Assembly: GCA_020718845.1 (NCBI GenBank)
Contig: DYRG01000018.1
Location: forward strand, 1 to 52,254
Length of the DNA stretch: 52,254 nucleotides
Reading direction: 5' to 3'
DNA from: Thiomargarita sp.
Lineage (GTDB): Bacteria; Pseudomonadota; Gammaproteobacteria; Beggiatoales; Beggiatoaceae
Part shown: positions 1 through 52,254 of the stretch, piece by piece
Layout of the letters: each line of letters begins with the position of its first letter
Position numbering within the stretch: the first letter of the stretch is position 1
Notes under the pieces: model-generated
Databases searched by the model: none
Seen by the model: the letters and a program-made list of their open reading frames with translations, nothing else
Told to the model about the DNA's origin: nothing
Position numbers and translations under genes: made by a program

Positions 1-19
1 AATTCAATTTAAGCAAATA

Positions 20-57
20 AAAAAAGGCGTAGAAATGAAAGTTTCTATGCCTTTTTT
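20..57. terminator. Bidirectional hairpin terminator
   Basis: Arms at 20-35 and 42-57 pair over 16 positions with one G-T wobble around a 6-base loop. There is an A-run on one side and a T-run on the other, so the hairpin can stop transcripts from both directions. It lies about 60 bases past the stop of the minus-strand lipoprotein gene and would also end any plus-strand gene left of the window. Confidence 0.75.
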
Positions 58-118
58 ATTTGATCCAAATGAAAGGGGAGAAAAAATCTAACGGGGTTTC
101 TTTATTTATTTAGCAACG

Positions 119-670
119 TTATTTGTTTGAGAAATTTTCTTTTTTCCAACCATAACGTAACCAAACTTCCATCATTTCAGTTGCACTTAAATCTTCCATT
201 TTTAGTTTGTTTTTTAGCAAACTTGCAATCATGCCTTGGTCATCTTTTGGAATACCTAAAAACAAAGATTTTAATATATCAGTTGTTTCAAAAGGTGATG
301 AAATAGCAGTATCTTTTTCTACCTTGAAATTATCTAACATATTATCAACTAAAGTCATACTCACAACTAATTGCTTTTGCCCCGTCATTCCTTTGTAATC
401 AATACTAAGGTTGATTTTATTTCCTGAGAAAGTAATTTGAGAACCAACCAATGTAGATTTAACAGGGTGAGCTGCTTTTAAAATTTCTTTGGTATGTTTC
501 TCAAAAAATTTCTTAATGACTTCTTCTTGTTCAGCATTAAATATAGGAACTACTTGTGTGACGGGTTGCTGAGTTTTATTCTTATCCGATGAATCAGAAC
601 AACCACTCATAAAAATACTTAAACTTGTTACTATTAAAAGTGAACTTAATTTAAAAAAGTTCTTTGACAT
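119..670 (-). CDS. Predicted lipoprotein, unknown function
   Basis: The 183-residue protein has a lysine-containing N-terminus, a hydrophobic stretch and a lipobox ending in MSGC (Cys24). It is therefore probably a lipoprotein exported by Sec and processed by signal peptidase II. The mature part starts with a Ser/Asp/Lys/Gln-rich linker and continues as a polar domain of about 130 residues that I do not recognise. It is co-directional with the secreted protein gene at 697-1683, only 26 bases downstream of it, so the two probably share a transcript that ends at the hairpin at 20-57. A role as partner or protector of the secreted protein is possible but is inference from position alone. Confidence 0.7.
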   Translation of the reverse strand: MSKNFFKLSSLLIVTSLSIFMSGCSDSSDKNKTQQPVTQVVPIFNAEQEEVIKKFFEKHTKEILKAAHPVKSTLVGSQITFSGNKINLSIDYKGMTGQKQLVVSMTLVDNMLDNFKVEKDTAISSPFETTDILKSLFLGIPKDDQGMIASLLKNKLKMEDLSATEMMEVWLRYGWKKENFSNK

Positions 671-696
671 GATATTACTCCTTAATAAATAAAAAA

Positions 697-1683
697 TTAC
701 TCAGTTCCTTTGATTCTTTCACAAGTTGCTTTCAAGTGATCATGTTTATTATGACGAGCCATAATATCACTGGTAGTTTTATTCTCAGTGAAATAAGCTA
801 TGTATTCATCTTTCGCTTTAATTTCAGCATCTTGCGATTTACTTGCATAGATAAAATGATTATGAGAATGTTTAAGAATTATACAAGCATCACACCATAC
901 TTCACATTTGTAGGTTGGGGCTTGATCATTAGGTGTTTTGACAGTGAGTTCTTTTTTAATACAGTTAGCTTCATCAAAATAACTTATTAATAATTCTTGT
1001 GCACTGTATTTTCCTAAAATACCACCTAATACACCTCCAATAGTTCCTCCTACTGCTACTCCTGTTGCTGTTCCTGCTGCAATTGCAGTACTACAAACAC
1101 CAATAGAAAGCAATGTAGTTGCTCCAAAGCTCGCCGCCGTTAAACCTATAGAAGCCAAACAAGAAGTTGTTGCTATCGTAGCACCAATATATCCTCCTAA
1201 TGCACCAGCACCTGCTGCTGCTCCTGCTGAAGCTGCTGCTCCTGTAATTGAACTTACAGCTGTTGTTGTTAAACTTGGACGGCAGAGTACTCCAGCCTCT
1301 GTTTTATCCCCTAATTTTACTAACTCAGCTTCCATTCCTTTACCAATAAGAGTATCTTTTTGCTTAATTTGCCAAACGTACTCATCATTAACACTGAGAT
1401 TGATGTCTTTATCAAATAAAAATAAAGAACTATCTACAATCCATTGACCATCTTTTAAAATAGAACTTATTGTCCATATCTTTTCATCATGAGTAATTAC
1501 TTCAATAATGTATGGCACTCCTTTTACAATAGCTTTTAAAATTAGTTTTTTACCAATTTGTTTGGCAGCTTCAATCACAGGCGGAGAAAGAATAATTGGA
1601 TTAGCATAGACGGGCTTAGAAATAGTAAAAGTTGAGGAAATAAGCAAGCAACTTAAAGCGGTTGCAGTAAAGTAACGTTTCAT
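697..1683 (-). CDS. Secreted protein with long Gly/Ala-rich hydrophobic segment
   Basis: This 328-residue protein begins with a clear signal peptide (MKRYFTATAL, hydrophobic core, likely cleavage after VYA). Residues about 60-135 are a polar domain. Residues about 145-230 form a long run of small residues (Gly, Ala, Ser, Thr) with spaced glycines, resembling glycine-zipper or pore-forming membrane segments. The C-terminal 100 residues are polar and rich in Cys and His (for example CEVWCDAC near residue 265, and HSHNH). I cannot name the family. The lipoprotein gene lies 26 bases downstream, and a divergent XRE regulator starts 114 bases upstream. A membrane-active secreted protein is plausible but unproven. 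Confidence 0.65.
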   Translation of the reverse strand: MKRYFTATALSCLLISSTFTISKPVYANPIILSPPVIEAAKQIGKKLILKAIVKGVPYIIEVITHDEKIWTISSILKDGQWIVDSSLFLFDKDINLSVNDEYVWQIKQKDTLIGKGMEAELVKLGDKTEAGVLCRPSLTTTAVSSITGAAASAGAAAGAGALGGYIGATIATTSCLASIGLTAASFGATTLLSIGVCSTAIAAGTATGVAVGGTIGGVLGGILGKYSAQELLISYFDEANCIKKELTVKTPNDQAPTYKCEVWCDACIILKHSHNHFIYASKSQDAEIKAKDEYIAYFTENKTTSDIMARHNKHDHLKATCERIKGTE

Positions 1684-1797
1684 AAAAGAATTGTCCTTGT
1701 TTTTTTAGTTGAAAGATCGCATAATACGCAATCAAATGTTCTTTGTATGAGTATTTTGTGCATTTAGCGAGTTTTTTATACATTAGGGGGTGATAAA

Positions 1798-2247
1798 ATG
1801 GATAGTGAAATATTAAAGAAACAAGTTGGTCTTAAAATTAAAGAATTACGTCAGAAAAAAGGTTTGTCACGAAAACAAATTGCAGGCAAATTAGATATAT
1901 CTGAGAATGGAGTGGGTCATATTGAACGGGGCGAAGTTGATATATCTTTAGCTCGGTTATTTGAGATTGGACAAGTGCTTAATGTAAAAATAAATATAGA
2001 AATAGATGAATCATTGGATTCAAATGAAAAAAATATTTTCAATTTTAATAAAGCTAAAATAACTAATACCAAATATTTAAATGTAGAGATAACCTCATTA
2101 GAAATTAATGAAATAAATTTAAAACACGAATTAGAGAAAGCGTTAATTTTATTACAAGAACGCGAGAAAGAAGTTGATTATTTAAAGAGAGAAGTCACTT
2201 ACTTATCAGAAGAAAATTCTCGCCTTAAACATAATATCTATGATTGA
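1798..2247 (+). CDS. XRE-family HTH transcriptional regulator with coiled-coil tail
   Basis: The 149-residue protein has a Cro/C1-type helix-turn-helix at about residues 8-65 (IKELRQKKGLSRKQIA, then GVGHIERGEV). A linker follows, and residues about 105-148 form a Glu/Lys/Leu-rich coiled coil that probably dimerises the protein. The start has a strong ribosome site (AGGGGG about 7 bases upstream). It is divergent from the secreted-protein/lipoprotein pair across a 114-base gap, so it may regulate that pair as well as itself. I could not pick out a convincing palindromic operator in the gap. dusA follows in the same direction about 60 bases later. Confidence 0.8.
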   Translation: MDSEILKKQVGLKIKELRQKKGLSRKQIAGKLDISENGVGHIERGEVDISLARLFEIGQVLNVKINIEIDESLDSNEKNIFNFNKAKITNTKYLNVEITSLEINEINLKHELEKALILLQEREKEVDYLKREVTYLSEENSRLKHNIYD

Positions 2248-2307
2248 ATTTTAACCTTATTTCAATTGAGAAATTTTAAGTTTTCCTTTTATAATTCATT
2301 GAAAAAT

Positions 2308-3273
2308 ATGCGAAAAATATGTATTGCACCAATGTTGGATTGGACAGATCGCCATGAACGTTTCTTTTTAAGATTGATTTCTCGGCGGGTTTTTCTTTAT
2401 TCTGAAATGGTAACAACCGGCGCAATTTTGCATGGTGATAAACATAAAGTTTTGGATTTCAATTTAGAAGAACATCCGATTGCATTGCAATTAGCTGGAA
2501 GTGATCCAAAAGCCTTAGCATTATCTGCTCAAATTGGAGAAAGTTGGGGTTATGATGAAATCAATTTAAATGTGGGTTGTCCGAGTGATCGCGTGCAATC
2601 TGGGCGATTTGGTGCGTGTTTGATGGCAGAACCTAATTTAGTGGCAGATTGCATTTCTGCCATGCGAGAAACTGTAAAAATTCCAGTAAGCATTAAACAT
2701 CGTTTAGGTATTGATGATTTAGATAGTTATGAATTGCTTTTTAAATTTGTAGAAATTATTTCAAAAACGGGTTGTCAGTTATTTATTATTCATGCACGAA
2801 AAGCCTTTTTAAAAGGTTTAAATCCTAAAGAAAATCGTGATATTCCACCTTTAATATATGATCGCGTTTATCAATTAAAACAAGATTTTCCATATTTGAC
2901 AATTATCATTAATGGTGGAATTAAAACGATTGAAGAAATTAAAGAAAATTTAAAATATGTAGATGGTGTAATGATTGGTCGAGCAGCGTATGAAAATCCT
3001 TATTTTTTAGCAAATATAGATCAAGAGATTTTTGGTGAGAAAAATCCAATTAAAACTCGCTGTGAGATTTTAAAAGAATTTTTACCTTATATTGAGAAAC
3101 AACAGCAACAAGGTGTGCATTTGAAACATATTTCACGGCATATTTTAAGTTTATTTCAAGGGCAAATAGGTTCTCGTGCGTGGCGACGTTATTTAAGTGA
3201 ACACGCCCATTTAGAAAATGCGGGCATTAAAACGATTATTGAGGCAGCGAAATATGTCGGTTGTGATTTGTGA
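2308..3273 (+). CDS. dusA: tRNA-dihydrouridine(20/20a) synthase DusA
   Basis: This FMN- and NADPH-dependent enzyme reduces uridine 20/20a in the tRNA D-loop. The 321-residue product has the family hallmarks: [15 protein letters not shown] at the start, [16 protein letters not shown], and the catalytic-cysteine region [20 protein letters not shown]. It also has HARKA and NGGI further on. A longer reading from a TTG at 2266 is open, but the ATG at 2308 places [11 protein letters not shown] where other DusA proteins have it, so I chose that start. The 3' end overlaps mobA by 20 bases. Length agrees with the usual 320-340 residues. Confidence 0.95.
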
Positions 3274-3850
3274 GGAAATATCGGGCGTTATTTTAGCGGG
3301 TGGATTAGCGCGAAGAATGGGAGGAATTGAGAAAGCCTTAGTGGAATTTCGGGGAGAAACTTTGCTTTCTCATGTAATTAAAAGAGTTCAACCGCAGGTT
3401 AAAACTTTATATTTGAATGTAAATAAAAAACTTGAGCAATATCAAAAATTTAATTTATCTATTTTAGAGGACGAAAAAAAAGGATTTTTAGGACCGTTAG
3501 CGGGAATTTTAACGGCATTTAATAAAATTGAAACCCATTATTTATTAGTCGTTCCTTGTGATGCGCCGTTTGTTTCTTTGAATTTAGCAGAGACACTTTT
3601 TAAAGAAATGCAATACCAAAATGCTCTCGGTGCAGTGGTGCATGATGGAGAAAGATTGCAACCGACTTTTCTTTTATTGCACAAACAACTTAGAAATGAT
3701 TTAGAAATCTATTTAAATAATGGTCAACGCAGCATTGAATTGTGGTTAGAAAGACATTTAATTGCAAAAGTTGACTTTTCATCACAACTAGATGATTTTA
3801 TTAGTTTTAATACATTTGAAGAACTTAATTTAAATGCAACGAAATATTAG
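3254..3850 (+). CDS. mobA: Molybdenum cofactor guanylyltransferase MobA
   Basis: MobA transfers GMP from GTP to molybdopterin, giving the bis-MGD cofactor of DMSO reductase-type molybdoenzymes. The protein (198 residues from the ATG at 3254) has the nucleotidyltransferase signature [17 protein letters not shown] near the N-terminus. It also has the metal-binding PCDAPF segment near residue 105 and GFLGPLAGI before it. An earlier start at 3218 is open, but 3254 puts the LAGG motif about 14 residues from the N-terminus, as usual. It overlaps the dusA end by 20 bases, so the two are probably cotranscribed. No molybdoenzyme is visible in the window. Confidence 0.93.
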
Positions 3851-3851
3851 C

Positions 3852-3879
3852 TTTTTAGTATTTGCTGAAATGCTAAAAA
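3852..3879 (+). terminator. Hairpin after mobA
   Basis: Arms at 3852-3863 and 3868-3879 (TTTTTAGTATTT and AAATGCTAAAAA) pair over 12 positions with one G-T wobble around a 4-base loop, directly after the mobA stop. The T-run after the stem is weak, so this may be an imperfect terminator or an mRNA-stabilising hairpin. Confidence 0.45.
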
Positions 3880-3967
3880 TCAATTTAAACGACTGATATT
3901 CAACTATTTGTTGCAACGCAGCATGAAGGATGTTAATCTTTGCAAATTCTTTCTTGAGGAGCTTTTT

Positions 3968-5083
3968 ATGAGCCAAACGACTCCCCCGTTGTTTTTCAAT
4001 GCTGAATGGTTGTCGATGCAGCAACGTTTTTGGGAAAATACCTTTAAATTCAATCCACAACAACCCGCGATGCCCGACGTTTTGGGTTTGTGGAACGGCG
4101 TGCTTGACAATATGCGCAAACAAATGAGCGGCTGGATTGAATCGCCTTTGCAAAAAGTTGAAGCTGATGCGCAAAATTTTTCAAAACTTTTTGAGCAATT
4201 TCAAAGCTATATGCAACAGTTTCCAACTTGGCAAAATCAATTTCAAACCGGTGCGCAACTTTGGCAAAATCATCAACAAGCTCAACAAGCTGCATTACAA
4301 ATGGTTCAAAAAATTGGTTCTCGCGCAATTTCTTTGTTAAATCAAAGGCTTGAAGAGTTATCCAATCAACAACCTTTGCCGCCTCAAGCATTATATACGG
4401 CGTGGGTTGAATCGGGCGAAGAAGCCTATGCAGAATTTGTGAGCACCGAAGATTATTCTAAAATCACTGGCGAGCTAATTAATAGTTGGTTGGCGTGGCG
4501 ACATAATGGAAGAATTGCGTTAGATGAAATGTTAGCAAGTTTGCATTTGCCAACCTATGCGCAAACTCAAAAATTACAAACCAAATTAGCTGAACTACGT
4601 TCTCAACAAGCTGCATTGCAACACGCTGATAATACTGCGGAAATTGATTCATTAAATTCAGAAATTTCTCGTTTGCAAAACATCATTTCTGAATTACAAA
4701 CTGCGAAAGCAACTCCTGTTGAAATTGTGGTAGAAAAACCAGTTGAAGTGATGGTTGAAAAAATCGTTGAAAAAACAAATGATGCAGAAATCATGCGTTT
4801 GCAAAAAATGATTGCCGAATTAGAAGAAACGGTGAAAGCAAAACCCACTGAAGTTGTGAAAGAAGTGATGGTTGAAAAAATTGTTGAAAAAACTAACGAC
4901 GTAGAAATCGTTTCTTTAAATGCAGAAATCGTGCGTTTGCAAGGAATTATTGCTGAACTTCAAACAAAAACAGCAACCGTTGAAACTCACACAGAAATTC
5001 ACATAGAAGAACCTGTTGTGAAAAAGAAAACTACCCGCAAAACCACTTCTTCACGTTCTACCACTTCCTTTAAAACCCGCTAG
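3968..5083 (+). CDS. phaE: PhaE-like class III PHA synthase subunit with repeated coiled-coil tail
   Basis: PhaE is the accessory subunit of the class III polyhydroxyalkanoate synthase PhaC-PhaE. Residues about 10-215 match the family: WLSMQQRFWEN near the N-terminus, WVESGEEAYAEFVSTEDYS, and ELINSWLAWR followed by LASLHLPT. The start at 3968 follows TGAGGAG at a good distance, so an upstream ATG at 3908 is less likely. The C-terminal 170 residues are a repeated Glu/Lys/Val coiled coil (units containing VEKIVEKTND). They end in a Lys/Thr/Ser/Arg-rich basic tail like those of granule-associated phasins. No phaC, phaA or phaB gene is in the window. A phasin-like granule protein is the alternative reading. 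Convergent with purA. Confidence 0.8.
   Translation: MSQTTPPLFFNAEWLSMQQRFWENTFKFNPQQPAMPDVLGLWNGVLDNMRKQMSGWIESPLQKVEADAQNFSKLFEQFQSYMQQFPTWQNQFQTGAQLWQNHQQAQQAALQMVQKIGSRAISLLNQRLEELSNQQPLPPQALYTAWVESGEEAYAEFVSTEDYSKITGELINSWLAWRHNGRIALDEMLASLHLPTYAQTQKLQTKLAELRSQQAALQHADNTAEIDSLNSEISRLQNIISELQTAKATPVEIVVEKPVEVMVEKIVEKTNDAEIMRLQKMIAELEETVKAKPTEVVKEVMVEKIVEKTNDVEIVSLNAEIVRLQGIIAELQTKTATVETHTEIHIEEPVVKKKTTRKTTSSRSTTSFKTR
4745..4965 (+). repeat. Internal tandem repeat in phaE
   Basis: A near-identical stretch of about 48 bases starts at 4745 and recurs at 4862, a period of 117 bases or 39 codons. Both copies encode EVMVEKIVEKTND, followed by a Leu/Ile heptad segment containing IAELE or IAELQ. 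A degenerate third unit precedes them from about 4640. The repeat builds the extended coiled coil. Confidence 0.8.
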
Positions 5084-5087
5084 CAAT

Positions 5088-5125
5088 AAAGGGCGTACTT
5101 TTTAAAGCACGCCTTTTATTTTTCT
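5088..5125. terminator. Terminator between convergent phaE and purA
   Basis: Arms AAAGGGCGT (5088-5096) and ACGCCTTTT (5109-5117) pair with one wobble. They are followed by a T-rich tail on the plus strand, and the A-run in front serves the minus strand. It lies between two converging genes whose stops are about 45 bases apart, so it probably works both ways. Confidence 0.8.
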
Positions 5126-5128
5126 TAA

Positions 5129-6430
<1,302 letters not shown>

Positions 6431-6451
6431 TCACTGTTTATGTTGAAAAAT

Positions 6452-7639
6452 TTAGAGCGGAACAACCGCCCATGCCTGATTTTGCCAAACTAATTGATGC
6501 GTGCAATTTAATGCTTTTGCATCGCCAACTTGTTGAGGTAATTCACAAATTACCGTTTCACCTTGTGATCGCAAGGTTAAAATTTGTTGTGCTAATTGTA
6601 CGGGATCGCCTTCTTTGATTTCAGAGGCAAAAATTCTTTTAAATTCAATGGGTTGCGTTTGAAAATCCAATAACGCCATCAAATCCGTGCTAAAACCCGT
6701 CGCGGGACGCGCTCGCCCAAACGCTTCGCCCACATGATCGTAACGTCCGCCGCGAATCAACGCCGCCCCATGTTGCGGCACATATCCCGCAAAAATCAAT
6801 CCCGTATGATAACTATAACCACTTAATTCCGCTAAATCCAAATGCAGTTTCTCTGTAACAAAACTCGGCATATTTTCTAACATAAATTCCAAATCTTGTA
6901 AGGCATTTTGAACCGTTTGATTAGCATTTTTAAGGATTTTTTTAGCGTGATCTAAAATAAAACTATCGCCTTGCAAATGTACTAAGTTTTCTAACATTTC
7001 TTTTAGATCATTTGAAAGGGTAGTTTGATTTAAAACTTGTGAAATATCGGAGGTGGATTTGATTTGAAGTGCGTCGAAGAGTTTTTGCTCAGTTTCTTTC
7101 GGTAACTTTGCTTCTTCCATTAAACCGCGATAAATCCCTACATGACCCATATCGATAGAGAAATTTGCAATGTTTGAAATACGCAAAGTTTCAAGCATTA
7201 AACTAAAAATTTCCATATCCGCAGAAATCCCCGCATAACCATAGAGTTCTGCACCCGTTTGTAATTGGGCGCGAGTTCTGGAGAAACCATCGGGTTTGGT
7301 GTGTAGAACCGTTCCTGAATAACATAAACGGGTAGGTTCTTCGCGTTGTAATTGGTGGGCATCAATTCGAGCGACTTGCGGCGTAATATCAGCTCTTACG
7401 CCCATCATGCGACCCGTTAATTGATCAGTTAATTTGAAGGTTTGTAAATCTAAATCTGCACCCGTTCCACTTAATAATGAATCCAAAAATTCAATAAAAG
7501 GAGGAAACACTAATTCATATCCCCAAACTTGATACAATTCTAAAAGTTTTCTTCTAAGTTCTTCTAAGCGTTGTGCTCGGTTGGGTAATAACTCGTGAAT
7601 GCCTTCAGGTAATAACCAACGATTTGCGTAAATGCTCAT
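6452..7639 (-). CDS. hisZ: ATP phosphoribosyltransferase regulatory subunit HisZ
   Basis: HisZ is a HisRS-like protein without tRNA ligase function. It activates and gives histidine feedback to the short-form HisG, which starts histidine biosynthesis. The 395-residue protein shows the class II synthetase-like core: LLPEGIHELLP near residue 10, GVRADITPQVARID and RGGRYDHVGEAFGR. It lacks the anticodon-binding domain expected of HisS. Its place between DUF2065 and purA is the standard location of hisZ in this group. hisG itself is not in the window. The start at 7639 is 1 base from the end of the DUF2065 gene. Confidence 0.93.
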   Translation of the reverse strand: MSIYANRWLLPEGIHELLPNRAQRLEELRRKLLELYQVWGYELVFPPFIEFLDSLLSGTGADLDLQTFKLTDQLTGRMMGVRADITPQVARIDAHQLQREEPTRLCYSGTVLHTKPDGFSRTRAQLQTGAELYGYAGISADMEIFSLMLETLRISNIANFSIDMGHVGIYRGLMEEAKLPKETEQKLFDALQIKSTSDISQVLNQTTLSNDLKEMLENLVHLQGDSFILDHAKKILKNANQTVQNALQDLEFMLENMPSFVTEKLHLDLAELSGYSYHTGLIFAGYVPQHGAALIRGGRYDHVGEAFGRARPATGFSTDLMALLDFQTQPIEFKRIFASEIKEGDPVQLAQQILTLRSQGETVICELPQQVGDAKALNCTHQLVWQNQAWAVVPL

Positions 7640-7640
7640 T

Positions 7641-7835
7641 TCAACGTACCCAATATAATAAGCCCAAACCCGCTAACATACTAATCAATCCAATGGATCG
7701 CAGCGAACCATTATCCATTTCAGCAAGTTTGAGCATTGTTTGACGTGAGAAATCAGGATTAAGGAAGGGCATGATCCCTTCCATCACCATTACTAAAGCA
7801 ACCGCTGCCCACAAATCATTAGAAATATCTGACAT
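7641..7835 (-). CDS. DUF2065 (YjeT-like) small membrane protein
   Basis: The 64-residue protein has two hydrophobic stretches: residues about 8-24 (LWAAVALVMVMEGIMPFLNP) and about 45-62, the latter ending LGLLYWVR. This is the YjeT/DUF2065 pattern of a two-helix inner-membrane protein of unknown function. Its position directly after hflC (4-base gap) and before hisZ is the usual synteny, which suggests a link with the HflKC-FtsH membrane complex. That link is inference. Confidence 0.9.
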   Translation of the reverse strand: MSDISNDLWAAVALVMVMEGIMPFLNPDFSRQTMLKLAEMDNGSLRSIGLISMLAGLGLLYWVR

Positions 7836-7839
7836 TTGA

Positions 7840-8769
7840 TTATTGTGCGGGCGTTAAAGGTTGAGGTAAAACATTAGTTGAAACGCTTCCAAGATCAAAT
7901 GGTTTCATCGGTGTTTTGAAATATTTGAAGAAATCTGAATTCGGTTCAAATACTAACAAATCATTCTTATGTCCAAAGGTTTTCTTATAAGCCCCTAAAC
8001 TACGATAAAAGTTATAAAATTCAGGGTCTTGCGAAAATACTTGAGCATAAATATCAGTTGCTTGTGCTTCGCCTAAACCACGAATTTCTTCGGCTTTACG
8101 TTGTGCTTCTGCTTGTAAAACAACCCGTTGGCGATCTGCATCGGCACGAATTCTCACTGCTTCGGCTTCACCGCGAGAACGCAATTCTTTCGCAACTCGC
8201 TCACGTTCGGCTTCCATTCTACGATGCACCGATTGGCTAACTTCCTGAGGTAATTCAATGCGTTTGATGCGCACATCGACCACTTCAATACCTAAAGGCT
8301 TACCACGTTTATTTGCTTCTTCAGTAATGCTTGCCATAATACTTGCTCGATCGCCAGAAACCACTTCTTGAATGGTTCTGCTCGCAAATTTGCTCCGTAA
8401 TCCATCGGCAATAATTTCAGAGAGCCGTTGATTTGCAACTTTATCTAAACCACCTACCGAAATGAAATACTGTTCTACATTGATAATCTTCCATTTGATA
8501 TAGGAATCGACAATGAGGTTTTTCTTTTCACTGGTTAAGAAACGTTCTGCGGGCGCATCTAGGTTTTGAATGCGGCGATCGAAATAACGAATTTGATCGA
8601 CCATCGGTAATTTAAAATTCAAACCCGCTTCAAAATCAGAACTGACCACTTTTCCTAAACGGACTTTTAAAGCATATTGCGTTTGTTGCACTGTGAATAA
8701 TGAAGACGAAATCATCACAACAAAAAAGCCAACGACAATTAAAACTAATGTTGATCTATCAGTATTCAT
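7840..8769 (-). CDS. hflC: HflC, SPFH-domain regulator of FtsH protease
   Basis: HflC pairs with HflK in a large periplasm-facing cage that encloses and modulates the FtsH protease. The 309-residue protein has one N-terminal membrane segment (about residues 8-25). An SPFH/band-7 domain follows, with QQTQYALKVRLGKV, DRRIQNLDAPAERFLTSEKK and VDSYIKWKI. A long charged helix comes next (RRMEAERERVAKELRSRGEA) and a C-terminal SPFH tail segment (VFSQDPEFYNFYRSLGAYKK). It lies 2 bases downstream of hflK in the same operon. Confidence 0.97.
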   Translation of the reverse strand: MNTDRSTLVLIVVGFFVVMISSSLFTVQQTQYALKVRLGKVVSSDFEAGLNFKLPMVDQIRYFDRRIQNLDAPAERFLTSEKKNLIVDSYIKWKIINVEQYFISVGGLDKVANQRLSEIIADGLRSKFASRTIQEVVSGDRASIMASITEEANKRGKPLGIEVVDVRIKRIELPQEVSQSVHRRMEAERERVAKELRSRGEAEAVRIRADADRQRVVLQAEAQRKAEEIRGLGEAQATDIYAQVFSQDPEFYNFYRSLGAYKKTFGHKNDLLVFEPNSDFFKYFKTPMKPFDLGSVSTNVLPQPLTPAQ

Positions 8770-8771
8770 AG

Positions 8772-9944
8772 TTAGCGTCCTTTTCTTCCAGAACGATCTG
8801 GAATATTGTTGTTTGTTTCTTTACTGTTATCATCCGCGTTGTTTTGAGTTGATTGCACAGTTTCTTGGGTATTTTCTTGAGGAAGTGTAGCGGCAGATTG
8901 TTTCACCGATTCATTACCAAATAACTTATCAGTTGGCAATACAATTAAGGGGTTTCCTTGTTTTACATCCACTAAAACTTTACCCGTATGTTGCAATACA
9001 TATTCAACGGTTTCCAAATACATTCTTTGGCGAGTAATTTCTGGAGATTTCTTATACTCAGCTAAAATGCTGTTGAAACGGCGAGTTTCACCAAGCGCGT
9101 GTTCAATGACTTGAGCACGATAAGCCTCTGCTTCTTGGGTTGTTTTATCTGCGCCACCGCCTGCTTTTTGAACAACTTCATTACGATATGCATCGGCTTT
9201 GTTCTTTGAACGTTCTTCATCTTCGCGGGCTTTAATTACGTCTGCAAAAGCACCTTGAACTTCTTCTGGCGGTTGCGCATTTTGCATATTAATACTTCTT
9301 ACCATTAAACCTGTTTTATAACGGTTCAATATTTCTTGCGTAGAAACCTTGGTATTTTGAGCAACGACATCGCGTCCACTGGTTAAAACGTCATCCATTT
9401 TGCTATTACCAACCACTTCACGCAACGCGCTTTCTGCCGCATGATGCAAGGTATCATCAGGGTTTTGCACATTAAACAAATAATCTTTTGCATCGCCCAC
9501 TTGATATTGAACGACTAATTCAACTTCAACGATATTTTCATCTTGAGTAAGCATGACGGCTTTATGTCGAATTGCTCGAACTTCTTCAACGTTGACTTTA
9601 ACTACATCTTCAATGGGATAAGGCAAACGCCAATTCAAACCTTGTGTAGTAGTTTGAGTGTATTTTCCAAAGCGAGTTTCTACCCCTTGAAATGCGGGTT
9701 GAATAGTATAAAAACCGGTCGCGCTCCAAAACAAAATTCCAAGCACAACAAAAGGCAAGATTCTCTTAAACGAGAAATCACTGCGTCCCGACGGTTCTTT
9801 AGGTGTATTTCCATTACCACCACCGAAGAGTTGATTTAATTTTTCTTTAATTTGATCAACCACTTCATCTAAATCTGGCGGTCCTTGATTTGGACGACGA
9901 CCCCAAGGGTCTTTGCCATCTTTCCCAGGTTCATTCCATGCCAT
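8772..9944 (-). CDS. hflK: HflK, SPFH-domain regulator of FtsH protease
   Basis: HflK is the partner of HflC. The 390-residue protein begins with a Gly/Pro/Asp-rich cytoplasmic tail (MAWNEPGKDGKDPWG, the usual HflK opening). A membrane segment at about 62-80 and a band-7 domain follow (VETRFGKYTQ, GLNWRLPYPIE). Next comes a long coiled-coil helix (IKAREDEERSKNKADAYRNE) and a Gln/Asn/Ser-rich tail. hfq and hflX, which often precede hflK, are absent. Here hflK is the first gene of its operon, with 149 bases separating it from the end of secF. Confidence 0.97.
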   Translation of the reverse strand: MAWNEPGKDGKDPWGRRPNQGPPDLDEVVDQIKEKLNQLFGGGNGNTPKEPSGRSDFSFKRILPFVVLGILFWSATGFYTIQPAFQGVETRFGKYTQTTTQGLNWRLPYPIEDVVKVNVEEVRAIRHKAVMLTQDENIVEVELVVQYQVGDAKDYLFNVQNPDDTLHHAAESALREVVGNSKMDDVLTSGRDVVAQNTKVSTQEILNRYKTGLMVRSINMQNAQPPEEVQGAFADVIKAREDEERSKNKADAYRNEVVQKAGGGADKTTQEAEAYRAQVIEHALGETRRFNSILAEYKKSPEITRQRMYLETVEYVLQHTGKVLVDVKQGNPLIVLPTDKLFGNESVKQSAATLPQENTQETVQSTQNNADDNSKETNNNIPDRSGRKGR

Positions 9945-10043
9945 TCCTTAACTCCGTTAAGTTTCTACAATTATGAATAAGTGATTATAGCGCATTCTTA
10001 TCAATAAAAACCATAACACATGATTTTTAAAGTAGTTGCAGTA

Positions 10044-10080
10044 CAACAAAATGCCCAAAAATCAACAATTTTCAGGCATT
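10044..10080 (-). terminator. Terminator of the yajC-secD-secF operon
   Basis: Arms around 10050-10062 and 10068-10080 pair outside a 2-base internal mismatch (AATGCC with GGCATT outside, AAAAT with ATTTT inside). Read on the minus strand, the stem is followed by a T-rich stretch. It sits 14 bases past the secF stop, between secF and the hflK promoter region. Confidence 0.6.
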
Positions 10081-10093
10081 CTAAAGCCAACTT

Positions 10094-11056
10094 TTAAGGA
10101 CGATCCGCCGCATTTTCTTTAGGTGTAACTGGCATTAAATCCGCTCGTTTAATACCCAACCACAACGCCGCCGCACTTGCAATATAAATAGAGGAATATG
10201 TACCAACTACAATCCCAATAATTAAAGCAAGTGCAAACCCGTGAATTAAATCTCCCCCTAAGAAAAATAATGCTAATACTGTTATCAATGTTGCCAATGA
10301 AGTCATAATCGTTCTAACTAGGGTTTCATTAATGGAAATATTCATGACTTCTTCAGTTGTTTCTTTGCGTATTTTGAGCAAATTATCACGAATCCGATCA
10401 AATACTACAATCGTATCATTTAACGAATAACCTACAATTGCTAGAATTGCAGCTAAAACGGTTAAATCAAATTCCAATTCAAATAGCGAAAAGATACCAA
10501 TAATTAAGATCGGATCATGCAACATTGCTAAAATCGCAGCAGCAGCAAATCGTTTCTCAAATCTTACCGCAACATAAATCAAGATTCCAATGGTTGTATA
10601 AAACATTGCCCACAAACCACCTTCAATTAAGTCTTTACCGACTTGCGGTCCAACAAATTCTACCCGTCGGACTGTCACTTGATTTTGATCGGTATCTAAC
10701 AGCTTAATGATTTCATTGCTAATCGTTTGGCTATTCTTTTCTTCACGCATTCCTAAACGAATAAGCACATCATGACTTGAACCAAAATATTGCACCATTG
10801 CATCTTTATAACCATTACCGTGTAATGTTTCACGAACTTGATTTAAATCAGCGGTTTGCACATATCGCAACTCTAACAATGTTCCGCCTGTGAAATCGAT
10901 TCCTAACACCATTCCTTTCGTTAAAAAAGAACCAATTGAAATCAAGGTTAATGCAATACTAATCATTGCCCAAAGGTTACGGCGACCCTTATCCATGAAA
11001 CGATAATTAAATTCATGGTACGACGACATCCGTAGGATTTCTAAAATGCCTTTCAT
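10094..11056 (-). CDS. secF: Protein translocase subunit SecF
   Basis: SecF joins SecD to use the proton motive force to help complete export through SecYEG. The 320-residue protein has the N-terminal membrane segment, the first periplasmic motif (LGIDFTGGTLLELRY) and five more C-terminal membrane segments. It also has the conserved VGYSLNDTIVVFDRIRDN followed by ETLVRTIMTSLATL. It lies 11 bases after secD. The hydrophobic profile and length agree with the family. Confidence 0.97.
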   Translation of the reverse strand: MKGILEILRMSSYHEFNYRFMDKGRRNLWAMISIALTLISIGSFLTKGMVLGIDFTGGTLLELRYVQTADLNQVRETLHGNGYKDAMVQYFGSSHDVLIRLGMREEKNSQTISNEIIKLLDTDQNQVTVRRVEFVGPQVGKDLIEGGLWAMFYTTIGILIYVAVRFEKRFAAAAILAMLHDPILIIGIFSLFELEFDLTVLAAILAIVGYSLNDTIVVFDRIRDNLLKIRKETTEEVMNISINETLVRTIMTSLATLITVLALFFLGGDLIHGFALALIIGIVVGTYSSIYIASAAALWLGIKRADLMPVTPKENAADRP

Positions 11057-11067
11057 TATTTCTGCTC

Positions 11068-12891
11068 CTATATCGATAATTTGTCGATTTTTCTATTACC
11101 ATAAAACCAATTGGTCATCCCTCTACTTACCGTCACAGCCGTGAACATCGAGGTTAAAATACCTAAGCATAAGGTAATTGCAAATCCTTTCACAGGACCG
11201 CTTCCAAAACTAAATAATGCTAAGCCACCAATTAAGGTCGTAACGTTAGAATCTAAAATCGTTGCCCATGCTTTTTCATATCCTGCATAGATACAGGCTT
11301 GTGGACTGTTTCCGATTTTAATTTCCTCACGGATTCTTTCAAAAATTAACACGTTTGCATCAATCGCCATACCAATGGTTAATAAAATGCCCGCCAAACC
11401 AGGTAAAGTTAAGGTTGCTTGCATGATCGATAATAAAGAAACCAACATGATTACATTAAGGAACAAAGATGCATTTGCAATAATTCCAAATTGTCTATAA
11501 CGAATAGAAATCATGATCACCACTAAAAGAAAACCGACAAGAATAGAATTAACGCCCTGTTTAATGTTTTCTTTTCCTAAACTGGGTCCAATCGTGCGTT
11601 CTTCAACAATTTCCATTGGGGCTTTTAATGCGCCAGCTCTCAATAATAAAGCTAAATTAATCGCTTCGTTATTTGCTAAACCCGTAATTTGAAAGTTTTG
11701 ACCAAAGGCTTCTTGAATGGTTGCAACGTTAATGACTTCTTCCACTTTCTGGCGATTTTTAACTTCTTTACCGTCCACAACGCTCGTTGTTACCTTGTTT
11801 TCAATAAACAAAACTGCCATTGGTTTCTTCACGTTTTCTTTAGTTGTTTCATACATTCGTTTAGCGCCTTTTCCATCTAAACGAACCATGACTGCGGGAC
11901 TACCAGATTGTTGATCAACACCCGAAGATGCATTACTAATTTGATCACCCGTTACAATAACACTTCTTTTCAACCAAACGGGATGTCCGTCGCGGTTTTT
12001 CATTTGTTGAGAACCCGCCCCTTCTTCACCAACTAAACGAAATTCTAAGGTGGCAGTTGAACCCAAAATTTCTTTTGCGCGAGCGGTATCTTGAACCCCT
12101 GGTAATTGAACTACAATCTTATCTTCACCTTGACGTTGAATTACAGGTTCTGCAACGCCTAACTCATTGACACGATTGCGTAAAGTTGTTAAATTTTGCT
12201 CAATTGCAGTATCTTTTACTTGTTTCAATGCTTGAGGCGTATAAGTAAAAGTTGCACTAAAGTTTTCGGGTTCGTCAGCGGTTTTAGAAATTAAATCGGG
12301 ATAACGAGTTTTGATTAAATTAACTGCTTTGTCGCGTGTTACCAAATCTGTAAAGCTAATAAAAGCCCCGCCTTGGGTATTACGTTGAACTGTTTTGTAA
12401 CGCATTTTTTCTTCACGAAAAAGATTACGAAACTCTTGAGAAAAACGTTCTTCATCTTGGCGAATCGCGGTTTGCATATCAATCGCCATTAAGAAATGAA
12501 TTCCTCCGCGTAAATCTAAGCCGAGATACATCGGTTTTGCACCAATTGCTAACAACCAATTAGGCGTTGTAGAAGCTAAATTTTGAGCAACTACAAACCC
12601 TGACAAAGCATTTTTTAATGCGGAAGAGGCTTTCAATTGTTCATCAGTATCATTGAAACGAATGAGCATTTGTTTGTCATCACGTTCAATGCGTTTTGGA
12701 GCAATTTGGAGGTTTTTGAGCGTTTCTTCGACAGTTTTTTGAGTGTTGTCGTCGATTTTAACATCACGAGCATAAGCGGCGGAAATTTGCACCGCAGGGT
12801 CTTCCCCAAATAAATTTGGCATTGCATAGAAAGTTGCAAGCAACAACACGCCTAAAATTGCTAGATATTTCCATGTAGAATATTGATTCAT
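11068..12891 (-). CDS. secD: Protein translocase subunit SecD
   Basis: SecD carries the large periplasmic P1 domain of the SecDF motor. The 607-residue protein has an N-terminal helix (WKYLAILGVLLLATFYAMPN) and the motif YLGLDLRGGIHFLMAI near residue 120. RVNELGVAEPVIQRQG and VQLPGVQDTARAKEILG follow. A C-terminal membrane domain has LPGLAGILLTIGMAIDANVL and IFERIREE. Its ATG overlaps the yajC stop by 4 bases, indicating coupled translation. Length agrees with the family. Confidence 0.97.
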   Translation of the reverse strand: MNQYSTWKYLAILGVLLLATFYAMPNLFGEDPAVQISAAYARDVKIDDNTQKTVEETLKNLQIAPKRIERDDKQMLIRFNDTDEQLKASSALKNALSGFVVAQNLASTTPNWLLAIGAKPMYLGLDLRGGIHFLMAIDMQTAIRQDEERFSQEFRNLFREEKMRYKTVQRNTQGGAFISFTDLVTRDKAVNLIKTRYPDLISKTADEPENFSATFTYTPQALKQVKDTAIEQNLTTLRNRVNELGVAEPVIQRQGEDKIVVQLPGVQDTARAKEILGSTATLEFRLVGEEGAGSQQMKNRDGHPVWLKRSVIVTGDQISNASSGVDQQSGSPAVMVRLDGKGAKRMYETTKENVKKPMAVLFIENKVTTSVVDGKEVKNRQKVEEVINVATIQEAFGQNFQITGLANNEAINLALLLRAGALKAPMEIVEERTIGPSLGKENIKQGVNSILVGFLLVVIMISIRYRQFGIIANASLFLNVIMLVSLLSIMQATLTLPGLAGILLTIGMAIDANVLIFERIREEIKIGNSPQACIYAGYEKAWATILDSNVTTLIGGLALFSFGSGPVKGFAITLCLGILTSMFTAVTVSRGMTNWFYGNRKIDKLSI

Positions 12892-13229
12892 AAGGTTTTC
12901 ATCGTTCCTTTAGGCATTACAGCACCGATTGCTGGGCGTTGCACTTTTACTTGAACATCTTGAGCAACTTCAATAATAACAAAATTATCACCTAACTCTA
13001 TGATTTTACCCAATAATCCACCCGATGTAACGACTTCATCACCTTTTGCTAAACTATCAATCATTTGTTTGTGTTCTTTCACACGTTTTGTTTGAGGACG
13101 AATCAAAAGAAAATAAAACACCGCAAACAGAACAATTAAGGGTAAGAAATCAATTAAATTAGGCATTTGTGCGGCGGCAGGTGCTGCGCCTTCTGCCCAC
13201 GCTTGTTGGATTAAAAAATTCATGGTCAC
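12888..13229 (-). CDS. yajC: Sec translocase accessory subunit YajC
   Basis: YajC is a small single-helix membrane protein that copurifies with SecDF. The 113-residue protein has a hydrophobic helix at about residues 28-45 (LIVLFAVFYFLLIRPQ, with the hallmark FLLIRPQ). A small soluble domain follows with KGDEVVTSGGLLGKI. It is first in the yajC-secD-secF operon. The tgt and queA genes that often precede yajC are not here. Instead, a divergent M61 peptidase begins 80 bases away. Confidence 0.95.
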   Translation of the reverse strand: MTMNFLIQQAWAEGAAPAAAQMPNLIDFLPLIVLFAVFYFLLIRPQTKRVKEHKQMIDSLAKGDEVVTSGGLLGKIIELGDNFVIIEVAQDVQVKVQRPAIGAVMPKGTMKTL

Positions 13230-13309
13230 TCCGAAAAAGGACTAAAAAATAAGCCCGCTATTATGCCATAATCTTGCTTGCACTGACATTTTTAAGGCAA
13301 CCTTTTATC

Positions 13310-15082
13310 ATGAACGCCATTCATTACGAGATTATTCCTCAAAATCCTCACGCTCATTTATTTGAAATCCGTTGCCACGTCGCGCATCCCGATCCCAACG
13401 GTCAACAATTTTATTTGCCAACGTGGATAATTGGAAGTTATTTGATTCGGGAGTTTGCTCGCCATATTGTGGAAATTCGAGCGGAAGCGGGTGGAAATCC
13501 TCTCAAACTCACTAAAATAAATAAAAACACTTGGCAAGCCGTTCCTACGCAAGAAAAAATTACCATCATTTATAGCATTTATGCTAAAGAATTATCGGTA
13601 AGAACCGCCTATTTAGATGCGCAAAGAGCCTTTTTCAATGGGGCAAATGTCTTTTTAGCCGTTAAAAATCAAGAATCCCAATCTTGTACAATAAATATTG
13701 ATTATTTACAAACACTTACAAAACTCAACATCGCAACCACTTTACAAAAAAATGATCATTTTTATTACGCAGAGAATTATTTGGATTTAATTGATCATCC
13801 CGTTGAAATAAGTTCTTTTGTAAGTGTTGATTTCAACGCGGCAAATATTCCTCATCAAATCATCATTTCTGGACAAACCAATATTGATTTGAATAAATTA
13901 GCAAATGATGTAAAAAAAATTTGCGAAACTGTGATGGCTTTTTGGGGAGGAAATCCGCCTTTTAAAAACTATCTTTTTTTAGTTCACGCGACTAATGATG
14001 GTTATGGTGGATTAGAGCATCAGGATTGTACTGCGTTGATTTGTAATCGTGAGGATTTGCCTATTTTAAATCAACCTTTAAAATCAGAGAATTATCAACG
14101 CTTTTTAGGTTTGTGCAGTCATGAATATTTTCATGCGTGGCACGTTAAAAAAATTAAACCTATTTCTTTTCAACTTATTGATTTAAATCAAGAAATTTAC
14201 ACGCAACAATTATGGATTTTTGAAGGAATTACCTCTTATTATGATGATTTGTTATTATTAAGAAGTGGCTGTATTTCTGAAAAAGATTATTTAATGTTAG
14301 TTGCTCAAAATATCACACGAGTTTGGCGAAGCAATGGACGTTTCAAACAATCGATTGCCGACGCAAGTTTTGACGCATGGATCAAAGCCTATCGACCTGA
14401 TGAAAATACCCCGAATGCAACCGTGAGTTATTATGCAAAAGGCGCAATGGTTGCTTTAGCCTTAGATTTAAAATTACGTTTAGAATCAAATATTTCCTTA
14501 GATCATATTATGAAATATCTTTGGCGTGAATATGGGTTAAAAAACAAAGGATTACAAGAAGGCGAATTTGAAAACATTGTTGAGCAATTAAGTGGATTAG
14601 ATTTGAAAGATTTTTTTGAGCAATATGTGTATGGAATGGAAGACCCAGCATCAAAAGAACTCTTTGCAGAATTTGGAATTTCTTTACAAGCAAGAGTCGC
14701 TGATTCTCAACAAGATAACGGAGGAAAACCCAGTAAAATCAATAAAATAAGTTCTTTAGGTTTGCGTTATAAAGTTGAAGGTGATTTTTTGAAAATTACC
14801 CATGTTTTTAGTAATGGCGCAGCAGAACAAGCGGGTTTGTCAGCAAATGATTTGATCATTGCAATTAATGGCATTAAAATAACGGCAAATCGATTAGAAC
14901 AATGTGGTTTATTAGAAACAAATACCTCATTAGAAATTCACGTTTTTCGTCATGAAAATTTGCAATTACATCATTTGATTTTGCAACCTGCGCCTTTAGA
15001 TACTTGTATTTTAAATTTAGAAAATAAGGTTTCTCAAACGATTGAAAAACGCCGTCAGCAATGGCTAATATCTAGTAAATAA
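13310..15082 (+). CDS. M61 family glycyl aminopeptidase-like metalloprotease with PDZ domain
   Basis: The protein is 590 residues from the ATG at 13310; a TTG start at 13274 is open but less likely. The zinc-binding HExxH motif appears in CSHEYFHAWHVKKIKP, with the third ligand probably in WIFEGITSYYDDL about 45 residues on. Residues about 490-560 form a PDZ domain (HVFSNGAAEQAGLSANDLII). The N-terminal domain beginning YEIIPQNPHAHLFEI is the beta-rich M61 N-domain. No signal peptide is visible, so it is probably cytoplasmic. M61 enzymes release N-terminal Gly or Ala from peptides. The gene is divergent from yajC. Confidence 0.9.
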   Translation: MNAIHYEIIPQNPHAHLFEIRCHVAHPDPNGQQFYLPTWIIGSYLIREFARHIVEIRAEAGGNPLKLTKINKNTWQAVPTQEKITIIYSIYAKELSVRTAYLDAQRAFFNGANVFLAVKNQESQSCTINIDYLQTLTKLNIATTLQKNDHFYYAENYLDLIDHPVEISSFVSVDFNAANIPHQIIISGQTNIDLNKLANDVKKICETVMAFWGGNPPFKNYLFLVHATNDGYGGLEHQDCTALICNREDLPILNQPLKSENYQRFLGLCSHEYFHAWHVKKIKPISFQLIDLNQEIYTQQLWIFEGITSYYDDLLLLRSGCISEKDYLMLVAQNITRVWRSNGRFKQSIADASFDAWIKAYRPDENTPNATVSYYAKGAMVALALDLKLRLESNISLDHIMKYLWREYGLKNKGLQEGEFENIVEQLSGLDLKDFFEQYVYGMEDPASKELFAEFGISLQARVADSQQDNGGKPSKINKISSLGLRYKVEGDFLKITHVFSNGAAEQAGLSANDLIIAINGIKITANRLEQCGLLETNTSLEIHVFRHENLQLHHLILQPAPLDTCILNLENKVSQTIEKRRQQWLISSK

Positions 15083-15141
15083 ATTATTTATTAGTTATAC
15101 TATCTTTTTCTTTTTTACAACAATGCACAAGGTAAGCATTT

Positions 15142-15753
15142 ATGAAGTTTTTAATTGATTTATTTCCCATTATTTTGTTTTTTCTGACATTTAAATTTTA
15201 TGCGGTATTTTATCCCGCAGATACTAATTTATGTGTTATGAATTTCTGTATTTCTGGCGGCGATAATGGAGCAATTTATGCGGCAACATTAGTTGCAATC
15301 ATCGCGGGTATTTTACAGGTAGCATACGAATGGTTTTCACGCGGTAAAGTAGAAACTATGTTATTGATTACTTTAGCAATGATTATTGTTTTAGGTGGAG
15401 CAACTTTAGCATTTCAAGATGAATTGTTTATCAAATGGAAACCAACCTTAGTTAATTGGGCTTTTGGCATTGTATTTATAGGAAGCCAATACATTGGAGA
15501 AAAAAACTTAATTCGACGAATGATGGAAGGAAATGTACGTTTAACCGATGAAACAATTTGGAGCAAATTAAATACTATTTGGGCAATCTTTTTTATTGTT
15601 TTGGGATTTGTTAATTTGTACGTTGCCTATTCCTTTAGCACTGAAATCTGGGTTAATTTCAAATTATTCGGATTATTAGGTCTAACTTTTGCATTTGTAA
15701 TTGGGCAAGCCTTTTATTTAACCCGTTACATTGTTGAAGAAAACGAATCATGA
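15142..15753 (+). CDS. yciB: YciB/IspA family inner-membrane septation protein
   Basis: The 203-residue, highly hydrophobic protein has about five or six membrane segments. It shows the YciB hallmarks: [18 protein letters not shown] at the start, [15 protein letters not shown] in the second helix, [19 protein letters not shown] and NLIRRMM. YciB proteins are linked to envelope integrity and septation. The last four bases overlap the start of the alarmone hydrolase gene, so translation of the two is probably coupled. Confidence 0.93.
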
Positions 15754-16322
15754 AAGAAACTTTTTCAGCGGATGAAATCCAAATTTTATTAGTATCCTTG
15801 CGTTTTTCGTCAGAGAAACATCGTAATCAACGTCGTAAAGACCCCGAAGCATCGCCTTATATCAATCATCCCATTCAAGTGGGAGAAACTATTTGGAGAG
15901 TGGGCAAAATTTATGATATTACAACAGTGATGGCGGGTTTATTACATGACACGGTTGAAGATACGCAAACCACTTTAGAAGAAATTGAGGAACATTTTGG
16001 ATTAGAAGTTGCGAATGTTGTTAAAGAAGTGACTGATGATAAAAGCCTTCCTGCCGCTGAAAGAAAACGCTTACAAATTGAACACGCGCCGCATATTTCA
16101 CCGCGTGCAAAATGGGTTAAGTTATCGGATAAAATTTGTAATATTGCAGATATTACTCATAATCCACCCAAAACTTGGTCATTAAATCGACAAATTGCAT
16201 ATTTAGATTGGACAGAGCAAGTTGTCAAAGGTTTAAGAGGATGTAGTGTAGAATTAGAGGCTTATTACGATCAAGTTTTAAAAGAAGGTCGACATTTATT
16301 AAAAATACGGGAGAAAAATTGA
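15750..16322 (+). CDS. MESH1-like HD-domain (p)ppGpp hydrolase
   Basis: The 190-residue stand-alone HD protein lacks the RelA/SpoT synthetase, TGS and ACT domains. It closely resembles animal MESH1 (HDDC3) and bacterial small alarmone hydrolases. Shared features are [18 protein letters not shown] with His40, the HD pair His66-Asp67 in [16 protein letters not shown]-like and [17 protein letters not shown] segments, and the metal-binding Asp127 in KLSDK. It should remove the 3' pyrophosphate from (p)ppGpp. Animal MESH1 also cleaves NADPH, so the substrate is not certain. It is translationally coupled to yciB and followed 1 base later by an unknown gene. Confidence 0.9.
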
Positions 16323-16323
16323 A

Positions 16324-16884
16324 ATGGCAATTCGCATGAAAACCCATTGGCATAATGATAAAGAACGTTCATTGGAAGAATTATCATCAGCGTTGGGTTT
16401 AATGATTTGGAAAGTGAGTGCAAATCGATTGCTAGAAATGGAAAATACGGGTTTCATGACTCATAGCAATATGCAACGTTTAGCGATTATAGGAGAGTTT
16501 CTGGCTTTTTTATTACAAGCGACCGATCGATTGGCATTTCAACGTTTAGAAGATGATCAAAGAAACGCTTTCATTAATGCGTTAGCAAAACATTTGGTGC
16601 GTGCTTTCAGTGAAAATCAAACTGATTTGTTAGGAAAAGGTAATGATTATGAAGGATTTTTTACGGATTTTTTAAATCAACGGGCGGAAGAATATGCAGA
16701 ATTAGGTTTTGCAAATGATGAAGCTCAATTAGATTTTCTCCGTCATTTTGGAACACAATTAGAGAAACTGTTGAGCAACAGTGCTGAAAATAAACATTGG
16801 ATTGTTCAACACGTTATTGAATTAGATGGACCGCAAGCGATTAAAAGCATTCGTCAAACTTTAGACGGTTTATTAACTTCATAA
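16324..16884 (+). CDS. Conserved hypothetical protein, alpha-helical
   Basis: I do not recognise this 186-residue protein. It is soluble, without signal or membrane segments, and predicted largely helical. The N-terminal half has WKVSANRLLEMENTGF and a hydrophobic helix, GEFLAFLLQATDRLAF. The C-terminal part includes AEEYAELGFANDEAQ. It begins 1 base after the hydrolase stop, with GGGAG in the hydrolase 3' end as ribosome site, so it belongs to the yciB-hydrolase operon. A link to alarmone or envelope physiology is only inferred from that. Confidence 0.75.
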   Translation: MAIRMKTHWHNDKERSLEELSSALGLMIWKVSANRLLEMENTGFMTHSNMQRLAIIGEFLAFLLQATDRLAFQRLEDDQRNAFINALAKHLVRAFSENQTDLLGKGNDYEGFFTDFLNQRAEEYAELGFANDEAQLDFLRHFGTQLEKLLSNSAENKHWIVQHVIELDGPQAIKSIRQTLDGLLTS

Positions 16885-17265
16885 CTTAGGCAATTTCAAG
16901 AACATATTTGATCCTAGCGTTACATTATCGATATGACCTGTTGCTTTGGTTATATTTGAAACAAAATGAATGTGAATGTTGTTTTTAATCTCTAATTTTG
17001 GTTTAACGTCGGGAGAATATTGACTAATAAAAATACCTATATGATGTTCTGAATAAAAACCTAAAATATCAAATGGTTTGTCCATTGGTATGATCTGCAT
17101 TAATGTGCCATTTGATTTCCTTAGGTATGCCAGAAAGCAAAAATGGAAAAGGTTTATTGGTATCAATCCCGATTTGATTTGCTTGAGTTTTAACAAAATA
17201 TTGTAAATCAACATAGTAAAGAGATAAAACTTTACAACATTTGCAGTAAGATGTAAAATGGAAAC
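16879..17265 (-). pseudogene. Frameshifted remnant resembling acetolactate decarboxylase
   Basis: On the minus strand two frames join into one protein-like reading. One ends near 17069 and carries KPFPFLLSGIPKEIKWHINA. The other runs from about 17085 to 16879 with DILGFYSEHHIGIFISQYSP, then HIHFVSN and ATGHIDNVTLGSNMFLKLP. The pattern KP-(Y/F)-P, GFYS, H-x-H-F-x-S and GGH-like TGHIDN recalls the C-terminal half of alpha-acetolactate decarboxylase (BudA). The break between frames lies near 17070-17090, and no credible start or N-terminal half remains. It is therefore probably a decayed gene. The family assignment is tentative. Confidence 0.45.
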
Positions 17266-17278
17266 AAATTATTTCAAG

Positions 17279-17305
17279 CCACCTGTTCGAACGGGTGGTT
17301 TTTTT
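17279..17305 (+). terminator. Rho-independent terminator before maeB
   Basis: The palindrome CCACCTGTTCGAACGGGTGG (17279-17298) forms an 8-pair stem with a TCGA loop and one G-T wobble, followed by seven T. It is the first strong plus-strand stop after the yciB operon, about 395 bases past its last gene. It lies only 35 bases before the maeB start. Confidence 0.8.
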
Positions 17306-17339
17306 ATTTGACGCTTTGAGCAAAAAAAGGTTTTAATGT

Positions 17340-19646
17340 ATGAAAATCGATAAAGAAAGTGCTTTGTATTATCACCGTAATCCAACGCCCGGAAAATTAA
17401 GCATTCAATCCACAAAACCGCTTGCAAATCAATGGGATTTGTCATTGGCATATTCTCCTGGTGTTGCAGCAGCGTGTGAGGAAATCTTACGCGATCCGAA
17501 AGAAGTTGCAACCCTAACTGCGCGGAGCAACTTGGTTGCCGTAATTACCAATGGAACGGCGGTTTTAGGGTTAGGAAATATTGGTCCGTTGGCGGCAAAA
17601 CCCGTCATGGAAGGAAAAGCGGTTTTGTTTAAGAAGTTTGCAGGCGTGGATGTCTTTGATATTGAAGTCAATTGTAATGATCCAGATTTATTAATTGAAA
17701 TCATTGCGGGATTAGAACCCACTTTTGGGGCAATTCAATTGGAAGATATTAAAGCGCCCGAATGTTTTAAAGTTGAGAAAGCGTTGCGTGAACGTTTGAA
17801 AATCCCCGTTTTCCATGATGATCAACATGGTACGGCGATTTGTGTGGCGGCGGCACTTTTAAATGGTTTGCGGGTTGTTAATAAAAATATCAATGAAATC
17901 AAAATGGTAGTCTCTGGCGCAGGCGCAGCGGCGTTGGCGTGCATTGAATTATTAATTGATTTGGGCTTAAATGCTAACAACTTGATTATATTAGATATTA
18001 AAGGCGTGGTTTATAAAGGTCGCACCGAAGAAATGGATGAATATAAAGCGCTTTATGCTGCCGATACAAATGCGAGAACATTAAGTGATGCAATAGAAAA
18101 TGCAGACGTTTTCTTAGGTTTATCTGCACCCAATGTTCTCACATCAGAAATGGTCGATAAAATGGTAGAACGTCCTTTAGTTTTTGCATTGGCGAACCCC
18201 GTTCCAGAAATCATGCCAGAAGACGTTTTGAAAGTCCGTCCAAATGCCATTATTGCAACAGGACGTTCCGATTATCCTAATCAAGTCAATAACGTATTAT
18301 GCTTTCCTTTTTTGTTTCGCGGATGCTTAGATGTGGGAGCAACTAAAATCAACCGAGAAATGGAAATTGCTTGCGTTTATGCACTAGCAGATTTAGCAAC
18401 AACTTCAACCTCAGAATACTCCGCTGCTGAAGCAGGAGATGTTTTAACTGCTGCGTATGGAAATAGTCACGAATCTAGTTTTGGTCCGAAATACATTATT
18501 CCTAAACCTTTTGATCCGCGTTTAATTACAACAATTCCTCCCGCGGTTGCAAAAGCTGCAATGGAAACAGGGGTTGCAACTCGTCCAATTACCGATTTCA
18601 ATTTATATCATGAACAATTAGGGCGTTATGTTTCTCGGTCGGGAAATATTATGCGAAGTATTTTCAATTTAGCGAAAGAAAATCCTAAACGAGTTTTATT
18701 TGCAGAAGGTGAAGATATTCGGGTTTTAAGAGCAGTAGAAGTTTTAATTCATGAGAAAGGTGCAATCCCCGTTTTAATTGGGCGTGAAGAAGGGGTTTTA
18801 CGCAGAATTGAAGAAGCGCATTTACATATTCGTCCGCACGTTGATTTTGAATTAATTGATCCGAGAAATTTTCATTTAAGAAAAAAATTATCTCAAGAAT
18901 ATCATGATCTTATGGGTCGCAAAGGTGTTCGACCCGATGAAGCACAAGTCATTATTAGAACGAATCCAACGGCATTAGGTGCTTTGCTGTTAAGAAAAGG
19001 TTATGTGGATGCAATGTTGACTGGACCTTTGGGAATATTTCAAGAGCATTTGAAACACATTACTGATATGATTAATTTGCGCCCGAATATTCGTAAAATG
19101 GCAGCCATGCAAATGCTCATTTTAGATAAAGGAACGTATTTTATTTCTGATCCGTATGTCAATGCTGATCCCACTGCGGAGGAAATTGCGGAAATTACTT
19201 TGGTTTCTGCAAATGCAATTCGTTTGTTAGGATTAACGCCCAAAGTTGCTTTGATTTCACATTCTAATTTTGGAAGTTTAAAAACGCCTTCTGCCATTAA
19301 AATGAGCACCGCATTACAAATTGTGAAAACAAGAGCACCAGATTTAGAAATAGATGGTGAAATGCAAGCCGATGCCGCGTTGCTCGAAAATGTGCGTTCA
19401 CAGTTGCTCAAAAATTCTCCCTTAAAAGGTGAAGCAAATTTATTAGTTATGCCAAATGTCGACGCAGCAAATATTACCTTTAATGCTTTAAAAGCCTTAG
19501 CAAATGGGGTTTCTGTGGGTCCTATGTTATTGGGATTAGAAAAACCGGTTCATATTTTAAGTCGTTCAGTAACAACGCGGGGCGTAATTAATTTGAGCAC
19601 CATTGCAGCGTATGCAGCTCACGTTCTTCCAAAAACGCCTTATTAA
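17340..19646 (+). CDS. maeB: NADP-dependent malic enzyme MaeB (malic enzyme-phosphotransacetylase fusion)
   Basis: The enzyme oxidatively decarboxylates malate to pyruvate with NADP. The 768-residue protein has the two-part MaeB architecture. The malic enzyme portion (about 1-430) has [34 protein letters not shown], a Rossmann motif [16 protein letters not shown] and [14 protein letters not shown] phosphotransacetylase-like domain (about 435-768, from [16 protein letters not shown]) follows; in MaeB it is regulatory rather than catalytic. The start at 17340 has AGG 9 bases upstream. A weak promoter candidate (TTGACG at 17308, 17 bases, TTTTAA at 17331) would leave almost no leader, so the true promoter is unclear. 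Confidence 0.96.
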
Positions 19647-19659
19647 TCTTTTATAAAAA

Positions 19660-19686
19660 TGGAGCATGAAATATTTTTATGCTCCA
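19660..19686. terminator. Hairpin after maeB
   Basis: A perfect 8-base inverted repeat (TGGAGCAT at 19660-19667, ATGCTCCA at 19679-19686) lies 14 bases after the maeB stop, with an A-run before it. The T-run after it is weak on the plus strand. The remaining 180 bases before def show no gene. Confidence 0.5.
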
Positions 19687-19868
19687 AAGCAATTTTCTCT
19701 ATTTGGCATTTCAAAATTCTATTTCTTTTCATTCAAATGGCTTGTTTAGATTCGAAAAAAGTGGCGTTTTGCAAAAGTGGTATGTTTATTTTATGACTTA
19801 AATGCTACAATATGTTGTCAAATAACGACAGTTTTTTTATTTCCATCTCATTTTAGTGGCTATTTGTT

Positions 19869-20399
19869 ATGGCAATTTTAGATATTTTACATTTTCCCGA
19901 TCCGCGTTTGCGCACGAAAGCAAAGCCCGTCAAAGAAGTCGATGACAAAATTCGTAATTTAATCAAAGATATGTTTGAAACCATGTATCACGAAGAAGGC
20001 GTGGGTTTGGCGGCAACACAAGTGGATGTACATCAACGAGTTATCGTAATCGACATTTCAAAAGGGGGTAACAAACCTCAACACTTTATTAACCCTGAAA
20101 TTATTTCTACGGAAGGCATTTTTGTTCGAGAAGAAAAAGAGGGTTGTTTATCTGTCCCAGAAACCAACGCAGAAATCCCTCGTTTTCAAAAAATTAAAAT
20201 CCGTGCTTTAAACAATAAAAACGAAACGTTTGAATTAGAAGTCGATGCAACATCTGGAAAAGAACAGGCTTTATTAGCGGTTTGTATTCAACACGAAATG
20301 GATCATTTGGAAGGAAAGTTGTTTATCGATTATTTGTCGCCGCTCAAACGCCAACGCATCAAAGATAAATTGAAAAAACAACAACGAGAAAAAGCATGA
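19869..20399 (+). CDS. def: Peptide deformylase
   Basis: Def removes the formyl group from the N-terminal methionine of nascent proteins. The 176-residue metalloenzyme has all three motifs: GVGLAATQ (residues about 45-52), EGCLSVPE (about 93-100, with the Cys metal ligand) and HEMDHLEG (about 137-144, HExxH). Length and the basic C-terminal tail are standard. Its stop overlaps the fmt start by 4 bases. Removal and addition of the formyl group are thus encoded side by side, as in many bacteria. Confidence 0.97.
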
Positions 20400-21316
20400 A
20401 ATCCTCAAAAATCATTTTCGCTGGAACGCCCGACTTTGCCGCCGCAAGTTTGCAAGCGTTGTTGGATAATGGCTACAACGTTTGTGCGGTTTATACGCAG
20501 CCCGATCGTCCCGCCGGTCGAGGTCAGCAATTACAAATAAGTCCAGTAAAATCATTGGCTTTGCAACACAATATCCCAATTTTTCAACCTCAAACTTTGA
20601 AAAATCCTGAAGCACAAACGCAACTTGCTGATTTAAAAGCAGATTTAATGATTGTCGCCGCGTATGGTTTATTGTTGCCGAAAGCGGTTCTCGATGCCCC
20701 AAAACTGGGCTGCATTAACGTTCATGCGTCGCTTTTGCCGCGTTGGCGGGGTGCTGCGCCGATTCATCGGGCGATGTTGGCGGGCGATCAAATGACTGGC
20801 ATCACGATTATGCAAATGGACATCGGGCTTGATACGGGCGCGATGCTGTTGAAAATGGAGTGTCCGATTCTGCCAACTGACACGGGCGAAACCTTGCATG
20901 ATAAATTGGCGGCGATGGGTGGTAAGGCATTGATTTCAAGCCTCAAAAAATGGGAAACTTTAAAACCAGAGGTACAAGACGGCGATTTGGCAACTTATGC
21001 CAAAAAAATCGATAAATCCGAAGCGCAGATCGATTGGAATTTATCGGCGGTTGAAATCGACCGTCAAATTCGGGCTTTCAATCCGTATCCTGTCGCACAA
21101 GCTGAAGTCAATGGTTTATTGTTGCGAATTTGGAAAGCGCAACTTCTCGATGTGAAAACAAAAAATCAAGCTGGATCAATTATTTGCGCAAACAAAAACG
21201 GACTCGATATTGCGACGGGCGACGGCGTTTTAAGACTTTTAACGGTTCAACAAGCGGGAAAACGCGCACTTCCTGTCGGAGATTTCTTAAATGCCCATCC
21301 CGACTGGCGCACCTAA
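20396..21316 (+). CDS. fmt: Methionyl-tRNA formyltransferase
   Basis: Fmt formylates initiator Met-tRNA using 10-formyltetrahydrofolate. The 306-residue protein begins with [20 protein letters not shown]. It has the folate and catalytic motifs [20 protein letters not shown] and [17 protein letters not shown], and the C-terminal tRNA-binding domain starts near residue 205 ([12 protein letters not shown]). It overlaps def upstream by 4 bases and rsmB downstream by 26 bases, in a compact operon. Its GC content looks higher than that of the accessory regions, as for the other core genes. Confidence 0.97.
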
Positions 21317-22619
21317 TGCGCGGTTAAGTGCCACGCTCGCACTTACGCAAGTGATTGGTTTTGGACGATCTTTAAGCGATTGTTTAGAACCCGCGCTTGC
21401 AGCTTTAAAAGATTCACGAGATCGTGCATTAGCACAACAATTATGTTATGGCGTGTTAAGATTTTTTCCAAAATTACAAGCACTTAGCAACGAATTGTTA
21501 TCAAAACCGTTCAAAAAAGCCGATCAAGACATCGAATGCCTTATTTTAATAGGTTTGTATCAACTTTTAGAATTACGCATTCCGCCTCACGCCGCAATCA
21601 GCGCGACCGTCGATGTCGCCAAACAATTACACAAATTATGGGCGGTTAAATTAGTAAATGCTATTTTGCGTAATTTTCAACGCCAACAGCTTGATTTAAT
21701 TGAAAAAGTTTTAAAAAATAATCCCGTTGCGCAATTTTCGCATCCGCGCTGGATTTTACAGCAATTTCAACAAGATTGGTCGGATGATTGGGAAAAACTC
21801 GTTGAAGCCAATTTACAGCAAGCCCCGATGAGTTTGCGGGTTAATCTTCAAAAAGTTAGTCGAGAATCCTATTTAGAATTGCTTAAAAATCAAGAGATTA
21901 CTGCGCAATTAATTCCAAATACTTCCGCAGGTTTAATGTTAGAAAAAGCGGTCGATGTTGAAAAATTACCTTATTTTTCAGATGGTTGGGTTTCTGTGCA
22001 AGATGGATCGGCGCAATTTGCCGCAGAAATTTTGGATGTTTTTGAAAATGCTCATATTTTAGATGCGTGCGCTGCGCCGGCGGGGAAAACTGCGCATTTG
22101 TTAGAAAAAAATCCTCACATTAAAATGTGGGCGCTTGATAAAGATGAAAGTCGTGTTTTACAAATTCATAATACCTTGAATCGCTTAAATTTATTAACAA
22201 AAAATGTAAAAATACAAGCCGTTGAAGCGCAAAATGTTGAAAAATGGTGGAATGGAGAACTTTTTGATCGAATTTTGTTAGATGCGCCGTGTTCGGGTTC
22301 AGGCGTGATTCGACGGCATCCAGATATAAAATTACTCAGAAAACCTAAAGATATTCAAACACTTGTGGAAAATCAAAAACAATTATTAGAGGCTTTGTGG
22401 CAAATATTAACGAAAGGTGGCAAATTATTATATGCAACTTGTTCGGTGTTTCGACAAGAAAATGATCTGCAAATTCAAAGATTTATTCAACGTCATCATG
22501 ATGCAAAAGCATTAGAACTCCCGTTTGAAATTGGAAGAAAAATGTCAGTAGGAAGACAAATTTTATCAGGGCAAAACAATTTGGATGGTTTTTATTACGC
22601 GCTATTGCAAAAGGATTAA
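21291..22619 (+). CDS. rsmB: 16S rRNA (cytosine-967-C5) methyltransferase RsmB
   Basis: The 442-residue protein has an N-terminal NusB-like RNA-binding domain (residues about 8-140) and a C-terminal Rossmann methyltransferase. The methyltransferase has LDACAAPAGKTAHLLE for SAM binding, LLDAPCSGSGVIRRHPDI with one catalytic Cys, and LLYATCSVFRQEN with the second Cys. The ATG at 21291 lies inside the end of fmt (26-base overlap), as often seen in the def-fmt-rsmB cluster. Confidence 0.95.
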   Translation: MPIPTGAPNARLSATLALTQVIGFGRSLSDCLEPALAALKDSRDRALAQQLCYGVLRFFPKLQALSNELLSKPFKKADQDIECLILIGLYQLLELRIPPHAAISATVDVAKQLHKLWAVKLVNAILRNFQRQQLDLIEKVLKNNPVAQFSHPRWILQQFQQDWSDDWEKLVEANLQQAPMSLRVNLQKVSRESYLELLKNQEITAQLIPNTSAGLMLEKAVDVEKLPYFSDGWVSVQDGSAQFAAEILDVFENAHILDACAAPAGKTAHLLEKNPHIKMWALDKDESRVLQIHNTLNRLNLLTKNVKIQAVEAQNVEKWWNGELFDRILLDAPCSGSGVIRRHPDIKLLRKPKDIQTLVENQKQLLEALWQILTKGGKLLYATCSVFRQENDLQIQRFIQRHHDAKALELPFEIGRKMSVGRQILSGQNNLDGFYYALLQKD

Positions 22620-22623
22620 AGAA

Positions 22624-23169
22624 GTGCGTTATTTTTTATTATTGTTTATGATTGCAATCTCAACTCAAACAATTGCATCAGAAGGTTTATTTGAAATCAA
22701 ATCTGCTCAAACCTATTTAGAAGATGAGCGTTATTTTTTGAATGCAAATATCAATTATGAATTAAGTGAAGAAAGTATTAAAGCATTACATAGCGGTATT
22801 GCTTTAACTATTGTGCTTCAAATCGAGGTAATTAAAGAACGTTGGTATTTGTGGAATGAAAAGATTGCAACTGCAACATATCATTCTATTTTACGATTTC
22901 ATCCATTAAGCAATTATTATGTAATTACTTATCCTGAGAAAGATAAATCGTATGCGTTTGCAAATTTAACTGAATTATTGCCTATTTTAGGAATGGTTCG
23001 AGATGTTCCTTTATTAGAGAAATCCCAATTGAGCAACGAGGATTTGTATCAAGTGCGTTTAAATACTTATTTAGATATTGAAGCATTGCCGCCTTCATTA
23101 CGAACAATTGCTTATTTTTCAAAGGAGTGGAAAATGTTTAGTGATATATTTAGTTGTCCATTGAGTTAA
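22624..23169 (+). CDS. DUF4390 secreted protein
   Basis: Proteins of the DUF4390 family sit between rsmB and the NtrY-type kinase in many gammaproteobacteria, as here. I place the start at the GTG at 22624, which gives a signal peptide (RYFLLLFMIAISTQTIA) and 181 residues. An ATG at 22585 would add a polar stretch that overlaps rsmB. The mature part includes AQTYLEDERYFLNANINYEL and RWYLWNEKIATATY, typical beta-rich family segments. Its function is unknown; a periplasmic role linked to the following sensor kinase is inference. Confidence 0.85.
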   Translation: MRYFLLLFMIAISTQTIASEGLFEIKSAQTYLEDERYFLNANINYELSEESIKALHSGIALTIVLQIEVIKERWYLWNEKIATATYHSILRFHPLSNYYVITYPEKDKSYAFANLTELLPILGMVRDVPLLEKSQLSNEDLYQVRLNTYLDIEALPPSLRTIAYFSKEWKMFSDIFSCPLS

Positions 23170-23171
23170 GT

Positions 23172-25304
23172 ATGCTAAATAAATATTTGAGAGTTGGATT
23201 AACGTTATTATTATTTGTCACCTTATTAACTTCGTTTGTAATGTTAGCGGATGTTTTAGAAGATTCGTCACGTTTTGAGCATTTGTATTCTACCTTATTA
23301 ATGGTGAGCTCGGTTGGAGTATTTATCATTGGAATTTTGATTAGTTTAAATCTCCATGATTTAATTCAACAAATCCGAAGAAAACGTTCAGGTGCTTTTT
23401 TAACTGCTCGCTTAATTATCTTATTTATTGGATTATCAATTACACCCGTGTTAGTTGTTTTCTATTTCTCGTTAGGATTCATTAATCAACGCTTAGAAAA
23501 TTGGTTTGATACACAAATCGAACAATCTTTATCTTCCGCATTACAACTCAGTCGCGCAGCATTAGATTCAAACTTACGCGAAGCCTTAAACAAAACTCGT
23601 AAAATGGCAACCCAATTAAGCTCATTAGAAGATGAATTAATTGCCAGTGAATTAAACGCACAACGCCAACAGAGCAACGCCTCAGAATTATTAGTTTTTG
23701 CACCCACACGCGGCGAAATTATCGCGGTAAGTAGCGACGACACGGGAAAACTCTTACCCAAACGCCCCGAAAAAAACCTCAAATTGCGCCATCGTGACGA
23801 TCAAGTGAGCTTACAACCTTTAACAGAGCATGGTTTATTTGTGCAAGCGATTGTGCGTTATCAAACCAGCGCGCGACCCGATCCGACCGAACGTTATTTA
23901 GTCGCATGGTTTGCAATTTCCTCTGAAATCAGTATGTTAGCCAATAATGTTGAACAGAAAGCTAATAACTATCAACGCTTGGCTTATCTAAGGACTTCAT
24001 TAAAAAGCAGTTTTTCGTTGGTTTTATCGCTAATTATGTTATTGACGGTGTTGAGCGCGATTTGGGCGGCGTTTGTGGCGGCGCGTCAATTGGTTCGCCC
24101 GATCCGAAATTTGGTCGAAGGCACGAAAGCGGTCGCCGCTGGTGATTACGATAAACAGTTACCGATCAGCCACTTAGATGAATTAGGCTTTTTGGTCGAA
24201 TCATTCAATCAAATGACCCGCAAAATCCGTGAAGCCCGCAACGCCGCCCATCGAAGCCAACATCGAGCCGACGCGCAACTCACTTATTTAGAAATGGTTT
24301 TGGCGCGAATGTCGTCGGGCGTGTTGTCGTTGGATAGCGAATTGTGTTTGCGAATGAGCAACAATGCCGCCGAGCATATTTTGGGAATATCGTTGGCGGA
24401 TTTGAAAGGAAAATCTCTTTTAGAATCATGCGTTAATTATCCACCGTTGCAAACTTTGTGTGAAGGCGTGGCGACCCATTTAAAAGCGGAAGCCATTGAT
24501 TGGCAAGAACAATTAGCGTTTTTTGGAACAGGCGGACGAAAGGTTTTATTGTGTCGAGGCGCGAAATTACCCGATTTAGACGGGCAAGGAATCGGGCATC
24601 TGATTGTTTTTGATGATATTACACAACTTTTACAAGCGCAACGTGACGCGGCGTGGAGCGAAGTTGCTCGACGTTTAGCGCACGAAATTAAAAATCCTTT
24701 AACGCCGATTCGTTTGTCCGCCGAGCGTTTAAAACACAAATATCTTGCTAATTTTTCTGAGAAAGATGCGCAAACTTTTGAAAGAATGACGCACACCATT
24801 ATTCAACAAGTCGATGCAATGAAAGAAATGGTCGATGCGTTTTCTGAATATGCGAGAACGCCTCAAATGGTGATTAAACCTTTAGCATTAGATAAATTAG
24901 TGAATGAAGTATTAGATTTGTATCCTTCAAAAAGCATTCAACGCCAATTAGAATCGGTGCAAATTGAAGCCGATGCAGGGCGGTTGAGACAAGTATTACA
25001 TAATGTTTTAAAAAATGCACTCGAATCAAATACAAATGATCCTAAAATTATCGTGAGCATTGTAACGCACGAAGAAAACCAATTACGCTTTGTCGAATTA
25101 AAAATAAAAGATAATGGACATGGGATTTCTGAAGAAATGTTAGGACGCATATTTGAACCTTATGTCACCACTAAAACAAAAGGCACAGGTTTGGGTTTAG
25201 CAATTGTGAAGAAAATCATTGAAGAACATGGCGGCATCATTTGGATGGAAAATAACCCTGACGGCGGCGCAAGCGTGGTAATTAAACTACCCGAGTTAAA
25301 TTAA
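23172..25304 (+). CDS. NtrY-like membrane sensor histidine kinase
   Basis: The protein is about 710 residues from the ATG at 23172. It has N-terminal membrane helices (about 10-30, 42-60, 80-105), an extracytoplasmic sensor region and another helix near 285-305. A HAMP domain (ARQLVRPIRNLVEGTKAVAA), a PAS domain starting near 390 and the phosphoacceptor in RRLAHEIKNPLTPIRLS follow. The ATPase boxes are LHNVLKNALESN, DNGHGI and GTGLGLAIVKKI. This is the architecture of NtrY. The NtrX response regulator that normally follows is absent: an Rpn nuclease gene converges 2 bases after the stop. The signal and the regulon cannot be read from the sequence. Confidence 0.9.
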   Translation: MLNKYLRVGLTLLLFVTLLTSFVMLADVLEDSSRFEHLYSTLLMVSSVGVFIIGILISLNLHDLIQQIRRKRSGAFLTARLIILFIGLSITPVLVVFYFSLGFINQRLENWFDTQIEQSLSSALQLSRAALDSNLREALNKTRKMATQLSSLEDELIASELNAQRQQSNASELLVFAPTRGEIIAVSSDDTGKLLPKRPEKNLKLRHRDDQVSLQPLTEHGLFVQAIVRYQTSARPDPTERYLVAWFAISSEISMLANNVEQKANNYQRLAYLRTSLKSSFSLVLSLIMLLTVLSAIWAAFVAARQLVRPIRNLVEGTKAVAAGDYDKQLPISHLDELGFLVESFNQMTRKIREARNAAHRSQHRADAQLTYLEMVLARMSSGVLSLDSELCLRMSNNAAEHILGISLADLKGKSLLESCVNYPPLQTLCEGVATHLKAEAIDWQEQLAFFGTGGRKVLLCRGAKLPDLDGQGIGHLIVFDDITQLLQAQRDAAWSEVARRLAHEIKNPLTPIRLSAERLKHKYLANFSEKDAQTFERMTHTIIQQVDAMKEMVDAFSEYARTPQMVIKPLALDKLVNEVLDLYPSKSIQRQLESVQIEADAGRLRQVLHNVLKNALESNTNDPKIIVSIVTHEENQLRFVELKIKDNGHGISEEMLGRIFEPYVTTKTKGTGLGLAIVKKIIEEHGGIIWMENNPDGGASVVIKLPELN

Positions 25305-25306
25305 AA

Positions 25307-26152
25307 TCAAAGGTTTTTAATTTTCTCTAACTCCAATTGAGAAAATCCCGTTGTTTTGATAATTAACGACATTTCTAAACCCGCCGCTAATAAGTTTTTT
25401 GCTATTTCTAAACGGGTTTCTTCTTTTCCCTCTTGTTTTCCCTGAGAACGTGCTAATTCAATTGAACCTTGCTGTAATCTTATGAAATCATGACGTTTTT
25501 CTTGGAGTTCTAATTCTGCACGACTTAAACTCGCAGTATTTGCAATCGTAAAAGCCTGTTGAATTTCTTGATTATTTTGTAGAGTTTCAGGAATATATTC
25601 TAAACTTCCTGCATTTTTAACGAAATAAATCCATTTGTCGGTAATGTTAGTTAATTCTTGATCGGTTTTGAGAAACTTAGGTAATTCGACAAATACCAAT
25701 TGAATATCATCTGAATAATTAATTAAATGATTTTTCTCTAATAATTTGAAAGTGCTCATAATGTCTTTCAAATCGTCAAACATGACAAAATCCGTAATCG
25801 TTAATGCAACCACTGGATTAAGCAAATGATATTTCTCACCTTTTAATAATTGAGTTGAATAGGATTTTGCTGCATTATATAAAATTCTCTTTTCAAATCC
25901 TTCCACATTTAAGACTTGCATTTCAATGATTACTTTAGTTTGATTTGAAAGAACTGCTTTCACATCGACAAAGGTATCTTTCATGCCTTGTAATAAAGGA
26001 ATTTGATAGGGATCGACAATGGTTAACTCAGTGATTTTCTCACCATTGAAATCGAGCAACGCATTTAAGAAGCTGATTAAAATTGATTTAGATTGCTCAC
26101 TTCCAAACACTTTCTTAAACGCATAATCAGTTTTTACATCTAAAAATTGCAT
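25307..26152 (-). CDS. Rpn family PD-(D/E)XK nuclease (putative transposase-like)
   Basis: Rpn proteins are recombination-promoting nucleases often labelled transposases. The 281-residue protein opens with FLDVKTDYAFKKVFGSE, a family hallmark. The nuclease core has the acidic residue in DTFVDVKAVL and the E-x-Q motif in VIIEMQV (about residues 65-95), followed by NAAKSYSTQLLKGEKYH. A charged C-terminal helix contains RSQGKQEGKEETRLEIAKNL. I chose the ATG at 26152, preceded by GTGAGA, over the GTG at 26164. It converges on ntrY with a 2-base gap and is divergent from mlaA. Such genes are often multicopy. Confidence 0.9.
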   Translation of the reverse strand: MQFLDVKTDYAFKKVFGSEQSKSILISFLNALLDFNGEKITELTIVDPYQIPLLQGMKDTFVDVKAVLSNQTKVIIEMQVLNVEGFEKRILYNAAKSYSTQLLKGEKYHLLNPVVALTITDFVMFDDLKDIMSTFKLLEKNHLINYSDDIQLVFVELPKFLKTDQELTNITDKWIYFVKNAGSLEYIPETLQNNQEIQQAFTIANTASLSRAELELQEKRHDFIRLQQGSIELARSQGKQEGKEETRLEIAKNLLAAGLEMSLIIKTTGFSQLELEKIKNL

Positions 26153-26299
26153 AATTTTTCTCACAAAAAACGTGTTTTGTAATTAGTGTAATGTGATGTT
26201 TTTAAGTATGCAAGGATTTAGTTTGTCAAATTTCTAAATTACCCGCATTGCCGTGAATCAGTTATAATTTGGAAAATATCGTGAAATCGGAGAAAAATA

Positions 26300-27031
26300 A
26301 TGAAACGAATCTTGATGGGTTTATGTGTGTTGTTAGGCGGTTGCGCGGCGATTCCGCCAGAAAGACTTTCTCCCGAAGACCCTTGGGAATCCTTTAATCG
26401 CGGCGTATTTGAATTCAATCAAACCGCTGATCAGTGGGTTTTAAAACCTGTTGCGACGGGTTACGCTGAAATCATGCCGTTAATGCTTCGTAAAAGTATT
26501 TCTAATTTTTTCAATAACTTAGATGATTTAAATGTTTTCATCAATGATTTGTTGCAACTCAAACTCGAACAAGCGGGAAATACCACTGGACGATTGTTGT
26601 TAAATACAGGCGTTGGATTTTTTGGATTTTTTGATCCCGCAGGCGAATATGGATTACCTAAACGAAATCAAGACTTTGGACAAACTTTAGGTTTTTGGGG
26701 AATTGATCAAGGTCCGTACTTAGTGTTGCCATTTTTGGGATCGAGCACGTTGCGCGATGGCGTGGGGTTGATTGCCGATTCGCAAGTTAAAAAATTACCT
26801 TTTGAGCAAATTGAGCACGATTCAACCCGAGATGCGATTTATTATGGTGGTTTAGGACTTAACATCTTGAATTTACGCGCAGAATTATTAGGGGCAGAAA
26901 AATTATTAGATACCGCTGCGTTGGATCAATATGTGTTTATGCGCAACGCTTATTTGCAGAAACGTCAATCACTTATCAATGGTGATACGCCTCAAAAGCC
27001 CGCTGTGAGCAATAAAGAATTGTTTGATTAA
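26300..27031 (+). CDS. mlaA: MlaA (VacJ) outer-membrane phospholipid-retrieval lipoprotein
   Basis: MlaA removes misplaced phospholipids from the outer leaflet of the outer membrane and passes them to MlaC. The 243-residue protein has a lipoprotein signal with lipobox LGGC (Cys15). The family motifs are DPWESFNRGVFEFNQTADQW, NFFNNLDDLNVFINDLLQ, RLLLNTGVGFFGFFDPA and DFGQTLGFWGIDQGPYLVLP. The mlaBCDEF genes are not in the window. It is followed 1 base later by the TIGR02449 gene. A SD-like GGAG precedes the start. Confidence 0.95.
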   Translation: MKRILMGLCVLLGGCAAIPPERLSPEDPWESFNRGVFEFNQTADQWVLKPVATGYAEIMPLMLRKSISNFFNNLDDLNVFINDLLQLKLEQAGNTTGRLLLNTGVGFFGFFDPAGEYGLPKRNQDFGQTLGFWGIDQGPYLVLPFLGSSTLRDGVGLIADSQVKKLPFEQIEHDSTRDAIYYGGLGLNILNLRAELLGAEKLLDTAALDQYVFMRNAYLQKRQSLINGDTPQKPAVSNKELFD

Positions 27032-27032
27032 G

Positions 27033-27236
27033 ATGGACATTCAATCCTTAGAAGCGAAAATTGATGCTTTAATTGCATTAAACGCAAAATTAACCAACGA
27101 AAACCGTATGTTGCGTGAACAACAATCACAATTACAAGCGGAAAAAACTGCGTTGATGGAAAAAACCACGTTGGCGCGGCAAAAAATCGAGGCGATGATT
27201 GATCGCTTGAAAACTTTAGAGGCGCAGCAATCATGA
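27033..27236 (+). CDS. TIGR02449 family small coiled-coil protein (upstream of zapA)
   Basis: The 67-residue, almost entirely helical protein (SLEAKIDALIALNAKLTNEN, then REQQSQLQAEKTAL) has a leucine/isoleucine heptad pattern. This matches the TIGR02449/ZapB-like family, usually encoded just before zapA. I use the ATG at 27033; an in-frame ATT reading from 27024 is less plausible. The last four bases overlap zapA. A role in Z-ring organisation is inferred from the context. Confidence 0.85.
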   Translation: MDIQSLEAKIDALIALNAKLTNENRMLREQQSQLQAEKTALMEKTTLARQKIEAMIDRLKTLEAQQS

Positions 27237-27532
27237 AACGTCCAAAAAACGTCACTTTACATATTTTAGACAAAGATTATGTTGTCGCGTGTCCCGAAAG
27301 CGAACAGGATGATTTGTTGGCAAGCGCGCACTATTTAAATGATAAAATTCAAGAGGTTAGAGAGCGCGGCAAAGTATCTGGATCAGAGCGTTTATTAGTG
27401 ATGACCGCGTTGAATATTGTGCATGAACTTTTACAACACAAAAACGCAAAAAACCGCTATACTAACCCCAACAGCGTCGATTTACAGCGTTTAGAACAAA
27501 AGCTTCAAGCCGCCCTCGATGCAAGTGTTTAA
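27233..27532 (+). CDS. zapA: Cell division protein ZapA
   Basis: ZapA bundles FtsZ protofilaments at the Z-ring. The 99-residue protein has the N-terminal beta segment with VTLHILDKDYVVACPESEQD, the helix LLASAHYLNDKIQEVRERGK and MTALNIVHELL. A C-terminal coiled coil follows (VDLQRLEQKLQAAL). It overlaps the TIGR02449 gene by 4 bases. In many gammaproteobacteria zapA is followed by the 6S RNA gene; here a cold shock gene lies between the two. Confidence 0.95.
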   Translation: MKRPKNVTLHILDKDYVVACPESEQDDLLASAHYLNDKIQEVRERGKVSGSERLLVMTALNIVHELLQHKNAKNRYTNPNSVDLQRLEQKLQAALDASV

Positions 27533-27556
27533 AGATTTTTCTAGGAGAATAGTGTT

Positions 27557-27760
27557 GTGGCAACAGGTACAGTAAAGTGGTTTAATGACGCAAAAGGCTT
27601 TGGTTTTCTTACTCAAGATGGAGGTGGACCCGATGTTTTCGTTCATTACACCGCCATTAATGCCGATGGTTTTAGAAGCCTTGCAGAAGGGCAAAAAGTG
27701 GAATTTGAAGTGACTAAAGGTCCAAAAGGTGCGCAAGCTCAAAACGTTCACCCTATATAA
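27557..27760 (+). CDS. CspA-family cold shock protein
   Basis: The 67-residue OB-fold nucleic-acid chaperone starts at the GTG at 27557. AGGAGA ends 8 bases before it, which settles the start. It carries [14 protein letters not shown] (RNP1 KGFGFL) and the RNP2-like DVFVHYTAI, followed by [21 protein letters not shown] Gly-Gly-Gly-Pro insertion precedes DVFVHY. It binds single-stranded RNA/DNA and limits RNA structure. It sits between zapA and the 6S RNA. Temperature regulation cannot be judged from the sequence. Confidence 0.95.
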
Positions 27761-27784
27761 TTCATTGATTTAAAAAAGTTTTTT

Positions 27785-27965
27785 CTGGCGCTTCGCATAA
27801 TATTCGTTCATTGCTTGAACCTTAAATGATGGTCTAGGGAACTGAAAAGTTGCATGGTGTGCAAGCCCATTTTAAATGGGAAGCCTGATGTGTAACATAG
27901 ATGTGCCCACATTGAAACAAACGGTTTCAAAGCCCGTCCGATTATTATGATTACCGAAGCGCTTT
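27785..27965 (+). ncRNA. ssrS: 6S RNA (SsrS), RNA polymerase regulator
   Basis: This 180-base non-coding stretch has a terminal helix of GCGCTTCG (27788-27795) with CGAAGCGC (27955-27962). It continues past a 5-base bulge with CATAATA (27796-27802) pairing TATTATG (27943-27949). Inside are a CCCATTTTAAATGGG hairpin and the TTGAAACAAACGGTTTCAA hairpin, matching the position of the 3' hairpin in E. coli 6S RNA. The 3' end runs into TTTTATTTT, a terminator tail. Length (about 180) and location downstream of zapA fit 6S. 6S RNA mimics an open promoter and holds sigma-70 RNA polymerase in stationary phase. Exact ends are estimates. Confidence 0.78.
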
Positions 27966-28081
27966 TATTTTCCCCGTAGAAACCCACTTCCTTTCCTAAT
28001 TGTTCGAAAAATTACCTAAGTCCTCAAAATCGACGTATAATTTTAGTTACTTTATATCCCCAAAACAAAAGGAGATTTTTT

Positions 28082-28498
28082 ATGAGTATGTCAGAAGAAG
28101 CGAAACGCCAACTTGGTGAATTTGTGAAGTTGCAAGTGTATGATGACAAATACATTGATCGCAAAGAAGAAAAGAAAATCTTAGAAGAAGCCATGAAAAG
28201 AAACATTTCTATCGATGACGCGCTTGCGGTAATGCGGTCGATTGCTTCCGCGCATGATTATGTGGTGGAACGCGATGTAGAAACTCGTTGCAAAGAAATG
28301 TTAGAACAGTTTGCTGGCGACGGCAAAGTCGATAAGAAAGAATTTGAAGATGCAGTTGGAATGTATAAAAAAGGTTCTCGTGGTCGCGTGCCTGAATCAG
28401 AAATCCGTCGCCGTTTGAAAAGCGTGATGATCGACCAAGGTTGGAAAGCTAAAGAAGGTGGTTTATTTAGTTCGAAATGGTTCTCTGAAATCTCTTAA
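28082..28498 (+). CDS. EF-hand/TerB-like small protein, paralogue 1
   Basis: I do not recognise a named family for this 138-residue, acidic, mostly helical soluble protein. Two acidic loops stand out: YDDKYIDRKEEKKILEEA near residues 20-37 and GDGKVDKKEFEDA near 78-90. They resemble EF-hand or TerB metal-binding loops. The C-terminus has GWKAKEGGLFSSKWFSEIS. AAGGAG 7 bases before the ATG is a strong ribosome site. The next gene is a paralogue of exactly the same length that keeps the same opening (KRQLGEF, KLQVYDDKYIDR) and ending (KEGGLF, SKWFSEI), so the pair is a tandem duplication. The gene lies about 120 bases after the 6S RNA. Confidence 0.85.
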   Translation: MSMSEEAKRQLGEFVKLQVYDDKYIDRKEEKKILEEAMKRNISIDDALAVMRSIASAHDYVVERDVETRCKEMLEQFAGDGKVDKKEFEDAVGMYKKGSRGRVPESEIRRRLKSVMIDQGWKAKEGGLFSSKWFSEIS

Positions 28499-28510
28499 TA
28501 TTCAATGAGT

Positions 28511-28538
28511 TAAAAGCCCTCTTCGGAGGGTTTTGTTT
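28511..28538 (+). terminator. Terminator with UUCG tetraloop
   Basis: CCCTC (28517-28521), loop TTCG, GAGGG (28526-28530), extended by A-T pairs and followed by TTTTGTTTT. It sits between the two paralogues, so it should cut most readthrough from the first copy into the second. Confidence 0.85.
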
Positions 28539-28551
28539 TATGGAGGAAGGT

Positions 28552-28968
28552 ATGAGTATGTCCGATGAAATGAAACGCCAATTAGGCGAATTTATCAAAT
28601 TACAAGTGTATGATGACAAATACATTGATCGCGCCGAAGAAAAGAATATTCTCTCTGAAGCACTTAAAAGAAATATCCCCATCGATGAAGCATTAGCGGT
28701 GATGCGTCAAATCGCTGACACAAATGATTATGTCGTTGAACGCGACGTTGAAAATCAAGCCAAAGAAATGTTAGAACAATTTGCAAACAACGACGGCAAA
28801 ATCGACAAAAAAGAATTTGAAACCGCATTCGGTATTTATAAAAAAGCTACTCGCGGACGAGTTTCTGATATTAAGGCAAAAAAATGCTTAAAAGACATTA
28901 TTTTAAGTAATGGCTGGAAAGTCAAAGAAGGCGGTTTGTTTGGCTCGAAGTGGTTTTCTGAAATTTAA
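28552..28968 (+). CDS. EF-hand/TerB-like small protein, paralogue 2
   Basis: This is the second tandem copy, 138 residues from the ATG at 28552, with GGAGGAAGG just upstream. An ATG at 28540 is in frame but gives extra residues without a counterpart in copy 1. The two acidic loops are kept (YDDKYIDRAEEKNILSEA and NDGKIDKKEFETA), as is the tail GLFGSKWFSEI. The middle (near residues 95-120) has diverged more than the ends. A terminator separates the copies, so each may be expressed on its own. Function unknown; calcium or other metal binding is a guess from the loops. Confidence 0.85.
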   Translation: MSMSDEMKRQLGEFIKLQVYDDKYIDRAEEKNILSEALKRNIPIDEALAVMRQIADTNDYVVERDVENQAKEMLEQFANNDGKIDKKEFETAFGIYKKATRGRVSDIKAKKCLKDIILSNGWKVKEGGLFGSKWFSEI

Positions 28969-29096
28969 TCGAACAGTTGGCGAATTTATTGCACCAAAAA
29001 TCAGCAAAAAGTTGTATATTATCAAACTTTAAAGTATGCTTATTTGAAGTAAATCATCAACTAACTTGTCTAATACGCTGATTTTTAAGGTGTAAA

Positions 29097-31475
29097 ATGT
29101 TTTTCAAAAAAGCAACGCCATCGCGCGCCAAAACTAAAAATACTCGTGCGCCCGCGCCTAAACAGCCGTCGCCCTCTAAAAAATCCAATACATTCATGCG
29201 GATATTTCGCTGGGCGTTAGCGTTCGTTATTTTAATTCCTAGCCTTTCTTATACGATTTCTTTAGATACCGAAGTGCGCAACCAATTTGAAGGCAAGCGT
29301 TGGGCGTTGCCTGCGCGGGTGTTTGCGCGACCTTTAGAACTTTACCCTGGTTTGAGTTTGAATCCAAAGGATTTCCAATACGAATTAGAAAGCCTTGAAT
29401 ATCACTCGCAAGAAGAAAAACCTCAGCAAACGGGCGAATTTCATCGTAAAGGAAATGATTTCTATTTGGTGACACGTTCCTTTAAATTTTGGGATAGCGA
29501 AGAGCCCGCGCGTAAAATCCGCATTCGATTTGACGGCAATAAAATTGAAACCATTGCAGATTTAGAGACTCGAGAGTATTTGAACTTAGTTCGACTCGAT
29601 CCCGTTCTGATTGGAAAAATCTATCCCACGCATAAAGAAGATCGGATTTTAGCCAAACTAGATGAAGTTCCTCCGCATTTAGTAAAAGCCTTATTGTCGA
29701 TGGAAGACCGCTATTTCTACGATCATAGTGGAATTAGTTTGCGAGGCTTAGGACGTGCGATGTTTGTGAACCTTAAAAGTATGTCGTGGTCACAAGGCGG
29801 AAGTACCTTAACGCAACAGTTAATCAAAAACCATTTCTTAACTTCTGAAAAAACCATTCACCGTAAATTAAAAGAAGCATTAATGGCATTATTGCTTGAG
29901 TTTCATTACACCAAAAAAGAAATCTTAGAAGCCTATTTGAATGAAGTGTATTTGGGACAAGAAGGCGATTATGGCATTCACGGAATGGGTTTGGCGGCAC
30001 AATTTTATTTCGGTCGTCCTTTAAATCAACTCACACTTCCTCAATCGGCATTGCTAATTGGATTAGTGCGTGGGGCTTCAAAATACAATCCCAGAAAATA
30101 TCCAGATCGGGCAATTGAACGTCGTAACCTTGTGTTATCACAGATGTTTTCGCAAGGTATGATTACCAAAGAACAACACGATCAAGGGCATTCTGCACCA
30201 TTGGAAGTGAGTGAAGAAGCACCGAAAAGTTCCTCTCCATATCCCGCATTTCTGGAATTAGTAAGAAGACAATTAAAACGTGATTACAAAGAACAAGATT
30301 TGCAATCAGAAGGATTACAAGTTTTTACGACACTTGATCCTATTCGCCAACATCAAGCGGAGAAAGCCTTAACTGTTCAAGTTAAGAAATTAGAACGAGA
30401 GAATGCACATTTGAGAAAACGTTTAGATTCAGCGATAATTGCAACCTCACCATCGAGTGGAGAAATTCTCGCGTTAGTCGGTGGAAAAAATACTGAATTT
30501 GAAGGTTTCAATCGTGCATTAGATGCGTTGCGTCCGATTGGTTCATTGATTAAACCCGCAATTTATTTGACAGCCTTAGAAAATAGCAAAAAATATTCTC
30601 TAATTTCACCGTTAAATGATCGTAGTTTAGAATGGAAGATCAAAGAAACCAAACAAATTTGGTCGCCGAAAAACTATGACGGTAAAGAACACGGCACGGT
30701 TACTTTAAACAAAGCGTTAATGAATTCCTATAACTTGGCAGCAGTGCAACTGGGTCGACAATTAGGATTGGAAAAAGTTAAAGATACCTTATATCGTTTG
30801 GGTATTGAACGCGAATTATCTACTTATCCGTCGATGTTGTTAGGAAGTCTTGCGTTGACACCAATGGAAGTCACCCAAATGTATCAAACGATTGCGAGCG
30901 GCGGATCGAGAGTGCCGTTGCGAGGAATTCGAGAAGTCACCGCGCACGATGGAAAACCTTTGTCGCGTTATCCGTTAAATTCTGAGCAAGCCTTTGATGC
31001 TGCGAGTGTTTTTGTGTTAAGTTACGGAATGCAAAACGTCATTCGATACGGCACAGGGCGCGATGTCGCCAAAGAAATGATCCCCCGTGACTGGCGTTTG
31101 GCGGGCAAAACTGGCACAACCAACGAATATCGAGATAGTTGGTTTGCGGGATTTGGGGGCGATGTGTTGGCGGTGGTGTGGATGGGGCGCGACGACAATA
31201 AATCAACTGGCTTAACAGGCGGCGGCGGCGCGATGCGAGTGTGGGGCGAATTTATGAAAAACACCCGCCCGCAATCTTTAAGCAATCAATTACCCGAACG
31301 CACCGAATGGCGTTATGTGGGGGCGAAAGCGGGACGAGGCAAAATTCCCATCATTATCAATCATGAACGCGACAGCGAAACCGTCAAAGCGGCATTAGCG
31401 GCGGCTGAAGCGGCGGAAGAAGAAAAAAATTCCCAAAACAGCGTCGACGATGATGAATCCGAAAAATCCGAATAA
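29097..31475 (+). CDS. mrcB: Penicillin-binding protein 1B (bifunctional peptidoglycan synthase)
   Basis: PBP1b polymerises glycan strands and cross-links peptides. The 792-residue protein has a basic Pro/Lys-rich cytoplasmic tail, a membrane helix at about 34-54 and a UB2H-like domain to about 145. The GT51 transglycosylase has SMEDRYFYDHSG, GGSTLTQQLIKNHFL and YLNEVYLGQ. The transpeptidase has the nucleophile serine in RPIGSLIKP, SYN in LMNSYNLAAVQLG and KTG in LAGKTGTTNEYRDSWFAG. The C-terminus ends in an acidic tail. A toxin-antitoxin module follows at 31544; its right-hand flank carries a partial copy of the mrcB 3' end (see repeat). Confidence 0.97.
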   Translation: MFFKKATPSRAKTKNTRAPAPKQPSPSKKSNTFMRIFRWALAFVILIPSLSYTISLDTEVRNQFEGKRWALPARVFARPLELYPGLSLNPKDFQYELESLEYHSQEEKPQQTGEFHRKGNDFYLVTRSFKFWDSEEPARKIRIRFDGNKIETIADLETREYLNLVRLDPVLIGKIYPTHKEDRILAKLDEVPPHLVKALLSMEDRYFYDHSGISLRGLGRAMFVNLKSMSWSQGGSTLTQQLIKNHFLTSEKTIHRKLKEALMALLLEFHYTKKEILEAYLNEVYLGQEGDYGIHGMGLAAQFYFGRPLNQLTLPQSALLIGLVRGASKYNPRKYPDRAIERRNLVLSQMFSQGMITKEQHDQGHSAPLEVSEEAPKSSSPYPAFLELVRRQLKRDYKEQDLQSEGLQVFTTLDPIRQHQAEKALTVQVKKLERENAHLRKRLDSAIIATSPSSGEILALVGGKNTEFEGFNRALDALRPIGSLIKPAIYLTALENSKKYSLISPLNDRSLEWKIKETKQIWSPKNYDGKEHGTVTLNKALMNSYNLAAVQLGRQLGLEKVKDTLYRLGIERELSTYPSMLLGSLALTPMEVTQMYQTIASGGSRVPLRGIREVTAHDGKPLSRYPLNSEQAFDAASVFVLSYGMQNVIRYGTGRDVAKEMIPRDWRLAGKTGTTNEYRDSWFAGFGGDVLAVVWMGRDDNKSTGLTGGGGAMRVWGEFMKNTRPQSLSNQLPERTEWRYVGAKAGRGKIPIIINHERDSETVKAALAAAEAAEEEKNSQNSVDDDESEKSE

Positions 31476-31543
31476 AATATGTTAGTCGTTATTTTGCATA
31501 ATCCATTGATTTTATTTGATTTTTTAAGAGGAGGTTAAAAATA

Positions 31544-31768
31544 ATGAATTTATCGATTGAGGAACTCACGACAACTTTTTGCAGTTTGCCAGAGCAAGAT
31601 CAACAGGAAGTTTTTGATTTTATGTATTTTCTAAAAACCAAATCGGCGAGAGTGCAAACGAAACATTACAAACCATTAAAATTAGGTTTGTTCAAAGGAC
31701 AAATAAGAATGAGCAATGATTTCAATGAACCCTTACCCGATAGTTTTTGGTTAGAAGGAAAACTGTGA
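31544..31768 (+). CDS. DUF2281/VapB-like antitoxin
   Basis: The 74-residue protein begins with SIEELTTTFCSLPEQDQQEV and continues VFDFMYFLKTKS, the typical DUF2281 N-terminal helices. The C-terminal part has KLGLFKGQIRMSNDFNEPLP, then DSFW. This C-terminal MSxDFxxPLP pattern is characteristic of antitoxins paired with PIN-domain toxins. GAGGAGG about 9 bases upstream is a strong ribosome site. The last bases (GTGA) are shared with the toxin start. It should bind and neutralise the PIN toxin and repress the operon. Confidence 0.88.
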   Translation: MNLSIEELTTTFCSLPEQDQQEVFDFMYFLKTKSARVQTKHYKPLKLGLFKGQIRMSNDFNEPLPDSFWLEGKL

Positions 31769-32151
31769 AATTATTGCTCGATACTCATGCTTTTATTTGG
31801 CTTAACGATAATCCATTGCAACTCTCTGAAAAAATCATTGCAATGTGTTCTTCAGGAGAGCATAAATTTTTCTTGAGTATTGTATCAGCATGGGAAATGC
31901 AAATTAAATCTCAATTAGGAAAGCTAGATTTATCTATGCCAGTTAGAGAGTTAATAGAAACGAATATTAATGAAAATAATATTTATTTGTTACCAATTAC
32001 GTTATCAGATATTGAACAACTAGAAAAGCTACCATTACATCACAAAGACCCGTTTGACCGTATAATAATTGCTCAAGCAATGCTTGGTGATTTTACAATT
32101 GTTAGCATAGATAGTGCTTTTGCTAATTATGATGTTCCTGTGATTTGGTGA
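31765..32151 (+). CDS. VapC-like PIN-domain ribonuclease toxin
   Basis: The protein is 128 residues from the GTG at 31765, which overlaps the antitoxin stop by 4 bases. A TTG at 31747 would only add residues read in another frame inside the antitoxin gene. The PIN acidic residues are in place: Asp6 (LLLDTHAFIW), Glu44 (SAWEMQIK), Asp98 (DPFDRIIIAQA) and Asp116 (SIDSAF). VapC toxins cleave tRNA or rRNA when the antitoxin is lost. The module lies between mrcB and a TPR gene. Confidence 0.9.
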   Translation: MKLLLDTHAFIWLNDNPLQLSEKIIAMCSSGEHKFFLSIVSAWEMQIKSQLGKLDLSMPVRELIETNINENNIYLLPITLSDIEQLEKLPLHHKDPFDRIIIAQAMLGDFTIVSIDSAFANYDVPVIW

Positions 32152-32226
32152 ATTTAATAATGACGAGTGAAATGTTGAAATGAAGAAGAAAAATTCTCAA
32201 ACAACTCAGAAAAGCCAGAATAAAAT

Positions 32227-32631
32227 ATGCTTAAATATCATTTGCTTATAATGTGGATGGGGATATTTTCCCCCCAATGGATCAGTGCCGAACCATCAAA
32301 TGCGGTGTCCGCGCTGCTCAAAGAATCCCGCGACGAATACGCCCAAAAACGCTACGAACAATCGGCGGCATTATTAGAGCGGGCGTTGCGCATCGAACCT
32401 CGCAATTCGATTTTGTGGCATGATTTGGCGGGCGTGCGGTTGGAACAAGAAGAATGGCGCAAAGCAATGAGTTTGGCAGCGCGTTCAAATGAATTATCGG
32501 GCGATAACAAATGGTTACGCATTCGAAACTGGACAATTATCTCGTTGGCGTGCAAAGGTCTCAATGATAAAAATTGCGTCAAAGATGCTCAAAGTCGTGC
32601 GCAATCCATCGCTAATGGTATTAATAAGTAA
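32227..32631 (+). CDS. Secreted TPR protein
   Basis: The 134-residue protein has a short signal peptide (MLKYHLLIMWMGIFSPQW, cleavage probably after ISA). One or two tetratricopeptide repeats follow (YAQKRYEQSAALLERALRIE, then ILWHDLAGVRLEQEEW). Small TPR proteins after mrcB are common in gammaproteobacteria and may serve the cell-wall synthase, though that is inference. The start lies in the second copy of the mrcB-end repeat (AATAAAATATG). This suggests that the gene originally began directly after mrcB. gspC follows without a gap. Confidence 0.8.
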   Translation: MLKYHLLIMWMGIFSPQWISAEPSNAVSALLKESRDEYAQKRYEQSAALLERALRIEPRNSILWHDLAGVRLEQEEWRKAMSLAARSNELSGDNKWLRIRNWTIISLACKGLNDKNCVKDAQSRAQSIANGINK

Positions 32632-33432
32632 ATGAATTTATTGCGTTTTCCGCTATTTACCCTCAATCTTTTCTTAGCAGTTTTGTTGGGTTTTTTTGTG
32701 ACGCGCTTGTTTTTGCCCCAATTGCCTATTTTCCCAACTGCCCCGCCTGTTTTAAAAAACGAATTAAATCAACGAGTTAAAATAGATATTTCTCCGCTTT
32801 TAAATCGACGGTGGTTTGGACAATTGCCTTCAAACCCTATAAAAAACGTTCAACTCCCTGAAACTGCTCTAAATTTAACCTTGCAAGGCATACTTTACAG
32901 CGACGATCCGCAACAAACAAAAGCAATCATCGCGGGATCGGACAATAAAAGTGCCTTGCATCGAATTGGACAAACTATTCAAGGTGCTGTTTTACAAGAG
33001 ATTTTCCCCGATCGGGTGATTTTACAGCGTAATGGAATTCAAGAAACGTTAAAACTCAAAAAAGAAACCACGACTTCTTCTGAAAGTTCCTCACAAGTTT
33101 CTCCCGCAGTTTCTCAACCACAAATTAACTTAAAAGATTACCGCCAACAACTCATCGACAAACCCACCAATTTAAGCAAAGTTGTTCGCATCAAACCATC
33201 CGAAACCAATGGAAAATTAGCGGGTTATGAATTAAATGCGGGTAATGATCCTCAAATATTTCAACAGCTTGGCTTTCAAAATGGCGATATTGCGATTAAA
33301 ATCAATGACATACCTTTAGATGTGCCGACCCAAAGTTTCAATGCTTTGCAACAATTATCCTCTGCAAAAATGCTCAAAGTTGATATTTTACGCAAAGGCG
33401 TTCCTCAAACTATTTCAATCAATCTCAATTAA
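32632..33432 (+). CDS. gspC: GspC-like type II secretion inner-membrane protein with PDZ domain
   Basis: The 266-residue protein has one N-terminal membrane helix (about 8-28). The homology region follows (LNLTLQGILYSDDPQQTKAI, then IIAGSDN and GAVLQEIFPDRVILQRNG), which contacts the GspD secretin in known systems. A Ser/Thr-rich linker precedes a C-terminal PDZ domain (FQQLGFQNGDIAIKINDIPL). This is the GspC layout. The rest of the gsp cluster is not in the window. It sits between the TPR gene and a flippase gene, each abutting the next, so it is probably an orphan or detached gspC gene. Confidence 0.85.
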   Translation: MNLLRFPLFTLNLFLAVLLGFFVTRLFLPQLPIFPTAPPVLKNELNQRVKIDISPLLNRRWFGQLPSNPIKNVQLPETALNLTLQGILYSDDPQQTKAIIAGSDNKSALHRIGQTIQGAVLQEIFPDRVILQRNGIQETLKLKKETTTSSESSSQVSPAVSQPQINLKDYRQQLIDKPTNLSKVVRIKPSETNGKLAGYELNAGNDPQIFQQLGFQNGDIAIKINDIPLDVPTQSFNALQQLSSAKMLKVDILRKGVPQTISINLN

Positions 33433-34824
33433 ATGTTGCTCAAAATTCGTTTTCTGTTAGCGTTATTAAGTTGGCATCCTTTTGAAACCGATACCGAAGA
33501 AGGAAGATCAAAAGAACGTTACCGACGAATTCTTTGGACAACCCTTGCTTCAGCCTTTGCAAAATTTACGGGTGTTCTCACTTCAATTGTAACTATTCCT
33601 CTCACTTTTAATTATTTAGATGTTGAGCGTTTTGGTTTGTGGATGCTCTTTAATACGTTGGTTGCGTTCTTTACTTTTGCGGATTTTGGCGTGGGTTATG
33701 GTTTATTAAATTCCATTGCCAATGCGAAAGGAAAAGATGATAAGAATGCAATTCAAACTTACATTGCAAGTGGAATCACTATTTTATGGGTAATTGCATT
33801 TCTATTAATACTAATCTTCTTAGCACTTTATCCCTTTATAAAATGGGAAAAAGTCTTTAATGTTTCCTCTCAATTAGCAATCGAAGAAAGTTATTCTGCT
33901 ACTATTGTTTTTGCGATGTGTATTTTTTTAGCAATTCCATTGAATATTATTCAAAAAATTCAATCTGCTTTACAAAGAGGATTTGCAGCAAATCTTTGGC
34001 AAGGTATTGCAAGTTTGGCATCATTTATCGGGATACTTTCAAGCGTCTATTTGAAATTGAACCTTATGTGGTTAGTTTTTTCTTTATTAGGATTACCTCT
34101 TTTAATTAACTTATTGAATAATTTATGGTTTTTTTATTTAAGCCGAAATCGTTTAGTTTTAAATATCAAACTATCGCATTGGAAAATAATTAAAGAAATT
34201 TTAAGCAAAGGAAGTTTATTTTTTGTATTATATTTTTGTGGTGCATTTGCAATATCGATGGATAATTTATTGATTGCCCAATGGTTAGGTGCAGCAATGG
34301 TAAGTCATTATGCGGTGACTGAGAAACTTTTTAGTTTTATTAGTTTGATTATTTTGTTATTTATTTTGCCATTATGGGCGGCGTACACTGAAGCCTTTTC
34401 GAGAGGAGATCAAACGTGGATCAGAAAAACTTTAAAACGTTCAATTGTAATGTCGTTAGGGATTTCTAGTTGTTTATCATTGTTATTAATTATTTTTGGA
34501 GAACAATTGATTTGGTTATTAATGAATAAAAACGTTGAAATTCCTTTGATGTTATTAATAGGTTTTGGGGTATGGAAAATCGTCGAAGCAATGGGGATGA
34601 CATTATCTATTTTCCTCAATGGTGCAAATGCAATTCGTGAACAAGCAATTGTTTCAATATGTTGGGCATTTGCTTCGGTCACAATTAAAATAATTTTAAT
34701 CAATTATATTGGGATTATTGGCGTGATTTGGGGGTCGTTTATTGCTTACACTTTATTTATGTTATTTCCTTTCATTTATTTCACAAAAAATATTTTATAT
34801 CATCAGACATTAAAGAAATCTTAA
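33433..34824 (+). CDS. Wzx-like oligosaccharide flippase
   Basis: The 463-residue integral membrane protein has about 12-14 hydrophobic helices. Its N-terminal segment LASAFAKFTGVLTSIVTIPL, followed by YLDVERFGLWMLFN, is characteristic of polysaccharide biosynthesis transporters of the MATE/MOP superfamily. It should flip lipid-linked glycans across the inner membrane. No glycosyltransferases adjoin it, although a GH57 glycosidase converges on it. The AUG directly abuts the gspC stop. Transcription ends at the hairpin 34812-34850. Confidence 0.85.
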   Translation: MLLKIRFLLALLSWHPFETDTEEGRSKERYRRILWTTLASAFAKFTGVLTSIVTIPLTFNYLDVERFGLWMLFNTLVAFFTFADFGVGYGLLNSIANAKGKDDKNAIQTYIASGITILWVIAFLLILIFLALYPFIKWEKVFNVSSQLAIEESYSATIVFAMCIFLAIPLNIIQKIQSALQRGFAANLWQGIASLASFIGILSSVYLKLNLMWLVFSLLGLPLLINLLNNLWFFYLSRNRLVLNIKLSHWKIIKEILSKGSLFFVLYFCGAFAISMDNLLIAQWLGAAMVSHYAVTEKLFSFISLIILLFILPLWAAYTEAFSRGDQTWIRKTLKRSIVMSLGISSCLSLLLIIFGEQLIWLLMNKNVEIPLMLLIGFGVWKIVEAMGMTLSIFLNGANAIREQAIVSICWAFASVTIKIILINYIGIIGVIWGSFIAYTLFMLFPFIYFTKNILYHQTLKKS

Positions 34825-34850
34825 AAACCAAATGTTTAAAAGATTTCTTT
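34812..34850. terminator. Bidirectional terminator between flippase and GH57 genes
   Basis: AAAGAAATCTT (34812-34822) pairs perfectly with AAGATTTCTTT (34840-34850) around a 17-base loop. The left arm overlaps the flippase stop, and A and T runs lie on each side. It fits the convergent gene pair. Confidence 0.7.
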
Positions 34851-34864
34851 AGTTTAAAAAGAGC

Positions 34865-36553
34865 TTAGTTTCTACGCATCACTCCACCTGATTCAGGCGC
34901 ACCGCCACCATGCGTGAACGCACAACCCAAATAATCTGGCGGTTCAACGCCCAATAAATGGTACAAAGTCGCTAATTGCAAGCGAAAAAGCCGCTCAAAA
35001 TCACTCACCGAATGCGAGGGATTGTAATCCCCAAACCACCAAAACCAATCCGATCCTTCACAAATGGCTAATTGACGTTCGGCGGCAAGTCGTTGTTCTT
35101 TATCTAATTTATTGATTTTTTTATCAAAAGCGCGTTTTGCTTCGATCAACATTTCCCACCCACGATTTTTGTCACGATCGCCGATCCACGTCGAAAATGT
35201 TCCATACACCCAACTTCCTGCGACTAACATCGGCAACGTGGCTTTTGGGACGGGTCGTTTTAAGCATTCGGAAAAAGTCGTTAATTTCAAATATGGACTT
35301 GCTGCAAGTCTTTGATATAAAACGCTTAAAAAATAAAACCCATTTTCTGGATAATATTCCCACGCATTTTCGCCATCTAAAATCAAAGAAACTACTTTTT
35401 GTTGTGGATCAAAATGACTGCGCGCAATGTCTTCTAACTGATTGATTAAATTAGTAACTGCATCATCAGCGTGCCATTTTGAGTATTCAAACCCAATTAA
35501 GTCTGATAATTTATCATCTCTAAAAAAGCAGGCAATTTCAGAGTTTTGCAAATGAAAGGCTTGATGTGCCGATAATTGTTCGGTTTTGGCTTGCGTGAAA
35601 CTATGACGCAACACACTTTCGCCAGATGCAACCCATTGAAAATTAACCTTTTCTAAACTTCGAATCGTCGCGTCGCTAATTCCACCTTCGGAGGGCCAGC
35701 AACCCTGCGGTTTAATCCCAAAACATTTCTGAAAAACCTCTAAACCGGTTTGAATATGCCAATTTACCCGCGTTTCTCCGCCGTCGTATTTCTTATATTT
35801 GGGGAGATGAATATTTGGCATCGATTCTTTCGCACTTTGAACATCTAATAATAGAGGAAGAATGGGGTGCGCATACGGGGTCATTGATAATTCAACTTGA
35901 CCTTTCTCAGCTAAGGCTTTGAAACGAGGAATCACGCTGCTGGTTAATTCACAAATGATTTCTAAAAGCTCACGGCGTTCATGTAATGTAAAGCTATGAC
36001 CTTTGCTCATTAAACGTTGAATATTTGGATTAGTACGACGAACCGTTTCTCCTAACCACGCCAAATGATACCACATCAAAATATCTACTAAAAACTGATG
36101 GTTAAGATAACGCACCGCGTCGATGTTGTGTTGCAACCAATCGGAGATTTCCGCTAATCTGCGAAAAGCTGGAAATCGATCAATAATTCGTCCTTTATTA
36201 GCTCGTAAACAGGCTTTAATTAAAGAAAGTCGTTGCTCAGTTTCTACCGGTAAGGCGGGATTAACTAACGCATAGAGAAAGGGATCGCGCAAACCCTCAC
36301 CATTTTGTAAGAACGTGTGCATTTGTTGTGAATAATCTTGCAATTGTTCTAATAAAGTTGGCGCGAAATTAACCACCGCCCGCGCTTGGGGTTGATTTTC
36401 TAAATGCGCTGCCATATCCACATAATCTTTAATGGCGTGCAAATACGCCCAAGGCTGTTGATATTCCCCACGATTTCCGGCTCGATATTCGGGTTGGTGC
36501 ATATGCCAACATATCACCACATTTAAACGGTTGTGGTTGTTTTTATTCAACAT
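34865..36553 (-). CDS. Glycoside hydrolase family 57 protein
   Basis: GH57 enzymes act on alpha-glucans (amylase, amylopullulanase, branching or transferase activities). The 562-residue protein shows NVVICWHMHQPEYRA near the N-terminus. It also has the nucleophile region GCWPSEGGISD and the acid/base region LILDGENAWEYYPENG. The ATG at 36553 has GAGAGGGG about 9 bases upstream. An upstream-extended reading to 36640 is less likely. No signal peptide is seen. Its product may work on glycogen-like stores or on a surface glycan. No glycogen genes are adjacent. The C-terminus ends in THGGGAPESGG. Confidence 0.88.
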   Translation of the reverse strand: MLNKNNHNRLNVVICWHMHQPEYRAGNRGEYQQPWAYLHAIKDYVDMAAHLENQPQARAVVNFAPTLLEQLQDYSQQMHTFLQNGEGLRDPFLYALVNPALPVETEQRLSLIKACLRANKGRIIDRFPAFRRLAEISDWLQHNIDAVRYLNHQFLVDILMWYHLAWLGETVRRTNPNIQRLMSKGHSFTLHERRELLEIICELTSSVIPRFKALAEKGQVELSMTPYAHPILPLLLDVQSAKESMPNIHLPKYKKYDGGETRVNWHIQTGLEVFQKCFGIKPQGCWPSEGGISDATIRSLEKVNFQWVASGESVLRHSFTQAKTEQLSAHQAFHLQNSEIACFFRDDKLSDLIGFEYSKWHADDAVTNLINQLEDIARSHFDPQQKVVSLILDGENAWEYYPENGFYFLSVLYQRLAASPYLKLTTFSECLKRPVPKATLPMLVAGSWVYGTFSTWIGDRDKNRGWEMLIEAKRAFDKKINKLDKEQRLAAERQLAICEGSDWFWWFGDYNPSHSVSDFERLFRLQLATLYHLLGVEPPDYLGCAFTHGGGAPESGGVMRRN

Positions 36554-36701
36554 TTTTTTATCCCCTCTCGGTGTATTTGTGCAACAATGTGAGTTATTTG
36601 GTAATTTTGATACTATAAACACCTGTGTGGCTAGAAACAAGCGTATTTTCTAATAAATGGCATGGTAAAATAGCTCGATAACTAACCATTTGGAAGAGCT
36701 T

Positions 36702-37610
36702 ATGAATTTTTTTGAGAATGATTTGAATGAGTTACATACTTTGCGCGATTTTGTGCGATGGGGCGCGAGCCGTTTTAATGAGGCAAATTTATTTTTTGGA
36801 CACGGTACGGATAACGCTATCGACGAATCAGTTGCTTTAATTTTGCACGCTTTGCATTTAAATCAAAACTTACCCGACAGTTTGTGGGCTTGTCATTTAA
36901 CTTCAAATGAAAAACAACAAATTTCTCAATTATTTCAACGACGTATTAATGAACGCATTCCCGCCCCTTATTTGACCAACGAAGCATGGTTTGCGGGTTT
37001 GAGTTTCTATGTTGATCAAAACGTTTTAATTCCACGTTCTCCGATTGCAGAATTAATCGAACAACAATTTGATCCTTGGTTAGAAACTGATCACATTCAA
37101 ACCGTTTTAGAAATCGGAACGGGCAGTGGTTGTATTGCAATTGCAACTGCGTTAGTTTTAACTGATGCTCACGTTGATGCGGTGGATATTTCTTCTCAAG
37201 CGATTAAAATAGCTCAAAAGAACATTGAAACTTATGATTTAATCAATCGCGTCACTTTATTGGAAGGCGATGTGTTTGAACCCGTTCAAAATAAAAAATA
37301 CGATTTGATTATTTGTAATCCGCCGTATGTTGACGCATTTGAAATGGAGAATTTACCACCTGAATTTCAACACGAACCGCGTTTAGCATTAGAAGCTGGA
37401 AATGATGGTTTAGATATTGTCAGAAAAATTTTACAGCAAGCGCGTAACTATTTGAATGATAAAGGATTATTGATCGTCGAAGTCGGTGCAAGTCAACCTA
37501 CTTTATTAGAAACCTATCCCGACGTTGATTTTATTTTCCCCGATTTCAAACGTGGTGGCGACGGCGTATTTTTACTCACCAAACAACAATTAGAAACTTA
37601 TTCATTTTGA
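36702..37610 (+). CDS. prmB: Ribosomal protein L3 N5-glutamine methyltransferase PrmB
   Basis: PrmB methylates a glutamine of ribosomal protein L3. The protein (302 residues from the ATG at 36702, with GGAAGAG upstream) carries the HemK-type SAM motif EIGTGSGCIAIATAL and the catalytic NPPY in ICNPPYVDAFEM. The N-terminal FFGHGTDNAIDESVALIL is typical of PrmB rather than PrmC. An in-frame TTG at 36690 is less likely. It is divergent from GH57. The Uma2 gene follows 16 bases later. Confidence 0.93.
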   Translation: MNFFENDLNELHTLRDFVRWGASRFNEANLFFGHGTDNAIDESVALILHALHLNQNLPDSLWACHLTSNEKQQISQLFQRRINERIPAPYLTNEAWFAGLSFYVDQNVLIPRSPIAELIEQQFDPWLETDHIQTVLEIGTGSGCIAIATALVLTDAHVDAVDISSQAIKIAQKNIETYDLINRVTLLEGDVFEPVQNKKYDLIICNPPYVDAFEMENLPPEFQHEPRLALEAGNDGLDIVRKILQQARNYLNDKGLLIVEVGASQPTLLETYPDVDFIFPDFKRGGDGVFLLTKQQLETYSF

Positions 37611-37626
37611 AATTGAGGAACACAAA

Positions 37627-38205
37627 ATGGGACTTGCATTAGAACTTATGAGTGAAAGCGCGTATTTAGCATTTGAAAAAGTGAGCAAAATCAAACACGA
37701 ATATGTATGCGGTCGGGTTTTTGCAATGGCGGGAACAAGCAAAAAACACAATAAAATTTCTTTAAATGTTGGTTTTCAATGTCGACAAGCCGCTAGAAAT
37801 ACAAATTGTGAAGTGTATATTGCTGATGTTAAACTGAAAATTGCACATCGAGAAAATTATTATTATCCCGATGTGATGGTCGGTTGTGAAGAAGAAAATA
37901 ATGATTATTTTATAGAGAAACCGTGTATTTTAGTTGAGGTAACTTCTAAATCCACAGAAACCATTGATCGGCGAGAAAAATTAAGTTCTTATAAAAGCAT
38001 TGAATCATTGCAAACGTATTTAATTGTTTCTCAAGAAATAATGTTTATAGAAGCATATCAACGGCAACAACAAACTTGGTTAATGACACATTACACGCAA
38101 CCCAATGAATTTATTGAATTACCTTGTTTAAATACAAATATATCTGTTGAAGAAATTTACGAATCAATCGATATTTCTAATCATCAATTTAGCAGTGAAA
38201 CATAA
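37627..38205 (+). CDS. Uma2/DUF820 family putative endonuclease
   Basis: Uma2 proteins are PD-(D/E)XK-fold proteins of uncertain biological role, abundant in cyanobacteria and in large sulfur bacteria. The 192-residue protein has the core pattern YYYPDVMVGC (acidic residue) and ILVEVTSKSTETIDRREKL (E-x-x-S/K region). KHEYVCGRVFAMAGTSKKHN at residues about 23-42 is also typical. It lies between prmB and the restriction-modification pair with short gaps. No link to the R-M system can be shown beyond adjacency. Confidence 0.9.
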   Translation: MGLALELMSESAYLAFEKVSKIKHEYVCGRVFAMAGTSKKHNKISLNVGFQCRQAARNTNCEVYIADVKLKIAHRENYYYPDVMVGCEEENNDYFIEKPCILVEVTSKSTETIDRREKLSSYKSIESLQTYLIVSQEIMFIEAYQRQQQTWLMTHYTQPNEFIELPCLNTNISVEEIYESIDISNHQFSSET

Positions 38206-38214
38206 GACAAAAAA

Positions 38215-39312
38215 ATGCAAATAAATGCAACAATTACTGGGATTGAATATAAGCCATTATTGGTTAATGAACTTGAGAATATTGAATTTCAAAGTTTTGA
38301 TATTAATACTTGCCCAACGTCGTGTGTAGTTTTTGATAAAAATATGAAATTTGCAATTTCAAAATGGGTTTCTCCGAAACGTACTCGTTCTTATCCTTAT
38401 GAAAGAATTTATAATACATTAGGAAGTAGTAAAAAAATTACTATCATTCCCATTATTAAAGATGAAGGTTTAGATGGAGATCGTGATTTTATTCAATGGG
38501 ATACATTATCTTTAATGTCTTTATTAGACGTATATGTCATTTTAGCTTATTATGATAATGCAGAGAAAAACATAAATTATAAAAATAAAATTACTAATCA
38601 ATTTTTTGATAATGAATATGTTTTAAATAAAATCCAAGAAATTAGCACTTATCATAGTTCTGCTTTGCATTGGAATTTAAAAGAATTAAATGAAAATTTC
38701 GTTCCGCTTATTCTTAAAGTTAAAGAAAATTATCATAAAATAAGTCAAATGTTTAATATTCAAATGCACAGTGAAAAAGGAATTGAAACTTTTCAAGAAA
38801 AAATTAATGAGAATTTGAATGCTTTTATGGTTTTTTCTCGTCAAAAAGCTAAAGAAGCCCAAAATAGAGAATTTGTTACCCAACAACCTAAAGAAAGTTT
38901 GCAAACATTAACTAAAGCTAAAATTACAATTACTAATTATTTAGGCGGGCAATATTTTTTCACTGTGGACGAAGTTGAAATAAATAATTTAGAACTAAAA
39001 TTAATTGAAGCAAAACATTCTAAATCAGCCATTTTACCAAGTATGAATGATATAAAAGATGGTTTGTTAAAAATGATTTTGTACACTAATTTAAAAGAAG
39101 TGCAAATCAATGATCAACAATACAAAGTAAAGCCTACTTTATTACTAACATCTACAGACTTAAGAACCGAAATAAATTCTGATTCAACATTACAAGAAGT
39201 TGAATCTTTTTATAAAAATAATAACTTAAAGAGAAAAAATATAGATTTAATCAATAAGTTATTTGATGAAGCAAAAATAAATAATTTCATAGTGAGCATA
39301 AGAAATGGTTAA
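38215..39312 (+). CDS. Putative type II restriction endonuclease (unfamiliar family)
   Basis: This 365-residue protein shares an 8-base overlap with an adenine methyltransferase gene, which points to the restriction partner. It has no recognisable ATPase or helicase motifs. The segment KDEGLDGDRDFIQWDTLSLM (residues about 83-101) looks conserved-family-like. A C-terminal LKLIEAKHSKS (Glu265, Lys267), with acidic residues upstream at Asp252/Glu253, fits the E-x-K half of a PD-(D/E)XK site. The gene is clearly more AT-rich and Lys/Asn-rich than its neighbours, suggesting recent transfer. Recognition sequence unknown. A different DNA-processing role is possible. Confidence 0.6.
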   Translation: MQINATITGIEYKPLLVNELENIEFQSFDINTCPTSCVVFDKNMKFAISKWVSPKRTRSYPYERIYNTLGSSKKITIIPIIKDEGLDGDRDFIQWDTLSLMSLLDVYVILAYYDNAEKNINYKNKITNQFFDNEYVLNKIQEISTYHSSALHWNLKELNENFVPLILKVKENYHKISQMFNIQMHSEKGIETFQEKINENLNAFMVFSRQKAKEAQNREFVTQQPKESLQTLTKAKITITNYLGGQYFFTVDEVEINNLELKLIEAKHSKSAILPSMNDIKDGLLKMILYTNLKEVQINDQQYKVKPTLLLTSTDLRTEINSDSTLQEVESFYKNNNLKRKNIDLINKLFDEAKINNFIVSIRNG

Positions 39313-40174
39313 AAGCCCGTTACGTTATCCTGGAGGAAAAAGTAAAGCATTAAAACAAATTTTACCATTAATTCCTCAGTTTGAAGAATATCGAGAACCT
39401 TTTGTGGGTGGTGGTTCGGTATTTTTAGCGTTAAAACAACTTTATCCGAATAAAAAATACTGGATTAATGATTTATATGTTGAATTGTTTCAATTTTGGC
39501 AAATAGTACAACAAAATATGCCAGCACTTTTAAAACAAGTCGAAATATGGAAAAATGAATTTAAAAATGGTAAATATTTATTTCAATATTTAAAAGAAAA
39601 TTTTGAAATCTTTGATTTAATTAAGAAAGCCAGCGCGTTTTTTGTTTTTAATCGAATTACTTTTTCTGGAACAACCGAAGCAGGTGGTTTTTCAGAACAA
39701 GCATTTCAAAAACGATTTACTGATTCAAGTATTCAAAGATTATCTGAACTAAATCTATTATTGAATGAAGTACAAATAACTAACGAAGATTACGAGCAAC
39801 TTATTAATAAAAAAGGAAAAGGTGTTTTTATATTCCTCGATCCACCTTATTTCTCAGCAACCAAATCAGCTTTATATGGAAAAAGAGGAACATTACATAA
39901 ACAATTTGATCATGAACGTTTTGCAAAGGTTATGAAAAACTGTAATTATAATTGGTTAATAACATACGATAATTCTGACTATATTAAAAAACTATTTTCT
40001 TTTGCAAATATTGTGGAGTGGGATTTAATGTATGGTATGCGAAATCAAACCGATCATTCAAAACAATTAGGACAAGAAGTGTTTATTTCTAACTTTAAGA
40101 TAAATTCAAAAATAGACAAAAAAATTTGTGAGCAAAAAAATATGTTTGTTAACACACTTCAGGAAATATTATAG
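39305..40174 (+). CDS. Dam-like D12-class DNA adenine methyltransferase
   Basis: The 289-residue protein contains KSPLRYPGGKSKALKQILPL and the SAM-binding FxGxG motif in REPFVGGGSVFLAL. It has NRITFSGTTEAGGFSEQAF in the middle and the catalytic DPPY in FLDPPYFSATKSALYGKRG. This is the N6-adenine alpha group (Dam/DpnM). The start overlaps the putative endonuclease gene by 8 bases, so translation is probably coupled. Composition is AT-rich like its partner. The specificity is not known. GATC is common in the window, so avoidance of that site is not obvious. Confidence 0.92.
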   Translation: MVKSPLRYPGGKSKALKQILPLIPQFEEYREPFVGGGSVFLALKQLYPNKKYWINDLYVELFQFWQIVQQNMPALLKQVEIWKNEFKNGKYLFQYLKENFEIFDLIKKASAFFVFNRITFSGTTEAGGFSEQAFQKRFTDSSIQRLSELNLLLNEVQITNEDYEQLINKKGKGVFIFLDPPYFSATKSALYGKRGTLHKQFDHERFAKVMKNCNYNWLITYDNSDYIKKLFSFANIVEWDLMYGMRNQTDHSKQLGQEVFISNFKINSKIDKKICEQKNMFVNTLQEIL

Positions 40175-40176
40175 TT

Positions 40177-40503
40177 ATGGCGATATTAACCAAAAAAGAC
40201 CCGAGCAATTTAGAAGAATATTTTGCGTTGATTGATTTGACGTTGTTTGAAATTAGCGATTTGCGCGCCGCGATTGAATTTGATGGTGAAGGTATGCAAG
40301 CTGTTGATTTTCTTGATGATCTTGAACGCGATTTAAACGATTTGAAAGCGCATTTGACCGACGGTTCTCATTTGTATGCGGTGGGGGATTTGCCTTATAT
40401 GGCGAAAATCAAGAGAGTCGATCATAAAGCCTTACCTTTCAAAACTTTACTTGAAGATATTAACCGCACGCATCGTAACGGAATGCGCATTGATGATGAT
40501 TAA
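40177..40503 (+). CDS. Conserved hypothetical acidic protein
   Basis: I do not recognise this 108-residue protein. It is acidic, soluble and helical, with the segment YFALIDLTLFEISDLRAAIE (about 15-34) and DFLDDLERDLNDLKAHLTDG (about 44-63). A C-terminal tail ends in MRIDDD. It stops directly before the response regulator-kinase gene (the next ATG follows the stop), so the two are probably cotranscribed and may act together. Base composition returns to that of the core genome here, so the AT-rich R-M patch ends just before it. Confidence 0.75.
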   Translation: MAILTKKDPSNLEEYFALIDLTLFEISDLRAAIEFDGEGMQAVDFLDDLERDLNDLKAHLTDGSHLYAVGDLPYMAKIKRVDHKALPFKTLLEDINRTHRNGMRIDDD

Positions 40504-41946
40504 ATGATGAATACTGAGCCGCTGGTTTTAATCGTTGACGACGACGAAAATGGTCGAGATTTGTTGGAAAGTTTGCTGCGCCGCGAGAAATGCCGTTTTT
40601 TGATTGCAAAAGATGGTGCGGAAGCGTTGCGACTGACGATTGAGCATTTACCCGATTTGATTTTGCTCGACGTGATGATGCCCGAATTGGACGGTTATGA
40701 AGTGTGTCGACGAATCCGCGCAAATCCGCAACTTGCTGAAATTCCTATCATTTTGCTCACCGCGTTAAATGACAAAGACTCGCGGCTCGAAGGTTTGGAA
40801 TCGGGCGCGGATGATTTCATCACAAAGCCTTTTGATCGTTTGGAATTGCGCAGTCGGGTGAGATCGATTTTGCGGCTCAATCGATATCGACGCTTAGTCG
40901 GAGAACGCCAGAAATTTCAATGGGTTGCAGAACATACTCAAGAAGGGTATTTGTTGCTCGACGATAACCAAAAGATTTGTTATGTCAATCCTAAAGCGGG
41001 AGATTATTTAAATATTCGTCCGCAAGATATTGAAAATAATGATTTTTATTTTATCGACACCATCGACAAAAATTACCGACGCGCGCCCGATGAATGGAAT
41101 GATTGGTTGCATCCGTTGCCCAATTCGCCGCAACGCCATTTGGTGCGCCCTGAAACTTCCGAAGCCCGCGAAATGTGGTTGCAAGTTGATGTTTTTAATG
41201 TTACTTCTCAACATTTAGTGCGATTGACCAACATTAGCGAACAAATGCGCACGATGCGTCAAACGTGGGTGTTTCAAGATTTGGTCGCGCATAAATTATT
41301 GACTCCAGTCAATGGGTTAGCGTTGATCGAGCATCCGCCTTCTTTAGAAACCCTTCCAGAAGAGTGGCAGGAATATTGGGAAATCGCCGCGTTTAGTGCA
41401 AAACGATTGCGCAATCAAGTCAGTGAAATTATTCATTATATGCAACATATTCCTAAATTATTGAAACCTGGGAGTTTTTGCACGCTTCACGATTTAAGAT
41501 CGCCATTAGTAAAATTAGCCGAAGAAACCAAGATTTTGTTAAGAATTAGTTTTGTGCAACCGCTTGAGTATTTGAATATCGGCGCGGACGTGGAGTTGTT
41601 ATCGTGGATATTTCGTGAGTTGTTCACGAATGCAAAGAAATTTCATCCCACTAAATCTCCCGAAGTGACTGTTTTTGCTGAAAAAATTAACAACGATAAA
41701 ATCACTTTAATTATCAGCGATAATGGAAGAACTTTAGCGCAAGATGAACTCTCTAAAATCCTCAAACCTTATTATCAAAGCGAGAAATACATTACGGGAG
41801 AAATCGCAGGAATGGGATTAGGTTTAACGGCAATCAATTCTTTGGTGCGAGGATTAGGCGGTTATTGCCGCGTTCTCAATAATTTTGAAAGCAACGGCGT
41901 GCGCGTTGAAATCACTTTACCATTAGAAACTAATGCCCGTAAATAA
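40504..41946 (+). CDS. Response regulator fused to PAS and histidine kinase-like domains
   Basis: The 480-residue protein begins with a receiver domain (residues 6-125) with Asp12-14, the phosphoacceptor Asp56 in LLDVMMPELDGYEV, Thr86 and Lys108. A PAS-like domain (about 138-245, FQWVAEHTQEGYLLLDDNQK) follows. A kinase region has His263 in LVAHKLLTPVNGLAL, reminiscent of HExxxP boxes, and an ATPase domain with RELFTNAKKF, DNGRTL and GMGLGLTAINSL. There are no membrane helices. Receiver-first hybrid kinases usually take phosphate from an upstream sensor and signal onward. The partner is unknown; the 108-residue protein upstream is a candidate. Confidence 0.9.
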   Translation: MMNTEPLVLIVDDDENGRDLLESLLRREKCRFLIAKDGAEALRLTIEHLPDLILLDVMMPELDGYEVCRRIRANPQLAEIPIILLTALNDKDSRLEGLESGADDFITKPFDRLELRSRVRSILRLNRYRRLVGERQKFQWVAEHTQEGYLLLDDNQKICYVNPKAGDYLNIRPQDIENNDFYFIDTIDKNYRRAPDEWNDWLHPLPNSPQRHLVRPETSEAREMWLQVDVFNVTSQHLVRLTNISEQMRTMRQTWVFQDLVAHKLLTPVNGLALIEHPPSLETLPEEWQEYWEIAAFSAKRLRNQVSEIIHYMQHIPKLLKPGSFCTLHDLRSPLVKLAEETKILLRISFVQPLEYLNIGADVELLSWIFRELFTNAKKFHPTKSPEVTVFAEKINNDKITLIISDNGRTLAQDELSKILKPYYQSEKYITGEIAGMGLGLTAINSLVRGLGGYCRVLNNFESNGVRVEITLPLETNARK

Positions 41947-42103
41947 TAAAATCAGATAGGTCTTTGAAACCTGCAAAATGATTTGTGGAATGGCGAGAAA
42001 GCAAAGGTAATAAATCAGTTAGAATCGGGAATAATTTTAGAAAATATTTAGAGAAATAAGAATCGCCCATTTGAATAAACAATTCTCCTTTTTCTAAATC
42101 AGA

Positions 42104-42799
42104 TCATGAGATTAAAGAACGATTGATTTCTTCTAAAGCAATAACGGGATCAACGGCAGCGGTAATTGGGCGACCAATCACCAAATAATTTGTTCCTAAA
42201 TCAAGAGCTTGCGAAGGTGTTAAAATGCGTTGTTGATCGTTTTGTGCGCTACCAATTGGTCGAATACCTGGAGTTACTAATAGAAAATCTTTTCCAATGC
42301 TTTCGCGCAATAATTTGATTTCTTTAGGAGAGCAAACAACGCCATCTAAACCCGCTTTTTTGGTCAATAATGCCAATCGTTGAACGTGGGTTTCTACATT
42401 TGAGGAAATCCCGATTTCTAACAAATCCGCATCGTTTAAACTGGTTAAAACCGTTACAGCAATTAAAATCGGCGGTTGCGAAAATTTTATTAAGGCATTC
42501 CGCGCAGCTTCCATCATTTTAACCCCGCCAGACGCATGGACATTCACCATCCACACGCCCATCGCCGCCGCCGCCTCGACCGCTTTTGCAACCGTGTTTG
42601 GAATATCGTGGAATTTCAAATCTAAGAAAATTTTGAAATCAAGTGCTTGTAATTGCTCAATAATTTGCGATCCAGATCGAGTAAAAAGTTCTTTGCCAAC
42701 TTTCAAATGACAAGGTTGTCCCCGCAAGCGTTTTGCTAAATTTAAAGCAGAATTCGCATCGGGAAAATCTAACGCAACGATAATAGGTTGTTGATTCAT
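42104..42799 (-). CDS. pyrF: Orotidine 5'-phosphate decarboxylase
   Basis: PyrF makes UMP from OMP, the last step of de novo pyrimidine synthesis. The 231-residue TIM-barrel protein has IIVALDFPDANSALN, the catalytic DLKFHDIPNTVAKA, and LVTPGIRPIGSAQNDQ for phosphate binding. It lies on the minus strand after cytochrome c, with a terminator between them, so it has its own promoter. The gap to the kinase gene on its 3' side (41947-42103) has no confident gene. Confidence 0.97.
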   Translation of the reverse strand: MNQQPIIVALDFPDANSALNLAKRLRGQPCHLKVGKELFTRSGSQIIEQLQALDFKIFLDLKFHDIPNTVAKAVEAAAAMGVWMVNVHASGGVKMMEAARNALIKFSQPPILIAVTVLTSLNDADLLEIGISSNVETHVQRLALLTKKAGLDGVVCSPKEIKLLRESIGKDFLLVTPGIRPIGSAQNDQQRILTPSQALDLGTNYLVIGRPITAAVDPVIALEEINRSLIS

Positions 42800-42810
42800 C
42801 TCATTATTTC

Positions 42811-42844
42811 CAAAAAGAAACGCCCCACGATTCCGAAGGGCGTT
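42811..42844 (-). terminator. Terminator after the cytochrome c gene
   Basis: AACGCCC (42819-42825) pairs with GGGCGTT (42838-42844). Read on the minus strand, the stem is followed by TCTTTTTGG, a T-rich tail. It separates the cytochrome gene from pyrF. Confidence 0.8.
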
Positions 42845-42865
42845 CGCTTAACATTAAAGACCGAT

Positions 42866-43171
42866 TTATTTGATGGACAAAATCCAAGTAACGAGGGTTT
42901 TGAGGTCGTCGTCGCTCACGGCGGGGTTAGGTGGCATTGGGATTTGACCCCACGCGCCACTGCCGCCTTTTTTGACTTTTTCAATCAACTTGCCCATGTC
43001 TTCCGCTTTGTATTTTGCGGCGACATCTTTGTAAGAGGGACCAACTAATTTAGCGTCGGTTTTGTGGCAAGCGAGGCAGTTGTGTTTTTTAGCCAATTCT
43101 TCGCTTGCTTGAACGCCGCCACTCAATAATGCGGTCGCTGCTAACGCGCTGATTAATAAACTTTTTTTCAT
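42866..43171 (-). CDS. Class I cytochrome c (c551/c552-like), periplasmic
   Basis: The 101-residue protein has a Sec signal peptide (KKSLLISALAATALLSGG, cleavage likely after VQA). The heme motif is CLACH (Cys32, Cys35, His36), and the distal Met79 lies in WGQIPMPPNPAVSD. The small size and the order of motifs are those of soluble cytochrome c551/c552 electron carriers in the periplasm, which shuttle electrons to oxidases or nitrite reductase. Which partner it serves is not visible. Terminated by the hairpin at 42811-42844. Confidence 0.93.
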   Translation of the reverse strand: MKKSLLISALAATALLSGGVQASEELAKKHNCLACHKTDAKLVGPSYKDVAAKYKAEDMGKLIEKVKKGGSGAWGQIPMPPNPAVSDDDLKTLVTWILSIK

Positions 43172-43249
43172 AATGAAGTAACTCCGATGAATCTAAATGA
43201 TCAAGAAAATATTATCCCACACTTCACTTGTAATGTCATCTAACCTACA

Positions 43250-44353
43250 TCAAGGCTTGCCAAGATTTTGTAACATTTCCAAAGCGTTACCTTTTTCTTG
43301 AACGGTTGCGGGATTAGTTTCTTCGGTTGGAATTTTGAACAATTCCTCACGTTTTTGTAATAATCCTTTCGCTTTGTGATCAGGGATAATATACACCCAG
43401 TTGCTCAAATGTTGATTAAATTGCTCAATGTCTTTGTTCAATTTTTCAACCGCAGTTTCTTTATTTTCTCCACTAATTAAATCAGGTTTTGCACTCGCAG
43501 ATAATTTCACATAATGCTTACCATCTTTGGTTTGTAGTATTAAAGAAATTTCCCAACCATCAAAAGTGTTAAAAACCGCTTGAATAGGATTTTCAAAATT
43601 AAACTCATTTGCTGAAACAACATCATCAAAATTCAAATGATCCAACGTTCTCGCAAGGTTTCTCACATTTGATTGTTCAATGTTAGCTTTTTCAGGTAAA
43701 TCAACAAGTTGGTAATTTTTATCGTCGGATTTTTCTCTAAATGCCCGAATTTGATTCACCACTACTTCACGAATGCGGCTTTCTTCAACATTCGCCACTT
43801 GTTTATCTAACCACTCAGCCATTTGTCGAGCAATAGTTAAATTACCTAATGCAACCCAACTTTGTTTATCAGTTGCTTTGCGAACATATATTTCATTGCG
43901 AGAAGAATCACCTTTTGAAGGGCGGGTTTTTCCAACAATCACATCTGCAACGGTATCATTACCTTTTTTCAAGGTTACTTGCACTGATTTAGCATTCTCA
44001 CTTGTGACATCTTCAACGTCGAGTTTGTTATAAAGTTCGGCTTTATCGGTTTTTGCCTCAACGGTGCTTAAATTTGCAACACCATTTAAAACATCAGCAA
44101 TTTTATCCATTGCAGCAGGATAATTTGCTTTTTCTTTCACGCCCCATTGTTCACCATTTTTGAGCAATGAAACCGCAGATGTTTTAGTTTTAATCTGGAT
44201 TTCATTCACATCTTTTAAAATGTCCAACAATTGAGGATATAACGCTTGATTTGTTTGCGTTGTTGAAACTGTAGGCGTTTGACTTAATTGACCCGCCAAC
44301 AAACCCGCTATTACAGTTACAATCGCAAGAATTCCAATCACTTTTCCATTCAT
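43250..44353 (-). CDS. DUF4340 protein, membrane-anchored
   Basis: The 367-residue protein has an N-terminal membrane helix (VIGILAIVTVIAGLLAG) and a long extracytoplasmic domain in DUF4340 style (ALYPQLLDILKDVNEIQIKT, then VTLKKGNDTVADVIVGKTRP). DUF4340 proteins are encoded beside GldG-type ABC components, as here, where it is the last gene of the operon. It is probably an accessory of that membrane complex. The substrate is unknown. Confidence 0.85.
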   Translation of the reverse strand: MNGKVIGILAIVTVIAGLLAGQLSQTPTVSTTQTNQALYPQLLDILKDVNEIQIKTKTSAVSLLKNGEQWGVKEKANYPAAMDKIADVLNGVANLSTVEAKTDKAELYNKLDVEDVTSENAKSVQVTLKKGNDTVADVIVGKTRPSKGDSSRNEIYVRKATDKQSWVALGNLTIARQMAEWLDKQVANVEESRIREVVVNQIRAFREKSDDKNYQLVDLPEKANIEQSNVRNLARTLDHLNFDDVVSANEFNFENPIQAVFNTFDGWEISLILQTKDGKHYVKLSASAKPDLISGENKETAVEKLNKDIEQFNQHLSNWVYIIPDHKAKGLLQKREELFKIPTEETNPATVQEKGNALEMLQNLGKP

Positions 44354-44368
44354 GATTTACTTTCTCCT

Positions 44369-46297
44369 TTAAGCTGTTGCCAATCCACGTTTTCTACGAC
44401 CACGATAGAAACTCAGTAAAATCCCACCAAATGCAACCAAGAAAGGCACTAATCCAATATTGATCCATTTCAAGTTTCTATCTAAACGTTCAATATCTTT
44501 TTGCAATTCGTGTTGCACAGATCGTAATTCTTTACGGATTTTAACTTTCTCATCACGAAACCGAGTAATTTCTTTCTGTTGTTCCGCTGTTAAAACTTGT
44601 GCACTTGCACCTTCTTTACGATTACGTTGCAAGTCATTAAGTTTTTTTTCAGTGTCTTGCAATTGTGCGAGCAATTGTTTCTCTTTTTCACGGAATTTCA
44701 ACTCAGCATTTTTACGAATTTCCTCAACTTTCGTGAAAGGACGGGTAAATGTCCCACGATTTCGCACACTAATCAAATCATTGCTTCCCGTTAAATTATC
44801 CAACGCATTGGTCACAAACTTATCATTTGCTGCCATTGGTAAAGCAACTCGTTGACCTAAAAAGTTTTGAACTCTCACCCAAAATTTATCATCTAAAATA
44901 TCCGTGTCGGCAACTAAAATAATATTAGCTGCTTCTTTAGATTCTTTTAAACTTTCTTCAGTATTTTGAGGAGTTTCTTCTTTCGCTTTATCGTCTTTTT
45001 TCTCTTCTTTAGGCTTGCCGTCTGGAAATGCAGTTTTCAATTTGCCCGTTAAACGTGCTGCTAAAGTAAATTTACCTTCTGGTTTGAAACTTCTGACCAT
45101 TTCTTCGACATCCGCAAGCATTCCTAATTTGCTTCCTTCGATTAAGCTACCTTGCTCAGAAGTTTCTAATAAAGGCGTTAAAGTAGTTTCTGCACCCTCT
45201 TTTTTCTTTAATGAACCCGCCGTTGCAACTGCAATTGAATCTAATTTTGCCGTTACAATATCTTGATTATTAAAGTTTTTTTCATGCAGATCAATCCACA
45301 CAGGATAATCAACGACTAAGGCTTTTGAACCCTTTTGCATTTGGACTTTCTTAGCCAAACTTAAATCACCAATCGCTTTATTATCGATCATTTCAACTCC
45401 CCATGCTTCAAAGAGTTTTTTCAAATCAGAATTACGCGGTGCATTTAAACCCGCCATTGGATTATTTGGATCAACTGCTGGTTCATCAGTTTCTGCATAC
45501 GGATCAACAAAAGCTAATAAACGTCCACCTTTTAAAACAAATTGATCTAAGGCAAATAATGTTTTATCCGAGAAACCTTTAGGATGTACTAACATTAATA
45601 CGTCAATATCATCGGGAATTTTATCGACGGTTGTTTCAACTTTCTTCACTTGGAAAAGCTGTTTAATTTGATCGATAATCATCCAAGGTTGAGAACCTTC
45701 AGTGGCTTTCATAAATGGAGAACCCCCTTTACCTTGAATCGGCAACGTGCTCATAATTCCAACCACTTTTTGTTTTGGATTATCCAATTTGTAAATTAAC
45801 TGGGTAATATCGTATTCGAGAAACTCTTCACGATTAGGATTAAAGAAAGGCAAAACGGTTTCACCATCAGTGGTATTTGTTCCCACCAAACCAAAATAAA
45901 AGGTCGTATTTTCGCTTTCAATCGGCGCACCTTGTAATCCATTTGCAACCGCTTTGTCTTCTTCTTCAGAAAAAGGTTCTGGATCAATGAATTGCAACGT
46001 AATTTTACCACCCGATGCACGTTTGTATTCTTCTAAAAGTTCTTTCACACGAATCGTGTAAGCGTTGATACCGGCTAAACTAGGTGCAAGTTTTTGAGAA
46101 AGGTATAATTTCAAACTTACGGGTTCTTTCAAATTAGAAACGATATTGCGCGTCCCTTGAGAAAGGGTATAAAATTTGTTATCGGTTAAATCAATGCGCG
46201 TTGATTTGAAAGCGGTATTACTAATGATGTTCACCGCTAAAAATAAACCCAATGCTAACCCTAAACCTGCACTCGTTAGTAATAGTTTTTGATTCAT
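44369..46297 (-). CDS. GldG-like ABC auxiliary protein
   Basis: The 642-residue protein has an N-terminal helix (about 7-28) and a C-terminal helix (about 615-632). Between them lies a GldG/ABC_transp_aux domain: RIDLTDNKFYTLSQGTRNIV, then FIDPEPFSEEEDKA and LAFVDPYAETDEPAVDPNNP. A coiled coil (about 550-610) lies before the last helix. An Asp/Glu/Lys-rich insertion is near residue 430. Homologues are the GldG component of gliding-related transporters in Bacteroidota and components of unnamed ABC systems in proteobacteria. It sits between the permease and DUF4340 genes with 15-17 base gaps. Confidence 0.88.
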   Translation of the reverse strand: MNQKLLLTSAGLGLALGLFLAVNIISNTAFKSTRIDLTDNKFYTLSQGTRNIVSNLKEPVSLKLYLSQKLAPSLAGINAYTIRVKELLEEYKRASGGKITLQFIDPEPFSEEEDKAVANGLQGAPIESENTTFYFGLVGTNTTDGETVLPFFNPNREEFLEYDITQLIYKLDNPKQKVVGIMSTLPIQGKGGSPFMKATEGSQPWMIIDQIKQLFQVKKVETTVDKIPDDIDVLMLVHPKGFSDKTLFALDQFVLKGGRLLAFVDPYAETDEPAVDPNNPMAGLNAPRNSDLKKLFEAWGVEMIDNKAIGDLSLAKKVQMQKGSKALVVDYPVWIDLHEKNFNNQDIVTAKLDSIAVATAGSLKKKEGAETTLTPLLETSEQGSLIEGSKLGMLADVEEMVRSFKPEGKFTLAARLTGKLKTAFPDGKPKEEKKDDKAKEETPQNTEESLKESKEAANIILVADTDILDDKFWVRVQNFLGQRVALPMAANDKFVTNALDNLTGSNDLISVRNRGTFTRPFTKVEEIRKNAELKFREKEKQLLAQLQDTEKKLNDLQRNRKEGASAQVLTAEQQKEITRFRDEKVKIRKELRSVQHELQKDIERLDRNLKWINIGLVPFLVAFGGILLSFYRGRRKRGLATA

Positions 46298-46314
46298 TTT
46301 TAAAAAACTCCTTA

Positions 46315-47049
46315 TTAATCGGCTTTCTTCATTTCAATAAACACGATATTGGCAAACAACCAAAACGCCATTAATGAAATAAAATAAACTAAATCTCTCA
46401 AATCAATTACGCCTTTGCTCATTGCGTTGAAATGCGTCAAGAAACTAAAGGAACTAATCACATCAACAATGGTTTGAGAAGCCCAACCATTAAAGAAATC
46501 CAATACCATCGGCAAACCACTTAAAATAAACATCAAACACACCACCACACTAATAATAAAAGCAATGACTTGATTTTTAGTGAGCGCAGAAATGCTTGAT
46601 CCCATTGCAAGAAATCCACCTGCCATTAATAAACTTCCAATATATCCAGCAACAATTACCATATTATCGGGAGAACCCAAATAATTAACCGTAATCCACA
46701 TTGGAAAAGTTAAAGCTAATGCAATCCCCGTAAAAGCCCACGCTGCGAGGAATTTTCCTAACACAGCATCGGTAATTGAAATGGGTAAAGTTAAAATAAG
46801 TTCAATACTTCCACTTTTACGTTCTTCCGCCCACAAACGCATTGATAAAGCGGGAATCAGAAATAAATAAAGCCAAGGATGAAAGGTAAAAAAGGCTTGT
46901 AAATCAGCTTGTCCGCGTCCAAAAAAGCCGCCTAAATGAAACGTGAACACGCCACTTAATAAAAGAAAAATCACAATAAAAACATACGCAATCGGCGTAG
47001 AAAAATAGCCGTTTAATTCGCGTTTAAAGATAATATTAATGTTATCCAT
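46315..47049 (-). CDS. ABC-2 type permease (GldF-like)
   Basis: The 244-residue protein has six predicted membrane helices with the ABC-2 permease pattern. It starts IIFKRELNGYFSTPIAYVFI and has ERKSGSIELILTLPISITDA in the cytoplasmic coupling loop. It is the membrane domain for the ATPase encoded just upstream (10-base gap). It lies before the GldG-like gene, as in gld-type and related transporters. Confidence 0.9.
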   Translation of the reverse strand: MDNINIIFKRELNGYFSTPIAYVFIVIFLLLSGVFTFHLGGFFGRGQADLQAFFTFHPWLYLFLIPALSMRLWAEERKSGSIELILTLPISITDAVLGKFLAAWAFTGIALALTFPMWITVNYLGSPDNMVIVAGYIGSLLMAGGFLAMGSSISALTKNQVIAFIISVVVCLMFILSGLPMVLDFFNGWASQTIVDVISSFSFLTHFNAMSKGVIDLRDLVYFISLMAFWLFANIVFIEMKKAD

Positions 47050-47059
47050 GATTGAAACC

Positions 47060-47776
47060 TCACATCGTCATGCTACGAAATACGTCATCTAAACGTTTTT
47101 GTGGCGATTTTGCTTCAAGTTGTTCAGGTGTTCCATCCGCAACAATCTTCCCATTTGCAATGATAATTGCTCTCGTGCACACCGCATTGACTTCTTCTAA
47201 AATATGCGTCGATAAAATAATGACTTTTTCTTTCGCCATATTTTTAATTAAAGTGCGGACTTCGTGTTTTTGATTGGGATCGAGACCGTCGGTGGGTTCG
47301 TCGAGAATTAAAACATCGGGATCGTGCAAAATTGCCTGCGCTAAACCAACTCGACGTTTGTAACCCTTTGATAATGTGTCGATTGATTGATGGGCGACAT
47401 TGCCTAAATTGACTTTTTCAATGACTTCTCGAACCCGTTTTCTTTTAATATCACCCTGTAACCCTCTGATTTCTGCGATAAAATTCAAAAAATCTTCAGG
47501 ATTCATGTCTGGATAAGCGGGCGCACCTTCGGGTAAATAACCGATTTTCTTTTTAGCATCAATGGGTTGCGACAAAATATCGAACCCACAAATTTTAGCC
47601 GTGCCCGCAGTGGGGGTTAAAAAACCCGTAATCATTTTCATAGTCGTGGATTTACCCGCGCCATTGGGTCCTAAAAAGCCCAACACTTCGCCCTGTTTGA
47701 CCGTGAACGACAGGTCAGCAACGGCGGTAAATCGCCCAAAATCCTTGCGCAAATGCGAAATTTCAACGCTATTCAT
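47060..47776 (-). CDS. ABC transporter ATP-binding protein (GldA-like)
   Basis: The 238-residue ATPase has Walker A GFLGPNGAGKSTTMKM, a Q-loop region GYLPEGAPAYPDMNPEDF, the signature LSKGYKRRVGLAQAIL, Walker B VLILDEPTDGLDP and the H-loop ILSTHIL. It is first in the four-gene minus-strand operon (ATPase, permease, GldG-like, DUF4340). The complete set suggests a functional transporter or a membrane complex driven by ATP. Link to gliding motility is by homology of names only. Confidence 0.95.
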   Translation of the reverse strand: MNSVEISHLRKDFGRFTAVADLSFTVKQGEVLGFLGPNGAGKSTTMKMITGFLTPTAGTAKICGFDILSQPIDAKKKIGYLPEGAPAYPDMNPEDFLNFIAEIRGLQGDIKRKRVREVIEKVNLGNVAHQSIDTLSKGYKRRVGLAQAILHDPDVLILDEPTDGLDPNQKHEVRTLIKNMAKEKVIILSTHILEEVNAVCTRAIIIANGKIVADGTPEQLEAKSPQKRLDDVFRSMTM

Positions 47777-47887
47777 CTATTACTCCTGTAAGGAAATTCA
47801 CCGCACAAAAATGGGTACGCATTCACCTTTTTCAAGATATTTTTTGTAACTAATTAAAAATAAAGGGAATTCTTCAAAATTAACACA

Positions 47888-47939
47888 CTAATTCCTACCA
47901 TTAAAAAAGACCATTTGCTTTTTTTCTTTTAGGAATTAG
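47888..47939. terminator. Long inverted repeat, probable terminator
   Basis: CTAATTCCTA (47888-47897) and TAGGAATTAG (47930-47939) are a perfect 10-base inverted repeat. An inner pairing AAAAAAG (47903-47909) with CTTTTTT (47919-47925) adds to it. The right arm overlaps the stop codon of the 33-codon ORF. It lies 110 bases upstream of the ABC operon start and probably ends the minus-strand small-gene transcript. Confidence 0.5.
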
Positions 47940-48030
47940 GCGTTTCTTTTACTAAAACAACAGCAGGTTTTTTTTCAAGTGTTGTAGTTTCTAAATTGCT
48001 ATTAGTTTGTTGAGAAAATAATTGTTTCAT
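47929..48030 (-). CDS. Small ORF, 33 codons, coupled to the 70-residue gene
   Basis: This ORF begins with an ATG that overlaps the stop of the upstream 70-residue gene by 4 bases (ATGA). GGAGA sits about 9 bases upstream inside that gene. The peptide (MKQLFSQQTNSNLETTTLEK followed by KPAVVLVKETPNS) has no recognised motif. Overlap and ribosome site favour a real gene, but no family is known to me. Chance is not excluded for so short an ORF. Confidence 0.4.
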   Translation of the reverse strand: MKQLFSQQTNSNLETTTLEKKPAVVLVKETPNS

Positions 48031-48239
48031 TTGAAGTTTTCTCCGAAAATTTTTTGAAGTTCCATTTCTTGTTCTAAACTGTGAAGAACTTCTTCCGAAA
48101 GCATTTCTCCACATTCAGGGCAAGAAATGATTTGTAATGCAGTTTGTTCATCATAATAAGTGGTAAAATAACCCTGAGGAGTTGCTTTGTAATCCACCTT
48201 AATCCACCGACCGCAAGCGTGTACTTTAATGTTTTGCAT
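48027..48239 (-). CDS. Small protein with CPEC zinc-knuckle-like motif
   Basis: The 70-residue protein begins MQNIKVHACGRWIKVDYKA and has CPECGEM (Cys40, Cys43) near the middle. Cys9 is a possible extra ligand. A charged helix, SEEVLHSLEQEMELQKIF, ends the protein. One or two CxxC-type pairs suggest metal binding, but only one full pair is present. It is divergent from the M16 protease (about 80 bases). Function unknown. Confidence 0.55.
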   Translation of the reverse strand: MQNIKVHACGRWIKVDYKATPQGYFTTYYDEQTALQIISCPECGEMLSEEVLHSLEQEMELQKIFGENFK

Positions 48240-48318
48240 TGTTCAATCATAACGCAACTTGAAAAAATAACAACTAGCCCAACCAATGTCATTCCATTAC
48301 AAATAATTGAGAAATGCT

Positions 48319-51228
48319 ATGTCCCACCCAGCTTTTAGTTTGAAACGCCGCCAAATTATTCCAACTTTAAACATAGAACTTCAAGAATATCAACATCTTA
48401 AAACGGGTGCGCGTCATTTTCATTTGCAAGCCGCCGATAATAATAATGTGTTTTTGGTCGCATTTTTAACCGTTCCTGAAGATTCGACGGGCGTTGCGCA
48501 TATTTTAGAACACACGACTTTATGCGGCAGTCAACGTTTTCCCGTTCGTGATCCGTTTTTCATGATGACTCGTAGGTCGTTGAATACCTTCATGAATGCG
48601 ATGACTTCCGCAGATTGGACGGCTTATCCTTTCGCCAGTCAAAACAAAAAAGATTTCTACAATTTATTAGAAGTGTATTTAGATGCAGTGTTTTTTCCTC
48701 ATTTATCGCCGTTAGATTTTGCTCAAGAAGGTTGGCGTTTAGAATTTGAGAAACCCACCGACAGTTCCTCTCCTTTAGTGTATAAAGGCATCGTTTATAA
48801 TGAAATGAAAGGGGCGTTAAGTTCGCCAAATCAAAGTATTTGGGAAGAATTAAGTCAATTATTATATCCAAGCATTACTTATCATTTCAATTCGGGTGGA
48901 GAACCAAAAGACATTCCGAATTTAACTTACGATCAATTAAAAGCATTTCACGCGGCACATTATCATCCTTCAAATGCGATTTTCATGACGTATGGCGATA
49001 TTCCCGCCGAAGAACATCAAAACTATTTTGAAGAACACGCTTTAAAGAATTTTGAGAAACTTGAACTAGATTTGAGCATTCAAGATGAGCAACGTTATCA
49101 ATCTCCTATTAAAAAAGAAGGTTTCTACGCAGTGGAAGAAAGTGAGGAACTTGATGATAAATGCTATGTTTTAATTGCTTGGTTATTGGGTAAAAATACT
49201 GATGCACGAGAATGGTTGAATGCGCATTTATTATCGGGAATGTTGCTCGATGATAGCGCGTCACCATTACGCCAAGCCCTTGAAATTACTGAACTTGGAA
49301 CTGCACCGTCGGGTTTGTCGGGATTGGAATCGAGCACCCGAGAAATGAATTTTTGTGCGGGTTTGGAAGGCTGCAATGCGGAAAATGCTGATGCGATCGA
49401 AGCGTTAATTTTTGAGGTTTTACAACAAGTTGCGAATGAAGGCGTGCCGCAAGAACGTTTAGAATCCGTCCTTCACCAAATGGAATTGCACCAACGCGAA
49501 ATTACGGGCGATCATGTCCCTTACGGTTTGCGGTTGCTTTTGAATTCGCTCACGCCCGCGCTTCATGGCGGCGATCCGTTGTCGATGTTGGATATTGATC
49601 CCGCGCTCGAACAATTACGAAAAGATGTGCAAAATCCTGATTTTATTAAGAATTTAGTGAAAACCCAATTACTCGACAATCCGCATCGAGTGCGTTTGGT
49701 AATGAAACCCGATCCTCAATTAAATGCAAAGAGAATTGCAGAAGAAACTCAACGTTTAGCGGATTTGAAAGCGCAATTAAATCATGAAGAAGTTTCTCAA
49801 ATAATTGAACAAACTCAATTACTTGCAGATCGTCAGAATACCCAAGATAATCCAGAATTATTACCCAAAGTGACCTTAAAGGACGTTGCCGATGATTTGT
49901 TAATTGTCGAAGGAAGTTTAAAAGAACTAAAAGGAATGCCAGCAACGTGGTTTGCGCAAGGCACAAATGGGATGGTTTATCAAGAAGTCGTGTTAGATTT
50001 GCCTGATCTAAACGAGGAACTCCTTGATTTAATTCCTATTTTTTGCGATGCAATTACCGAAGTCGGGGTTGGAAATCGGGATTATTTGGAAACCCAAAGT
50101 TGGCAATCGGCGGTGAGCGGCGGGATTCGGGCGGGCGTAACGGTGCGCGGCGGCGTGAACGATGTGCAACAAACCCGTAATTTATTTATACTTTCTGGAA
50201 AATCCCTTGCTCGCCATCATGCTGATTTAACTCAATTAATTCACGATACTTTTACAAAAGTCCGTTTCGACGAAACCTCAAGATTGCGAGATTTGGTCGC
50301 GCAGGCGCGGTTGGAAGTTGAAAATTCGATTCCGTCGCGTGGGATTGCATTGGTGAATAACACTGCGGTGAGTAGGATTAATCCGTCATCGGCATTGTCG
50401 TATCGTTGGAGTGGTTTTGGTGGAATTCGTTATTTGAAAAAGCTCGATGAGGCGTTGAATGATAAAACGCAACTTCTTGAATTATCTCAAAAATTAACCG
50501 AATTACGCGATATTTTAATCAATACGCCGCGCCAACTTTTAATTATTAGTGAAGCCGAACGTCAAGCTGAAATTGCGCAAGGTCTTGAAAAATATTGGGA
50601 TTTTGAACCACAACAAACCGCTTTATTACAATTACCGTCGATTTCTGGACAAACTCGAGAAGCGTGGGGCGTGAATACGCAGGTTAATTTCACCGCAAAG
50701 GCTTATAAAACAGTACCTTACGCACATCCTGACGCGCCGATTTTAATGGTTTTGGGGGATTTTTTAAGAAATGGTTATTTGCATCGAGCAATTCGTGAAC
50801 AAGGCGGGGCGTATGGTGGTTCAGCGGCTTACGATTCAGACAATGGCGCATTTCGTTTCTTTTCTTATCGTGATCCACGCTTAGTTGAAACCCTCGCTGA
50901 TTACGACCGTTCTTTAGCTTGGTTGCAAGAAACTGCTCACGAATCAAGAACTTTAGAAGAAGCCATTTTAGGCATTATTTCTCGAATTGATCGTCCAAGT
51001 TCTCCCGCTGGCGAAGCAAAAGGCGCGTTCTTTGGAAACTTACACGGAAGAACCCCAGAATTACGCCGTGCATTTCGTTCAAAAATCCTTAATGTAAAAA
51101 TTGAGGATTTACAACGAGTTGCATTAGAATATTTAAAACCAGAATTAGCCAACGTCGCGGTTGTCAGCAACCCTAAATTATTAGAAGAAACTTCCGATAA
51201 ATTAGGTTTGAAATTAGAAACGCTTTAA
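48319..51228 (+). CDS. M16C family zinc peptidase (presequence protease-like)
   Basis: The 969-residue protein has the inverted zinc motif HILEH (His61, Glu64, His65) in GVAHILEHTTLCGSQRFPVR. RRSLNTFMNAMTSADWTAYP and VYNEMKGALSSPNQSIWEEL follow, as in PreP/M16C enzymes. The second half carries the paired non-catalytic M16 domains, including QGGAYGGSAAYDSDNGAFRF. There is no signal peptide, so it is a cytoplasmic oligopeptidase. I chose the ATG at 48319 over a TTG at 48307. It is followed 16 bases later by an antitoxin gene. Confidence 0.95.
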   Translation: MSHPAFSLKRRQIIPTLNIELQEYQHLKTGARHFHLQAADNNNVFLVAFLTVPEDSTGVAHILEHTTLCGSQRFPVRDPFFMMTRRSLNTFMNAMTSADWTAYPFASQNKKDFYNLLEVYLDAVFFPHLSPLDFAQEGWRLEFEKPTDSSSPLVYKGIVYNEMKGALSSPNQSIWEELSQLLYPSITYHFNSGGEPKDIPNLTYDQLKAFHAAHYHPSNAIFMTYGDIPAEEHQNYFEEHALKNFEKLELDLSIQDEQRYQSPIKKEGFYAVEESEELDDKCYVLIAWLLGKNTDAREWLNAHLLSGMLLDDSASPLRQALEITELGTAPSGLSGLESSTREMNFCAGLEGCNAENADAIEALIFEVLQQVANEGVPQERLESVLHQMELHQREITGDHVPYGLRLLLNSLTPALHGGDPLSMLDIDPALEQLRKDVQNPDFIKNLVKTQLLDNPHRVRLVMKPDPQLNAKRIAEETQRLADLKAQLNHEEVSQIIEQTQLLADRQNTQDNPELLPKVTLKDVADDLLIVEGSLKELKGMPATWFAQGTNGMVYQEVVLDLPDLNEELLDLIPIFCDAITEVGVGNRDYLETQSWQSAVSGGIRAGVTVRGGVNDVQQTRNLFILSGKSLARHHADLTQLIHDTFTKVRFDETSRLRDLVAQARLEVENSIPSRGIALVNNTAVSRINPSSALSYRWSGFGGIRYLKKLDEALNDKTQLLELSQKLTELRDILINTPRQLLIISEAERQAEIAQGLEKYWDFEPQQTALLQLPSISGQTREAWGVNTQVNFTAKAYKTVPYAHPDAPILMVLGDFLRNGYLHRAIREQGGAYGGSAAYDSDNGAFRFFSYRDPRLVETLADYDRSLAWLQETAHESRTLEEAILGIISRIDRPSSPAGEAKGAFFGNLHGRTPELRRAFRSKILNVKIEDLQRVALEYLKPELANVAVVSNPKLLEETSDKLGLKLETL

Positions 51229-51244
51229 GATAGAGGAAAAGCAA

Positions 51245-51514
51245 ATGATCGAAGTTAGCGTCAATGAATTGCACAAAACATTACAACACGAAATCCACCA
51301 TTGCATTGAAAGCCATCAAGTTCTTCATGTAAAACAATCAAATGGAGAGAATTTTGTTATTTTAAGTGCAGTTGATTGGCGTTCTATCGAAGAAACCCTT
51401 TTTCTCAATCAAATGCCTCATTTAGTGGAGAGCATTCAAACTGCCGCTAAAGAACCTCTTTCTGAAGGCACTCAACTTGAGGATTTAGAGAAGAAAAGGT
51501 TGTTCACGTCTTGA
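51245..51514 (+). CDS. Phd/YefM family antitoxin without visible toxin
   Basis: The 89-residue protein has the Phd/YefM pattern: VSVNELHKTLQHEIHHCIES, then QVLHVKQSNGENFVILSAVD and WRSIEETLFL. AGAGGAAAAG about 7 bases before the ATG is the ribosome site. A RelE/YoeB or Doc toxin would normally begin at or just after the stop. Here the frame after the stop is short (about 8 codons to a TAA), so the toxin is missing or destroyed. Confidence 0.85.
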   Translation: MIEVSVNELHKTLQHEIHHCIESHQVLHVKQSNGENFVILSAVDWRSIEETLFLNQMPHLVESIQTAAKEPLSEGTQLEDLEKKRLFTS

Positions 51515-51566
51515 GAATGTGGACACATTATGAATAAGTCGACTTGATGTAATCATTTCCAATAAA

Positions 51567-51599
51567 AAACCTAGCAAGTTTTTGAAACCTGCTAGGTTT
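51567..51599. repeat. Palindromic hairpin AAACCTAGCA ... TGCTAGGTTT
   Basis: Perfect 10-base arms at 51567-51576 and 51590-51599 with a 13-base loop, in a 230-base gene-free stretch. The core TTTGAAACCTGC of the loop and right arm recurs near 41964-41975 after the kinase gene, which suggests a dispersed element. It could also act as a terminator for the protease/antitoxin transcript. Confidence 0.6.
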
Positions 51600-51744
51600 G
51601 AGTTCCCAGAGCGAAATTAACTCATCTCTAAAAATTGATTTTTATTCCGATTATGCTAAACTGAAGCGCGTAGTTAGCCATATTTAGTCATGATTAATTA
51701 CACACCCAAATAACCCTTAATACACAACACGATGAGGACACCAA

Positions 51745-52104
51745 ATGGGAATTAAAACAAATGCCATTCATGCAACGCAACTTGGCGTTATTGCGGCATT
51801 GGTTGATGGTCAAGTTAGCCAAGTAGAGAAGGATACTTTAGTTGCAAAAGTATCAGAACGTTTCAGGGTTGATGCAGAGGAAGTTACCCGCCTTGCGAAA
51901 GGAATGATAGAGATGTATCAGGAACTTAATATCAGCACTAGCCCTGCGATAGCACTTCACTATGCTGTCAAATCTTTAGATAATCTATCCACATTTGACA
52001 AAAGAACTGCTTTCGATATTGCAGAACAAGTCATTGTGAGTGGTGGGATGGACGGGGTAGAAAAAAGTTTTTTAGCCCAATTAAAAAATTTTGCTAGAGT
52101 ATAA
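51745..52104 (+). CDS. TerB-like small protein
   Basis: The 119-residue helical protein has paired acidic loops: ALVDGQVSQVEKDTLVAKVS near the N-terminus (about 20-39) and SGGMDGVEKSFLAQL near the C-terminus (about 99-113). This spacing fits TerB/DjlA-type domains of seven helices that bind metal. TerB proteins are linked to tellurite, phage and stress responses in other contexts, but the role here is unknown. A ferredoxin-like ORF follows 11 bases after the stop with AAGGAG before it. The two are probably cotranscribed. Confidence 0.7.
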   Translation: MGIKTNAIHATQLGVIAALVDGQVSQVEKDTLVAKVSERFRVDAEEVTRLAKGMIEMYQELNISTSPAIALHYAVKSLDNLSTFDKRTAFDIAEQVIVSGGMDGVEKSFLAQLKNFARV

Positions 52105-52115
52105 GGAGCGTTTTT

Positions 52116-52238
52116 GTGGCTTATGTTATTAACAGAGATTGCATTGGTTGTGGAGCATGTGAATACGAATGCCCTACGGAGGCTATAACGATGACGAATA
52201 GGGTAGTGCATAATTTAAGAGGATATGGTATAATGTAA
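52116..52238 (+). CDS. Very short 4Fe-4S ferredoxin-like protein
   Basis: The ORF, not long enough for routine gene calls, runs from the GTG at 52116 for 40 codons to a TAA at 52236. AAGGAG is 8 bases upstream. It reads MAYVINRDCIGCGACEYECP then TEAITM. Four cysteines in the CxxCxxCxxxCP pattern bind one 4Fe-4S cluster. Usual YfhL/Fdx ferredoxins carry a second cluster motif and are about 80 residues long, so this may be truncated by a point change or frameshift. The window ends 16 bases later, so the downstream context cannot be read. Confidence 0.6.
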   Translation: MAYVINRDCIGCGACEYECPTEAITMTNRVVHNLRGYGIM

Positions 52239-52254
52239 TTTTAATAAAAAATAG

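Follow-up and report, generated by a model that had tools for sequence, protein, structure and literature searches.

Genes and repeats at the mrcB end

In the window, the 52,254-nucleotide stretch of Thiomargarita sp. DNA analysed here, a two-gene module lies between mrcB and the gene of a TPR protein, and a shortened copy of the mrcB 3′ end stands on its far side. The features, all on the forward strand (+), are listed below with the evidence behind each.

29097..31475 (+): mrcB (PBP1b), whose 3′ end now lies in the left copy; TIGR02071 PBP_1b, 879 bits; PF00912, PF14814, PF00905
31416..31481 (+): left copy, the end of mrcB with its stop plus AATATG; local alignment; repeat-search family D1 spans its last 24 bases
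31470..31481 (+): GAATAAAATATG, left outer edge; 12-mer count in window and genome
31482..31543 (+): AT-rich module leader with a candidate ribosome-binding-site-like AGAGGAGGT; read in the sequence
31544..31768 (+): antitoxin gene, 74 aa, DUF2281/VapB-like; PF10047, E 5.7e-10
31765..32151 (+): vapC-like toxin gene, 128 aa, PIN domain; PF01850, E 8.2e-11
32182..32229 (+): right copy, a shortened mrcB 3′ end finishing in the TPR start codon; local alignment
32218..32229 (+): GAATAAAATATG, right outer edge, its ATG at 32227 being the TPR start; 12-mer count
32227..32631 (+): TPR protein, 134 aa, whose gene would have followed mrcB directly in the ancestral order; PF14559; adjacency in 18 of 34 relatives
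32632..33432 (+): type II secretion GspC-like gene, 3′ of the TPR gene; TIGR01713, 137.7 bits; PF11356

By family models, the two module genes encode an antitoxin of the DUF2281 family and a toxin with a PIN domain, a predicted VapBC-type toxin-antitoxin (TA) or addiction module, as the earlier note had proposed for the DNA between the copies. The vapC-like gene starts with GTG at 31765, overlapping the antitoxin stop, and residues D6, E44, D95, D98, and D116 of its product are kept in 139–141 of 142 aligned sequences (query included). The pair has the sequence features of type II VapBC, namely a PIN toxin with conserved acidic residues and a small overlapping antitoxin gene upstream, and resembles systems with DUF2281-family antitoxins in gene order, overlap, and acidic residues. 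It differs from them in that the antitoxin scores 55.6 bits against NF050009 TA_VapB, under the cut-off of 60, and its interest lies in its mode of insertion. The vapC-like product has no NCBIfam match, and a search of solved structures at E 0.01 gave no hit. Between the copies, no reading frame of at least 50 aa is present besides the two module genes, and hence no transposase, integrase, or recombinase gene; an inverted-repeat search of the window found no pair flanking the module.

The best local alignment of the two edges pairs 31416–31481 with 32182–32229 (66 and 48 bases, with gaps), so that direct repeats of target DNA, tens of bases long, lie on both sides of the insert; with wider flanks, the gapped alignment extends about 20 bases beyond both ATGs. 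The earlier note had given the left copy as the last 66 bases of mrcB. Its coordinates hold, and its extent becomes the final 60 bases of the gene, with the stop TAA at 31473–31475, plus AATATG. The ATG of the left copy corresponds to the TPR start codon, which gives the unit the look of a copied mrcB/TPR junction with a 3-base gap. Read in the mrcB frame, the right copy gives EEEKFSNNSEKPE before the stop and the left copy EEEKNSQNSVDDDESEKSE, and the 18-base difference in length is in frame. The 12-mer GAATAAAATATG does mark both outer edges, as the same note had said: it is identical at the two positions and absent elsewhere in the window (0.02 expected). Counting both strands, the 2,979,191-base genome contains five occurrences, these two included, and one of a reversed control.

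Shuffling of 250-base flanks never reached the alignment score in 2,000 trials (Gumbel 2e-4), and did so in 3 of 2,000 when scoring was lenient (1e-3). Shuffling of the exact 72- and 78-base segments reached it in 3 of 10,000 (1e-3), or 9 of 10,000 with lenient scoring (4e-3). Among 2,275 non-overlapping gene-end/leader pairs in the window, the mrcB end and the TPR leader rank first with a score of 37; the runner-up, at 35, uses the same A-rich leader. Other window stretches 750 bases apart score up to 42 (around 39151). Taken by itself, the repeat provides moderate evidence for a duplication.

The mrcB–TPR junction in relatives

The supposition that mrcB was ancestrally followed directly by the TPR gene agrees with 18 of 34 family genomes, in which the two are adjacent and there is either no sign of the pair or no room for it. 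In 17 of these 18 junctions the two matches lie less than 570 bases apart, which is too small for the 608-base pair, and among 30 TPR loci VapC matches only the window's own. The 18 relatives are distant, and their mrcB tails are too diverged for repeat copies to be counted; of the comparison proposed in the earlier note, junctions without the module and with a single repeat copy, the absence of the module is the part that these junctions show. The same note had held that related strains carrying the module here but lacking the repeats would speak against insertion, and no relative with the module in that place was found. The comparison covered one genome of the genus, and a TPR scan of genome contigs found no close relative of the window.

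Over 480 bases, the DNA of the pair itself is 84% identical to that of a contig from a Methylococcaceae MAG, the match stopping at the vapC stop, whereas mrcB has at most 59% protein identity to any family member; because of this difference, the pair looks recently acquired. Megablast gave no plasmid match, and no module DNA match at E 1e-6 was present among the matches listed for 368 other genomes of the class (best two candidates or fewer per genome). A 31-base match between the DNA upstream of the antitoxin and contig C64, lying by eye before an iscU-like gene, was discounted as short and AT-rich.

Gene-end copies beside other toxin-antitoxin pairs

TA pairs are scattered through bacterial chromosomes despite carrying no gene for moving. 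In our survey, repeats flanking the pair with a score of at least 35 are commoner at VapBC pairs (34 of 130) than at shifted positions (28 of 598). Many of these high scores are, by eye, dispersed repeats (GCGATCGC-rich stretches, AGAAACCGGGTTTCT, and others), which were left out of the gene-end cases. No copy at score 40 was found at 85 of 91 gene ends followed by TA genes, a comparison in which the window locus scored 29; the six positives include an internal GC-rich match (L249) and two loci that share one cassette (L128 and L129). None of eight TA loci in E. coli K-12 reaches a flank score of 35. Long intergenic repeats were also seen at L257–L259, L261, L263, and L271, in the window's family, and in its own genome a 52-base flank repeat at L038 looks dispersed.

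The search for similar repeats beside other VapBC pairs, suggested in the earlier note, did find loci, in unrelated bacteria too, where a whole neighbour gene is followed by the pair and, past vapC, by a copy of the gene's 3′ end, with different genes serving as the site in different genomes. At a Nostoc locus (L248) the gene is whole, its 3′-end copy lies past the TA pair, and empty sites are known (L273 and L274). In Anaerolineales relatives, Phd-VapC, DUF2281-PIN, and MntA/HepT-like pairs stand behind mcm, and past each of them the mcm end recurs. Of 40 mcm loci, 8 have strong tail copies, which number 11 altogether; 9 of the 11 inserted stretches contain TA genes or an antitoxin remnant and 2 are not TA. 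One genome (G481) carries two stacked cassettes behind mcm, each followed by a tail copy, and at one locus (L349) mcm is followed by an antitoxin-like gene but no tail copy. Cassettes that belong to different TA families have copies beginning around −109 to −112; boundaries at −72, −75, −47, −96, and −104 occur as well.

Comparison with empty-site relatives of L129, L128, and L248 shows that insertion left the gene intact and displaced its original end. The DNA that follows the empty mcm sites (L183 and L187) also follows the right copies in L129 and L128, which shows that in these two cases the far copy is the original mcm end. The right copy of L129 is a donor/host chimera, agreeing with the left copy at its first 11 informative sites and then with the empty site at 11 of 12; that of L128 is not cleanly divided (five sites as the left copy, three as the empty site, three as the left copy, and two as neither). 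The L128/L129 cassette is 98% identical (643 of 656 positions) against 91% for mcm (1055 of 1160), and the downstream DNA is unrelated. The donor origin of the L129 left copy rests on the continuity of the right copy and on this contrast in identity; the distance of the left tail from the empty relative, also considered, lies within the ordinary range of species pairs.

Probable insertion with a copied gene end

We consider it likely, at roughly 70%, that the VapBC-type pair entered between mrcB and the TPR gene accompanied by an extra mrcB 3′ end, the path in the window being reconstructed from that at the other loci. The mrcB gene would remain intact, its end and stop codon being provided by the adjoining copy, and the chromosome's original mrcB end would have been pushed past vapC, still joined to the TPR gene and with its coding role lost; we read the right copy as this displaced end. 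The first insertion would most likely have made a long target duplication, after which the duplicated gene end could act as a portable homology arm, allowing homologous recombination to carry the cassette into any genome with the gene, regardless of downstream DNA. Spread was probably by such recombination through the copied gene end. The earlier note had named insertion with target duplication, or recombination keeping mrcB intact; the empty sites of L129, L128, and L248 support this by analogy and, as no close relative of the window, and hence no empty site there, was found, either mechanism may have acted in it.

Several other explanations were weighed against this one. Site-specific integration, in which a recombinase acting in trans places small cassettes at a gene 3′-end target and the cassette brings the replacement end, is unlikely: the shared mcm copy start across TA families and the stacked cassettes of G481 fit it, but the window's 700-base insert has no recombinase, copy boundaries vary, the L129 crossover is mid-copy, and the genes used differ between genomes. 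Less likely still is convergence of A-rich Lys/Glu-coding sequence and a common stop/start context around a pair that merely sits between two genes. The close runner-up with the same leader and the 9 in 10,000 lenient shuffles speak for it, whereas the rarity of the identical 12-mer in the genome and the position of the copy between vapC and the next start codon, like that of gene-end copies after vapC elsewhere, speak against it; the related concern that the repeats are a common A-rich pattern is made improbable by the shuffles and the pair ranking, even with so close a runner-up. The mrcB/TPR junction might instead have been duplicated locally, in tandem, before the TA pair entered between the copies through unrelated means. 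This would leave the same final structure, yet it needs two independent events at one spot, whereas copies with TA genes between them are found repeatedly, and we consider it very improbable.

Insertion with a copied gene end has parallels in known systems. Integrative elements and phages can enter at the 3′ end of a gene and rebuild it; there, as proposed here, the gene is whole through the element's copy and the original end is displaced, whereas the window insert is only about 700 bases long and lacks an integrase. Insertion of restriction-modification (RM) systems with long target duplication was reportedly described by Nobusato et al. in 2000 (Gene 259:99) and Furuta et al. in 2010 (NAR 38:2428). 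Passages of three papers (PMC3031569, PMC3874152, PMC1643837) cite this mode, giving duplications of the order of 100 bp (PMC3874152) and extending it to RM systems of all types (PMC3031569). As far as these passages describe it, the likeness lies in an addiction module, here a predicted one, with no known mobile element, flanked by long direct target repeats; the differences are that the modules here are VapBC pairs (type II) and, behind mcm, MntA/HepT pairs (type VII-like), that they stand at gene 3′ ends, that at three loci the original end was shown to be the one on the far side, and that cassettes stack. On our best reading, then, a mode of insertion known for RM systems is used here by TA pairs. 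If the copied gene end is the route of entry and spread for some TA pairs, TA and RM systems would share one insertion mode, and the travel of the smallest addiction modules becomes testable through gene-end copies and empty sites. More tentatively, with odds somewhat short of even, TA pairs of unrelated families may be transposase-free mobile cassettes that travel with a 3′-end copy of the gene they follow, the copy both keeping that gene whole and serving as homology arm, so that cassettes can recombine into genomes whose downstream DNA is unrelated, swap, and stack, while addiction protects direct repeats that would otherwise be deletable.

Flanking direct repeats have also been reported, as recombination scars, for mycoplasma TA pairs; these belong to another TA family, and the passages concerned mention no gene-end copy or empty site (PMC8562856). 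The TA cassettes of integrons (PMC2654758) are similar in small size and stacking, whereas at the loci studied here it is the end of the neighbouring gene that is repeated.

The toxin-antitoxin pair between mrcB and the TPR gene

The mrcB gene of the window, a PBP1b gene according to its TIGR02071 profile match, and the downstream TPR gene enclose a VapBC-like toxin-antitoxin (TA) pair arranged as follows:

29097-31475, forward strand: mrcB
31416-31481: mrcB end, stop and next six bases (left copy)
31544-31768: antitoxin, 74 aa, DUF2281/VapB-like, between mrcB and the TPR gene
31765-32151: PIN toxin (vapC), 128 aa, between the antitoxin and the TPR gene
32182-32229: shortened right copy, terminating in the TPR start codon
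32227-32631, forward strand: TPR gene

The toxin residues D6, E44, D95, D98, and D116 are conserved in 139-141 of 142 aligned sequences (query counted). The earlier note had proposed that the mrcB end recurs in shortened form before the TPR gene, which is confirmed (31416-31481 versus 32182-32229), as is the identical GAATAAAATATG at both outer edges, common to both copies and present five times genome-wide, two of them at this locus. The alignment score was matched in 0/2,000 shuffles of the 250-base flanks (3/2,000 with a lenient scheme) and the score of exact segments in 3/10,000 (9/10,000 with a lenient scheme), and the mrcB-end/TPR-leader pair ranked first among 2,275 gene-end/leader pairs of the window. 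Taken by itself, this sequence evidence for a repeat is good but not decisive, since shuffles reach the score at a low rate and the runner-up pair scored 35 against 37. It is strengthened by position, because the right copy follows the vapC stop and leads up to the next start codon, which it includes.

Ancestral adjacency of mrcB and the TPR gene, also suggested in that note, is supported by other genomes of the family, on which the comparison rests since the genus is represented by one genome. Judging from match coordinates, mrcB lies directly upstream of the TPR match, on the same strand, in 18 of the 34 other family genomes with such a match (13 of these junctions were inspected as sequence). 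Seventeen of these 18 junctions have <570 bases between the mrcB and TPR matches, leaving no room for the 608-base pair, and the widest junction (G017, ~1.4 kb) has no VapC match and, by eye, no TA-like reading frame. The mrcB protein is 49-59% identical to its family counterparts, and their gene tails are too divergent to align, so that copies of the mrcB end are not countable in these relatives.

The pair itself looks foreign, judging from its DNA matches. Positions 31670-32149 (mid-antitoxin to vapC stop) are 84% identical over 480 bases to a Methylococcaceae MAG contig (L114), where vapC is broken into two frames; this match stops at the vapC stop. A second match, of 329 bases, occurs in locus L072, and 368 other genomes of the class, in each of which a small number of candidates was scored, yielded none at E 1e-6. 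Another contig of the window's own genome (C110, 1540-1770, L032) has a DUF2281-like antitoxin frame followed by just the first vapC codons, by eye an orphan antitoxin. The region is flanked by a PD-(D/E)XK transposase-family gene (PF12784, 25307-26164) on one side and a Uma2 gene (PF05685, 37627-38205) on the other; Rpn-type members of PF12784 promote recombination. Two small paralogues in tandem, encoding 138 and 142 aa and sharing 77-78% DNA identity over two stretches, occupy 28081-28968; Pfam gave no family for them.

Gene-end copies at other VapC loci

Our survey found 156 VapC loci, 130 of them distinct and with enough flank, and used as controls 598 sufficiently long shifted positions from those loci. 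Upstream/downstream flank similarity scored >=35 at 34/130 loci versus 28/598 shifted positions and >=60 at 23/130 versus 20/598, many high scores being, by eye, dispersed repeats. A gene-end copy <=1.3 kb away with score >=40 accompanied 6/91 ends before a TA pair versus 6/312 other ends, and all six TA-associated copies lay beyond vapC; one of them is an internal, GC-rich match (L249), and L128 and L129 have one cassette in common. The window scored just 29 in this test because its alignment requires the six bases past the stop.

Clear gene-end cases at VapC loci
L128, L129: methylmalonyl-CoA mutase, mcm (PF01642, TIGR00641), Anaerolineales relatives
L125: Uma2, convergent (PF05685)
L248: alpha-2-macroglobulin-like gene, Nostoc (PF17973)
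L074: reverse transcriptase gene, convergent (PF00078); 70-base repeat spans the stop

The L074 VapC is 63% identical to that of the window. The pattern is not universal, since 0/8 TA loci of E. coli K-12 reach score 35 (top score 29). At L099, where VapBC lies between nuoM-like and nuoN-like genes (named by eye), 31 bases from within the downstream gene are repeated right behind the upstream gene's stop.

Empty sites and cassettes behind mcm

Of 80 genomes examined from the family of the L129 organism, 76 had an mcm match; 30 loci were inspected, one ending at the mcm stop. Two loci without the pair, L183 and L187, match with their mcm end and downstream DNA the far copy (that beyond vapC) and downstream DNA of L129 and L128, respectively. 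Since these empty sites continue into the same downstream DNA, the far copy is the original mcm end in both. In L129 its first 11 informative sites resemble the near copy and 11 of the next 12 the empty site, as after a crossover or conversion within the copy; L128 gives a more mixed picture (5 sites like the near copy, then 3 like the empty site, 3 again like the near copy, and 2 like neither). The two cassettes are 98.0% identical (643/656) versus 90.9% (1055/1160) for mcm, and their downstream DNA is no more similar than shuffled, which indicates transfer of the cassette between lineages at a single site. In Nostoc, the L248 far copy has a broken frame and runs on into the same downstream DNA as empty sites L273 and L274. 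Among 29 other Nostoc-family loci, L284 and L291 likewise show a VapC match in the flank retrieved.

Scanning 470 to 10,923 bases downstream of 40 of the 76 mcm loci, starting cases included, revealed 11 strong tail copies in 8 loci, all <=2.5 kb from the mcm stop, and a ninth locus (L332) with a copy of only 28 bases. Five of the 11 inserts carry Phd-VapC (PF02604 for the L129 antitoxin), one a PIN gene whose 71-aa partner is unclassified, one DUF2281-PIN, another a DUF2281 antitoxin remnant, and two, devoid of TA genes, a sulfatase-like gene and an 85-aa frame that matches no family. The remaining one (L336, G450, 0.5-1.7 kb past mcm) holds a MntA/HepT-like pair (PF01909 and PF01934, with NCBIfam scores under the cut-off) between two mcm-end copies, so the pattern extends beyond VapBC. 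In G481 (L309, contig C62, reverse strand), two TA cassettes are stacked behind mcm with a tail copy after each, an arrangement resembling a cassette array. No tail copy accompanies the antitoxin-like gene that follows mcm in L349. Right past the mcm stop of L193 (G462) there is, by eye, a TA-promoter-like stretch with no VapC match beside it, possibly the scar of a lost cassette.

Probable mode of insertion

Insertion with long target duplication has been published for restriction-modification (RM) systems (cited in PMC3031569, PMC3874152, PMC1643837, PMC2749054, PMC4978471); direct repeats flanking TA pairs have been described in mycoplasmas (PMC8562856), and TA cassettes in integrons (PMC2654758). 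The insertion mode known for RM systems is probably also used by the TA pairs examined here. Among the matches listed, titles and abstract openings contained no recognisable description of gene-end copies at TA insertions, which does not prove absence. A 2016 FEMS paper dealing with how E. coli TA systems spread horizontally may overlap.

The insertion proposed for the window gains support by analogy with the loci having empty sites (L129, L128, and L248), and the window most likely represents a diverged example of the mode known for RM systems. In the best-fitting reading, the founding step would be a long target duplication, after which the duplicated gene end could act as homology arm for recombination; addiction would presumably disfavour deletion between the direct repeats. 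The main rival is a site-specific recombinase acting in trans, which would suit the copies that start near -110 in several TA families. Against it, copies also start at -72, -75, -47, -96, and -104, and species differ in their mcm linker upstream of -112, a variation that may by itself fix that edge.
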